39,867 nucleotides of DNA from assembly GCA_022844265.1 (NCBI GenBank), contig JALHMA010000010.1:1-39867 (forward strand). Reading direction: 5' to 3'. This stretch comes from Saprospiraceae bacterium. GTDB lineage: Bacteria; Bacteroidota; Bacteroidia; Chitinophagales; Saprospiraceae. A model generated the notes under the pieces. It was not told the origin of the DNA and did no database searches. It saw nothing but the letters and a program-made list of their open reading frames with translations. A program made the position numbers and the translations under genes. The stretch's first letter is position 1; the number at the start of each line of letters is the position of its first letter. Of this stretch, positions 1 to 39,867 are shown in pieces.

Positions 1-163
1 TGACATGAGTTGAAATGTTGTGAGTTGTGAGTTGTGAGTTGTGAGTTGTGAGTCGTGAGTCGTGAGTTGTGAATCGAGAGTCGTGAGTGGCATCGCGTTA
101 GAAAAAACTGAGTTCATTCTTATTTGGAAATGCCACTCACGATTCACGATTCACAACTCACGG
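1..163. repeat. Heptamer-built intergenic inverted repeat (locus 1)
   Basis: The left part is a tandem run of variants of GTGAGTT (about positions 16-90). After a 36-nt spacer, positions 130-163 hold the reverse complement of such units. The best inner pairing is 81-93 with 130-142. The element ends 2 nt from the stop codon of the leftward TonB receptor gene, so it lies in that gene's 3' untranslated region. The left boundary is cut by the window edge. It belongs to the family discussed in the findings. Confidence 0.8.
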
Positions 164-165
164 TC

Positions 166-2538
166 TCATCCAAAGATGAGTTTGGCGCGCACACCCGCAT
201 TGAACCCCGGTTCATCAGCATAGTAGCGGAAGAAATTCAGGTATTCGCGGTAGCGCACATTCGTCAGGTTTTGTACGTTCAGGCCCACTTCCAGGCTGCG
301 TTTTCCCAGGTGAAACGTATGGCCTGCGTCGATGCTCAGGGTGGTAAAAGCGGGCGGCGGTTCTTTAAACAGGCTTCCTTCGGGGAAGCGCGTCTGTCGG
401 AGCGAAGTCATGGCCATCAGCCGGACGTAGGTATCGTTATGTTGGCCGTTATCCGCCGGCGCTATCGTTTTGGAACGGTTGCTGTTCCATTTTACCCCGT
501 ATTGAAAACGGTCGGTCGGCATCAGGGGCAGCCAGTTGGTTTTCCCGGCTTCCACACCCGCATCGCGTTCAGTAGCGTAACCCCTCAGCACAGAAATGCG
601 GTTTTCGAGCGACCAGGACGGCGATACCGGAATGGAAAAACTGCCATCGAGGCCGTACAACACGGCGTTGTTTTGCTCGTAGGTGTACAGCGGGAAAGTG
701 CCGCGGATGGTGCGGATAAACGCCTGTTTTGGGTCGAGGTAAATAAAATCGCGGATTGCATTGCGGTACAACGTCAGCATCACATCCGTTCTCCGGTGCT
801 GATACTGGAAGTTCAGGTTGGTATTCCAGGCTTTTTCAGGTTTAAAATCGGGTCGCCCCCGCTCGTAAGTGGCCGAGCCATGGTGAACACCTTCGGCATA
901 CAATTCATTGACATGCGGTGGCCGCCAGGCAAAACCCGTGTTCAGGCTCATGCGGGTGTAGCGCGAAAAGTGATAGATCGCGCCGGTTGTGCCCGACAGG
1001 TTGCCGAATGAGAGGCGCTCGTCGAGGTTGTTGTTGCCGTTGCCGGTGGTAGATACGATACTGCTGCGGTAATCGTAACGCGCGCCGATTTCAAATTCCC
1101 ATGGCACAGGGTAGCGCCGCCAGCGTTCCATGGCCCAGATTGCGCCGCCGATGGTCTGGTAATCAGGTATCAGCCCGCCTTTTCCGACATAATTCAGTTG
1201 GTGCAGCGCCTGTACGCCCACCCCACCCTGCCAGTGCCGGATGGGGTAATGTTCGAGCGCAAGGTCCAGCATATTGGTCCAGATACGAAACGACAACTGG
1301 TTCTTTTTCAGTACATCCTGCGGGTCGCTCAGCGGTGGGTGGGCGTCATACTCGCGGCGGTTGTTGTATTGCCAGGCAAATTGGCCGCTGAGTTTCCATT
1401 TTTCAGAAATCCGGTATATCGTCTTGTATTTCAGTACATTATGCTGGATGAGTTGGTAGGGGCGGCTGATGCTCCAAGTGAATTCGTCCCGGTTGTTCAG
1501 CGGCACGTTACTGCGGATAGCCTCCCCGAAAGAAGTGGTGTCGCTGATATGCGCCGAACGCAGAATGCCCAGTTGCTGGTTGAAGCGACTGAAGCTGATT
1601 TCATGCGCCCAGCGTTTGTTTTTCCAGCCGGTGATCGTGGAAAAATTGTACTCGGCCACACCGGTATTTCCAAGAAAATAATCAGGCGCGCGGAGGTTGC
1701 CGCTGCGTTTCAACGCGCCTTGCACCCTGAAAGTCAGCGATTTGCCGGGCAGATGCCAGTCTGCCGAGCCGGCGAGTACGCCGCTGCGCCCGTTGGAAAA
1801 GCCGCCCGCGCTCAGCCAGCCGCCCCAACCTGCTGTTTCCCGCAAGGGTGCAGGTTCGAGAATAATGGCCCCACCCATGGCGCCCACGCCGTAACGCACA
1901 CCGGCAGCGCCTTTCAGCACCGAAATTTTATCTGCGGAAAACGGGTCTATCTCCGGGGCGTGTTCGCTGCCCCACTGCTGCCCTTCCAGGATAACGTTGT
2001 TGTTTACAATAGCGATGCGATTGGAATGCAAACCCTGAATGACGGGTTTGGCAATAGTGGCGCCGGTGTTGAGGGTAGTGACGCCCGGCAGGCGTTTCAA
2101 GGTTTCCCCCAGGTTGACACCTTTGCCGGCTTCCAGATCGGCTTTTGTCACCGTGTTTTCGGCCTGTGTCGGCGGCGGGGCGGTCGATTTTTCGACTACC
2201 AGCACTTCCTGCAGCACAGCGTTGTGGGTCAGTCTGAAATCCACTTCCATATTTTCCTTCAGGCGCACGACTTGCGTGAAATGGGCGCATTCCACATGGC
2301 TTACTTCGATGGTGTAGGCGGTGTTTTCACACAAATCGGGGATGGCATAATAGCCGTTTTCGTCTGTGGCAGTTGCTTTTTGCACTTCCCGGATAAATAC
2401 CGTGGCGAACGCCAGCGATTCCTTCGTATCAGCCTCGATGACATGGCCACGCAGGGCTATATGACAATCCTGAGCCTGTGCGAACCCGGCAGCACACAGC
2501 ATACACAAGCCGGTAAAATGGGCTTTGCTGTTGAACAT
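166..2538 (-). CDS. TonB-dependent outer-membrane receptor, probably for a metal ion or metal complex
   Basis: Outer-membrane active transporter of about 790 residues. I chose the ATG at 2538 because it is followed directly by a signal peptide (MFNSKAHFTGLCMLCAAGFAQA); the reading frame extends upstream to a GTG at 2601, but those residues do not look like a leader. After cleavage comes a carboxypeptidase-regulatory-like domain of about 85 residues (GHVIEADTKESLAFATVFI), then a plug domain containing QGLHSNRIAIVNNN and EGQQWGSEHAPEIDPF, then a beta-barrel that runs to the C-terminus. The plug phrase with HAPEIDP resembles Bacteroidota receptors related to zinc/copper receptors of the ZnuD type (family knowledge), and the upstream His/Cys-rich small gene fits a metal role (inference). 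The substrate is not proven. It sits downstream of the small gene with a 236-bp gap that contains a folded leader. Confidence 0.88.
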   Translation of the reverse strand: MFNSKAHFTGLCMLCAAGFAQAQDCHIALRGHVIEADTKESLAFATVFIREVQKATATDENGYYAIPDLCENTAYTIEVSHVECAHFTQVVRLKENMEVDFRLTHNAVLQEVLVVEKSTAPPPTQAENTVTKADLEAGKGVNLGETLKRLPGVTTLNTGATIAKPVIQGLHSNRIAIVNNNVILEGQQWGSEHAPEIDPFSADKISVLKGAAGVRYGVGAMGGAIILEPAPLRETAGWGGWLSAGGFSNGRSGVLAGSADWHLPGKSLTFRVQGALKRSGNLRAPDYFLGNTGVAEYNFSTITGWKNKRWAHEISFSRFNQQLGILRSAHISDTTSFGEAIRSNVPLNNRDEFTWSISRPYQLIQHNVLKYKTIYRISEKWKLSGQFAWQYNNRREYDAHPPLSDPQDVLKKNQLSFRIWTNMLDLALEHYPIRHWQGGVGVQALHQLNYVGKGGLIPDYQTIGGAIWAMERWRRYPVPWEFEIGARYDYRSSIVSTTGNGNNNLDERLSFGNLSGTTGAIYHFSRYTRMSLNTGFAWRPPHVNELYAEGVHHGSATYERGRPDFKPEKAWNTNLNFQYQHRRTDVMLTLYRNAIRDFIYLDPKQAFIRTIRGTFPLYTYEQNNAVLYGLDGSFSIPVSPSWSLENRISVLRGYATERDAGVEAGKTNWLPLMPTDRFQYGVKWNSNRSKTIAPADNGQHNDTYVRLMAMTSLRQTRFPEGSLFKEPPPAFTTLSIDAGHTFHLGKRSLEVGLNVQNLTNVRYREYLNFFRYYADEPGFNAGVRAKLIFG

Positions 2539-2618
2539 TTTGAACAATTGAATCAGTGGAACCAATGGAGCGCCCGGTTGGCGAGGCTCCCGAAAACGCA
2601 CGCGATCAACAGAGCGGA

Positions 2619-2657
2619 TACAGGGACGCTACCGCAAAACGATGCGGTTTCCCTGTA
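2619..2657 (-). promoter_or_regulatory. Hairpin in the leader of the TonB receptor gene
   Basis: An 8-bp outer stem (TACAGGGA with TCCCTGTA) and a 5-6-bp inner stem (ACCGCA with TGCGGT) are separated by a small asymmetric internal loop. It lies 80-120 nt upstream of the receptor start. A second weaker pairing in the same leader is CACACCT with AGGTGTG (about 2705-2755). No T-tract follows, so it is not an obvious terminator. Function unknown; I do not recognise a riboswitch class. Confidence 0.35.
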
Positions 2658-2774
2658 TACATTCCAAAAGATGCGGTACGAAAAACGTCTGTTCAATGTG
2701 TATGGCACACCTGTATTGGAGTATTGATAATCAATCAATTACATGAGGTGTGCCCAGCCAGTTTGAACAGCCTT

Positions 2775-3164
2775 TTAAATGGCGGGCGGGCCGCGCAGGG
2801 TGGTCGTATCGAAAGCCGTTTTGCTGTGCCGGGTTTCGTATAACGAAGGTTGCATCGAATCCGGCAATTGAGCGACCGGACTGATTAATACGGAGATAGA
2901 AAATACTTCGGGAACCGCCAGTACAAAAGCGCAGAGCGAACAATCTTCACCGGCGTAGCGCTCATCGTGCAGGTGGGCGCCATGGAAGTCGGCAGGCGCT
3001 TCGCAAACAGGATGATCGGCGTGTTCGTGGTGCGCGAGCAACGCGTGACCCACTTTTAACGACCACATGGTCGCAAAAACGAGTACGAGCAGACAGGCGC
3101 TCCAGTGCCGATAAGAAATCTTTTGTTGCAAAGGGTGCTGATTTTCGATGGCGAATATACGCAA
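2775..3164 (-). CDS. Small membrane-anchored His/Cys-rich protein, possible metal-handling partner
   Basis: About 129 residues. One hydrophobic segment near residues 23-45 (ACLLVLVFATMWSL) is followed by a metal-ligand-rich stretch, HHEHADHPVCEAPADFHGAH then LHDE and CSLCAF, which contains seven His plus a CxxC. A second hydrophobic stretch follows (VFSISVLI), and the C-terminus ends LRGPPAI. Short proteins of this layout, ending in RGPP, are common next to TonB receptors in Bacteroidota (my recollection). It lies upstream of the receptor on the same strand. The start is unsure: the first codon used here is TTG at 3164 and no in-frame ATG occurs before residue 33. Metal binding is an inference from composition. 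Confidence 0.6.
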   Translation of the reverse strand: MRIFAIENQHPLQQKISYRHWSACLLVLVFATMWSLKVGHALLAHHEHADHPVCEAPADFHGAHLHDERYAGEDCSLCAFVLAVPEVFSISVLISPVAQLPDSMQPSLYETRHSKTAFDTTTLRGPPAI

Positions 3165-3189
3165 CCGGATTAAAACGCCAAAACGCCGG

Positions 3190-3225
3190 AAAAGTTATTG
3201 GTTATTCGTTATTGGTTATTCGTGG
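3190..3225. repeat. Tandem heptamer tract, TTATTGG/TTATTCG type
   Basis: Alternating 7-bp units TTATTGG and TTATTCG, with no inverted partner close by. On the minus strand it reads AATAACC/AATAACG and lies just upstream of the small His/Cys-rich gene. The same unit recurs at 6793-6830, 15457-15475, 30782-30810 and 34972-35010. Confidence 0.75.
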
Positions 3226-3295
3226 TGGAAATGTCTGGCAATGTGAATAGAACAGCCAATTTTGATACCGTTTTGACGCAGCCCTGCTGTTGAAT

Positions 3296-3337
3296 GTAAA
3301 AAAAATCCCGCATTTTTCACAGCGGAAAAATGCGGGA
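3296..3337 (-). terminator. Rho-independent terminator for hpf
   Basis: A perfect 12-bp stem (TCCCGCATTTTT with its complement, 3306-3317 and 3326-3337), an 8-nt loop, and a run of A at 3297-3305 that reads as a U-tract on the minus strand. It lies 65 bp downstream of the hpf stop. Confidence 0.85.
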
Positions 3338-3401
3338 CGTACTCCATATTACAGCATGATTTTCATCATGTAATCTTCAAAATCATTTAAATCAAGGCAG
3401 G

Positions 3402-3755
3402 TCAGATATTCTCCTCCGTTTCCGGCTCAACGATAGTCAGTTCAGCGCCTCTTCCATGGGTGGATACTTTTTCCTTGTGCCGCACCAATTGTCGCTTCAG
3501 GGTCTCTACCGATGCGATGACGGCAGATTCAAAAGTTTTTCCACTTTTTTTGTCCATCAGGTCATTACCCGGAATATGCAATCTGATTTCCACCTGTTTC
3601 TCGCGCACTTTTCCACCGGTATCCTGTACTTTCAGGTGAACTTCGGCCTGAATGGCCTTTTCAAAATAGCGGTTCAGGCGGCTCAGTTTTTGCTCGATAT
3701 ATTCAATCAGTTTGGTATCGGCATGAAAATCCACAGATTTTACAACTATTTTCAT
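3402..3755 (-). CDS. hpf: Ribosome hibernation promoting factor (HPF/RaiA family, short form)
   Basis: About 118 residues. This family binds the 30S decoding region in stationary phase and promotes inactive ribosome formation. The sequence starts MKIVVKSVDFHADTKLIEYI, continues EQKLSRLNRYFEKAIQAEVH, and has the alternating strand/helix pattern and the central GNDLMDKKSGKTFESAVIAS of the family. A tail of about 20 residues, acidic toward the C-terminus (GRGAELTIVEPETEENI), follows the domain. I chose the ATG at 3755, which matches the usual N-terminus; an ATG one codon earlier (3758) is equally possible, and the frame extends further to 3833 with residues that do not look like HPF. It is monocistronic, with its own terminator, and divergent from the aldehyde dehydrogenase. 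Confidence 0.9.
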   Translation of the reverse strand: MKIVVKSVDFHADTKLIEYIEQKLSRLNRYFEKAIQAEVHLKVQDTGGKVREKQVEIRLHIPGNDLMDKKSGKTFESAVIASVETLKRQLVRHKEKVSTHGRGAELTIVEPETEENI

Positions 3756-3890
3756 CATAATTACTTCACATTTTAATGAACGAATAAATTTGACGCGTGG
3801 TCGTGTTTCAAGTGTCAACATTCGGCATTTCAATACGAATAAGCAAGTTTTTTATTTTTATTTTTTCGGACATTTATCCCTCATAAAAAT

Positions 3891-5348
3891 ATGACTATGG
3901 CAGAAGCAGCATTTTCAACTATCGAACAAGCGACGCAAATAACTGACTATCAGGAAGTTTTCAACTTGCAACTGAAACATCAGTATGTTTTGGCGCGTAC
4001 AAAAGCGGCAGAGCGCAAAGAAAAATTACAGCGCCTGCACGATATTATTTTGCGCGACCGGAAAGAAATCGAGGCGGCCTTGTGGCAGGATTTGCACAAA
4101 AGCCCGACGGAGACCACCATTTCGGAGATCGGGACCGTGTGCGGCGAAATCCGCCACACGATCAAAAACCTGTCGTCCTGGATGCAATCCAGGCAGGTCA
4201 GCACGCCGCTGATGGCGTTCGGTTCTTCTTCCGAAATCCGGTATGAACCCAAGGGTGTGTGCCTGATTTTATCGCCCTGGAATTTTCCGTTCAACCTGAC
4301 CCTTATTCCGCTCGTATCGGCTGTGGCAGCAGGCAACTGCGTGATCATCAAACCTTCCGAATTTGCGCCGCAAAGCGCGGCCATGATGAAAAAAATTGTG
4401 GAGGAATGTTTCCCGCCGGAAGAAGTGAGCCTTTTTGAAGGCGATGCGTCGGTCGCCAAAGCGCTGCTTGAATTGCCTTTTCACCACGTTTTTTTTACGG
4501 GAAGCCCACAAATCGGCAAAAGTGTGATGCTGGCGGCGGCGCAGCACCTGACTTCGGTCACGCTGGAACTGGGAGGGAAAAGCCCGGTTATCATCGACGA
4601 AAGCGCCGACCTGGATGTAGCCGCAGCCAAAGTGGCCTGGGTAAAATGTATGAATGCCGGGCAACTTTGTACGGCGCCGGATTACGTGCTGGTGCCGGAG
4701 CACTTGCACGATCGTTTTGTGGAAAAAGTGACGGCATGTATCCGGCGCTTCTACGGCGAAACGATGGAGGCCCGCCGCGCATCACCCGATCTGTGCCGTG
4801 TTATCCACGAGCGCCATTTTGACCGGGTCAAGGCCCTCCTCGACGACGCCGCGCAGCGCGACGCCACGGTTGCTTTCGGCGGCCAAACCGTCCGCGCGGA
4901 AAAGTATATCGACCCGACCGTGCTGACCCGGGTACCCGATGACGCCCGGATATGGGAAGAGGAGATTTTCGGGCCGCTGCTGCCCGTACGCACGTACCGC
5001 AGCCTGGAGGAAGCCATTCAATACGTCAACGACAAACCCAAAGCGCTCGCCCTGTACATCTTCAGCCGGAAAAATAAACATACGGAAACCATCCTGCGCG
5101 AGACGCGCGGCGGCGGCGTCACGGTGAACGATTGCAGCACGCATGTTTACAACCTGGAACTGCCTTTCGGCGGGTCCAACAACAGCGGTATAGGTAAATG
5201 CCACGGCGAATTCGGATTTCAGGAATTCAGCAATGCCCGCGCCGTTTTGCGCCAGGCCCGGCTGTTCCCGACTACCAACCTGCTGTTGCCGCCCTACGGC
5301 TCGCGTATAGCGAAAGTGATCCTGGAGGCTTTGGCAAAGTGGTTGTAG
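3891..5348 (+). CDS. NAD(P)-dependent aldehyde dehydrogenase, class 3 type
   Basis: Oxidises aldehydes to acids; 485 residues, a normal length for the class-3-like branch (fatty or aromatic aldehyde dehydrogenases). Visible landmarks are PWNFPFN with the transition-state Asn at 131, the cofactor motif FTGSPQIGK (202-210), the general base Glu226 in VTLELGGKSP, the catalytic Cys260 in NAGQLCTAPDYV, and EEIFGPLLPV (357-366). The C-terminus ends with the hydrophobic extension LLLPPYGSRIAKVILEALAKWL seen in this branch, which may touch the membrane. It stands alone, divergent from hpf, and substrate choice cannot be read from sequence. Its GC content is high (I count 38 of 60 in 4861-4920), unlike the genes that follow. 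Confidence 0.92.
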   Translation: MTMAEAAFSTIEQATQITDYQEVFNLQLKHQYVLARTKAAERKEKLQRLHDIILRDRKEIEAALWQDLHKSPTETTISEIGTVCGEIRHTIKNLSSWMQSRQVSTPLMAFGSSSEIRYEPKGVCLILSPWNFPFNLTLIPLVSAVAAGNCVIIKPSEFAPQSAAMMKKIVEECFPPEEVSLFEGDASVAKALLELPFHHVFFTGSPQIGKSVMLAAAQHLTSVTLELGGKSPVIIDESADLDVAAAKVAWVKCMNAGQLCTAPDYVLVPEHLHDRFVEKVTACIRRFYGETMEARRASPDLCRVIHERHFDRVKALLDDAAQRDATVAFGGQTVRAEKYIDPTVLTRVPDDARIWEEEIFGPLLPVRTYRSLEEAIQYVNDKPKALALYIFSRKNKHTETILRETRGGGVTVNDCSTHVYNLELPFGGSNNSGIGKCHGEFGFQEFSNARAVLRQARLFPTTNLLLPPYGSRIAKVILEALAKWL

Positions 5349-5405
5349 GATGGTAGTGCTGAGAAAAATTTTGGCTGAAAAAACCTGATTTTAGGTGAAT
5401 CCGGT

Positions 5406-5413
5406 TATTTTTG
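5406..5413 (+). promoter_or_regulatory. Candidate -7 promoter element of the MNT gene
   Basis: TATTTTTG matches the Bacteroidota TAnnTTTG element and lies 18 nt upstream of the ATG at 5432, which predicts a very short leader. No TTG at the usual -33 distance was found, so support is partial. Confidence 0.4.
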
Positions 5414-5431
5414 TGGAATCACTATTCTTTT

Positions 5432-5716
5432 ATGACAAGCGAACACATACTTCAATTTTTACGCGATCACCAATCTACCCTGCAAGAAATGGGTGTTCAG
5501 CGTATTGGACTGTTTGGCTCGTTTGCCAAAGGAACACAACGACCGGATAGCGATATTGATATTTTTGTGGAAATGGAGCCGAGTTTTATAAATCTGATGT
5601 CGGTTCTACTTTTTTTAGAAGAAAATCTCGGCAGACCTGTCGATTTACTTAGAAAAGGACCTCATATTAGACCTAAGTTTTTGCAATCTATTGAGCCTGA
5701 AGTGATTTATGCATAA
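5432..5716 (+). CDS. MNT-type minimal nucleotidyltransferase (MntA-like antitoxin)
   Basis: 94 residues. It has the nucleotidyltransferase motif GSFAKGTQRPDSDIDIFVE: Gly29-Ser30 and the metal-binding Asp41 and Asp43. In MntA/HepT systems this small enzyme is the antitoxin that modifies the HEPN toxin (family knowledge). The next gene overlaps its stop by 8 bp and begins like a HEPN protein, as expected for the pair, but that partner is truncated. I chose the ATG at 5432 (MTSEHILQFL), 21 nt inside the longest frame, because it fits the family N-terminus and lies just downstream of a -7 element. The region is AT-rich (20 G/C in 5701-5760), which suggests acquisition. Confidence 0.82.
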   Translation: MTSEHILQFLRDHQSTLQEMGVQRIGLFGSFAKGTQRPDSDIDIFVEMEPSFINLMSVLLFLEENLGRPVDLLRKGPHIRPKFLQSIEPEVIYA

Positions 5717-5903
5717 CGATATTATATTAGAATGTTTAGAAATCATCGCAGAAGCCTTGGAACTTGTTGCGAAACGTTTCGGGGAAATTGACAATCCTGA
5801 GGAGTTTATCTTGTCCGATTATAATCTGACATTGATTGACGCTATATCGATGCGTTATCTTTCATTTTTCCATCTTTTAACTCTGAAAAGATCAACCGCA
5901 TAG
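5709..5903 (+). pseudogene. Truncated HEPN-domain toxin (HepT-like), 3' end lost
   Basis: Begins at an ATG overlapping the MNT stop. Residues 1-49 (MHNDIILECLEIIAEALELV, ending near DAISMR) match the start of HepT-like proteins, two helices ahead of the catalytic part. The frame then stops after 64 residues with YLSFFHLLTLKRSTA, a tail that is the antisense of the convergent gene. The RNase motif of the family (Arg-x4-6-His, normally around residues 75-100) is therefore missing. The toxin is very probably inactive and the MNT gene is left without a functional partner. The break lies near 5855. Confidence 0.6.
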
Positions 5904-6393
5904 CACGATAAGCCTTTGTGCCTAAAGTGATTATTACCTCGGGCTTTATAATATCGATCAATGGGAGAGTATATTCGATAGTAGAATGTTTTACCCACTT
6001 TTGACGGACTGCCCCAGACATTCCGCCTTCGGATGTTTTAATTCCCAAGATAGCATTACTAAAAAATAAACCTTTTTGATAAGGGATTTCAGGTCGGGCC
6101 GTACCTATGTCATAACCAATTTCTTTGAAGAGCGCTTTCAGGTTATTATTTGTTGGGTTATTATCCGTATCACGCCCTTGATTATCAATGAAAAAGCGGT
6201 TATCGCCCCAATCCTGCCCAATAATTAGAATTCTGGCATCCAGATCATTGTGCCAGCGCGACCAAGGCCCAATTTCGTCGCTATCAAAAATGCCGTTTTC
6301 AATATTAGAAGGATTCGATAGTCCTTCTTCGGGGAAAAACCTGTCCTTTTTACGTTTTTCCACCAGTGCGGTATATTGCTGTCTTTTTTCCAT
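5842..6393 (-). CDS. Uracil-DNA-glycosylase-like protein, apparently missing its C-terminus
   Basis: 183 residues. It contains LIIGQDWGD (about residues 56-64), which resembles motif 1 of the uracil-DNA glycosylase superfamily, then KGLFFSNAILGIK and VIITLGTKAYRAM, the usual order of strands in this fold. The closing motif with a conserved His, expected some 50-60 residues after TLGTKAY, is not present. Instead the protein ends SELKDGKMKDNASI, encoded on DNA that on the other strand forms the tail of the broken HEPN gene. Either both genes were cut by one deletion, or this is a short variant. No function beyond possible DNA base excision can be claimed. It is AT-rich like the MNT/HEPN genes. 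Confidence 0.55.
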   Translation of the reverse strand: MEKRQQYTALVEKRKKDRFFPEEGLSNPSNIENGIFDSDEIGPWSRWHNDLDARILIIGQDWGDNRFFIDNQGRDTDNNPTNNNLKALFKEIGYDIGTARPEIPYQKGLFFSNAILGIKTSEGGMSGAVRQKWVKHSTIEYTLPLIDIIKPEVIITLGTKAYRAMRLIFSELKDGKMKDNASI

Positions 6394-6428
6394 GATTTTT
6401 GGTTGGCGCTGTTTTGCACTTGAATTTA

Positions 6429-6626
6429 GTAACGCTTAAAAAACAACTTATTCTTTTGACTAACCCCCGCGCTTTAGCCGGGGGAATTGAAGAAATCAAA
6501 CCCAACGGGGTTTTAACCCCAGATCACTCATTTTGGGTTAAAACCCATCTGTATTTGTCCCGTCCATTTCCCCCGGCTAAAGCGCGAGGGTTAGTCAAAT
6601 CGTGAACTTGTTTTTAAGCATTACTT
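6429..6626. repeat. Long nested intergenic inverted repeat (locus 2)
   Basis: Arms at about 6429-6486 and 6567-6626 pair along most of their length. The outer part is AT-rich (GTAACGCTTAAAAAACAA with TTGTTTTTAAGCATTAC). The core is TTTGACTAACCC plus GCGCTTTAGCCGGGGGAA, with its complement on the right. Inside, a second small palindrome pairs GGTTTTAACCC (near 6509) with GGGTTAAAACC (near 6534). It lies between ppiD (downstream side) and the 5' end of the glycosylase-like gene. There are no clear heptamers here, but the architecture matches the other loci. Confidence 0.85.
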
Positions 6627-6711
6627 AATGCGTATCATTTAACATTTTACGCCTACTTCGCGTCAAATTCAGTACAAGGTAACCATAAAAGCCACACCCT
6701 CCCCAAAACAA

Positions 6712-6750
6712 AAATCCCGCCTTTTTCACACAAGTGAAAAAGCGGGATTT
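6712..6750 (-). terminator. Bidirectional hairpin terminator downstream of ppiD
   Basis: A 17-bp stem with one bulged C, AAATCCCGC then TTTTTCAC, and a 4-nt ACAA loop. It has A residues on the left and T residues on the right, so it can stop transcripts from either side. The sequence closely resembles the hpf terminator. It lies about 80 nt past the ppiD stop. Confidence 0.8.
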
Positions 6751-6771
6751 CCATTTTTACCAAAATTATTT

Positions 6772-6832
6772 TTGGCTAAATTATGTGCAAATGATTGATT
6801 ATCAACACCAATAACCAATAACCAATAACTAC
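6772..6832. repeat. Element with TTGATTATCAACAC followed by AATAACC heptamers
   Basis: This 60-bp stretch closely matches the one upstream of ychF (30742-30810): CTAAATT, AAATG, TTGATTATCAACAC and then tandem CAATAAC units ending AATAACTAC. It directly abuts the ppiD stop codon (TAG at 6833-6835). Confidence 0.75.
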
Positions 6833-8932
6833 CTAAAAGAACCTGCTCCTCGTATCCTTGATGTCTGCGGCTTTTTTCATGGCATTCATCAGGTTGAGGC
6901 GCACATTGGTTACGTTGGTGGAAAGCACCTGGCGGCGGTACTGGGTCAGTTCAGCCGGAATTTGAGGCTGCGAGACATCGCTCACCGGCGACACGACAAA
7001 AACGCCGCTATTGCCGGTTATCGGAGCGCTCACAGTGCCTTTAGGCGTTGAGAAAACAGTGCCGATAACGCGGGGTTCTCCACCTGTTTGATTCATGGTG
7101 GCGCCGCTCACAGTATCTACTTTCACGCCCCACTGGGTAGCGATGGCAGTCAGATCTGTCTGGTTTTGCAACTTAGCTTTCAGAATTTCTCCTTTTTTGC
7201 GGTTTCTTACTTTGAGTTCCGCTTCAGGCATGGTCTTTAAGGTAGCCACAGAAGCAGAACCTTTGGGCGCGATGCTTTTCAGGGCAACCACCACATATTT
7301 GCTATCAAAATAGCCGCCTGAAGCGTCGCGGAAAGAGAACACTTCCGGGCTTACAGCGCCTGTTTTCGTTTTTTCATTGAACACCCACTGAATGATATTC
7401 CGGGCATCGTCGCCGCTACCCAGCATACCCAGCGCATAATCGTTGGCTTCCAGCGCAGGAGAAGATTGCAGCGTCAGGCTCTGCTGGCCGGTATTGGTAG
7501 TCAGGGCATCCAGCGTTTTAGATTGCTGAATCAGCGCTTCCGCGCGTTCTTTGGCAGCCAACTGGGTTTCTTTGCCCGGTTCGATGCGCTGGCTCAGATA
7601 CACCGCCTTTACACCAGTATTGTTGTTGATGAATTTTTTGCCGGTAATTTCAATCAGGTGCCAGCCGAACTGGGTGGCTACCTTGTACAGTTTGCCCTGC
7701 TCGCCGGTATAAAAACAAACGTTGTTGAATTCGGGTACCATCATGCCCGCTGCAAACCAGCCCAGATCGCCGCCTTTAGCGCCGGAACCGGAATCCGCAC
7801 TGTTTTTTATAGCCAATGAATCGAAACGGGCTTTGCCTGTTTTGATGAGCGTCATAAAGCTGTCAATACTTTGCTCAGAAACCATGTTTGGCTCCCGAAC
7901 CAGGATGTGGCGTGCACGGACAGAATCGGGAATCGTTTTGCGGTCGAGGATTTTGGCAATATTCCAAACGCCACCGTCCAGATAAGGGCCTACCACGGCG
8001 CCCAAAGGAAGGCGCAACAGCGTATCGGCAATAACCGGCGGCAAATCTGCCTTTAAGCGGTAGGTCGGATCGTATACACCGTCATTGGTTGTTACAAAAG
8101 CAGAATCGCTGGCGGCTGTGCGCAGGCCTTCTACCAATTTGTTCACGGCATTCTGCGCAGAAGCGGTGTCGGCAGCAGTTGGGATCACATCGATCGATAC
8201 ATAGGCAGCGATGCGCTTTTCTTCCTGCTGGTCATAGAAGCGCGGATTTTCTTTCAAAAATGCTTCGTAGTCCGCATCGGTCAGCACTGCTTCATCGGCA
8301 GTCACTTTGTCATAAGCAACACGTACGGAAGTGTAGTCGACCCGCTGATTGACTTCGTTGAAAGCCATTTCAGCCGACCAGGTGGGTGCGTAGATACCTT
8401 TGAGCACCAAGCCGGTCAACTTATCTTCAAGTCTTTTTTTGATAATTTCTTTTTCCTGGGTAGACCAGTAAGCGCGGTTGGTCGGATCGGTGAATTGTCC
8501 CGATTCGATCGCGGTTTTAATGCCGGAAAGTGTAGCGCGGTTGGGCTGTCCATCTTCGCCTTTAAAACGCTCGGCAATAATGGGGCTGAGGTAAGTACCG
8601 AACTCCAGTTCCAGCAATTCGTCCTTGCTCACACCTAAACCTATTTCTTCCGCTTCCTGAAGAACGAGCGCGTTCTCCACAAAATAATTCCAGACCTGCG
8701 AACGAACCTGGTAGGTGTTTCCCTGTGCATTGGAATACACTAGTTTTTCGTAGGAGTCAAATTCCGAGCGCTTGATTTCCTCGCCATTCACCTTGCCAAG
8801 CATATTCACATCCCCTGCAGAATAATTACTTGTGTTCTGCATAACGTCCATCAGGATAAAACCACCGAGTGCCAATACCATGACGACGATGAGAATCCAT
8901 CCATTCTTCCGAATCGTACCGATTAAAGCCAT
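6833..8932 (-). CDS. ppiD: Periplasmic chaperone / peptidyl-prolyl isomerase (PpiD/SurA type)
   Basis: 699 residues. An N-terminal cytoplasmic tip (MALIGTIRKNG) is followed by one membrane anchor (about residues 11-30, WILIVVMVLALGGFILMDVM), then a SurA-N-like chaperone region (about 45-230) and one parvulin-type PPIC domain (about 338-435, from RARHILVREP through GGDLGWFAAGMMVPEF to FGWHLIEITG). A long C-terminal part completes the protein; in this phylum PpiD-like proteins of about 700 residues are usual. The expected role is assisting outer-membrane protein folding at the inner-membrane periplasmic face. It is expressed alone from a recognisable promoter just upstream and ends 3 nt from a heptamer repeat. 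Confidence 0.9.
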   Translation of the reverse strand: MALIGTIRKNGWILIVVMVLALGGFILMDVMQNTSNYSAGDVNMLGKVNGEEIKRSEFDSYEKLVYSNAQGNTYQVRSQVWNYFVENALVLQEAEEIGLGVSKDELLELEFGTYLSPIIAERFKGEDGQPNRATLSGIKTAIESGQFTDPTNRAYWSTQEKEIIKKRLEDKLTGLVLKGIYAPTWSAEMAFNEVNQRVDYTSVRVAYDKVTADEAVLTDADYEAFLKENPRFYDQQEEKRIAAYVSIDVIPTAADTASAQNAVNKLVEGLRTAASDSAFVTTNDGVYDPTYRLKADLPPVIADTLLRLPLGAVVGPYLDGGVWNIAKILDRKTIPDSVRARHILVREPNMVSEQSIDSFMTLIKTGKARFDSLAIKNSADSGSGAKGGDLGWFAAGMMVPEFNNVCFYTGEQGKLYKVATQFGWHLIEITGKKFINNNTGVKAVYLSQRIEPGKETQLAAKERAEALIQQSKTLDALTTNTGQQSLTLQSSPALEANDYALGMLGSGDDARNIIQWVFNEKTKTGAVSPEVFSFRDASGGYFDSKYVVVALKSIAPKGSASVATLKTMPEAELKVRNRKKGEILKAKLQNQTDLTAIATQWGVKVDTVSGATMNQTGGEPRVIGTVFSTPKGTVSAPITGNSGVFVVSPVSDVSQPQIPAELTQYRRQVLSTNVTNVRLNLMNAMKKAADIKDTRSRFF

Positions 8933-8968
8933 TGTAATGTAATTAGTTGAAAATCAGAATTTTAAATA

Positions 8969-8997
8969 CAAATTTAAGGCAGCTTCCAAAAAAGCAA
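8969..8997 (-). promoter_or_regulatory. Promoter of ppiD
   Basis: On the minus strand, TTG (8995-8997), an 18-nt spacer, then TAAATTTG (8969-8976). This matches the Bacteroidota sigma consensus TTG/TAnnTTTG and lies about 40 nt upstream of the ppiD start. Confidence 0.6.
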
Positions 8998-9022
8998 CCG
9001 CAAAGGTAAATGTTCGGCATGG

Positions 9023-9045
9023 AAAAAATGAAACAATTTTCATTT
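9023..9045 (-). terminator. Weak hairpin overlapping the metG stop
   Basis: An 8-bp AT-rich stem (AAATGAAA with TTTCATTT) with a 4-nt loop, followed on the minus strand by a short U-tract. The metG stop codon lies inside the stem. The stem is weak, so this is tentative. Confidence 0.35.
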
Positions 9046-11178
9046 TACTCCGAAACCGTTCGGCCAGCCTGTCGCGGGACTGACAAAACTCAGTTTGCCT
9101 TCCTCATTTTCGGCCATCAGGATCATGCCTTGCGACTCGACGCCCATCATTGGGCGGGGCGCCAGGTTGGCCAAAACCAGCACTTGCTGACCGACGACTT
9201 CTTCAGGACTGAAATGTTCGGCGATGCCGGACAGAATGGTTCGGGTTTCAAAACCCAGGTCGACGCTCAGTTTGAGCAGTTTTTTGGATTTCTCCATTTT
9301 TTCCGCCGTCAGGATTTTGCCGGTGCGGATGTCCATTTTAGCAAAATCGTCGTATTGAATGGTGTCTTTCATGGGTTCGTATGTCGTTTTTTCAGCAGCA
9401 GACGCGGTTGCCGGGGCGCCTCCCCCGAGTTTGGCGATTTGCGCTTCGATGACCTCGTCGGGAATGCGGCTGAAGAGGTGCTCCGATTGTCCGAGCGCAT
9501 GGTTAGGCAATACGATGGGGTTGCCTTCCACCAGTTCGTTGAGGATAGCCAGCAGGTCGCCTTTATCGCGCAACAGGCCCAGGTTGAGCATTTTGCGCAG
9601 GCGATTGGCGGAAAACGGCAGGAAAGGCCGGATCGCGACGGACAGCACGGCCACGTATTGCAGCGCCAGGTTGAGCACAACCTTGACGGTTTCGGGTGTG
9701 TCTTTTACGGTTTTCCAGGGTTCGTTGAACTGGAGCAGGGCATTGCCGGCGCCGGAAATTTCCATCACAATGCGCAGGGCTTCCCGGAAATTGAAACGTT
9801 CGATTTCTGTGCCCATTTCCCGTAACTTGCCATACAGCAGCGACAATTCCTGGTCGTAGGAGCCGGTTTTGTCCGTTTCCCAGCCGCTTTTAAAATCCAG
9901 GTCGGGATTGATAGCAGGCACGATGCCGGCGTAGTATTTGTGCGATAAGACCAGCACGCGGTTGACGAAATTGGCGAGGTTGTTCACCAGTTCGTTGTTG
10001 TTGGTTTCCTGAAAACCTTTCCAGGTGAACTCGCTGTCCGCCTGTTCGGGCATTTTTTTCACCATATTGTAGCGCAGCGCATCTTCCTGACCTTTGAATT
10101 CTGCACAATATTCATGCACCCACACCGCCCAGTTTTTGGAGGTGCTCAGTTTACGGCCTTCGAGGTTCAGAAACTGGTTGGCGGGCACATTCACCGGCAG
10201 GATGTAGTCGCCGTGCGCTTTCAGAATGGCAGGAAAAATGAGGCAGTGGAAGACGATATTGTCCTTGCCGATAAAATGCACCAGTGCGGTATCATCGTTT
10301 TTCCAGTAGGTTTCCCAGTCTTTGCCGTTGTCGAGCGCCCATTGCCTGGTAGCCGAAATATAACCGATGGGAGCATCCAGCCAGACGTACAGTTTTTTGC
10401 CTTCCGCGCCGGGAATCTCCTGCGGCACATCCACACCCCAGTCGAGGTCGCGGGTCATGGCGCGGGGTTGCAGGCCCTGGTCGAGCCAGGAATTGCACTG
10501 CCCGAGCACATGGTTTTTCCAATCTGCCGGATTGTGGAGTTGTTTGCCATCGGCTACGCCGGTGTTGATCCATTCGCGCAGCCAGGCCTCGTGCTGATCG
10601 AGCCGCAGGAACCAGTGTTTGGTCGGGCGTTTGACCGGTACGGAGCCGCTGAGCATAGATTTGGGGTCGATGAGATCGGTAGGACTGAGTGCGGAGCCGC
10701 ATTTTTCGCACTGGTCGCCATAAGCCTCCGGGTTGGCGCAAACCGGGCAGGTACCCACAATGTAGCGGTCGGCGAGAAACTGCCCGGCCACTTCATCGAA
10801 GTATTGTTCGGTGGTTTCTTCCAGAAAAGCGCCTTTTTGGAGCAGTTTTCGGAAAAAATCCTGCGAAGTCTCGTGGTGAATCGGCGCGCTGGTGCGGTGG
10901 TAAATATCAAAATCGATCCCAATTTTTTCAAACGTGTCTTTCAATACGGTATGGTACTGATCGACAACAGCCTGGGGTGTCGTGCCTTCTTTGCGGGCTT
11001 TGACGGTGATGGCCGCGCCATGCTCGTCGGAACCGCATACAAAAACAACCTCGCGCCCCATGAGTCGCAGGTAGCGCACATAAATATCGGCAGGCAAATA
11101 CGCCCCGGCCAGGTGCCCGATGTGTAAGGGGCCGTTGGCATAAGGCAGGGCTGCGGTAACTAAATATCTTTTTTTCAC
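9040..11178 (-). CDS. metG: Methionyl-tRNA synthetase with C-terminal tRNA-binding domain
   Basis: Charges tRNA-Met in the cytosol; 712 residues, a full-length homodimer-type enzyme. The catalytic domain shows LPYANGPLHIGHLAGAY with HIGH at 19-22, the zinc knuckle CPVC...CEKC (Cys144, 147, 157, 160), and KLSTS at 343-347 in the place of KMSKS, the usual form in this phylum. The anticodon-binding helical region follows (about 390-560). After a linker, an EMAPII-like OB domain (about 605-712, DDFAKMDIRTGKILTAEKM) ends the protein. The start codon is GTG (11176-11178) and no ATG is available nearby. A TACTTTTG element lies upstream. Confidence 0.96.
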   Translation of the reverse strand: MKKRYLVTAALPYANGPLHIGHLAGAYLPADIYVRYLRLMGREVVFVCGSDEHGAAITVKARKEGTTPQAVVDQYHTVLKDTFEKIGIDFDIYHRTSAPIHHETSQDFFRKLLQKGAFLEETTEQYFDEVAGQFLADRYIVGTCPVCANPEAYGDQCEKCGSALSPTDLIDPKSMLSGSVPVKRPTKHWFLRLDQHEAWLREWINTGVADGKQLHNPADWKNHVLGQCNSWLDQGLQPRAMTRDLDWGVDVPQEIPGAEGKKLYVWLDAPIGYISATRQWALDNGKDWETYWKNDDTALVHFIGKDNIVFHCLIFPAILKAHGDYILPVNVPANQFLNLEGRKLSTSKNWAVWVHEYCAEFKGQEDALRYNMVKKMPEQADSEFTWKGFQETNNNELVNNLANFVNRVLVLSHKYYAGIVPAINPDLDFKSGWETDKTGSYDQELSLLYGKLREMGTEIERFNFREALRIVMEISGAGNALLQFNEPWKTVKDTPETVKVVLNLALQYVAVLSVAIRPFLPFSANRLRKMLNLGLLRDKGDLLAILNELVEGNPIVLPNHALGQSEHLFSRIPDEVIEAQIAKLGGGAPATASAAEKTTYEPMKDTIQYDDFAKMDIRTGKILTAEKMEKSKKLLKLSVDLGFETRTILSGIAEHFSPEEVVGQQVLVLANLAPRPMMGVESQGMILMAENEEGKLSFVSPATGWPNGFGVK

Positions 11179-11226
11179 AGATGGTATATTGATGGCGCGC
11201 CTTAAAAGTCATTTAAAAAAGCGGCG

Positions 11227-11234
11227 CAAAAGTA
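11227..11234 (-). promoter_or_regulatory. Candidate -7 promoter element of metG
   Basis: TACTTTTG on the minus strand, about 50 nt upstream of the GTG start, fits TAnnTTTG. The flanking TACTTTTGCGCC also occurs at 30520 and, in part, at 12197 (TACTTTTGCCC). No convincing -33 TTG was found. Confidence 0.5.
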
Positions 11235-11291
11235 AGATGTGGTAATGGGAAAATGATTTAAAAAGTTCATTGCAGCAGGAATATCGTTGGG

Positions 11292-11367
11292 GTTTGAGAG
11301 GTTTGATGGTTTGTGGTGGTAACTCATGGCTTTACGTTACCACTACAAACCATCAAACCTCTCAAAC
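11292..11367. repeat. Intergenic hairpin with GGTTTGA units (locus 4) in a divergent gap
   Basis: Arms 11292-11323 and 11336-11367 (32 bp) have one mismatch, around a 12-nt loop TCATGGCTTTAC. The loop is the reverse complement, with one change, of the loop at 12069-12080, so the two elements are the same type in opposite orientation. It lies between the divergent metG and 11606 genes, upstream of both. The rest of the 427-bp gap holds the two candidate promoters and nothing else I recognise. Confidence 0.9.
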
Positions 11368-11554
11368 CATCAAATTAAGGCACAGTTGTTGTAAAAGACA
11401 ATGTCGTCTACCCGTCAAAAGTATATTATCAGGCAGCGTGGATGAAATTCTTTTTCTATTTGTAACATTTTCATTTTACTCCAAGTAGCCTTAAAGTGAT
11501 GTTTTCCATTCATACCGGGCGCCAAAAAAAATATGGCGGTTTGGATGAAAAAAC

Positions 11555-11562
11555 TATATTTG
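11555..11562 (+). promoter_or_regulatory. Candidate -7 promoter element of the 11606 gene
   Basis: TATATTTG, an exact TAnnTTTG match, lies 43 nt upstream of the ATG. No TTG at the expected -33 spacing. Confidence 0.45.
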
Positions 11563-11605
11563 CCATAGAATTACCGATAAGAAACAAACACTTAATCACA
11601 TTGTA

Positions 11606-12031
11606 ATGAATCCGATGATAATCAATCGGCAAGATGGTAACATTCTTGCTACCCAGAACGTATCTATTTCAGCCATAGTTGTGTTGGGAAATCCGCGTAA
11701 TGCAGATTGCAGCCAGCATGGTATTTGTCGCATCGACACGTCTGTTGCGCCACCTTGTGATTGCCGTCACCAGACCAAAGCCTGGCTGAGTGTGCCATCC
11801 CCGGGCGTTGTCCGGCTCGTGTTCGAATATGCCGCCATGCAGGAGGCTTCCGTGGAATATTTTTTCCAGAACAGTCATTTCCTGGTACAATCAGGCTACA
11901 TGCTCCCTGCCAATGTTGCGGAAAAATTAGGCCTGCCGGGCGAACTCCTGCTGATCGAGCCGGGTGAATATCCGATTTTTCGGTATGCGGGTTTTTTGGA
12001 AATTACTTTTCAGGGTGGTTTGATGGGTTGA
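11606..12031 (+). CDS. Small protein of unknown function with a Cys cluster
   Basis: 141 residues; I do not recognise the family. Cysteines cluster near the N-terminal third: DCSQHGICRID then PPCDCRH. The remainder reads as mixed alpha/beta with no signal peptide or membrane segment (VVRLVFEYAAMQEASVEYFF, then MLPANVAEKLGLPGELLLIEPGEYPIF). CxxxxxC plus CxC could bind a metal, which is only an inference from spacing. The last codons (GGT GGT TTG ATG GGT TGA) are written in the same GGTTTGATGG words as the adjacent hairpin, so the C-terminus and stop appear to come from the repeat. It may be transcribed with malQ, 209 bp downstream, though malQ has its own candidate promoter. Confidence 0.6.
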   Translation: MNPMIINRQDGNILATQNVSISAIVVLGNPRNADCSQHGICRIDTSVAPPCDCRHQTKAWLSVPSPGVVRLVFEYAAMQEASVEYFFQNSHFLVQSGYMLPANVAEKLGLPGELLLIEPGEYPIFRYAGFLEITFQGGLMG

Positions 12032-12153
12032 GAAAGGTTTGATAGGTTTGATGGTTTGAGGTGGTAACGTAAAGCCAAGAGTTACCACCTCAAACCATCA
12101 AACCATCAAACCTCCCTTCAAACCATCAAACTACCTCAAACCTCCACAAACCT
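12013..12153. repeat. Intergenic hairpin with GGTTTGATGG units (locus 5)
   Basis: Arms 12035-12068 and 12081-12113 pair completely apart from one bulged base, around the 12-nt loop GTAAAGCCAAGA. More single-sided CAAACCATC units continue to about 12153, and the first repeat words begin inside the upstream coding sequence (from about 12013). It is the mirror image of locus 4. It lies between two rightward genes. Confidence 0.9.
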
Positions 12154-12196
12154 TCTTTTTAGGACATTGCCATTCAACTAATATCGCCGGGCTACT

Positions 12197-12204
12197 TACT
12201 TTTG
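12197..12204 (+). promoter_or_regulatory. Candidate -7 promoter element of malQ
   Basis: TACTTTTG lies 36 nt upstream of the malQ ATG. The short leader that would follow contains a 7-bp hairpin (TTCGCGG with CCGCGAA, about 12209-12234) that ends near the start codon and could limit ribosome access. No matching -33. Confidence 0.4.
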
Positions 12205-12240
12205 CCCTTTCGCGGATAAACCACCCCGCGAAGGCATCGT

Positions 12241-14922
12241 ATGAAAGTCCACTTTATCCTGCGTTATCACACCCGCATAGGCGAAAATTGTCTCATCAGT
12301 TTCGGTCAGGAGTCGCCACAATTGCTTACTTACCTGAATGAAGACCTCTGGCACGGGGTTTTTGAAATAGATTCGAAAAAATACCCGACGCTTTTTTACC
12401 AATACCATTTTCAGGCGAAAAACGGCGCACTGACAAGCGAATGGGAAACGGAACGGCTGCTCGACCTTTCAGACAAAACGATGGATTACCAGGAGGTAGT
12501 CGATTACTGGAACCCGGCAGGGGCTATCGAAAACACTTTCCTGACGCAACCTTTCCAGAATATTTTCAACCCTGCGCCGGCTGCCGCTCCAACGCCAGGC
12601 AGCAAACAAGCATTCTCCCACGTATTTAAAGTAAAAGCACCGCTGGTACAGGCCGGTCAATCTGTATGCCTGCTGGGGCATGGCGCCGCACTCCGGGCCT
12701 GGGATACCGCCGCACCCCTGGTACTGAAAAGGGATGGCAACTGGTGGACGATCCGCCTGGATCTCACACAGGAGGATTTTCCGTTGGGATATAAATACGG
12801 CATCTGGGATCATACCGGCAATCGCTTTTTGGGTTTTGAAACGGGTAATAACCGGACGCTCTACGCGCCTTCCGCAGGGCAGAAAAAACACCTCATTACT
12901 TTACACGACGGGTTTATGCGTATGCCCAACAACACCTGGAAAGGCGCCGGCGTGGCCATTCCGGTGTTCAGCCTGCGCAGCAAAAAAAGTTGGGGTATCG
13001 GGGAGTTTACCGATTTGCCTTTGCTGGCAGACTGGGCGAAATCGGTCGGCCTGAAAATGATCCAGTTGTTGCCCATCAACGATACGACCGCGACGCATAC
13101 CTGGACGGATTCATACCCGTATTCCGCTATTTCCGCTTTTGCCCTGCACCCGATTTTCCTGAATGTGGAGCAATTGGCCGGCAAAGAACACGCTGCCCTG
13201 CTAAAGCCTTATTTAAAACAGCAAAAAGCCCTGAATGCACTGGAAGCCGTTGATTATGAAGCGGTTCTACAATTAAAATGGGATATAATCCGCCAGTTGT
13301 ACGACCTGCTGAAAGCGGACTGGCTGAAAGACAAGGATTACGCAACCTATTATGCCGCCAACAAGGACTGGCTGGCACCGTACGCTGCTTTCTGCTGGCT
13401 GCGCGACGTGAATGGCACCGCCGATTTTAACAAGTGGTCGTCCCATTCGGTGTATAAAAGTAAAGCGATCGAAAAACTCCTGACGCCCGGTTCCGAACAC
13501 GCCGATCAGATCGGACTGCACCTTTTTGTGCAGTGGCAGCTCCACCTGCAACTGAAATCCGCTACCGACTATTGCCATCAAAAAGGATTGGCTGTGAAAG
13601 GTGATATCCCGATCGGCATTTATCGCCACAGCTGCGATGCCTGGATGGCGCCCGACCTATACAACATGGATCAGCAGGCCGGCGCGCCGCCCGACGATTT
13701 TGCGGAAAAAGGCCAGAACTGGGGTTTCCCAACCTACAACTGGGAACGCATGAAAAAAGACGGCTTCGCCTGGTGGAAACAACGCTTCGAACAAATGAGC
13801 CTCTATTTCGATGCTTTCCGCATCGACCATATCCTGGGCTTTTTCCGTATCTGGAGTATCCCGGTGGATGCGGTGGAAGGTATTCTGGGGCAATTTGTAC
13901 CCGCTATTCCGGTGACGGAGCAGGAACTGCGCGAAGCAGGCATCGGCTTTAGTTATGAGCGCTTCTGCAAACCCTTTATCAACGAAAAAATACTGCTCGA
14001 TACGTTTGGCGCGGACGCGCACTGGGTTGCCGAAAACTGCCTGGAAGCGGTAAAAGGTGGCTTTGCACTGCGCCCGGCATTCGATACCCAGCGCAAAGTG
14101 GAGCAATATTTTAACACCCAAAAACCCGACGAACGCAACCAGCAGCTCCGCGACGGCTTGTTTTCGCTGATTTCAAATGTCATCATGTTGAGCGATGCAG
14201 ATGCCCAGACCGGCAACTGGAAAGGCGCTTTCCGTTTCGGCATCGAAAAAACAACGTCTTTTCAATACCTGCCGGAGGAAATAAAAGGGCCGCTCAGAGA
14301 CTTGTATGTCAACTATTTCTTCCGCCGGCAAGACGATTTCTGGCAAATACAGGCCATGGAAAAACTGCCCGCCCTCAAACGCAGCACCAATATGCTGATT
14401 TGTGGGGAAGACCTGGGTATGGTACCGAGTTGTGTGCCTGATGTAATGGAAGAACTGGGCATTCTGAGCCTCGAAATACAGCGGATGCCGAAAGCCTCCG
14501 GCGCTGCTTTTTTCCACCCGAAAGACGCGCCCTACCGCTCGGTGGTGACGCCCTCGACGCATGATATGAGCACCCTGCGCGGCTGGTGGGAGGAAGACCG
14601 CAACCTGTCGCAGCGCTTTTTTAATGAAATACTCGGCTACCAGGGCACAGCGCCTTATTTCTGCGAACACTGGGTCAATCGCTCCATTATTCTCCAGCAT
14701 TTTAATTCTCCGGCCATGTGGAGTATTTTCCAGTTGCAGGACCTGCTGGGCAGCGATGAAAAACTGCGCCGGCAAAACCCGCATGACGAACGAATTAATA
14801 TTCCCGCTATCGCCAAACACTACTGGCGCTACCGCATGCATTTCGGCCTGGAGGATTTGATGGCGGCTGAAAGGTTTAATGCAGATTTGAAGAAGATGGT
14901 CACCGAGAGTGGGAGGAGTTAG
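12241..14922 (+). CDS. malQ: 4-alpha-glucanotransferase (amylomaltase) with two N-terminal starch-binding domains, DPE2-like
   Basis: 893 residues, much longer than ordinary MalQ (about 500-700). Two CBM20-like domains come first (about 1-100 and 123-225; the second reads FSHVFKVKAPLVQAGQSVCLLGHGAALRAWD), then a GH77 catalytic domain from about 240. Catalytic residues are visible: nucleophile Asp529 in DAFRIDHILGFF, acid/base Glu723 in CGEDLGMVPSC, and Asp775 in STHDMSTLRGWW. This layout is that of plant cytosolic DPE2 and related bacterial enzymes, which move glucose between maltose and glycogen-like glucans (family knowledge). No signal peptide, so it acts in the cytosol. The stop codon TAG abuts the next repeat element. 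No other glycogen gene is nearby. Confidence 0.92.
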   Translation: MKVHFILRYHTRIGENCLISFGQESPQLLTYLNEDLWHGVFEIDSKKYPTLFYQYHFQAKNGALTSEWETERLLDLSDKTMDYQEVVDYWNPAGAIENTFLTQPFQNIFNPAPAAAPTPGSKQAFSHVFKVKAPLVQAGQSVCLLGHGAALRAWDTAAPLVLKRDGNWWTIRLDLTQEDFPLGYKYGIWDHTGNRFLGFETGNNRTLYAPSAGQKKHLITLHDGFMRMPNNTWKGAGVAIPVFSLRSKKSWGIGEFTDLPLLADWAKSVGLKMIQLLPINDTTATHTWTDSYPYSAISAFALHPIFLNVEQLAGKEHAALLKPYLKQQKALNALEAVDYEAVLQLKWDIIRQLYDLLKADWLKDKDYATYYAANKDWLAPYAAFCWLRDVNGTADFNKWSSHSVYKSKAIEKLLTPGSEHADQIGLHLFVQWQLHLQLKSATDYCHQKGLAVKGDIPIGIYRHSCDAWMAPDLYNMDQQAGAPPDDFAEKGQNWGFPTYNWERMKKDGFAWWKQRFEQMSLYFDAFRIDHILGFFRIWSIPVDAVEGILGQFVPAIPVTEQELREAGIGFSYERFCKPFINEKILLDTFGADAHWVAENCLEAVKGGFALRPAFDTQRKVEQYFNTQKPDERNQQLRDGLFSLISNVIMLSDADAQTGNWKGAFRFGIEKTTSFQYLPEEIKGPLRDLYVNYFFRRQDDFWQIQAMEKLPALKRSTNMLICGEDLGMVPSCVPDVMEELGILSLEIQRMPKASGAAFFHPKDAPYRSVVTPSTHDMSTLRGWWEEDRNLSQRFFNEILGYQGTAPYFCEHWVNRSIILQHFNSPAMWSIFQLQDLLGSDEKLRRQNPHDERINIPAIAKHYWRYRMHFGLEDLMAAERFNADLKKMVTESGRS

Positions 14923-15124
14923 TCCGAAGTGCGAAGTTGTCAGTGCGAAGTCCGTAGCAAGTCCGAAGTGCGAAGTCCGTAGCAAGTCCGAAGTGCGAAG
15001 TCATCAGTCATCAGTCCGTAGAGTACACCGTGGCAAGTTTTGGAATCCCAAGCATGAAACGGCACACTCTACGGACTTCGGACTGATGACTTCGCACTTC
15101 GGACTTGCTACGGACTTCGCACTA
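14920..15124. repeat. Intergenic heptamer hairpin between two convergent genes (locus 6)
   Basis: 58-bp arms at 14967-15024 and 15066-15123 are built of 7-bp words (AAGTCCG, AAGTGCG, CAGTCAT). The arms match except for two whole-heptamer exchanges. Extra left-side units reach back to the malQ stop. Both flanking stop codons are TAG and both lie at the outer edge of the element (14920-14922 and, on the other strand, 15122-15124). The inner end of the left arm contains CCGTAGAGTAC, shared with the loops at 23.9 and 28.6 kb. Confidence 0.92.
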
Positions 15125-15454
15125 ATACAACGAAGCTTTCCCCAAACACGCTCCAAACCCGATAATGCCCACCAGCAAACCGCTGAGCAGCATGGCCCTG
15201 CCGATGTGTTTCCGGGTGGTAAATAAGAGGATTGCCCCGCCAATCACATTGATACCGACCTGCACAACCAGCAGGAAAGCGTCGAAGATCAGACCGGCCA
15301 GTCCGGCTTCACTTCCGCCTTGGTCTATCAGACCGGAGAGGGTCATGTAAACGAGCATAATACCGAAATTGATGAGTACTACCTTTCCCAACGGCATGGG
15401 TGGCGGAGGGTCGAGCGGCGGGAGATCAGGTTGGTCGAGTGGATCAATGTACAT
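15122..15454 (-). CDS. Small three-helix membrane protein of unknown function
   Basis: 110 residues. A proline-rich N-terminus (DPLDQPDLPPLDPPPPMPLG) is followed by about three hydrophobic segments (VVLINFGIMLVYMTLSGLI, AGLIFDAFLLVVQVGINVIG and AMLLSGLLVGIIGFGACLG). I do not recognise a family. It is the last gene of a leftward cluster downstream of the radical SAM gene, separated by 131 bp that contain a repeat. The start ATG at 15454 is immediately preceded by AATAAC-type heptamers. Confidence 0.6.
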   Translation of the reverse strand: MYIDPLDQPDLPPLDPPPPMPLGKVVLINFGIMLVYMTLSGLIDQGGSEAGLAGLIFDAFLLVVQVGINVIGGAILLFTTRKHIGRAMLLSGLLVGIIGFGACLGKASLY

Positions 15455-15456
15455 GT

Positions 15457-15578
15457 TAGTTATTCGTTATTAGGACAAGGTTACATAAGTTATTTGAATA
15501 TTCGAGGATGCGAGTATTTGAGTATAAATGATTCGTTATCAGTCAGATACTCGAATACTCAAATCTTCAGATACTCTT
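15457..15578. repeat. Imperfect heptamer hairpin (locus 7) plus AATAAC units
   Basis: Units of GAGTATT(T/C) type: 15512-15525 pairs with 15546-15559, and outer units pair less well (15488-15510 with 15560-15577). At the left end, next to the start codon of the small membrane gene, are AATAACG/AATAACT units on the minus strand. It lies between two leftward genes. Confidence 0.75.
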
Positions 15579-15585
15579 CTGTGAC

Positions 15586-17028
15586 TCATTGATTTACATT
15601 GCTATTTGCCCTTTGCAGTTTTAACTCCTTGCTTAATTCCGGGTTTCTGAGTTGTTCCAGATACGCCCGCTTGGCGGGATCGCGGTAAAACAGGTTCATG
15701 GTTTCAAAGGGAATAATTTTATCGTCTTCCATACTCACGATATGCACGCATGATTTTTTGATGGCCCGCACATCGAAGTCGTATGCGTCGACAAAACGCA
15801 TGATGATGATGCGGAACAGGTTGTCGTAGCCGAGTGTGGGCGCGTCGATATGCGGCAGGCAGCACATAATGCTGTGCAGTTCATCTGTGGCGCATTCGAC
15901 TGAATTGCCGGTGCTGAACAACTGTATCATGTGGCTGTGCAGGCGCTCGTCCTGTTCGTACACAATGGTGTTGCGCGAGTTGTCGAGCAAATCCTGAGGA
16001 TTGAGGTAGCGGGTGAGGGGGAATACCTCGCCATCTATTTTCAGGGCGTAGGCCATCGCCAGTGCATCGGGGTTGCAGGGCACGGGAATAATGTCTTCCG
16101 GCTGGAAAACGGGCGCCTGGTTCAGGATTTCCTGTCGCACCTCCGTGAGCGTGATGCGGTCGGTTGCGGGCTGAAAACCTTCCACCCTTCCGGCGATCTG
16201 CGTGGGTTGGAACGTGACGCCCCGCACACATTTTTGCTGGAGAGCAAAAGATATGATGTCGCCAATCTCCTGGTCATTCAATCCTTTTTGGAGCGTTACT
16301 ACCAGGGTAGTCGAGAGATTGACGCGGTTCAGGTTTTCCAAAGCGCGCATCCGCACATCCAGCAGGTTTTCGCCGCGCAGGCTTTCCAGCACATGCGGTT
16401 GCAGGGAATCGAATTGCAGGTAAATTTCAAAATCGGGCATGTATGTCGCCAGCCGTTCGGCAAACGCCGGATCCTTGGCGATGCGGATGCCGTTGGTATT
16501 CAGCATCAGGTGGCGGATGGGCTTGCGTTTGGCAATATCGAGGATTTCAAAAAACTGCGGGTGTACGGTCGGTTCTCCGCCGCTGATTTGAACTACATCC
16601 GGCCGGCCTTCGTTGGCCACCACCAGGTCGAGCATATGTTCGATTTCCGCCAGCGTGCGGTGTCGTCCGTGGTGCGGCGACGATTCGGCGTAGCAGGTGG
16701 GGCAGGCCAGGTTGCAGCGGTCGGTCACTTCCACAATAGTCAGGCAGGAATGCTGCTCATGGTCGGGGCAAAGTCCGCAGTCGTATGGGCAGCCGAAATG
16801 GGTTTTTGTATTGAATTTGAGCGGCATTTCGCTGCGTTTGGCATAGTTCCGGGTGTTCCGGTAATATTCCACATCGGTAGCGATCAGTACTTTTTCGGCG
16901 CCATGTTCGGGGCAGCGCTTCAACATGTACACTTTTTCGTCCTGAAAAACAATTTTTGTGTCCACCCGCCGCAGGCAGGAGGAGCAAAGGGAAAGGGTGA
17001 AGTCGTAATAAACGTAGGGGCGATCCAT
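15586..17028 (-). CDS. Radical SAM enzyme of the tetraether-synthase-like (Tes/MJ0619) family
   Basis: 480 residues from the ATG at 17028. N-terminal Cys pairs LCSSCLRR (Cys15, Cys18) and RCPEHG (Cys39) resemble a rubredoxin-like site. Then comes GCPYDCGLCPDHEQHSCL (Cys80, 84, 87, 95), followed by the radical SAM cluster CNLACPTC (Cys105, 109, 112) and the SAM-binding SGGEP (149-153). The C-terminal half has further Cys (PVPCNPDALA, IMCCLPH, KKSCVH). The order CPYDCGLC then CNLxCPxC is that of the archaeal proteins that include tetraether lipid synthase, which joins lipid chains by carbon-carbon bond formation (family knowledge). Whether this bacterial member does so is unknown. Its start follows the Lgt-like gene's stop by only 2 nt (TGActATG), so translation is probably coupled. 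It could instead act on another lipid or peptide. Confidence 0.85.
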   Translation of the reverse strand: MDRPYVYYDFTLSLCSSCLRRVDTKIVFQDEKVYMLKRCPEHGAEKVLIATDVEYYRNTRNYAKRSEMPLKFNTKTHFGCPYDCGLCPDHEQHSCLTIVEVTDRCNLACPTCYAESSPHHGRHRTLAEIEHMLDLVVANEGRPDVVQISGGEPTVHPQFFEILDIAKRKPIRHLMLNTNGIRIAKDPAFAERLATYMPDFEIYLQFDSLQPHVLESLRGENLLDVRMRALENLNRVNLSTTLVVTLQKGLNDQEIGDIISFALQQKCVRGVTFQPTQIAGRVEGFQPATDRITLTEVRQEILNQAPVFQPEDIIPVPCNPDALAMAYALKIDGEVFPLTRYLNPQDLLDNSRNTIVYEQDERLHSHMIQLFSTGNSVECATDELHSIMCCLPHIDAPTLGYDNLFRIIIMRFVDAYDFDVRAIKKSCVHIVSMEDDKIIPFETMNLFYRDPAKRAYLEQLRNPELSKELKLQRANSNVNQ

Positions 17029-17030
17029 AG

Positions 17031-17762
17031 TCAAGAGGCAAAATGCACTATCGTTTTCCGGTAATAAAAAAGACCTGCCAGACAGGCTAACTGTATAGTT
17101 GATAAACCGAACGGAAAAAACCAGGCCGGCTTCAGCCATTCCACAAAGAAACGCCAAAACAGGTATCCGATCATGAAAATTTTAAAACGCATACCGTTGG
17201 GTAGCGGACCTTGCTTCTCCCGGAACCTTATGGCTGCGGCGAGCGCAAAAAGCATGGTTATTTCATACAAATTAACGGGGTGGCGGGGTATGCCATCTCC
17301 AAAATCAATGGCCCAGGGCAAGGTGGATGGCAATCCGTGGGTACCGTCGCTGAGTCCCGCGAAGTGACAGCCCAATCGTCCGACGGCCAGTGCAACGATG
17401 AGTGGGAATGTCATCAAATCGCCGGAGGAAACGTGTACGCCGATCACCTTTTTGGTGGTTTCCACGCCGATCAGACCGCCGAGCAAGCCGCCTACGATCG
17501 TTTTGTTATCCAGCCAGATCAACCAGTTGAATTGTGCCAGTTCGGCCGGGCGTTCGAGTACGCCCAACAGGTGGCTGCCCAGGAAAGCGCCTGCCGCAGC
17601 GCCCATAAAAATCTGCCAGCGCTGCTCGTCGTTGATGGGGTCCCGGCTGCGGCTGCGTTGCCACACATAGAGCCGGTAGCCGAGCGTGTAGGCCAGCATC
17701 TCGAACAGCAGGTGCGCCGGGATGTGGAAAGGGCCTGCCGTAATTTCAAGAGGATAGTGCAT
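17031..17762 (-). CDS. Lgt-like integral membrane protein (prolipoprotein diacylglyceryl transferase family, altered active site)
   Basis: 243 residues with about seven hydrophobic segments. Family landmarks: VGGLLGGLIG (90-99), GRLGCHFAGLSDGTHG (128-143), RHPVNLYEI (160-168) and a C-terminal FWRFFVEWLKP. In true Lgt the signature is close to GRxGNFxNGE with catalytic His ahead of GGLIG. Here Asn is replaced by Cys, the Glu is missing and the His position is Val, so ordinary lipoprotein diacylglyceryl transfer is doubtful. I chose the ATG at 17762; the frame runs upstream to 17834 only through repeat DNA. It is translationally coupled to the radical SAM gene, which suggests a joint reaction on a membrane lipid (inference). 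A diverged but active Lgt remains possible. Confidence 0.8.
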   Translation of the reverse strand: MHYPLEITAGPFHIPAHLLFEMLAYTLGYRLYVWQRSRSRDPINDEQRWQIFMGAAAGAFLGSHLLGVLERPAELAQFNWLIWLDNKTIVGGLLGGLIGVETTKKVIGVHVSSGDLMTFPLIVALAVGRLGCHFAGLSDGTHGLPSTLPWAIDFGDGIPRHPVNLYEITMLFALAAAIRFREKQGPLPNGMRFKIFMIGYLFWRFFVEWLKPAWFFPFGLSTIQLACLAGLFYYRKTIVHFAS

Positions 17763-17882
17763 TTTTTTTAAAAGGCAAAAGGCAAGGGGCAAGGGGCAAA
17801 GTGCAAAACGCAAGGGGCAAAAAACAAAAGGCAAAAATAGCTACTCGGTTAATATTGCCTTTTGTTTTTTGCCCTTTGCTTT
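17763..17882. repeat. Heptamer hairpin with AGGGGCA/AAAGGCA units (locus 8)
   Basis: Left units from about 17771; arms 17810-17835 and 17854-17880 pair almost perfectly. The tract reaches to within 8 nt of the Lgt-like start codon and to 2 nt from the stop of the upstream leftward gene, so it fills the whole gap. It therefore occupies the ribosome-binding region of the Lgt-like gene. Confidence 0.85.
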
Positions 17883-17883
17883 T

Positions 17884-19347
17884 TTATTTACTTCGTTCCT
17901 CCAGTTTTTCCAGCAGCCATTCGCGTTCGATAATATTGGGAATCGACTTGATTTCACGCGCCATTTTCTCATAACGCACACTGTTTTTTTGCCAGATGTG
18001 CCGGATGATTTTGTCTAGTTTTTTCAGGAAATTGGTGTAGCGGATTTTGGCGGTGGCCGAAAGTTTTGCCCTGCGAATTTTTTGTTCCAGCGCTCTCATG
18101 CGGCTGTCGAGTAGATCGTCATTTGTTTCAACATAAATTTTTATGAGCAGTACATCTACCAGGATGCTAAGATTGGGGTTCTCAAATAAACGGTAATTCA
18201 GGTTTTCAACAGATTGCCGGTATTCCTTTGTATAAAAATGGTACTCAGCCAGGTTCAGATTGTACGCTTCGGCGGGATAACGGGTGCCACAGATACGCTC
18301 CGGCGGGTGCTGATCCAGCACTTTTTTGACCCAGTCGAAGTGGCCCAACTTGAGCGCAAACGTAATCAGCATACGATAAGCATTCACTGAAATACTGCCA
18401 TCCAGGTAAAAATAGCCCTGCTCGAAGTGTTCTTTGTACAGATCAAATAATTTGAAGCGATAAAACGGATCGCCTGATTTGGTATAGCGACGTACCCAAA
18501 AGTGCCGTTGATATGCTTTCAGGTTGCAAAGCGTATCCATAGGTATTTCCGACTTGTTTTTTTCCAGCAAAATTTCAAATTCCTCATGGATGCTTTGATT
18601 ATCGGGATGCTGAAGCAATTGGAAAATCAGACGATACAGTTCAATTAATGGCAACCGGCCTAGCCCACTTTTATCAATCAGGGAAAGAATAGGCTCTATT
18701 TGAGTAGTATCGTACTGAAAATTGTTTTGCGACAATTGTCGTTGATACAAAAGTGCGCAGGCCATTTCCAGGTGCAGGATACTGTAATAGGCATCCAGAT
18801 AAACGGATGTTGTACTGATATTGGCATCATCCTGAAAACTGTTGGTCAGGGTTCTGAAAGCGGCAATTTCTTCAGCCAGTTCAAACTGCCGGTGATAGTA
18901 ACGGGCATCGCGATAAGGCCACTCTTCCTGAACTTTTTTGAGTGCCTGAACAATTTGCCAGAACCGTTCTTCCAGGCCGTTTTTTCGGCAAAATTGCAGC
19001 AAGGCAAACAATTCCCGGTATTCTGTTTCAGGTGCATTGCGGTGTAATTGCTCTTGTGACAGAAAGCTGCGAACGAGGCTGAATAACTTTGACATCAACC
19101 CGTCCAGGTCATTCTTTTTGCCTTCCTGATAAAATCTGTCCGGGAAAAAATGAGCGAATACCACTGCTTTATCCAGAAGCGGGTGGTTTTCCTTCGCTTC
19201 ATACAGGATAATGTAGTCGTACAGACCGATCAGAATATCCACTTGTTGTGCGCTGTTAAAATAAGGCGACTGTAGAAACAGCCGAAGCCTCTTCCTTTCT
19301 GCGTAGTCGAGACGCGACAATACCTCCAGCAGTTTGCGGTTTAACAT
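17884..19347 (-). CDS. Large helical protein of unknown function
   Basis: 487 residues, almost entirely predicted helix by eye, with no signal peptide or membrane segment. The N-terminus MLNRKLLEVLSRLDYAERKR then LRLFLQSPYFN is a phrase I associate with a family of Saprospiria-type hypothetical proteins (weak recollection). Repeated helix pairs (for example YHFYTKEYRQSVENLNYRLF) suggest TPR-like repeats, hence a scaffold or regulator role, but this is inference. It is the first gene of the leftward cluster with the Lgt-like and radical SAM genes, separated from them by the 120-bp repeat at 17763-17882. Confidence 0.65.
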   Translation of the reverse strand: MLNRKLLEVLSRLDYAERKRLRLFLQSPYFNSAQQVDILIGLYDYIILYEAKENHPLLDKAVVFAHFFPDRFYQEGKKNDLDGLMSKLFSLVRSFLSQEQLHRNAPETEYRELFALLQFCRKNGLEERFWQIVQALKKVQEEWPYRDARYYHRQFELAEEIAAFRTLTNSFQDDANISTTSVYLDAYYSILHLEMACALLYQRQLSQNNFQYDTTQIEPILSLIDKSGLGRLPLIELYRLIFQLLQHPDNQSIHEEFEILLEKNKSEIPMDTLCNLKAYQRHFWVRRYTKSGDPFYRFKLFDLYKEHFEQGYFYLDGSISVNAYRMLITFALKLGHFDWVKKVLDQHPPERICGTRYPAEAYNLNLAEYHFYTKEYRQSVENLNYRLFENPNLSILVDVLLIKIYVETNDDLLDSRMRALEQKIRRAKLSATAKIRYTNFLKKLDKIIRHIWQKNSVRYEKMAREIKSIPNIIEREWLLEKLEERSK

Positions 19348-19477
19348 TTGATCCGGAAAATTTTGACTGCCAATCTAAACGTTTTTTTTGGAAAAACGAT
19401 AAAAAGTGTAGGAAAAAGGACGACAAGAAAGGTGAAATTTTGCGCTATTTATAACCAACACTGCTGCCAAATCAATT

Positions 19478-20647
19478 ATGTACAAAACTATTTTTGTAGC
19501 GATCAACCTTCTAATGCTTTTTTCGCCGAAAATTTCCGGCACTCATCTCCATCCCGACTCAACACAAACGAACTGCCTTTTACCTCCGCCTCAGACTATC
19601 AGCTTCGAGGGGGTAACTCCTTCCACTATTTCTTTGTCGTGGACGCCTGTTCCTAATGCAGCCCTTTATAGAGTAAGTGTGTACAACCAGACGGACCAGG
19701 TTGCGCTGCCGAATGCTTATACCTCCTCTCCATTTATTGAACTGGAAGAACTGGATACAGATTCACATGAATATCTCATAGGAGTGAGCGCATCCGCCTG
19801 CGCAGGAGGAATTGAATTTGGCGCTGAAATTTTTATAGAATACAAGCCGGGTATTATCATTATTGTGGATGAAATCGTGCAAAGGAATTGTCCCGTCCCA
19901 CCTATAAATTTGCTGCCCAACCCAAAGCATCTGGAGATTAGTTTACCTTTTAACAGTATCAACAATGACTTGATCGAGACCAGGCGAATCCGCGTATCGG
20001 CAAATGACAACCAGAACTCCGGTTATGTTGATTTTTTAATTTGGGTAGATTGTTATACGCAAGTCAGATTTTGCGAACTCGAGGTCCAGGGCGCTACTCA
20101 AATCCCTTCGGGCAAAACAATTAAATACGTTTTCACTGATGATGCTTCGCCATTTTTTGAGATCATAAACGGGGCCTGCGATATCAATATATGCAAGGTC
20201 TATCTGCAATATTATGTCCCCTGTCTGGTGGGCCAGGGTACTTGTTTCATAGAAAACGATCCTGCCTCTTGCGGAGGAAGACCAGATTCTGATCATTTAC
20301 TTCTTGCCGGGAAAGATTCGTCTGCCGTCCCGATCGCTGCAAATATGAATGGGATGCACAAAAAAAATGTAGAGCAGCCTCCATCACAGCCATACCTGAA
20401 AGTTGCGCCGAATCCATGCTCGGATATCATCGACGTTCAATTCCATCTCGATAAACCGGGTCCGGTTTCCATCCAGATCTTCAACGCAACGGGGTCCGTC
20501 GCACTGAATCTGCTTTCGCATCAATGGCTAGACAGTGGTGCGCATTCTACAAAGATGACGATCGGGGACACATTGAATAAAGGTGTTTATTTTCTGGTAT
20601 TGCAACATGGAGATCAACGCATTGTGACTCCCCTGATTAAAATCTAA
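19478..20647 (+). CDS. Secreted protein with fibronectin-like domain and type IX secretion sorting tail
   Basis: 389 residues. Signal peptide (MYKTIFVAINLLMLFSPKIS), a fibronectin type III-like domain (about 38-125: PSTISLSWTPVPNAALYRVS), a middle region with several Cys pairs (about 145-290), and a C-terminal type A sorting domain (about 305-389: LKVAPNPCSDIIDVQFHL, then VSIQIFNATG and a final RIVTPLIKI). The sorting tail sends proteins through the type IX secretion system to the cell surface or outside. The middle region is not recognised, so the function of the exported part is unknown. It is followed by a clear terminator, so it is transcribed separately from the next gene. Its GC (26 of 60 in 19861-19920) is lower than that of the flanking housekeeping genes. 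Confidence 0.8.
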   Translation: MYKTIFVAINLLMLFSPKISGTHLHPDSTQTNCLLPPPQTISFEGVTPSTISLSWTPVPNAALYRVSVYNQTDQVALPNAYTSSPFIELEELDTDSHEYLIGVSASACAGGIEFGAEIFIEYKPGIIIIVDEIVQRNCPVPPINLLPNPKHLEISLPFNSINNDLIETRRIRVSANDNQNSGYVDFLIWVDCYTQVRFCELEVQGATQIPSGKTIKYVFTDDASPFFEIINGACDINICKVYLQYYVPCLVGQGTCFIENDPASCGGRPDSDHLLLAGKDSSAVPIAANMNGMHKKNVEQPPSQPYLKVAPNPCSDIIDVQFHLDKPGPVSIQIFNATGSVALNLLSHQWLDSGAHSTKMTIGDTLNKGVYFLVLQHGDQRIVTPLIKI

Positions 20648-20685
20648 ATATCTGTTTCTTCTGTCCGGCCCATCAAAACACAATC

Positions 20686-20716
20686 GCCCCCGGTTAAATC
20701 CACCGGGGGCATTTCT
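20686..20716 (+). terminator. Rho-independent terminator
   Basis: A perfect 9-bp stem GCCCCCGGT with ACCGGGGGC (20686-20694, 20702-20710), a 7-nt loop and the T-rich tail ATTTCTTTTT. It lies 39 bp after the stop of the type IX-secreted protein. Confidence 0.85.
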
Positions 20717-20845
20717 TTTTCTGGTACAGGAATATCGCTGAAAAATGTAGTTGCCGGCGGGGAGTCCTCCTCCCACTTTTGCCCTCAGAACAGCGCTGCA
20801 GAGTTGTTCCCAACTACCTTTTTTAACTTTTAAATTCATTCAACA

Positions 20846-22108
20846 ATGAAAAAAGCAATTCCTTTTCTCTTTCTCCTTATTTCAATCCCAAGCTATTGGG
20901 GATGTGAGAAAAATGATAACGCCGTTGACACACACCCTTCCGAAGAAAGCACAAAACAAGCGCTTCACGCTTTTGCCAAACTTTTGATAGCAGATCAAAA
21001 ATCAGAAGGGGAATTGAAAAGAAGGCAAGTGGAACTCAATGCCCGGACAGGCGATCAGGAATTTATGATGGTCGACCTCAAAGAGCCAGGGACCAGCCTG
21101 AGAACCCCCTCTGCGATTGACCAATTATTAGCCCAAAACCCTTTGATGGAAATCGCTTACCCATCCTTTGCTTTTCAAACAAGCCAAACGTTTGAGCAGC
21201 ATATCAGTCAGATTCAGTACTACGTCGTCCTCGATGAAGACACAGAGCCGGAGGAAGTTGCAACCCTGCCCGCATATGATGCGAATGGGAATGCGGTACA
21301 AATTTCTTCTACATTCAATGAGAATATCCGATACGCGGTCGTGAAAATTGACGAGGCGCGTGATGCGATTGTTCAAGGCGCGCTCACGACCATAAAAGGC
21401 AAAACAATTCCTGCTTCATTGGGTGATTTTAGTTCTCTAATGGTAGTAGGCAACATCACTTATTATGAAGAGGCAACGTTTATCAATGCGCAAAGAAAGG
21501 ATGAAGGCCCCCAGGAAGGCGGTCCTGTTGACCCCAGAGGCGGCGGTGACCCTGAAGGCGAATGTGACCGGCCTGCTAACAAAAAAGACCAGTTGTATAA
21601 AATTCGTTTCTCAAACAAGGATGCTGTAAAGGTGATCGAGAGCGGATTCAAACTGCCGAATGTAGAACTTTTCATAACCTATATATTTGGCACGGTAAAT
21701 CCAGCCAATGCAACACTTACCGTAGATGCCATTACTACACAGGTAGATAAAAACTGGTCATTGATGAACGGCTGCTGTTGGGATGGTGTTGATAACCTCA
21801 ATCAACAGATCAGAAAATGGAACGGATTAGATACTGATATCTGGAAAGTAGCCTTTGTTGAAAGAGACAGAGATAAAGATGCCGAGGATTCCTGGTCATT
21901 TGGTTTTACACCATCAAAAACCGTGGACAAAGTTTATTCCATCGGATTCCCCATCTCTTACTCGTTCAAGAAAAAGAAACAAGACAAACTTGCCGGCGAG
22001 GTAATTATTGATTATTGCGACGCGGCAGAAGGAGAAGGCACTTCTTACAAAGTGTATTCTGGCGGCAATGACGGCATGTATTTCAGGGAGAATTTTCAAA
22101 CCCAATAA
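20846..22108 (+). CDS. Predicted lipoprotein of unknown function
   Basis: 420 residues. The N-terminus MKKAIPFLFLLISIPSYWGC looks like a lipoprotein signal with the lipidated Cys at 20, although WG-C is a loose lipobox. The first third is helical and polar (ESTKQALHAFAKLLIADQKS). The middle carries a glycine/proline-rich hinge (EGGPVDPRGGGDPEGE, about 224-239). The C-terminal half contains GCCWDGVDNLNQQIRKW and a strand-rich end. No enzyme motif is visible. It lies between two other envelope proteins on the same strand. Confidence 0.65.
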   Translation: MKKAIPFLFLLISIPSYWGCEKNDNAVDTHPSEESTKQALHAFAKLLIADQKSEGELKRRQVELNARTGDQEFMMVDLKEPGTSLRTPSAIDQLLAQNPLMEIAYPSFAFQTSQTFEQHISQIQYYVVLDEDTEPEEVATLPAYDANGNAVQISSTFNENIRYAVVKIDEARDAIVQGALTTIKGKTIPASLGDFSSLMVVGNITYYEEATFINAQRKDEGPQEGGPVDPRGGGDPEGECDRPANKKDQLYKIRFSNKDAVKVIESGFKLPNVELFITYIFGTVNPANATLTVDAITTQVDKNWSLMNGCCWDGVDNLNQQIRKWNGLDTDIWKVAFVERDRDKDAEDSWSFGFTPSKTVDKVYSIGFPISYSFKKKKQDKLAGEVIIDYCDAAEGEGTSYKVYSGGNDGMYFRENFQTQ

Positions 22109-22136
22109 AACCGGTTTGTCATAAAACAGGCTTGAG

Positions 22137-22195
22137 GCGGTGGAGGCATTCGAATCGTGAAACAGTATATTTCAGATCGGGTAGCGCTCCACCGC
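22137..22195. other. Short inverted repeat in the gap before the barrel protein
   Basis: GCGGTGGAG (22137-22145) pairs exactly with CTCCACCGC (22187-22195) around a 41-nt loop. It has no T-tract and could be a leader structure or chance. Confidence 0.3.
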
Positions 22196-22228
22196 AACAG
22201 GTTGTATCATAACATTTTAAGATAAAAT

Positions 22229-22990
22229 ATGAAAACACATATCCTGCTATTTCCGATATTGGCTTTCCTGGTATGGATACCCGGAGTACAAAATGTATTT
22301 GCGCAAACCTCCGATGGACGATTTATCTTTTACAGTGAGGTCGTGCCATACGCCATACTGTATGGAGGGCAAGCAGATGGTTACCAGATAGGAGCAGGGT
22401 GTAACCTGGTGAAGGGGAAATATACCATACAGTTAACCTACGGTGTCAGGAAACGAACCTATGAACTTTCTGACCAGGTGGCTGCGCCGCTGGTCAACGG
22501 AATGCCTATTGTTGATAAAACAACGGATGCGAGCATCTTTACCCCTGAAAATGAACAATTAGGAGGTGTGCCCGATATTTCATTGTTTCAACACCTGGAA
22601 GAGGCCGGTATCCGTCATTACGTTCCCCGTGATGGCGCTTACGTAACCAATTACGGCTCTCTGGAAATACTTAGAAATTATACTATAAAAAACAAATGGG
22701 CAGTTTCCGGGGGATTGGGAGGGCAGATAGGTTTGATGAACCGGACAGAAGCAGGCGGTGGGCTAAGCGACTCGGTCAATTATTTTGGACAACCCATCAA
22801 AACCTGGATCACTTACCGGATATCGGCGAGGTACCTCTATTATGGTTTTACCAGCCGTGTTTCCCTTACCAGAAAAATATCCAGCCATTTCTCTGTGGGA
22901 ATTGGCGCCGGAATACACATTATTATGGCAAAAAACAGCACGGATGATGTGATGCCCTATTTCAGTCTTTTAGCCAGGTGTTCTATCTAA
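22229..22990 (+). CDS. Predicted outer-membrane beta-barrel or secreted protein, unknown function
   Basis: 253 residues with a signal peptide (MKTHILLFPILAFLVWIPGV, cleavage near FAQ|TSDG). The mature part is rich in alternating strands typical of small outer-membrane barrels (GYQIGAGCNLVKGKYTIQLT; YYGFTSRVSLTRKISSHFSV; VGIGAGIHIIMAK). It has no recognised catalytic motif. It follows the lipoprotein gene at 120 bp, and the two may be one operon. The convergent glycosyltransferase ends only 4 bp away. Confidence 0.65.
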   Translation: MKTHILLFPILAFLVWIPGVQNVFAQTSDGRFIFYSEVVPYAILYGGQADGYQIGAGCNLVKGKYTIQLTYGVRKRTYELSDQVAAPLVNGMPIVDKTTDASIFTPENEQLGGVPDISLFQHLEEAGIRHYVPRDGAYVTNYGSLEILRNYTIKNKWAVSGGLGGQIGLMNRTEAGGGLSDSVNYFGQPIKTWITYRISARYLYYGFTSRVSLTRKISSHFSVGIGAGIHIIMAKNSTDDVMPYFSLLARCSI

Positions 22991-22994
22991 ATAT

Positions 22995-23741
22995 CTACCG
23001 CACCGGTTTCCACTCTTCCGCATACGACCGGCCCCGAAACAACAATGAAAGCCCTTCGCGCAGGTAGATCCAGCTGATGCCCCAATAGCCGTACTGGCGG
23101 AACCGTCGGGGCGAATGCTGCACCCGCAGCTGCCATAAATAGGAAATATGGCCTTCTTTGCTCAGCCGGTAAAACAGGTTACAATCTTCTCCGGCCACGA
23201 TTTTTTCGTTGTAACCACCGATTTTTTCAAACACCCGCCGCCGCACCAACTGGCATTCACCTTTGGCCAGATACACGCCTGCCAGGAAAGACAGGCGTAT
23301 AACCAGATTCATAAAAATATGATAAAACCGGTCGCTCCAGCGCGTTTCTTCCGGGTACACCCGCAACGGCACGGTAGCCGCTACCACTTCAGGCCGGCGA
23401 AACGTATGCAGCACGGCGTTAAAAAAGCGCTGTATATCAGGGATATACACATCGGCATCCATGTGAAACAGGATATCGCCGGAAGCGGCGGCAGCGCCCA
23501 GGTTGCGCCCGATGGCGATGTTTTGTTTGCCCTGCGCCTGTACCAGTTTAAAATGCCGGGCGCCGTATTGCGCTTCGTAGCGCCGGACAATTTCGGCAGT
23601 GCCGTCGGTGCTGTTGGCATCCGATACGATAATTTCAAGCGCATACCGATCCAGCCACGGTTCAAACTGCGCCAGCGTCCGGTCAATATACTTGGCTTCG
23701 TTTTTGGTGGGGATCACGATACTGAGTTGTACAGTTGACAT
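22995..23741 (-). CDS. Family 2 glycosyltransferase
   Basis: 248 residues, GT-A fold. VQLSIVIPTKNEAKYIDRTL opens the nucleotide-binding half, VSDANSTDGT (39-48) follows, and the metal-binding DxD is Asp95-Ala-Asp97 in HMDADVYI. The acceptor half has GGYNEKIVAGEDCNLFYRL, with the ED motif used as the catalytic base in this family. No membrane domain apart from a weak C-terminal hydrophobic stretch. It transfers a sugar from a nucleotide donor to an unknown acceptor, perhaps a lipid or surface glycan. It stands alone, divergent from thrA. Confidence 0.85.
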   Translation of the reverse strand: MSTVQLSIVIPTKNEAKYIDRTLAQFEPWLDRYALEIIVSDANSTDGTAEIVRRYEAQYGARHFKLVQAQGKQNIAIGRNLGAAAASGDILFHMDADVYIPDIQRFFNAVLHTFRRPEVVAATVPLRVYPEETRWSDRFYHIFMNLVIRLSFLAGVYLAKGECQLVRRRVFEKIGGYNEKIVAGEDCNLFYRLSKEGHISYLWQLRVQHSPRRFRQYGYWGISWIYLREGLSLLFRGRSYAEEWKPVR

Positions 23742-23848
23742 ATCCTTTAAGAATAGTTTGTGCGCCGAAAATTAGTACTTTCCTGCGCAGAACTCCTATT
23801 TTAGTAGATTGTCTTTTTCTTAATTTTTTCTTTTTACCACATGTTTTT

Positions 23849-23981
23849 TACCACATAGGTATTTTACCACATAAGGCACATAGGCTATTCACATAGAACA
23901 CATAGCCGTAGAGTACTTTAAACTATGTGTTCTATGTGAATAGCCTATGTGCCTTATGTGGTAAAATAACTATGTGGTAAA
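23849..23981. repeat. Perfect 44-bp-arm hairpin in a divergent gap (locus 10)
   Basis: Inner arms 23862-23905 and 23923-23966 are perfectly complementary over 44 bp, around the 17-nt loop CCGTAGAGTACTTTAAA. Outer arms (about 23849-23860 with 23968-23981) repeat the TTTACCACATAG words, so the whole structure is about 133 bp. The words are of the type TACCACATA, CACATAGG, CACATAGA. It has a twin at 28557-28669. It lies upstream of both the leftward glycosyltransferase and rightward thrA. Confidence 0.97.
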
Positions 23982-24029
23982 TACTTTCCCCCTTTCTTCC
24001 AAAATAGGTTTTTTAGCCCGTTTTTTGCG

Positions 24030-24060
24030 TCCTCATTCCTCATTCCTCATCCCTCATTCC
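24030..24060. repeat. Single-sided CCTCATT heptamer tract before thrA
   Basis: Four units of CCTCATT/CCTCATC immediately precede the thrA start (10 nt away), with no inverted partner. The tract occupies the position of the ribosome-binding site. Confidence 0.8.
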
Positions 24061-24069
24061 TGTTCTGGC

Positions 24070-26562
24070 ATGAAAGTTCTCAAATTTGGCGGCACTTCCG
24101 TAGGCAGCCCGGCTGCTATTCGCGGTTTGATTGATATTTTAAAAGGTTACCACCAGCGTGGCGACCGTTTTACGGTGGTCTTTTCGGCATTTTCAAAAGT
24201 GACCGATACGCTGCTGGAAATGGCTCAAAAGGCTTCAAAAGGAGACAAGGTATACCTCGATTTACTGGAAAAAGTACGCGCCCGGCATTTGGATGCCATC
24301 GCTGCGCTGCTCGAACCGGAGCATCGCGCGCCGGTCGAAGCACATATTCTTGCCAATTTTGAAGCGCTGGGCAACGTCCTGCAGGGTATTTTTCTGCTGC
24401 GCGAAGCCTCGGCGCGTTCGCTCGATTTTGTGGTGAGTTTTGGCGAGCGCAATTCAGCAGCCATCATTGCTCATGCCATGAACAGCAACGGCATACCGAC
24501 CGAATTTCTGGATACCCGCGAACTGGTGCGCACCGATGCGCATTTCGGCAGCGCTAAAGTGGATTTTGAAGAAACCAACCGCCTCATTTCCCAATACTAC
24601 GCAACACACCCAAAAGTGCAGGCCGCTACCGGTTTTATCGGCAGCACAGCCGAGGGGCTGACCACTACACTCGGGCGCGGCGGTTCGGATTACACGGCAG
24701 CCATCATCGGCGCGGCGCTAAATGCGGATGTGATAGAAATCTGGACGGATGTGGACGGGGTGTTGACCGCCGACCCGCGCAGGGTAAAAAAAGCCTTTAC
24801 ACTGCCCAGCATGACCTATCGGGAAGCCATGGAAATGAGCCACTTCGGCGCCAAGGTGATTTACCCGCCGACCATCCTGCCCGCCCTGGCGAAAGGTATC
24901 CCGCTGCGAATCAGGAACACATTTAACCCTTCTTTTGAAGGTACTTACATCGGTAAAAACCCACCGGCTGAAATCCATACCGCCCTGGAAACGGACAGCG
25001 GCTGGGCCGGCGCCATCAAAGGTATTTCCAGCATCAACCAGGTATGCCTGCTGACCTTGCAGGGAAGCGGCATGTTCGGGGTGCCGGGTATCGCAGCGCG
25101 CCTGTTCAACGCCCTGGCACAGGTGGGCGTCAATATTGTAATTATCACACAGGGGTCGAGCGAAAGCAGCATCACTTTCGCGGTATCGCCTGCCCAGGCC
25201 AAACTGGCCCAAAAAGCCGCGGAAAAAGAATTCGCCTACGAAATCCGGGAAACCCTGATTGAACCGCTGAAAATTGAAACCGATCTTTCCGTGGTAGCCA
25301 TTGTAGGGGAAAACATGCGCTACCGGCCTGGTATTTCGGGTCGCCTTTTTCAGGCATTGGGCAAAAACGGGGTGAATATCGTCGCCATTGCGCAAGGTTC
25401 CAGCGAATTGAATATCTCCGTGGTTGTCAACGCCATGTACGAAACCAAAGCGCTGAATGCCATCCACGAAGCCTTTTTCCTCTCCGATACCAAAACCCTG
25501 CACCTTTACATGGTCGGCGTGGGACTGATTGGCGGCACCCTGCTGCGGCAAATCCAGTCGCAGGCCGATTTTCTGCGCAAAAAACGCAACCTCGAAATCA
25601 AGGTAATGGGATTGGCCAACAGCCGCCGCATGGTGCTCACGGAAAACGGCGTACCCCTGGAAGACTGGAAAAATGCACTCGACGGGGGCGAACCGTTTTC
25701 TATGTTGCGTTTTACGGAACAAATGAAAGCCTTCAACCTGCCCAATGCCATTTTTGTAGACAATACTGCTTCCGGCGATGTCGCGGGATTTTATGAGCAA
25801 ATTCTGGACGCCAGTATCTCTATCTCGACGCCGAATAAAGTGGCGGCCTCTTCACCGTATGCGCATTATTTGCGATTGAAACAATTGGCCAACCAGCGCG
25901 GCGTACAATGGCGCTACGAAACCAATGTCGGCGCCGGCCTGCCCATCATTACTACCCTGAACGACCTCATTCACTCCGGCGACCGCATTGTAAAAATTGA
26001 AGGTATCCTTTCCGGCACCTTGTCTTTCATTTTCAATACGTTCTGCGATCCCGCCCAGCAAGGCAGTTTTTCAGCCATCGTACGGGAGGCCAAAAAACGC
26101 GGCCTGACCGAACCCGATCCGCGCGACGATCTTTCCGGCGCCGATGTGCGCCGCAAGCTGCTCATCCTGTCACGGGAGTCGGGACTGCCGCTGGAGTACA
26201 ACGATATCGAACTGGAGCAGATTTTGCCGGATGCCTGCCTCCAGGCGGACTCTGTCGACCTGTTTTTTGAAGCGCTGGAACAATCCGACGGCCATTTTGA
26301 AGCCATGCGACAAGCAGCGGCGGCGGAAGGCCGCGTGCTTCGTTTTGTTGCCAAATTGGAAGAAGGTAAAGCCGCTATCGTGTTGCAGCAATTTGACCAA
26401 AACCACCCTTTCTATTTCCTCAGCGGGAGCGATAATATGGTGGTGTTCACGACCGAACGCTACCGCGAGCGCCCACTGGTAGTGCGCGGACCCGGCGCCG
26501 GCGCGGAAGTAACCGCCGCAGGCGTATTTGCCGAGGTAATCGGCATGAGCGCAATGGCGTAA
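24070..26562 (+). CDS. thrA: Bifunctional aspartate kinase / homoserine dehydrogenase
   Basis: 830 residues from the ATG at 24070; the frame extends to 23974 only through heptamer repeats. The kinase half starts MKVLKFGGTSVG (5-12) and has LGRGGSDYTAAI. Two ACT-type regulatory repeats follow (GVNIVIITQGSSESSITFAV and GVNIVAIAQGSSELNISVVV). The dehydrogenase half begins near 478 with the dinucleotide fold VGVGLIGGTLL (482-492), then STPNKVAA, GILSGTLSFIFNT and the hallmark EPDPRDDLSGADVRRKLLIL. It performs the first and third steps of aspartate-family amino acid synthesis (threonine, methionine, isoleucine). thrB and thrC do not follow, unlike the usual operon. Its last three codons and stop lie inside the next inverted repeat. 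Confidence 0.97.
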   Translation: MKVLKFGGTSVGSPAAIRGLIDILKGYHQRGDRFTVVFSAFSKVTDTLLEMAQKASKGDKVYLDLLEKVRARHLDAIAALLEPEHRAPVEAHILANFEALGNVLQGIFLLREASARSLDFVVSFGERNSAAIIAHAMNSNGIPTEFLDTRELVRTDAHFGSAKVDFEETNRLISQYYATHPKVQAATGFIGSTAEGLTTTLGRGGSDYTAAIIGAALNADVIEIWTDVDGVLTADPRRVKKAFTLPSMTYREAMEMSHFGAKVIYPPTILPALAKGIPLRIRNTFNPSFEGTYIGKNPPAEIHTALETDSGWAGAIKGISSINQVCLLTLQGSGMFGVPGIAARLFNALAQVGVNIVIITQGSSESSITFAVSPAQAKLAQKAAEKEFAYEIRETLIEPLKIETDLSVVAIVGENMRYRPGISGRLFQALGKNGVNIVAIAQGSSELNISVVVNAMYETKALNAIHEAFFLSDTKTLHLYMVGVGLIGGTLLRQIQSQADFLRKKRNLEIKVMGLANSRRMVLTENGVPLEDWKNALDGGEPFSMLRFTEQMKAFNLPNAIFVDNTASGDVAGFYEQILDASISISTPNKVAASSPYAHYLRLKQLANQRGVQWRYETNVGAGLPIITTLNDLIHSGDRIVKIEGILSGTLSFIFNTFCDPAQQGSFSAIVREAKKRGLTEPDPRDDLSGADVRRKLLILSRESGLPLEYNDIELEQILPDACLQADSVDLFFEALEQSDGHFEAMRQAAAAEGRVLRFVAKLEEGKAAIVLQQFDQNHPFYFLSGSDNMVVFTTERYRERPLVVRGPGAGAEVTAAGVFAEVIGMSAMA

Positions 26563-26709
26563 CGCCGAACCCTGTTCGGCGCTCCGTACCGGCTGCTTTA
26601 GCTGCCGGAACTAGAATACATGGGGAAACGCGCAAATGTGGTCTGTTTGGGTATCCGACAGCTAAAGCAGCCGGTAGAGGCGCCGAACAGGGTTCGGCGT
26701 TACGCCATT
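26553..26709. repeat. Intergenic inverted repeat that includes the thrA stop (locus 12)
   Basis: Left arm from 26553 (inside thrA) to about 26608, right arm about 26652-26709. The outermost 30 bp are perfectly complementary and contain the thrA codons ATG GCG and stop TAA; the inner part pairs GTACCGGCTGCTTTAGCTG with its near complement. No heptamers are obvious. The rest of the 337-bp gap (26710-26899) shows no gene. A possible Shine-Dalgarno AAGGAG lies near 26873, about 20 nt before the next start, rather far for use. Confidence 0.92.
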
Positions 26710-26899
26710 CTGCACAAAATGAAAAAAAGGTTTCAAACATTGGGCGCCTTGCATAGCAGAAGCGACAAAATTACCGTATTATTGCACGCATTTTCAAACA
26801 AAATGCTGTGAAAAATCTATTATAAACGTTTGATTTTCAGCGATATATTACCAAGTCGACTCATAGGCCGGTAAGGAGCAGTTCACGATTCATAACTAT

Positions 26900-27832
26900 A
26901 TGCGAAGAGCCATTGACATACTTTCTGCCGGTGAATTACTGGTTGATTTCATCACCGCTGAATTTGTACAAACATTAGACGAAGCCAGCCTTTTTAAACG
27001 TGTCCCCGGTGGCAGTCCTGCCAACCTGGCTATGAATATGGCCCGTCTCGGCAACAATGCCATCCTGGCGGCTTCTGTCGGCAATGATGACATGGGCGAT
27101 GTGCTGCGCAACTATGTAGCAAAACTGGGCGTCGATACGACGTACATCGCGCAGGTAGACGAACCGACCACCCTTATTTTGGTGACGCGCTCGGCAACGG
27201 TGTCCAATTTTCAGCCTTACCGCGCTGCCGATGCCATGCTCTCTATTCGCCAGTTCCCGTATCAGCGTTTTGAGGAAATCGGCATTTTCCATACCACCTG
27301 TTTTGCACTTAGCAAACAACCTTCTCAGCACGTACTGATGGAAGTGGCCGAAAAAGCAAAACGCGCCGGTTGCCAGTTGAGCATCGATGCCAATTACGCC
27401 GAAAAAATATGGCCTGATCGCCGCGAAGCGCAGCGCCTGCTGGCAGAACTCTGCCGCCTGCGCGCCTTGGTAAAAGTCAGCGACGTGGATTGGGGCCGCC
27501 TGTATGAAGATGAAACCCCGGCACCGGATGCCGTGATCGATCACTTCCTCAAAATGGGCGCTACGGAAGTGTGTTTCACCCTCGGCGATAAAGGCTGCTG
27601 GGTCGGCAACGGCGAAGAACGCCATTTCCTGCCTGCCCGTGAAGTGGAAGTAAAAGATACCACCGGCGCCGGCGATGCCTTCTGGTCGGGATACCTGACC
27701 GCCCGCCTCGATGAAAAAAATCTGCTCGAATGCGCTATCGCAGGACGCCGGATGGCCGAATTGAAACTCGGGCATTTCGGGCCCCTACCCGACAAAGTGG
27801 ATCGGGCTGCGATTTATGTGGACTTGAATTAA
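26900..27832 (+). CDS. PfkB-family carbohydrate kinase, probably fructokinase-like
   Basis: 310 residues. It contains both PfkB signatures: GGSPANLAMNMARLG (37-51) near the start and DTTGAGDAFWSGYL (253-266), whose Asp259 is the catalytic base. The N-terminal GELLVDFI binds sugar. It phosphorylates a sugar such as fructose with ATP; the exact sugar is not determined by sequence. It is a single gene between repeat elements. The C-terminus YVDLN and the stop are duplicated 97 bp downstream as part of a tandem duplication of the neighbouring repeat. Confidence 0.9.
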   Translation: MRRAIDILSAGELLVDFITAEFVQTLDEASLFKRVPGGSPANLAMNMARLGNNAILAASVGNDDMGDVLRNYVAKLGVDTTYIAQVDEPTTLILVTRSATVSNFQPYRAADAMLSIRQFPYQRFEEIGIFHTTCFALSKQPSQHVLMEVAEKAKRAGCQLSIDANYAEKIWPDRREAQRLLAELCRLRALVKVSDVDWGRLYEDETPAPDAVIDHFLKMGATEVCFTLGDKGCWVGNGEERHFLPAREVEVKDTTGAGDAFWSGYLTARLDEKNLLECAIAGRRMAELKLGHFGPLPDKVDRAAIYVDLN

Positions 27833-28027
27833 AGGTGTTTCGTGTTTGGTGTTTCGTGTTTGGGGGTGCTTCGTCCAAGCTACACACAGTCGCTGAAAGC
27901 AAAGCACCCCTAAAATGGACTTGAATTAAAGGTGTGGGGGTATGGTGTTGGGGGTGCTTCGCCCAAGCCACACACAGTCGCCGAAAGCAAAGCACCCCCA
28001 AACACGAAACACCATACACTAAACACG
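27819..28027. repeat. Tandemly duplicated hairpin element (locus 13)
   Basis: A 19-bp segment holding the end of the kinase gene (TGGACTTGAATTAAAGGTG, 27819-27837) recurs exactly at 27916-27934. Each copy is followed by a 50-bp core (27862-27911 and 27950-27999), GGGGGTGCTTCG at the left and AAGCACCCC at the right. The two cores differ at four positions, all T in the first and C in the second. GTGTTTCGTGTTTG heptamers flank the left side of the first copy and the right side of the second, so the outer arms pair across the pair of copies. Confidence 0.9.
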
Positions 28028-28036
28028 CATTGCGGC

Positions 28037-28555
28037 ATGGACGATTCCCTGCAATTCACCGCTTTTCTGGAAAGTTCCAACAACAACCTCTGGGGCTTTC
28101 ACTTCCCTGTGCCCGATTTGATTGCACAAACTTTTCTGGCGGATGATGCCAAACGTGTAGTCTGTACCCTGAATGAAAAAGTGACGTTTCAATGCGGCCT
28201 GATCCCGAAAGGCAACGGCGCGTATTGCATTATGGTGAATAAAAAAATACGCGAACAATTGGGCCTGAAACCCGGCTCCACCGCCCGGGTGAGCCTCCGC
28301 AAAGACGACAGCGAATACGGCCTGCCCATGCCCGAAGAATTAGCCGAAGTACTGGCCCAGGACGAAGCAGGCAACCGCCTGTTTCACGCCCTCACCCCCG
28401 GAAAAATCCGCACCCTGCTCTACATCGTCGGTCATGTCAAAAATACGGACGCCCGCATCGGCAGGGCATTTGCCATTGTGGAGCACCTGAAAACCCATGC
28501 GGGAAAGATTAACTACAAGGTGCTGAATGAGGATTTGAAAAAGGGGAGTATTTGA
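28037..28555 (+). CDS. DUF1905 / YdeI-like (OmpD-associated type) protein
   Basis: 172 residues from the ATG at 28037; upstream in-frame sequence is repeat-derived. The N-terminal half (about 1-95) is DUF1905-like: WGFHFPVPDLIAQTFL, then RVVCTLNEKVTFQCGLIPKG. The C-terminal part is the YdeI/bacteriocin-protection-like helical domain (about 100-172: LFHALTPGKIRTLLYIVGHV, then RIGRAFAIVEHLKTHAGKIN). Members are small cytosolic proteins of unknown biochemical role. It is a single gene between two hairpin elements. Confidence 0.8.
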   Translation: MDDSLQFTAFLESSNNNLWGFHFPVPDLIAQTFLADDAKRVVCTLNEKVTFQCGLIPKGNGAYCIMVNKKIREQLGLKPGSTARVSLRKDDSEYGLPMPEELAEVLAQDEAGNRLFHALTPGKIRTLLYIVGHVKNTDARIGRAFAIVEHLKTHAGKINYKVLNEDLKKGSI

Positions 28556-28556
28556 G

Positions 28557-28669
28557 TTTCTTTTACCACATATGACACATAGGCTATTCACCTACAACAC
28601 ATAGCCGTAGAGTACTCTAAACTATGTGTTGTAGGTGAATAGCCTATGTGTCATATGTGGTAAAAGAAA
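28557..28669. repeat. Perfect 44-bp-arm hairpin in a convergent gap (locus 14)
   Basis: Arms 28561-28604 and 28622-28665 are perfectly complementary (48 bp when TTTC/GAAA at the edges is counted), around the loop CCGTAGAGTACTCTAAA. Twin of locus 10: same arm length, same loop length with one change, same orientation, and four compensated differences in the stem. It fills the gap between a rightward and a leftward gene. Confidence 0.97.
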
Positions 28670-28683
28670 AAATATGGACCTTT

Positions 28684-29514
28684 TTAATATTCTATCCTTG
28701 CCAGTACCGGCAAATGATCCGACGGATAATGGCAGTTCCGGGAGTCGCTCAACACAGCGTGCTGTTTCACACGCATACCGTTTCCATTGATAAAAATATA
28801 GTCGATCAGGCGTTTCACCGGCTCGTGAAATTTGAAGGCATTGAAGGTTCCTTCGGGGCCGAAAGCGGGTTCCTGGCTGACAGCACGCGTATCCTTGAGC
28901 GCGCCGGCGAGCACTGCGGCGGGTGGTTCACCCGGCTCCGAATTAAAATCGCCCATCAAAATAGCCGGTTCATTTTCCTTGTTCAATTCCTTGATTTTCA
29001 ACAGGATGAGTTCGGCTGACCGCAAGCGCGCCGTCACCCCGACATGGTCGAAATGCGTGTTAAATACCCATATGCTCTTTGCTGCCAGCGAGTCGTACAA
29101 ATGGGCGTAGGTACACACGCGGGGTAAGGCGGCATCCCAGCCTTTGGAGGGCAGGCCGGGCGTTTCAGACAGCCAGAAGGTACCGGATTGCAGCAGCCCG
29201 AAACGCGTTTTTTGGAAATACAGGGCCGAGTATTCGCCCGCTTCCTTCCCATCGTCGCGTGCGCCGCCAACCCGCGCAAAAGCGGGCAGTTGTTCGTTCA
29301 GGTATTCCACCTGGCGGTGCAGGCCTTCCTGAATGCCGAAGACGTCGGGTGCATAGAAACGCAGCTGGGCGGCCAATTGCTCGCGACGCAGGGGCCATGC
29401 GTCTTCACCGTCGCCCGGGTTGTCGAAACGGATGTTGTAGGTGATGGCGGTGAGGGTGGTCTGGCTGTGGGTAGTAAAGGGTAGGAAGAGGAGCAGGGCG
29501 AATAGGCGCAGCAT
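28684..29514 (-). CDS. Exported endonuclease/exonuclease/phosphatase-family hydrolase
   Basis: 276 residues. Signal peptide MLRLFALLLFLPFTTHSQ, so periplasmic or secreted. Metal and catalytic motifs of the EEP fold are complete: YNIRFDN (26-32), GIQEG with Glu63, NTHFDH, ILMGDFNS, LIDYIF and PSDHLPV with Asp266-His267. EEP proteins hydrolyse phosphodiester bonds in nucleic acids, phospholipids or sugar phosphates; without transmembrane partners or DNA-binding parts this one could be a secreted nuclease or a phosphodiesterase. Monocistronic, with repeat DNA on both sides. Confidence 0.87.
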   Translation of the reverse strand: MLRLFALLLFLPFTTHSQTTLTAITYNIRFDNPGDGEDAWPLRREQLAAQLRFYAPDVFGIQEGLHRQVEYLNEQLPAFARVGGARDDGKEAGEYSALYFQKTRFGLLQSGTFWLSETPGLPSKGWDAALPRVCTYAHLYDSLAAKSIWVFNTHFDHVGVTARLRSAELILLKIKELNKENEPAILMGDFNSEPGEPPAAVLAGALKDTRAVSQEPAFGPEGTFNAFKFHEPVKRLIDYIFINGNGMRVKQHAVLSDSRNCHYPSDHLPVLARIEY

Positions 29515-29517
29515 AAG

Positions 29518-29558
29518 AGGTGAGAAGTGAGAAGTGAGAGGTGAGAGGTGAGAGGCGC
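29518..29558. repeat. GTGAGAA/GTGAGAG heptamer tract
   Basis: Five tandem units sit directly upstream of the leftward phosphatase start, in its leader. There is no inverted partner here; a related C-strand tract, CTCTCAC, occurs at 35144-35237. Confidence 0.8.
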
Positions 29559-29578
29559 TTCGGGTTTGGGATGGTGAA

Positions 29579-29837
29579 ATATGTTTCTGGTTATCCGCCT
29601 TTTGTACAGGAGATTAATTTCCCTGGGTTCCATAGCCGCGTAGCGGCATAAGGTCGGTAGACAAACCAAAGAGCAACGTACCAAGGTGCAAAGCACCGTA
29701 ACTTTTAGCCTTTGTTTCGGTGCTACGCACCTTTTGAATACGCATGGCATTTATTGCTACCGACCTTATGCCGCTACGCGGCCAGAGCGTCCAACCAAGA
29801 TCAGGCCCCGGTACAACAAGCGGATAGTCAGAATATG
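29579..29837. repeat. About 260-bp nested inverted repeat (locus 16)
   Basis: The core arms TAGCCGCGTAGCGGCATAAG to GGTCGGTAG (29633-29660) match 29757-29783. Inside, AAGGTGCAAAGCACCG (29684-29699) nearly pairs with CGGTGCTACGCACCTT (29718-29733). Outside, 29579-29610 pairs imperfectly with 29808-29837 (words such as TATCCGC and TTTTGTAC). It fills most of the 375-bp gap between two leftward genes; nothing else is seen there. Confidence 0.85.
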
Positions 29838-29889
29838 TTTTTCAAAGAGTAAGGCCAGGTCAATTAATCCGGCACTTTTTGTACGTGTT

Positions 29890-30471
29890 TCAATCAGACA
29901 CTTTGGCCCTGGATACCGCAAGCAAATCCGGGAAAAAAGCATTAAAATCTTCGGAAAAAGCGTCAATTTCATCAAAAAAGAAACGGCTAAGCCCCTGTGC
30001 GTCGAAGTTGCCGGCCAGGCGCAGGCTAAACTTGTCGAGCACCCATTCCAAACCTTCGCGGCGGGTGTAGCCTTGCAGGAATTGCCCAGCGATCATTTTG
30101 GGCAGGCGTTCCTGCAAAACGGCAGGCATTTCGGAGGCTCTTTTCTCCAGTTGCCGGTATGTTTTTTCCGCAAAAACATCGAAGGTTTCATCCGTGTATT
30201 TTTCCCAGTGGATGGCCAGCAGGTGATCGTACAAAATATCGGTAAACGGTGGGGAATAACGTCCGGCATAAGGCCTGACACGTGCCACACTGCGGTCGGT
30301 CATCGGGTGGTTGTCGGTATACGAATCGATGGTGCGGTGCAACAGGATGCCCTGTTGCACCCTTTCCGGGTATTTTTTCCAGTCGTTGCCTTTTACAAAA
30401 TCGCCGATAAAGTTGCCCAGAAGCAGGTCTTCGTCGTTGAAAGAAAGAAAGCAGTGGGCGAGGTGGTTCAT
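29890..30471 (-). CDS. acpH: Acyl-carrier-protein phosphodiesterase (AcpH family)
   Basis: 193 residues, the usual length. It starts MNHLAHCFLSFNDEDLLLGN and has FIGDFVKG with Asp24, the metal-binding Asp/His pattern of this HD-like family (GILLHRTIDSYTDNHP). The family removes the 4'-phosphopantetheine arm from acyl carrier protein, giving apo-ACP. It is single, divergent from ychF. The last part (FDEIDAFSEDFNAFFPDL) is typical. Confidence 0.87.
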   Translation of the reverse strand: MNHLAHCFLSFNDEDLLLGNFIGDFVKGNDWKKYPERVQQGILLHRTIDSYTDNHPMTDRSVARVRPYAGRYSPPFTDILYDHLLAIHWEKYTDETFDVFAEKTYRQLEKRASEMPAVLQERLPKMIAGQFLQGYTRREGLEWVLDKFSLRLAGNFDAQGLSRFFFDEIDAFSEDFNAFFPDLLAVSRAKVSD

Positions 30472-30519
30472 AAATGCGGTTGAATTGTATTTTTATATCG
30501 GTCTTCGGGGTATTTTTTT

Positions 30520-30551
30520 TACTTTTGCGCCCGTTTTGAAACCGTGGGCGC
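30520..30551 (+). promoter_or_regulatory. Candidate -7 element followed by a GC hairpin, divergent gap
   Basis: TACTTTTG (30520-30527) fits TAnnTTTG and reads rightward toward ychF, 290 nt away. It overlaps a hairpin with GCGCCC at 30527-30532, GGGCGC at 30546-30551 and an inner GTTT/AAAC. If used, the ychF leader would carry the locus 17 hairpin. No -33 element. Confidence 0.3.
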
Positions 30552-30579
30552 CTAAACAGGTTGATGAAGATTTATAAAT

Positions 30580-30636
30580 GTTGATAATGGCCACTCAAGT
30601 AGAGTGAAATTATTTCAAAGAGTGGCCATTATCAAC
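30580..30636. repeat. Intergenic hairpin (locus 17) in the acpH/ychF divergent gap
   Basis: GTTGATAATGGCCACTC (30580-30596) pairs perfectly with 30620-30636. The right side continues with tandem CTCATCAACC words and the left with a related GTTGATGAAG, giving a weaker outer pairing. The rest of the 344-bp gap contains the promoter candidate and the AATAAC element, nothing else recognised. Confidence 0.85.
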
Positions 30637-30741
30637 CCTCATCAACCCTCAAAGGTAAGGCAACAGTAAAAAGAAATACTGAACACCTTGCGCCGGGCAA
30701 TTATTCATTCATTACAATATAAGTAGGTGTGCAGAATTAGT

Positions 30742-30810
30742 TTAGCCTAAATTCTTTACAAATGCTTGATTATCAACACTGATAACCAATAACTAATAAC
30801 GAATAACTAC
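30742..30810. repeat. TTGATTATCAACAC element with AATAAC heptamers before ychF
   Basis: Close match to 6772-6832: CCTAAATT, AAATGCTTGATTATCAACAC, then AATAACC, TAATAACG and AATAACTAC. It ends 5 nt before the ychF start, so it is in the leader and covers the ribosome-binding region. Confidence 0.78.
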
Positions 30811-30815
30811 TTACT

Positions 30816-31922
30816 ATGGCACTGCAGTGTGGTATCGTTGGTTTGCCCAACGTCGGCAAATCTACTCTTTTTAATGCGTTGACCAATGCGAAAGCCCTGG
30901 CAGCCAACTACCCTTTTGCTACCAAGGAACCCAATGTGGGGATCATTATCGTACCCGACGAACGGCTCGATAAACTTTCCGAAATTGTGGAGCCTCAAAA
31001 TACGCAACCCACGACCGTCGAAATAGTGGACATTGCCGGCCTGATCAAAGGCGCTAGCAAAGGGGAGGGTTTGGGCAACCAGTTCCTGGCCAATATCCGC
31101 GAAGTGGACGCTATTGTGCATGTGGTGCGCTGCTTCGACGACGATAATGTGGTACACGTGGACGGTTCTGTAAATCCTGTGCGCGACAAAGAAATTATCG
31201 ACCTCGAATTGTGCCTGAAAGACCTGGAAACCGTCGAAAAACGCCTCGACAAAACCGCCCGCGCCGCCAGAATGGGCAGCAAGGACGATATCCGCGCACT
31301 GGAAGTGCTCACTGTGGTCAAAGCGCAGCTTGAAAAAGGCCGCGTGGTGCGCGAACTCCTCGCAGACTTGGAAGAGGACGCCCGCAACCTGGTGCAGCGC
31401 GACCTGTCGCTGCTCACCGCCAAACCCGTTTTGTACGTCTGCAACGTCGATGAACCGGCTATTGAAAAAGGCAACGCCCATACGGAGGCCTTTAAAAAAT
31501 CAGTGGCCGCCGAAAATGCCGAAGTGATTATGATCTGCGCCGGCATCGAAGCGCAAATTGCGGAAATGGAAACCCTGGAAGAGCGCCAGGAATACCTCGA
31601 AATGATGGGACTGAGCGAGCCCGGTGTGAACCGCCTCATCCGTTCGGCGTATAAGTTGCTGAACCTCATTACCTATTTCACCGCAGGTGTGAAAGAAGTG
31701 CGCGCCTGGACGGTACGCCGCGGCGCTAAAGGCCCGGAAGCCGCCGGGGTAATCCACTCCGATTTTGAAAAAGGATTTATCCGCGCGGAAGTGATTAAAT
31801 ACAACGACTTTGTGACCCTCGGCTCCGAAGCCAAGGTGAAAGAAGCCGGTAAAATGGCCGTCGAGGGCAAGGAATATGTGGTGACGGACGGCGATATTAT
31901 GCACTTCCGTTTTAATGTGTAA
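30816..31922 (+). CDS. ychF: Ribosome-binding ATPase YchF (Obg-like family)
   Basis: 368 residues. G1 loop GLPNVGKS (9-16), switch motif DIAGLIKGASKGEGLGNQF, and the G4 position reads NVDE in place of NKxD, the change that gives YchF proteins ATP preference. A coiled-coil insertion lies between (LCLKDLETVEKRLDKTARAA), and a TGS domain ends the protein (TYFTAGVKEVRAWTVRRGAK to DIMHFRFNV). It is a universally conserved factor that contacts ribosomes and affects translation and stress response. Complete and ordinary; the leader is made of repeats. Confidence 0.97.
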   Translation: MALQCGIVGLPNVGKSTLFNALTNAKALAANYPFATKEPNVGIIIVPDERLDKLSEIVEPQNTQPTTVEIVDIAGLIKGASKGEGLGNQFLANIREVDAIVHVVRCFDDDNVVHVDGSVNPVRDKEIIDLELCLKDLETVEKRLDKTARAARMGSKDDIRALEVLTVVKAQLEKGRVVRELLADLEEDARNLVQRDLSLLTAKPVLYVCNVDEPAIEKGNAHTEAFKKSVAAENAEVIMICAGIEAQIAEMETLEERQEYLEMMGLSEPGVNRLIRSAYKLLNLITYFTAGVKEVRAWTVRRGAKGPEAAGVIHSDFEKGFIRAEVIKYNDFVTLGSEAKVKEAGKMAVEGKEYVVTDGDIMHFRFNV

Positions 31923-31927
31923 AAAAT

Positions 31928-32047
31928 GTGTTTAGTGTTTGGTGTTTAGTGTTTAGGGCACTCCGCTTTTGGCATTTGTGAAAATTTGGCCTACCACAGA
32001 TGCCAAAGGCGAAGCACCCTAAACACTATACACCAAATACCAAACAC
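31928..32047. repeat. Heptamer hairpin with GTGTTTA units (locus 19)
   Basis: 53-bp arms, 31928-31980 and 31995-32047, differ at about eight positions, with a 14-nt loop. The outer part is GTGTTTA/GTGTTTG heptamers; the inner part contains the shared AGGGTGCTTCGCC word (right arm) and a locus-specific stem TTTGGCATTTGTG. It lies between ychF and the HAD gene, both rightward. Confidence 0.92.
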
Positions 32048-32061
32048 GAAAAAAAATAGCC

Positions 32062-32670
32062 ATGATCTCTACCATCATTTTCGACCTCGGCGGTGTGCTG
32101 ATTGACTGGAACCCGGAATATGTTTTCCGCGAGTTGATCCCGGATGAAGAAAGACGCCGGTATTTCTTTGAAAATATCTGTACCCACGAATGGAACATTG
32201 AGCAGGATGCTGGCCGTTTGTTGTCTGATGCAACGGAAATGCTGGTCGCCGAGCACCCGGACTGGGAACCTGAAATCCGCGCTTACTACGAGCGCTGGGA
32301 AGATATGCTGGGCGGCCCGATTCACGAAACGGTAGAATTGCTGCGCGACATACGCGACAAGGGCGAACACCGGTTGCTGGCGCTGACCAACTGGAGCCAC
32401 GAAACTTTCCCGGTAGCGCTCCAACGCTACGAATTCCTGCAGTGGTTTGAAGGAATCGTTGTTTCCGGCGAGGAAAAAACCCGCAAGCCATTTGCCGATA
32501 TTTACGGGATATTGCTGGATCGTTATGAAGTTACGCCGGAAGAGGCTGTGTTTATCGATGACAGCCTGAAAAACGTGGAAGGCGCAGAAGTGGTGGGTAT
32601 CAACGGCATCCATTTCGAAAATGCCGCCGGGTTGCGCGAAATACTGCGCGAATGGAAAGTGGCGGTGTAA
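32062..32670 (+). CDS. HAD-superfamily phosphatase (YihX-like)
   Basis: 202 residues, subfamily IA with a helical cap. Motif I is IIFDLGGVLIDW, with nucleophile Asp8; the usual second Asp (position 10) is Gly, as in YihX-type sugar-phosphatases. Motif II is LALTNWS, motif III a Lys in GEEKTRKPFADIY, and motif IV VFIDDSLKN. It probably removes phosphate from a small metabolite such as a hexose phosphate. Single gene in a string of rightward genes. Confidence 0.88.
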   Translation: MISTIIFDLGGVLIDWNPEYVFRELIPDEERRRYFFENICTHEWNIEQDAGRLLSDATEMLVAEHPDWEPEIRAYYERWEDMLGGPIHETVELLRDIRDKGEHRLLALTNWSHETFPVALQRYEFLQWFEGIVVSGEEKTRKPFADIYGILLDRYEVTPEEAVFIDDSLKNVEGAEVVGINGIHFENAAGLREILREWKVAV

Positions 32671-32682
32671 GGGGAAGTTATT

Positions 32683-32827
32683 AAGATATTGTGATATTGG
32701 GATATTGGGATATTGGGATATTGGGATATTTTATTAATAATCAATGAATTGGGCAACAATATCTCAATATCTCAATATCTCAATATCTCAATATCTCAAT
32801 ATCTCAATACCCCAATATCCCAATATC
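32683..32827. repeat. Octamer-built hairpin (locus 20) overlapping the acyltransferase 5' end
   Basis: The left arm is tandem GATATTGG units (32684-32730) and the right arm tandem CAATATCT/CAATATCC units (32758-32826). The period is 8 bp rather than 7. The right arm is open in the acyltransferase frame and translates as ISQYLN repeats, so an apparent longer N-terminus arises from repeat DNA. Confidence 0.9.
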
Positions 32828-32841
32828 AATTAATACCGTAC

Positions 32842-33897
32842 TTGTACTCAAACGAAAATCTCCAATCCGCTCCAATCCGCTACGCTTCGCTGGACTACCT
32901 CCGCGGTCTGATGGCTTTGGCTGTGCTGGTGTTTCATTATGAAAAATGGATCACCGGAGCCTGGAATCCTGCCACACCGCAGGGCCGACTGGGCATTTAC
33001 GCTGTTTCTATCTTCTTCGTTATCAGCGGATTAGCGCTTGGAAGTGTTTATCAAAACACCGATTTCAGCCGCTGGCGATCTATGTTCCGTTTTGGCGTTA
33101 AACGCCTGTTCCGCATTTTCCCGCTGCTCTGGCTGGCGACAATTATTTCCATCTTCATCAATGAAATTGACTACACGCTGCAGCAGGTTTTCCTGAACCT
33201 GACTTGCCTGTTCGGGTACGTGGATCCTTCCAAAGATATTGCTACCGGCGCGTGGTCCATCGGCTGCGAATGGGTGTATTACACGGCCTTCCCCTTGCTG
33301 ATGCTGCTGGCCGCCAGAAGCCGGATTCTTTTATGGACTGTAGTAGGGCTGCTATTTGCCTGCGCCATGTACTATGCTTCGCAACCTGTTTTTGCCAGGG
33401 AAGATACGCCGCAGTTTATCTGGTGGGATGTCTATGTGCAGGCGATCAACCACGCTTTTTTCTTCGCGGCAGGTGTGGCAATGGCATTTCACAAAAACAA
33501 TTGGGCAAAACTGCCGGTTAAATTCTGGCGTATCATACTGATTATCAGCATCCTACTGCTGTTTTTATATCCGGTTGGGACAACAGCAATCAGCCTGGTA
33601 AGCGGCAGCAACCGCGCAGTATTTTCCGTCGCAGCCCTGCTTATAACGGCTTCCTTTTTTCACAGCGGGATCATCCTGCGCGGCTTGTTACACCGGGCGC
33701 TGTTGTGGCTGGGAATGGTTTCCTATGGCGTGTACCTGCTGCATCCAATTGTTTTTCGCGTCGTCAAGGTGGTAAACCTGCGTTTTTTTCAGTTTCCCGA
33801 CTTCTGGATATTCCCGGTCGCGCTGGCAGGGACGTTGGTAGCGGCTCATCTGTCTTATTATTTGCTGGAAAAGCCGGCGATGCGACTAGGTGTTTAG
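32842..33897 (+). CDS. Membrane acyltransferase, acyltransferase-3 family
   Basis: About 351 residues with some ten membrane segments. The N-terminal [20 protein letters not shown] carries the family's catalytic His (FHYEKW), then [31 protein letters not shown], and the C-terminal [16 protein letters not shown]; the end is [11 protein letters not shown]. Members transfer O-acyl groups to surface carbohydrates or lipids. The start is uncertain: the frame reaches an ATG at 32713 but 32713-32830 is repeat DNA. I use the TTG at 32842, 14 codons before the SLDYLRG motif, since no ATG lies between the repeat and the motif. The stop TAG lies in a GTGTTTA heptamer of the next element. Confidence 0.85.
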
Positions 33898-34092
33898 TGT
33901 GTGGTGTTTAGTGTTTGGGGTGCTTCGCCCTTGGCCGCCCCCGACCCCTGAAGGGGAGTACATCACAATAAATGGAGAAACTGAACTTTAAAGGTAGAAA
34001 TTGTCCATCTATTGTGATGCACTCCCCTTCAGGGGTCGGGGGCGGCCAAGAGCGAAGCACCCCAAACACTAAACACCACACACGAAACACTA
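33888..34092. repeat. Near-perfect 80-bp-arm hairpin between convergent genes (locus 21)
   Basis: Left arm 33888-33975, right arm 34004-34092, loop 28 nt. From about 33895 the arms pair with about four mismatches in 80 bp. Outer GTGTTTA-type heptamers, then GGGGTGCTTCGCC (shared with loci 13 and 19), then a GC-rich palindrome-like part, GACCCCTGAAGGGGAGT. Both flanking stop codons, TAG of the acyltransferase (33895-33897) and TAG of accD (34090-34092 on the minus strand), lie in the heptamer word TAGTGT. Confidence 0.96.
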
Positions 34093-34968
34093 ATGCGTTG
34101 CCTCTTCCTTTGCCGTATCCAGGTTTTTACCAAAAAAGGCCAGTAAATCGCCCATTGTTTCGCGCAGATCCTTGCGATTAACGATCAGGTCGACGAATCC
34201 GTTTTCGAGCAGGTATTCCGCCGTCTGGAAGCCCTCGGGCAGGTCGCGTTTGATCGTTTCGCGGATAACGCGTGGTCCGGCGAAACCGATCAATGCGCCC
34301 GGTTCGGCCAGGTTAATATCGCCCAACATGGCATAAGAAGCCGTAACGCCGCCCGTAGTTGGGTCGGTCATCATAGAGAAGTAGGGAAGGCCCGCTTTAG
34401 CCAGCAAAGTCAGTTTGGCGCTGGTTTTGGCCATTTGCATCAGGGAAAAAGCGCTTTCCATCATGCGGGCGCCACCAGATTTGGAGATAATGAGCAGCCC
34501 GGCACGGGTTTCCAGGGCGTAGTCGATGGCTAAGGAAATTTTTTCGCCCACGACGGAACCCATCGAGCCGCCGATAAATTTAAAATCCATAGCGGCCACG
34601 ACCAAGGGGTAATCGTGTACGTTGCCGACGCCAATGGCTAAGGCGTCGTTGAGGCCGGTTTTTTTCCGGCTTTCTTCCAATCGTTTATCGTAGGGTTTGA
34701 GGTCGGTAAAATGCAGGAAGTCGACCGAAATAAGATCGTCGTGCAAGGTGATAAATTCGTGGTTGTCAAAAAGTATCTCGAAGTATTCCGCCGAACCGAT
34801 GGCCGTGTGGTAATCGCATTTCGGACACTTGTAGAAGTTGTCGCGCAATGCGCGCATGGTGCTGGTTTCCTTACACATTTTGCATTGAAACCAAATGCCT
34901 TCCGGGACATCCTTTTTTGCTTTCGTGGCGGTAGAAATGCCTTCGCGCAGTCGTTTGTACCAACTCAT
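34090..34968 (-). CDS. accD: Acetyl-CoA carboxylase, carboxyltransferase subunit beta
   Basis: 292 residues. Zinc ribbon Cys29-x2-Cys32 and Cys48-x2-Cys51 (FQCKMCKE, YKCPKCDYH), then the crotonase-like carboxyltransferase core with DFKFIGGSMGSVVGEK, SKSGGARMMESA and DPTTGGVTASYAMLGDI. With AccA it transfers the carboxyl group from biotin to acetyl-CoA, giving malonyl-CoA, the first step of fatty acid synthesis. Monocistronic here with a probable promoter at 35107. The leader of about 130 nt contains a perfect palindrome and AATAAC heptamers. Its stop lies in the locus 21 repeat. Confidence 0.96.
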   Translation of the reverse strand: MSWYKRLREGISTATKAKKDVPEGIWFQCKMCKETSTMRALRDNFYKCPKCDYHTAIGSAEYFEILFDNHEFITLHDDLISVDFLHFTDLKPYDKRLEESRKKTGLNDALAIGVGNVHDYPLVVAAMDFKFIGGSMGSVVGEKISLAIDYALETRAGLLIISKSGGARMMESAFSLMQMAKTSAKLTLLAKAGLPYFSMMTDPTTGGVTASYAMLGDINLAEPGALIGFAGPRVIRETIKRDLPEGFQTAEYLLENGFVDLIVNRKDLRETMGDLLAFFGKNLDTAKEEATH

Positions 34969-35025
34969 ATATTATTATCCGTTATTGGTTAGTCGTTATC
35001 AGTATTGATACTCAGGCATTTGGAG
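34969..35025. repeat. AATAAC-type heptamers before accD
   Basis: On the minus strand, AAATGCCTGAGTATCAATAC then GATAACG, ACTAACC, AATAACG and GATAATAAT, ending at the accD ATG. It is a diverged copy of the elements at 6772 and 30742, again immediately upstream of a start codon. Confidence 0.65.
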
Positions 35026-35033
35026 GAAACTGA

Positions 35034-35048
35034 CCAAAATAATTTTGG
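35034..35048. promoter_or_regulatory. Perfect palindrome in the accD leader
   Basis: CCAAAATAATTTTGG is a perfect 15-bp palindrome located between the accD promoter and start. It could be a repressor site or chance in AT-rich DNA. A similar ACCAAAATTATTTTTGG sits downstream of ppiD near 6760. Confidence 0.35.
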
Positions 35049-35106
35049 CGCCGTTCCTAAGGTCGTATCTGACTGACACAACGGGTAAAGAGCCGTATTC
35101 GGATTG

Positions 35107-35114
35107 CAAAGATA
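35107..35114 (-). promoter_or_regulatory. Candidate -7 promoter element of accD
   Basis: TATCTTTG on the minus strand with GCAA following, the most typical form of the Bacteroidota -7 element. It lies about 140 nt upstream of the accD ATG. The -33 TTG is not clear. Confidence 0.55.
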
Positions 35115-35143
35115 ATCGTATGAACTACAACGCATAGTTTTAT

Positions 35144-35237
35144 TCTCTCACTTCTCACCCTCTCACTTCTCTCACCCTCTCACCCTCTCACTTCTCTCAC
35201 CCTCTCACCTCTCTCACCTCTCTCACCTCTCACCTCT
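35144..35237. repeat. CTCTCAC heptamer tract, single-sided
   Basis: About thirteen variants of CTCTCAC/CTCTCAC(C/T)T in a row with no inverted partner. It lies between the accD promoter and the terminator of the next leftward gene. In the 347-bp gap 34969-35315 the remaining parts are the AATAAC tract, palindrome, promoter and terminator. Confidence 0.85.
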
Positions 35238-35277
35238 AAAAAAAAGCCCGGTAAGTCGCGAAGACTAACCGGGCTTT
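35237..35277 (-). terminator. Rho-independent terminator of the NTF2-like gene
   Basis: A 15-bp stem AAAGCCCGGTAAGTC (35243-35257) with 35263-35277, one mismatch, and a 5-nt loop. The A-run at 35237-35245 is the U-tract on the minus strand. It lies about 40 bp past the stop at 35316. Confidence 0.85.
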
Positions 35278-35315
35278 GCCCTTACACCTCATCGGGGACG
35301 AGGCCGGGAGGGGCT

Positions 35316-35822
35316 TTATTTCCCTGCTTTTTGTTTAACGGCAACTGGTTTTTCAGTTTGCGTTTTAGCGCTTTTCGTAGCCGGTTTTTTATCTGCGGCA
35401 GATTTTGCAGATTTTTTAGCCGGAACGGTTGTTTTTTTAGCGGCGGCAGATGGTTTGGCGGCCTCGATGGTTTTGCCCATCAGGTACAGTTCTTCTACCA
35501 CTTTGCCATTGTCCCAGGTGCGGCGGATCACCTCATTGTACACCATGGGGCGACCGTAATGGTCGGTGAAATCGAATACAAACTGCGAGTCCGTTACCTT
35601 GTCATTGACAATTTGAACCGCGAAGCGTTCGATATTATTGATTTGAGCAACATGGCTGAGAAAAGAGCGCAGTGCTTCTGTTTTTTGAGATTTGGAATGG
35701 GTTTTGTCGGCCTCATTGCTGAGTGTTACGCAATGGTCAGCAGCAAATGCTTCAAATGCGCCAGAGATGTCGCCTTGGGCAATCTGGGTATCCAGTGCAT
35801 CCACAAGTTGTTGCAATTTCAT
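35316..35822 (-). CDS. SnoaL/NTF2-like protein with a lysine/alanine-rich tail
   Basis: 168 residues from the ATG at 35822. Residues 1-118 form an NTF2-like cone fold (MKLQQLVDALDTQIAQGDIS, then FAADHCVTLSNEADKTHSKS, ending with RTWDNGKVVEELYLMGK), similar to the SnoaL-type proteins annotated as nuclear transport factor 2-like. Residues 121-168 are low-complexity with 14 Lys and 13 Ala but only one Asp and one Glu (AAKPSAAAKKTTVPAKKSAK). That tail resembles histone-H1-like tails and HU extensions, so binding to nucleic acid is plausible (inference). Such a fusion is not the usual NTF2-like architecture. It has a strong promoter and its own terminator, hence is a single-gene unit. Confidence 0.8.
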   Translation of the reverse strand: MKLQQLVDALDTQIAQGDISGAFEAFAADHCVTLSNEADKTHSKSQKTEALRSFLSHVAQINNIERFAVQIVNDKVTDSQFVFDFTDHYGRPMVYNEVIRRTWDNGKVVEELYLMGKTIEAAKPSAAAKKTTVPAKKSAKSAADKKPATKSAKTQTEKPVAVKQKAGK

Positions 35823-35856
35823 AAGTCGAATTTCAGTTTGGTGAAAAAATCTGACG

Positions 35857-35886
35857 CAAAGATACGACAAAATTACAAAAACCAAA
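35857..35886 (-). promoter_or_regulatory. Promoter of the NTF2-like gene
   Basis: On the minus strand TTTG (35883-35886), 18 nt, TATCTTTG (35857-35864), followed by CGTCA. This is the best match to the Bacteroidota consensus in the window and lies about 35 nt upstream of the start codon. Confidence 0.75.
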
Positions 35887-36073
35887 TAATAGTCTGAATC
35901 ATGGCTATATATTAACGTTTTGTAAAATTATAATTGCCAATAAATTAAGAACAATTAAGAGCATCCGACAATTTGTAAAAAAAAGATATTAGAGTAATTG
36001 CTGTTGGCTTTTACAGAATTATATTTTTCAAGAAAAAAGTTTGTGCGATAAATCGGAGGATTTCGAGGGTGTA

Positions 36074-36237
36074 AATGGCACACGGATTAGAGGGATTGGA
36101 CACGGATTTACCGCATTAGAGTTGACCTGCTTTTTTTTCATCGTAGCGTAAATGGGGACGCAGATTAGACGGATGAGGCGGGGTTACGCGGATTTTCCTT
36201 TAAATCCGTGTACCATCTCTCTAATCCGTGTGCCATC
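36074..36237. repeat. Intergenic inverted repeat that supplies the nucleotidyltransferase stop (locus 24)
   Basis: Arms 36075-36110 and 36201-36236 (36 bp) match with about four differences, built from words such as CACACGGATTAG and ACACGGATTTA. The loop region (36111-36200) repeats related words (ATTAGACGGAT, TTACGCGGATTTTCC). The right arm overlaps the end of the leftward gene: its last codons (WHTD) and TAG stop at 36221 lie in the arm. The upstream part 35887-36060 is AT-rich with no gene seen. Confidence 0.88.
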
Positions 36238-37177
36238 CAATCTCCCGCATTCGCCCTGCCAGATGCTCCAGCACTTTTTTTTGGAAATAAAGCGGGTGGT
36301 GTTTCGACACGTGTCTGCGCGATTTCAGCGCGACATCAAAAGTGCCCTCATCTAAGTGGCTGAATTTTTTTCTCCAGAAACGAACTGTGACCTGCATGGC
36401 CTGCCGGTCGAGCCAGTCGCCGAAAGCGCCGCCGAGCGCCCATTCCACACTGCGTTTCAACCAGGAGCGGCTATGCTGCGGCACCGCATGGGTCGGGCGC
36501 AAGGCGCTGTTTGGAAACTGCCGCCAGGCCCACTGGTTTTGCTGGTAAAAAGCGTGGTACCATTCCTGTCCGTACATCGGCAGCAGCGTCACCGTTTCGG
36601 TCGCTGTAAACAGGTTTTTTTCTTCAATTTCCAGGTGCCCGGTATCGATGAAATAGTTGACGCAGAAGTATTTATGCGAATTAAACAAAAACATTTTTTT
36701 AAAAACCACCAGCAGGGTGCGCGCCAGCCAAAGTCGTCCGGGCGCGGTGATCATAAAAAAGTCAATATCGCTGTCGGGTCGCATGCTGTGCTTGGACAGG
36801 GAGCCTGACACAAACACCGCCCGGATGTAGGGAAAGGCGGAAATGAATCGGGCCATCCGGCGCGCTTTTGGTAAAAAGGTATCGGCTCTTCGATTGGAAT
36901 CCCTGCGGCGTACCACCCAATCCGGCTGGTACTGCGTCTGAAAATAACCCTGAAACTGAAAGACGACGCCCCGCGCTACCAGCAGTTGTAATTTTTCCTG
37001 AAATACTTCAAAGGATTCGCCGGCCGCCGGATCGTCTGTCTCCGCACGCTCACAGGGAGCAAACTGCCAGATTTCCCGATCCGTCAGAGGATACGAAAAA
37101 AGTTCAAAATAGAGCAGTGCGCACACAATAGCGTGCTCCACGGGGCAGGCAGTCTTCGTTGGAATGGACTCGATCAT
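36221..37177 (-). CDS. Nucleotidyltransferase-domain protein
   Basis: 318 residues. An N-terminal helical, winged-helix-like region (about 14-90) precedes the polymerase-beta-like core: FVSGSLSKHSMRPDSDIDFFMIT, with Gly125-Ser126 and metal-binding Asp137 and Asp139. The C-terminal region (about 160-318) is rich in aromatics and basic residues and ends with a helix bundle. It resembles stand-alone nucleotidyltransferases found in Bacteroidota with no assigned substrate; it could attach a nucleotide to a protein or small molecule. The last four residues come from the adjacent repeat. It is divergent from the nuclease-helicase gene. Confidence 0.8.
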   Translation of the reverse strand: MIESIPTKTACPVEHAIVCALLYFELFSYPLTDREIWQFAPCERAETDDPAAGESFEVFQEKLQLLVARGVVFQFQGYFQTQYQPDWVVRRRDSNRRADTFLPKARRMARFISAFPYIRAVFVSGSLSKHSMRPDSDIDFFMITAPGRLWLARTLLVVFKKMFLFNSHKYFCVNYFIDTGHLEIEEKNLFTATETVTLLPMYGQEWYHAFYQQNQWAWRQFPNSALRPTHAVPQHSRSWLKRSVEWALGGAFGDWLDRQAMQVTVRFWRKKFSHLDEGTFDVALKSRRHVSKHHPLYFQKKVLEHLAGRMREIGWHTD

Positions 37178-37256
37178 GGTATTATAAGGTAAATAAGCAG
37201 GGCAAGGTAATGGACTTGGCCGATCACTATGCGATGTATGGTCGAAAACAAGTGTA

Positions 37257-37296
37257 TAGTTTTGGCTTTATGGTATACAAAAGTGTGCGCTATACC
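37257..37296 (+). promoter_or_regulatory. Candidate promoter and operator of the Dna2-like gene
   Basis: TAGTTTTG (37257-37264) fits the -7 element. Just downstream is an inverted repeat GGTATA (37272-37277), 13 nt, TATACC (37291-37296), placed where a repressor could block transcription. The ATG follows 14 nt later. A -33 TTG is not evident. Confidence 0.35.
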
Positions 37297-37310
37297 TGAA
37301 CTTTGCGGGC

Positions 37311-39867
37311 ATGTTCCCATCCGAATCAGCCCCTTTGTTTTATCGCGAACTGACGAAAATCGCTACCCATACAGGCTGGCCGCCCGGCGAGCGGGTGTTG
37401 GCCCTGGCGGGACTGATGGAACGTATTTTCCTCGAGGCCACCCGCCGCGAACAAATTGTATTCAGCAGTCTTTTTGCCCGCATCAGTTATGCCGGGCATT
37501 TATTTCATTTTCAGCCGGATATTTTGCGGCGCATTCACCGCTTCCGCCTGCTGGCCAAACGCGTGCGGAATGGCCAGGTGGCGGTCGAAAAGAATGTCCG
37601 TTTGGGTTTGCAAGCCGTTGCCGAGGCTGTGCTGGTATTGACTGAAGCAGCCATTCCCGCTGAATTGATTGCGGCATTTGACCCGGACGAAACGCTGCAG
37701 CAATTGCAGGAAGCCGAACCTGCCGACCATTGGGTACGTATGGCCCGCGTCGTGGCGATACAGGACGATCCGGCACACAACTGCCTGATTGTCATCGATG
37801 AAGCGCAATCGGACCGCCCGGTTAGGATGCGATACGGCATGCCGGAACGCAACGAAAATTTTATGCCGACCATCCAGGTAATCCGCAAGGTATTCGGTTT
37901 CCCGGTCACGCTCAACCTCATAGATGTGGACATCGACCGCGCCGGACAGTACTGCCCCCGCGCCATTGTGGTGGAGCCGGACTACCTGATGGACGTATCT
38001 GCCATTGCCGAGTGTTTTAAAGACACCGGCGCTGATCCCTATACTTTTCTGGTGCGCAAATTTCTGCCGTATGAAAACTCGGAACCCAAACTACTGGGAA
38101 ATATCGCCAACTTTTTTTTAGACCGCCTGCTGACCGAACCGACGGCAGAATGGAGCGCGGTTTTTCGGGAAACGTTTCAGTTGTTTCCTTTTGTCTATGC
38201 ACCCATGAGCGACGCGGAGGTGAAAACCGTGTCGCAAAAAGCGCAAAAACATTTTTTGACCCTGAAAAACATGGCGTCCGGCGGATTTGCCCGGCAGGGC
38301 ATCGAACCGGAGCATTGTTCCCTGGAACCTTCTTTTTACAGCGAACAATACGGCATCCAGGGTCGCCTCGATTTGTTTTACAAAACGGAAGAACAGGCGG
38401 CTATCGTGGAATTAAAAAGCGGCACGCCGTACAAACCCAACAGCTACGGCATTGCCCGCAGCCATTTTACACAAACACTTTTGTACGACCTGCTGGTGCG
38501 TTCCGTATTCGGCCAACATACCGACCCCGCCAAATACATCCTGTATTCCGGCGTCGATCTGAACCACCTGCGCTTCGCCCCCACCGTGGCGCCCGAACAA
38601 TGGGAGGCCCTGCAGGTACGCAACCAGATGGTAGCCATCGAGCGGCTGCTCACCAAAATCCGGCCCGGCGACGAGCATATTCCGGTCTTCGGTCGCCTGA
38701 AAGTCACCCACGGCAAAGGTTTTACGGAGCGCGATTACGGGATATTCGAGACAACTTACGGCCGTTTGTCCACCCTGGAAAAAAAATACTTCAATGCCTT
38801 CACCGGCTTTATTGCGCGGGAACACTGGCTTGCCAAAACCGGCGACGAGGGTTCCGACAACGCGAATGGCCATGCGGCCCTCTGGCGCAACAGTTTCGGC
38901 GATAAACAGCAGCAATTCAGCATTTTAAGTCACCTGGAAATCCTGGAAAACCGGGCCGACCAGCCCGATCCCTGTATTGTTTTTCAAAAAACGGAACACT
39001 CCAATCCCTTAGCCAATTTCCGGGTCGGCGATATCGCTGTATTGTACCCGGCGCTCGACAACACCGATACCGTCTTGCAGCACCAGGTGATTAAATGCAC
39101 CATCAGCGAACTCAGCAGCAGCCGGGTGACCGTGCAACCGCGTTATCGGCAGTTCAATCTGATCTCTTTTGAAACGGAAGGCTACTGGTGCCTTGAACCC
39201 GATTTGATGGATATTGGATTTGCTGCGCAGTACCGCGGACTGCTGGAATGGGCCGACATTTCCCCACAGCGCAGGGCATTGTTATTGGGCGCTGAAGCGC
39301 CGCGCAGACCGGACGGGGAGGAGACGCCGGACGCCGCTGAGCAGACGGCATTTGACTGGCGCAATATTATCCCGTCGCGCGACTATTTCCTGCTGTGGGG
39401 GCCGCCCGGCACGGGCAAAACCAGTGTTATGCTGCGCGACCTCGCTGCCTGGGTATTGCGCGAAACGTCGGACAATCTCCTGCTGTTGGCTTACACCAAT
39501 CGGGCAGTCGATGAAATCTGCGATGCCCTGGACGCTATCGGCGGCGACATCCGGGAGCAATATATCCGCATCGGCGGCAAACACTCGACCGCCGAGCGTT
39601 TCCGCGATCAACTGCTGAGTACTCAAATCGCACCCGCAAAAAACCGCGCCGAACTGCGGGCAGTGCTGGAACCCCGCCGGATTTTTGTCAGTACCGTGGC
39701 TTCTTTCGGTCAAAATGACGGACTGCTGCGCCTGAAAAAATTCCAGCGACTGATTGTGGACGAGGCCTCGCAAATCCTCGAACCGCAACTCATCGGGCTG
39801 CTGACCCGCTTCGATCATTTTATCCTGATCGGCGACCACCGGCAGTTGCCGGCCATCACCACCCAGC
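37311..39867 (+). CDS. Dna2-like nuclease-helicase (PD-(D/E)XK nuclease plus SF1 helicase), 3' end outside window
   Basis: 852 codons are visible and the frame runs off the end. Start ATG at 37311. The N-terminal about 330 residues are not recognised. A PD-(D/E)XK nuclease of the Dna2/Cas4/RecB type follows: GRLDLF with Asp354, IVELKSG with Glu367 and Lys369, and SHFTQTLLYDLLV, which supplies the QxxxY motif. After a middle region comes the SF1 helicase: Walker A GPPGTGKT (697-704), LLAYTNRAVDEI, Walker B VDEASQILEP (Asp817-Glu818), and LIGDHRQLPAI. The iron-sulphur Cys cluster of Dna2/Cas4 is not evident; only isolated Cys flank the nuclease. It probably cuts and unwinds flapped or broken DNA. 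Remaining helicase motifs should lie beyond the edge. Confidence 0.88.
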   Translation, partial: MFPSESAPLFYRELTKIATHTGWPPGERVLALAGLMERIFLEATRREQIVFSSLFARISYAGHLFHFQPDILRRIHRFRLLAKRVRNGQVAVEKNVRLGLQAVAEAVLVLTEAAIPAELIAAFDPDETLQQLQEAEPADHWVRMARVVAIQDDPAHNCLIVIDEAQSDRPVRMRYGMPERNENFMPTIQVIRKVFGFPVTLNLIDVDIDRAGQYCPRAIVVEPDYLMDVSAIAECFKDTGADPYTFLVRKFLPYENSEPKLLGNIANFFLDRLLTEPTAEWSAVFRETFQLFPFVYAPMSDAEVKTVSQKAQKHFLTLKNMASGGFARQGIEPEHCSLEPSFYSEQYGIQGRLDLFYKTEEQAAIVELKSGTPYKPNSYGIARSHFTQTLLYDLLVRSVFGQHTDPAKYILYSGVDLNHLRFAPTVAPEQWEALQVRNQMVAIERLLTKIRPGDEHIPVFGRLKVTHGKGFTERDYGIFETTYGRLSTLEKKYFNAFTGFIAREHWLAKTGDEGSDNANGHAALWRNSFGDKQQQFSILSHLEILENRADQPDPCIVFQKTEHSNPLANFRVGDIAVLYPALDNTDTVLQHQVIKCTISELSSSRVTVQPRYRQFNLISFETEGYWCLEPDLMDIGFAAQYRGLLEWADISPQRRALLLGAEAPRRPDGEETPDAAEQTAFDWRNIIPSRDYFLLWGPPGTGKTSVMLRDLAAWVLRETSDNLLLLAYTNRAVDEICDALDAIGGDIREQYIRIGGKHSTAERFRDQLLSTQIAPAKNRAELRAVLEPRRIFVSTVASFGQNDGLLRLKKFQRLIVDEASQILEPQLIGLLTRFDHFILIGDHRQLPAITTQ

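Follow-up and report, generated by a model that had tools for sequence, protein, structure and literature searches.

The locus analyzed here raises the question of how the two arms of a long hairpin can come to differ from those of a related copy and remain fully paired. The window (the whole stretch of 39,867 nt that was analyzed) is contig C10 of the Saprospiraceae genome G000 (6.05 Mb in 561 contigs), and its hairpin elements A and B are listed with neighboring features in Table 1. By protein matches it groups with uncultured Saprospiraceae, SJ208 being the nearest named record (84% protein identity). The initial annotation had described twin 105-nt hairpins with mismatch-free 44-bp arms and four mirrored differences, and a direct check bore out the structure: the arms of A and B differ at positions 13, 15, 32, and 35, the opposite arm mirrors all four differences (three of these four paired differences are transversions), and the 17-nt loops have a single T/C difference. 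The 44-bp arm length is correct for the perfect cores but not as the full extent of the arms, which reach 59 bp with one mismatch in A and 48 bp in B. The label "twin" proved misleading: the sampled G000 DNA contains 12 copies of the ACATAG+CCGTAGAGTAC junction, of which only the two in the window have the perfect core and the other ten each have at least one mismatch or gap. Rather than being a special pair, elements A and B represent the best-paired extreme of a range. Because the copies sit at different sites, the A/B differences alone are no proof that an arm changed in place.

Table 1. Hairpin elements and neighboring genes in the window (positions counted from its first base).
Feature	Position	Strand	Details
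Hairpin element A	23847..23981	+	59-bp arms, single mismatch, 17-nt loop
Element A, perfect 44-bp core	23862..23966	+	105 nt
Element A, loop CCGTAGAGTACTTTAAA	23906..23922	+	
Hairpin element B	28557..28669	+	48-bp perfect arms, 17-nt loop
Element B, perfect 44-bp core	28561..28665	+	105 nt
Element B, loop CCGTAGAGTACTCTAAA	28605..28621	+	
Glycosyltransferase family 2 gene	22995..23741	-	Pfam PF00535; element A upstream of gene, in divergent gap
Aspartokinase-homoserine dehydrogenase fusion reading frame	23974..26562	+	Pfam PF00742, PF00696
DUF1905/OmdA protein gene	27932..28555	+	Stop codon one base from element B
Endonuclease/exonuclease/phosphatase family gene	28684..29514	-	PF03372; convergent with DUF1905/OmdA gene
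Related hairpin, second (AGTC-word) family	14967..15123	+	CCGTAGAGTAC core at inner end of left arm

Element B fills 113 of the 128 nt of its convergent intergenic gap. The listed GTG start of the aspartokinase-homoserine dehydrogenase frame overlaps the tail of hairpin A, and therefore the actual start probably lies downstream. Several other hairpins made of 7- or 8-base words are also present in the window.

The arms of the ACATAG type consist of words (ACCACATAG, CACATAG) with variable linkers between them, and the opposite arm mirrors this arrangement. The arm word pattern had 116 forward and 116 reverse matches in G000 (232), and 32 and 36, respectively, in the sister species G018. In G000 we counted 69 occurrences of the loop 11-mer (45 forward, 24 reverse; a reversed control gave 0), in at least two hairpin types: as the loop of the ACATAG type and within the arms of the AGTC-word type. 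Among 41 other genus members searched, it was abundant only in G008 (145), G016 (89), G030 (23), and G018 (16), with 0 to 5 occurrences in the remainder. Inverted repeats numbered 109 over 434,106 bases from G000, compared to 5 in one order-2 Markov resample; this density is inflated because the stretches were picked around word matches, and the 109 include at least one masked N run. The hairpins in G000 are not due to chance. There was no Rfam match in the window at gathering thresholds, and element B had no match in the phage collection.

The initial annotation had called for other copies to be collected and their compensated, wobble, and uncompensated changes counted. We aligned 51 copies from G000 and G018 (about 80% identical), giving 1979 base-pair cells; the alignment omits 8 of 59 copies because of their length or form and represents element A by its core. 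It was found that 94.2% of the cells were paired, with changes on both sides in 151 cells, on one side in 42, and unpaired bases in 115, and both-sided change occurred in 18 of 41 pairs. The 151 both-sided cells compare with a mean of 53.2 after shuffling, a value of 151 being reached in 0 of 500 shuffles, and all five measures exceeded all 500, although the shuffles do not correct for relatedness. A control that retains relatedness, in which partners were slid by 1 to 3 columns, gave at most 46 both-sided cells, and covariation was 0.193 compared to at most 0.068 with slid partners. A parser requiring intact words could read 25 of the 59 copies; the two linkers mirrored each other exactly in 18 of these, and there were 21 distinct left linkers. 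Arm changes are therefore mirrored beyond the shuffled expectation (151 vs. 53.2). Single copies span the range from perfect to clearly broken, and the outcome named in advance as counting against correction, many uncompensated differences in other copies, was seen in part, in the ten imperfect junction copies and in the 51-copy alignment.

Mirrored arms could also be acquired at birth, if mobile or converted copies start with identical arms and then decay, the A/B differences coming from different sources; we regard this as possible but somewhat unlikely. The loops are relevant here. Mean loop identity was 0.74 in G000 (31 loops, including a few unrelated ones). Similarity of this kind requires a process acting between loci, which could by itself carry mirrored arms from one copy to another. 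It is therefore likely that dispersed copies in G000 are copied or overwritten among themselves, beside any local arm copying. In G018, however, loop identity was 0.51 compared to 0.49 when shuffled (n = 23; three resemble G000 loops), and three orthologous G000/G018 pairs had unrelated loops (identity 0.41 to 0.45). The G018 copies thus have dissimilar loops and linkers, yet their arms are mostly mirrored, which argues against mirroring at birth.

Orthologous slots were mapped by their flanks, with a hairpin finder that accepted loops of up to 80 nt. A hairpin was present in 15 of 19 slots mapped from G000 to G018 and 15 of 20 in the reverse direction, in 22 of 22 from G016 to G008 and 23 of 27 in the reverse direction, and in 9 of 21 from G000 to G016 and 4 of 4 from G000 to G008; the mappings from G018 to G016 (2 of 10) and to G008 (0 of 1) were left out of later counts. 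Arms in the same slot often differ between species and yet remain paired, as in the slots L165/L178 and L188/L023 (in L188/L023, both arms carry a one-base insertion), and some slots carry another family. The slot of element B holds unrelated hairpins in G016 and G008 and a short one in G030; at its locus in G018, where the upstream neighbor differs, there was no hairpin of at least 14 bp, and the gap of element A had none in G016.

Copies that arrive with mirrored arms would account for the absence of a detected hairpin in 12 of 21 slots from G000 to G016 and 4 of 19 from G000 to G018 (the 12 include one N run, and in each set at least one slot retains family words or a repeat missed by the finder), and for the several slots with a different hairpin family, found even in the approximately 94% identical pair G007/G020. 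On the other hand, G008 has a hairpin at every one of the 22 slots mapped from G016, in most cases also of the AGTC-word type, and therefore many of the hairpins are old. Furthermore, no link to a transposase was found: four Y1 transposase loci had no family hairpins, only two stray word matches.

From 75 hairpin-holding mappings in four directions, we took 26 same-family slots after removal of reciprocal duplicates and of pairs with fewer than 20 columns or below 60% identity. Among the 1079 columns of these slots, 111 were compensated and 93 showed a change in a single arm, while positions without pairing in either species were assigned to neither class; arms built of words or heptamers can shift register, which affects both the compensated and the single-arm counts.

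The location of the hairpins might suggest selection on an RNA stem, such as a terminator or a stabilizer of mRNA 3′ ends, with ordinary compensatory substitution. Using gaps of at least 60 nt from a rough reading-frame caller, we found hairpins in 34/55 convergent, 36/130 tandem, and 9/47 divergent gaps of G000; the corresponding values were 25/46, 33/120, and 12/39 in G018, 33/49, 28/96, and 8/51 in G016, 40/51, 35/105, and 5/40 in G008, and 2/23, 8/63, and 0/28 in G007. The 3′ ends of genes are therefore favored in four of the five sampled genomes, the pattern in G007 not being clear, and these figures describe the sampled set, in which stretches were chosen around matches except for most of G007. 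Hairpins were scarcer in G007 (16 in 20 stretches), G015 (7 in 200 kb), and G028 (9 in 200 kb). For stop codons within 300 nt, the median distance to the hairpin start was 8 nt at one-sided positions (n = 198) and 6 nt in convergent gaps (226 sides, each hairpin being counted from both sides). Called frames contain 10 to 20 hairpins in each genome except G007, where they contain 3.

The gap bias in G000, the closeness to stop codons, and the persistence of slots while families change are consistent with an RNA role. Element B fits this stop-adjacent pattern, whereas element A lies in a divergent gap. A U tract after the stem was absent, T having a frequency of 0.23 to 0.36 at each of 12 positions (four genomes pooled), and a 3′-end location may equally reflect tolerance of insertions; in addition, only 2 of 23 convergent gaps in G007 hold a hairpin. 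A selected, transcribed stem would be expected to show G-U pairs outliving A-C pairs and compensated changes that are mostly transitions. When isolated mismatches were oriented by the upstream gene, there were 52 G-T, 58 A-C, and 56 others (p = 0.63), so G-U was not in excess over A-C. Compensated changes in the 26 slots comprised 67 transversions and 44 transitions, compared to 33 and 60 for single-arm changes (p = 0.0004); in isolated columns only, the values were 24 and 22 compared to 18 and 37 (p = 0.068). The mismatch and substitution spectrum thus disfavors selection for RNA structure, which we consider quite improbable as the explanation, and the absence of an RNA-type G-U signature favors copying at the DNA level. 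While the spectrum argues against a G-U route, it leaves selection on the structure of the DNA untouched. Base-pair compensation is often read as proof of functional RNA, and compensation without an RNA wobble signature makes these genomes a natural test of how much false covariation DNA-level arm copying can produce by itself, as well as of the persistence of palindromic repeats at gene ends.

The arm-to-arm correction proposed in the initial annotation therefore gained support from the excess of mirrored changes over shuffles and the lack of a G-U signature, but perfection is not the rule. Arm mismatch frequency was 0.050 to 0.057 per base pair in four genomes, in a set selected by a hairpin finder that favors well-paired arms, and perfect arms were found in 60 of the 333 hairpins (all families, four genomes) whose arms were 30 bp or longer. 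At a mismatch level of about 5%, any correction is far from complete. Mismatches with 15 bp of matched flanks numbered 28 compared to 55.9 expected, and with 21 bp, 3 compared to 14.2 (N runs were stripped only for these and the other mismatch counts on this hairpin set). This deficit fits correction and equally fits clustered mismatches or collapse by the assembler.

Collapse of near-identical arms by short-read assemblers would also produce mirrored arms, and several features are in keeping with such an artefact: the compared genomes are multi-contig drafts, few mismatches have 21 matched bases on both sides, and in five G000 contigs copies of the loop motif are found at most 100 bases from a contig end. 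However, only 9 to 16 matched bases separate the A/B differences from the loop, the arm end, or the next mismatch, and we reason that at so short a spacing a de Bruijn bubble with k of at least 21 is not a likely source. Most hairpins retain mismatches, and the same architecture is found in separate assemblies. We therefore consider an artefact highly improbable as the explanation, although collapse may have affected some of the other hairpins.

Close relatives were compared to look at individual changes. In the pair G007/G020 (94 to 99.6% identical), one hairpin differed by a single uncompensated base, another had outer-arm changes that were not cleanly mirrored, and one slot held different hairpins (L260:5747 and L285:317), indicating replacement rather than correction. 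One multi-base paired change was seen in this pair, within L270:15726-15924 of G007, with bases changed to G in one arm and to C in the other. Dropouts of two-color sequencing at hairpins could yield the same G-in-one-arm, C-in-the-other change, and we withdrew this poly-G/poly-C case as the best example because a dropout would look alike. In the highly contiguous pair of close relatives G015/G028 (96% identical at one locus), gene order is broken and only one hairpin mapped; its loop had altered, and it carried an uncompensated change. No one-step paired arm change was cleanly caught in these comparisons of draft genomes.

The reading that we prefer, and to which we give about an even chance, is that these hairpins are palindromic repeats of intergenic regions in which DNA-level copying from arm to arm keeps the two arms alike, with exchange among dispersed copies as well. 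Elements A and B would be copies of an abundant repeat that spreads, or is overwritten by other copies, within the genome, as the similar G000 loops suggest. A mutation in one arm would often be copied onto the other arm, or erased, by fold-back DNA synthesis, and such quasipalindrome correction by template switching would let the arms drift and yet stay alike. A function at the 3′ ends of genes may preserve the slots. Template switching as the copying route, the rate of copying, and any benefit to the host are what we infer from these patterns. A more speculative and rather unlikely extension is that an unusually active DNA process in this Saprospiraceae lineage rewrites the arms of hundreds of stop-adjacent hairpins, so that slots are kept while sequence and family turn over.

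Quasipalindrome correction, or template-switch mutation, was reportedly treated by van Noort et al. in 2003. Of the bacterial repeats with which these hairpins may be compared, the GTAG- and CGTC-tagged REPs are described as intergenic palindromes downstream of coding regions, mostly in convergent or same-direction gaps (PMC3733652), and related REPIN/RAYT systems are described in PMC2817692. Both REPs and the Saprospiraceae hairpins are numerous, intergenic, and mostly downstream of coding regions. However, the arms here are 40 to 60 bp compared to REP units of 20 to 40 bp, and PMC3733652 cites frequent GT pairs for REPs, whereas the Saprospiraceae hairpins have no wobble excess. An unpaired GTAG or CGTC end tag is absent, GTAG being found in the loop or inside both arms. 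At the four of seven PF01797 matches examined (in G000, G016, and G008), there were no family hairpins beside the transposase gene, and Y1 transposase counts do not track motif abundance; RAYT mobilization was therefore rejected.

Template switching, also covered in PMC10434271, has been described as making and keeping stems and producing multi-base compensatory changes (Monttinen and Loytynoja 2022, PMC8794818). The point in common is perfect stems and multi-base compensation through arm copying, but the relevant passages of PMC8794818 concern RNA genes, whereas in the present case copying is the proposed cause for numerous long repeats located between the genes of a single bacterial lineage. 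A search of an open-access library found nothing on such hairpins in Saprospiraceae or Bacteroidetes, or on hairpins with heptamer words; neither the setting nor the scale nor the turnover of slots was encountered in the literature searched there, and the copying mechanism is already known. Because both template switching and repeat conversion have been described (PMC8794818, PMC6649704), the mechanism proposed here is not new. In the palindromes of Nematomorpha mitochondria, for which PMC6649704 suggests repeat conversion, the arms are alike while the sequence varies between species, and the Saprospiraceae hairpins share with them long inverted repeats with arms that are alike despite variation between species. 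The Nematomorpha palindromes, as that source describes them, are mitochondrial, lie within coding genes, and are nearly all perfect when long, whereas the Saprospiraceae hairpins are bacterial, mostly intergenic, and about 5% mismatched.

Different hairpins occupy one orthologous slot in two genomes that are approximately 94-96% identical around it, at L260:5747-5821 versus L285:317-419 (L-numbers denote individual DNA stretches of the compared genomes). In stretch L048, 51-bp units with the core motif were found in seven forward copies versus one reverse copy, and so the arm expansions are not always mirrored. A palindrome also lies at the exact point where one region of the sister species G018 (L195:9126-9140) is divided between two contigs of the genome that contains the window (L045:1488 and L031:1490); either a rearrangement has its breakpoint there, or the assembly is broken at the palindrome.

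Coordinates of hairpins and repeats in the window and in compared stretches
Feature	Location	Description
AGTC-word hairpin	window 14967-15123	CCGTAGAGTAC at inner end of left arm; three mismatches
Dispersed repeat	window 29585-29833	matches on both strands
Unequal arm units	L048:944-1308	
Hairpin of distant relative G041	L085:6831-7012 (same region in L075)	82-bp arms, one mismatch; loop CCGTAGAGTACTC

The dispersed repeat of the window is present at six further sites in the same genome with 87-91% identity, and weaker matches were found in relatives. The arms of the G041 hairpin consist of GTGGTCAAT words. Three of the four Y1 transposase loci inspected (L320, L321, and L322) have a hairpin of their own, in which the inner end of the arm is GCCCTTTCAGGGCT.
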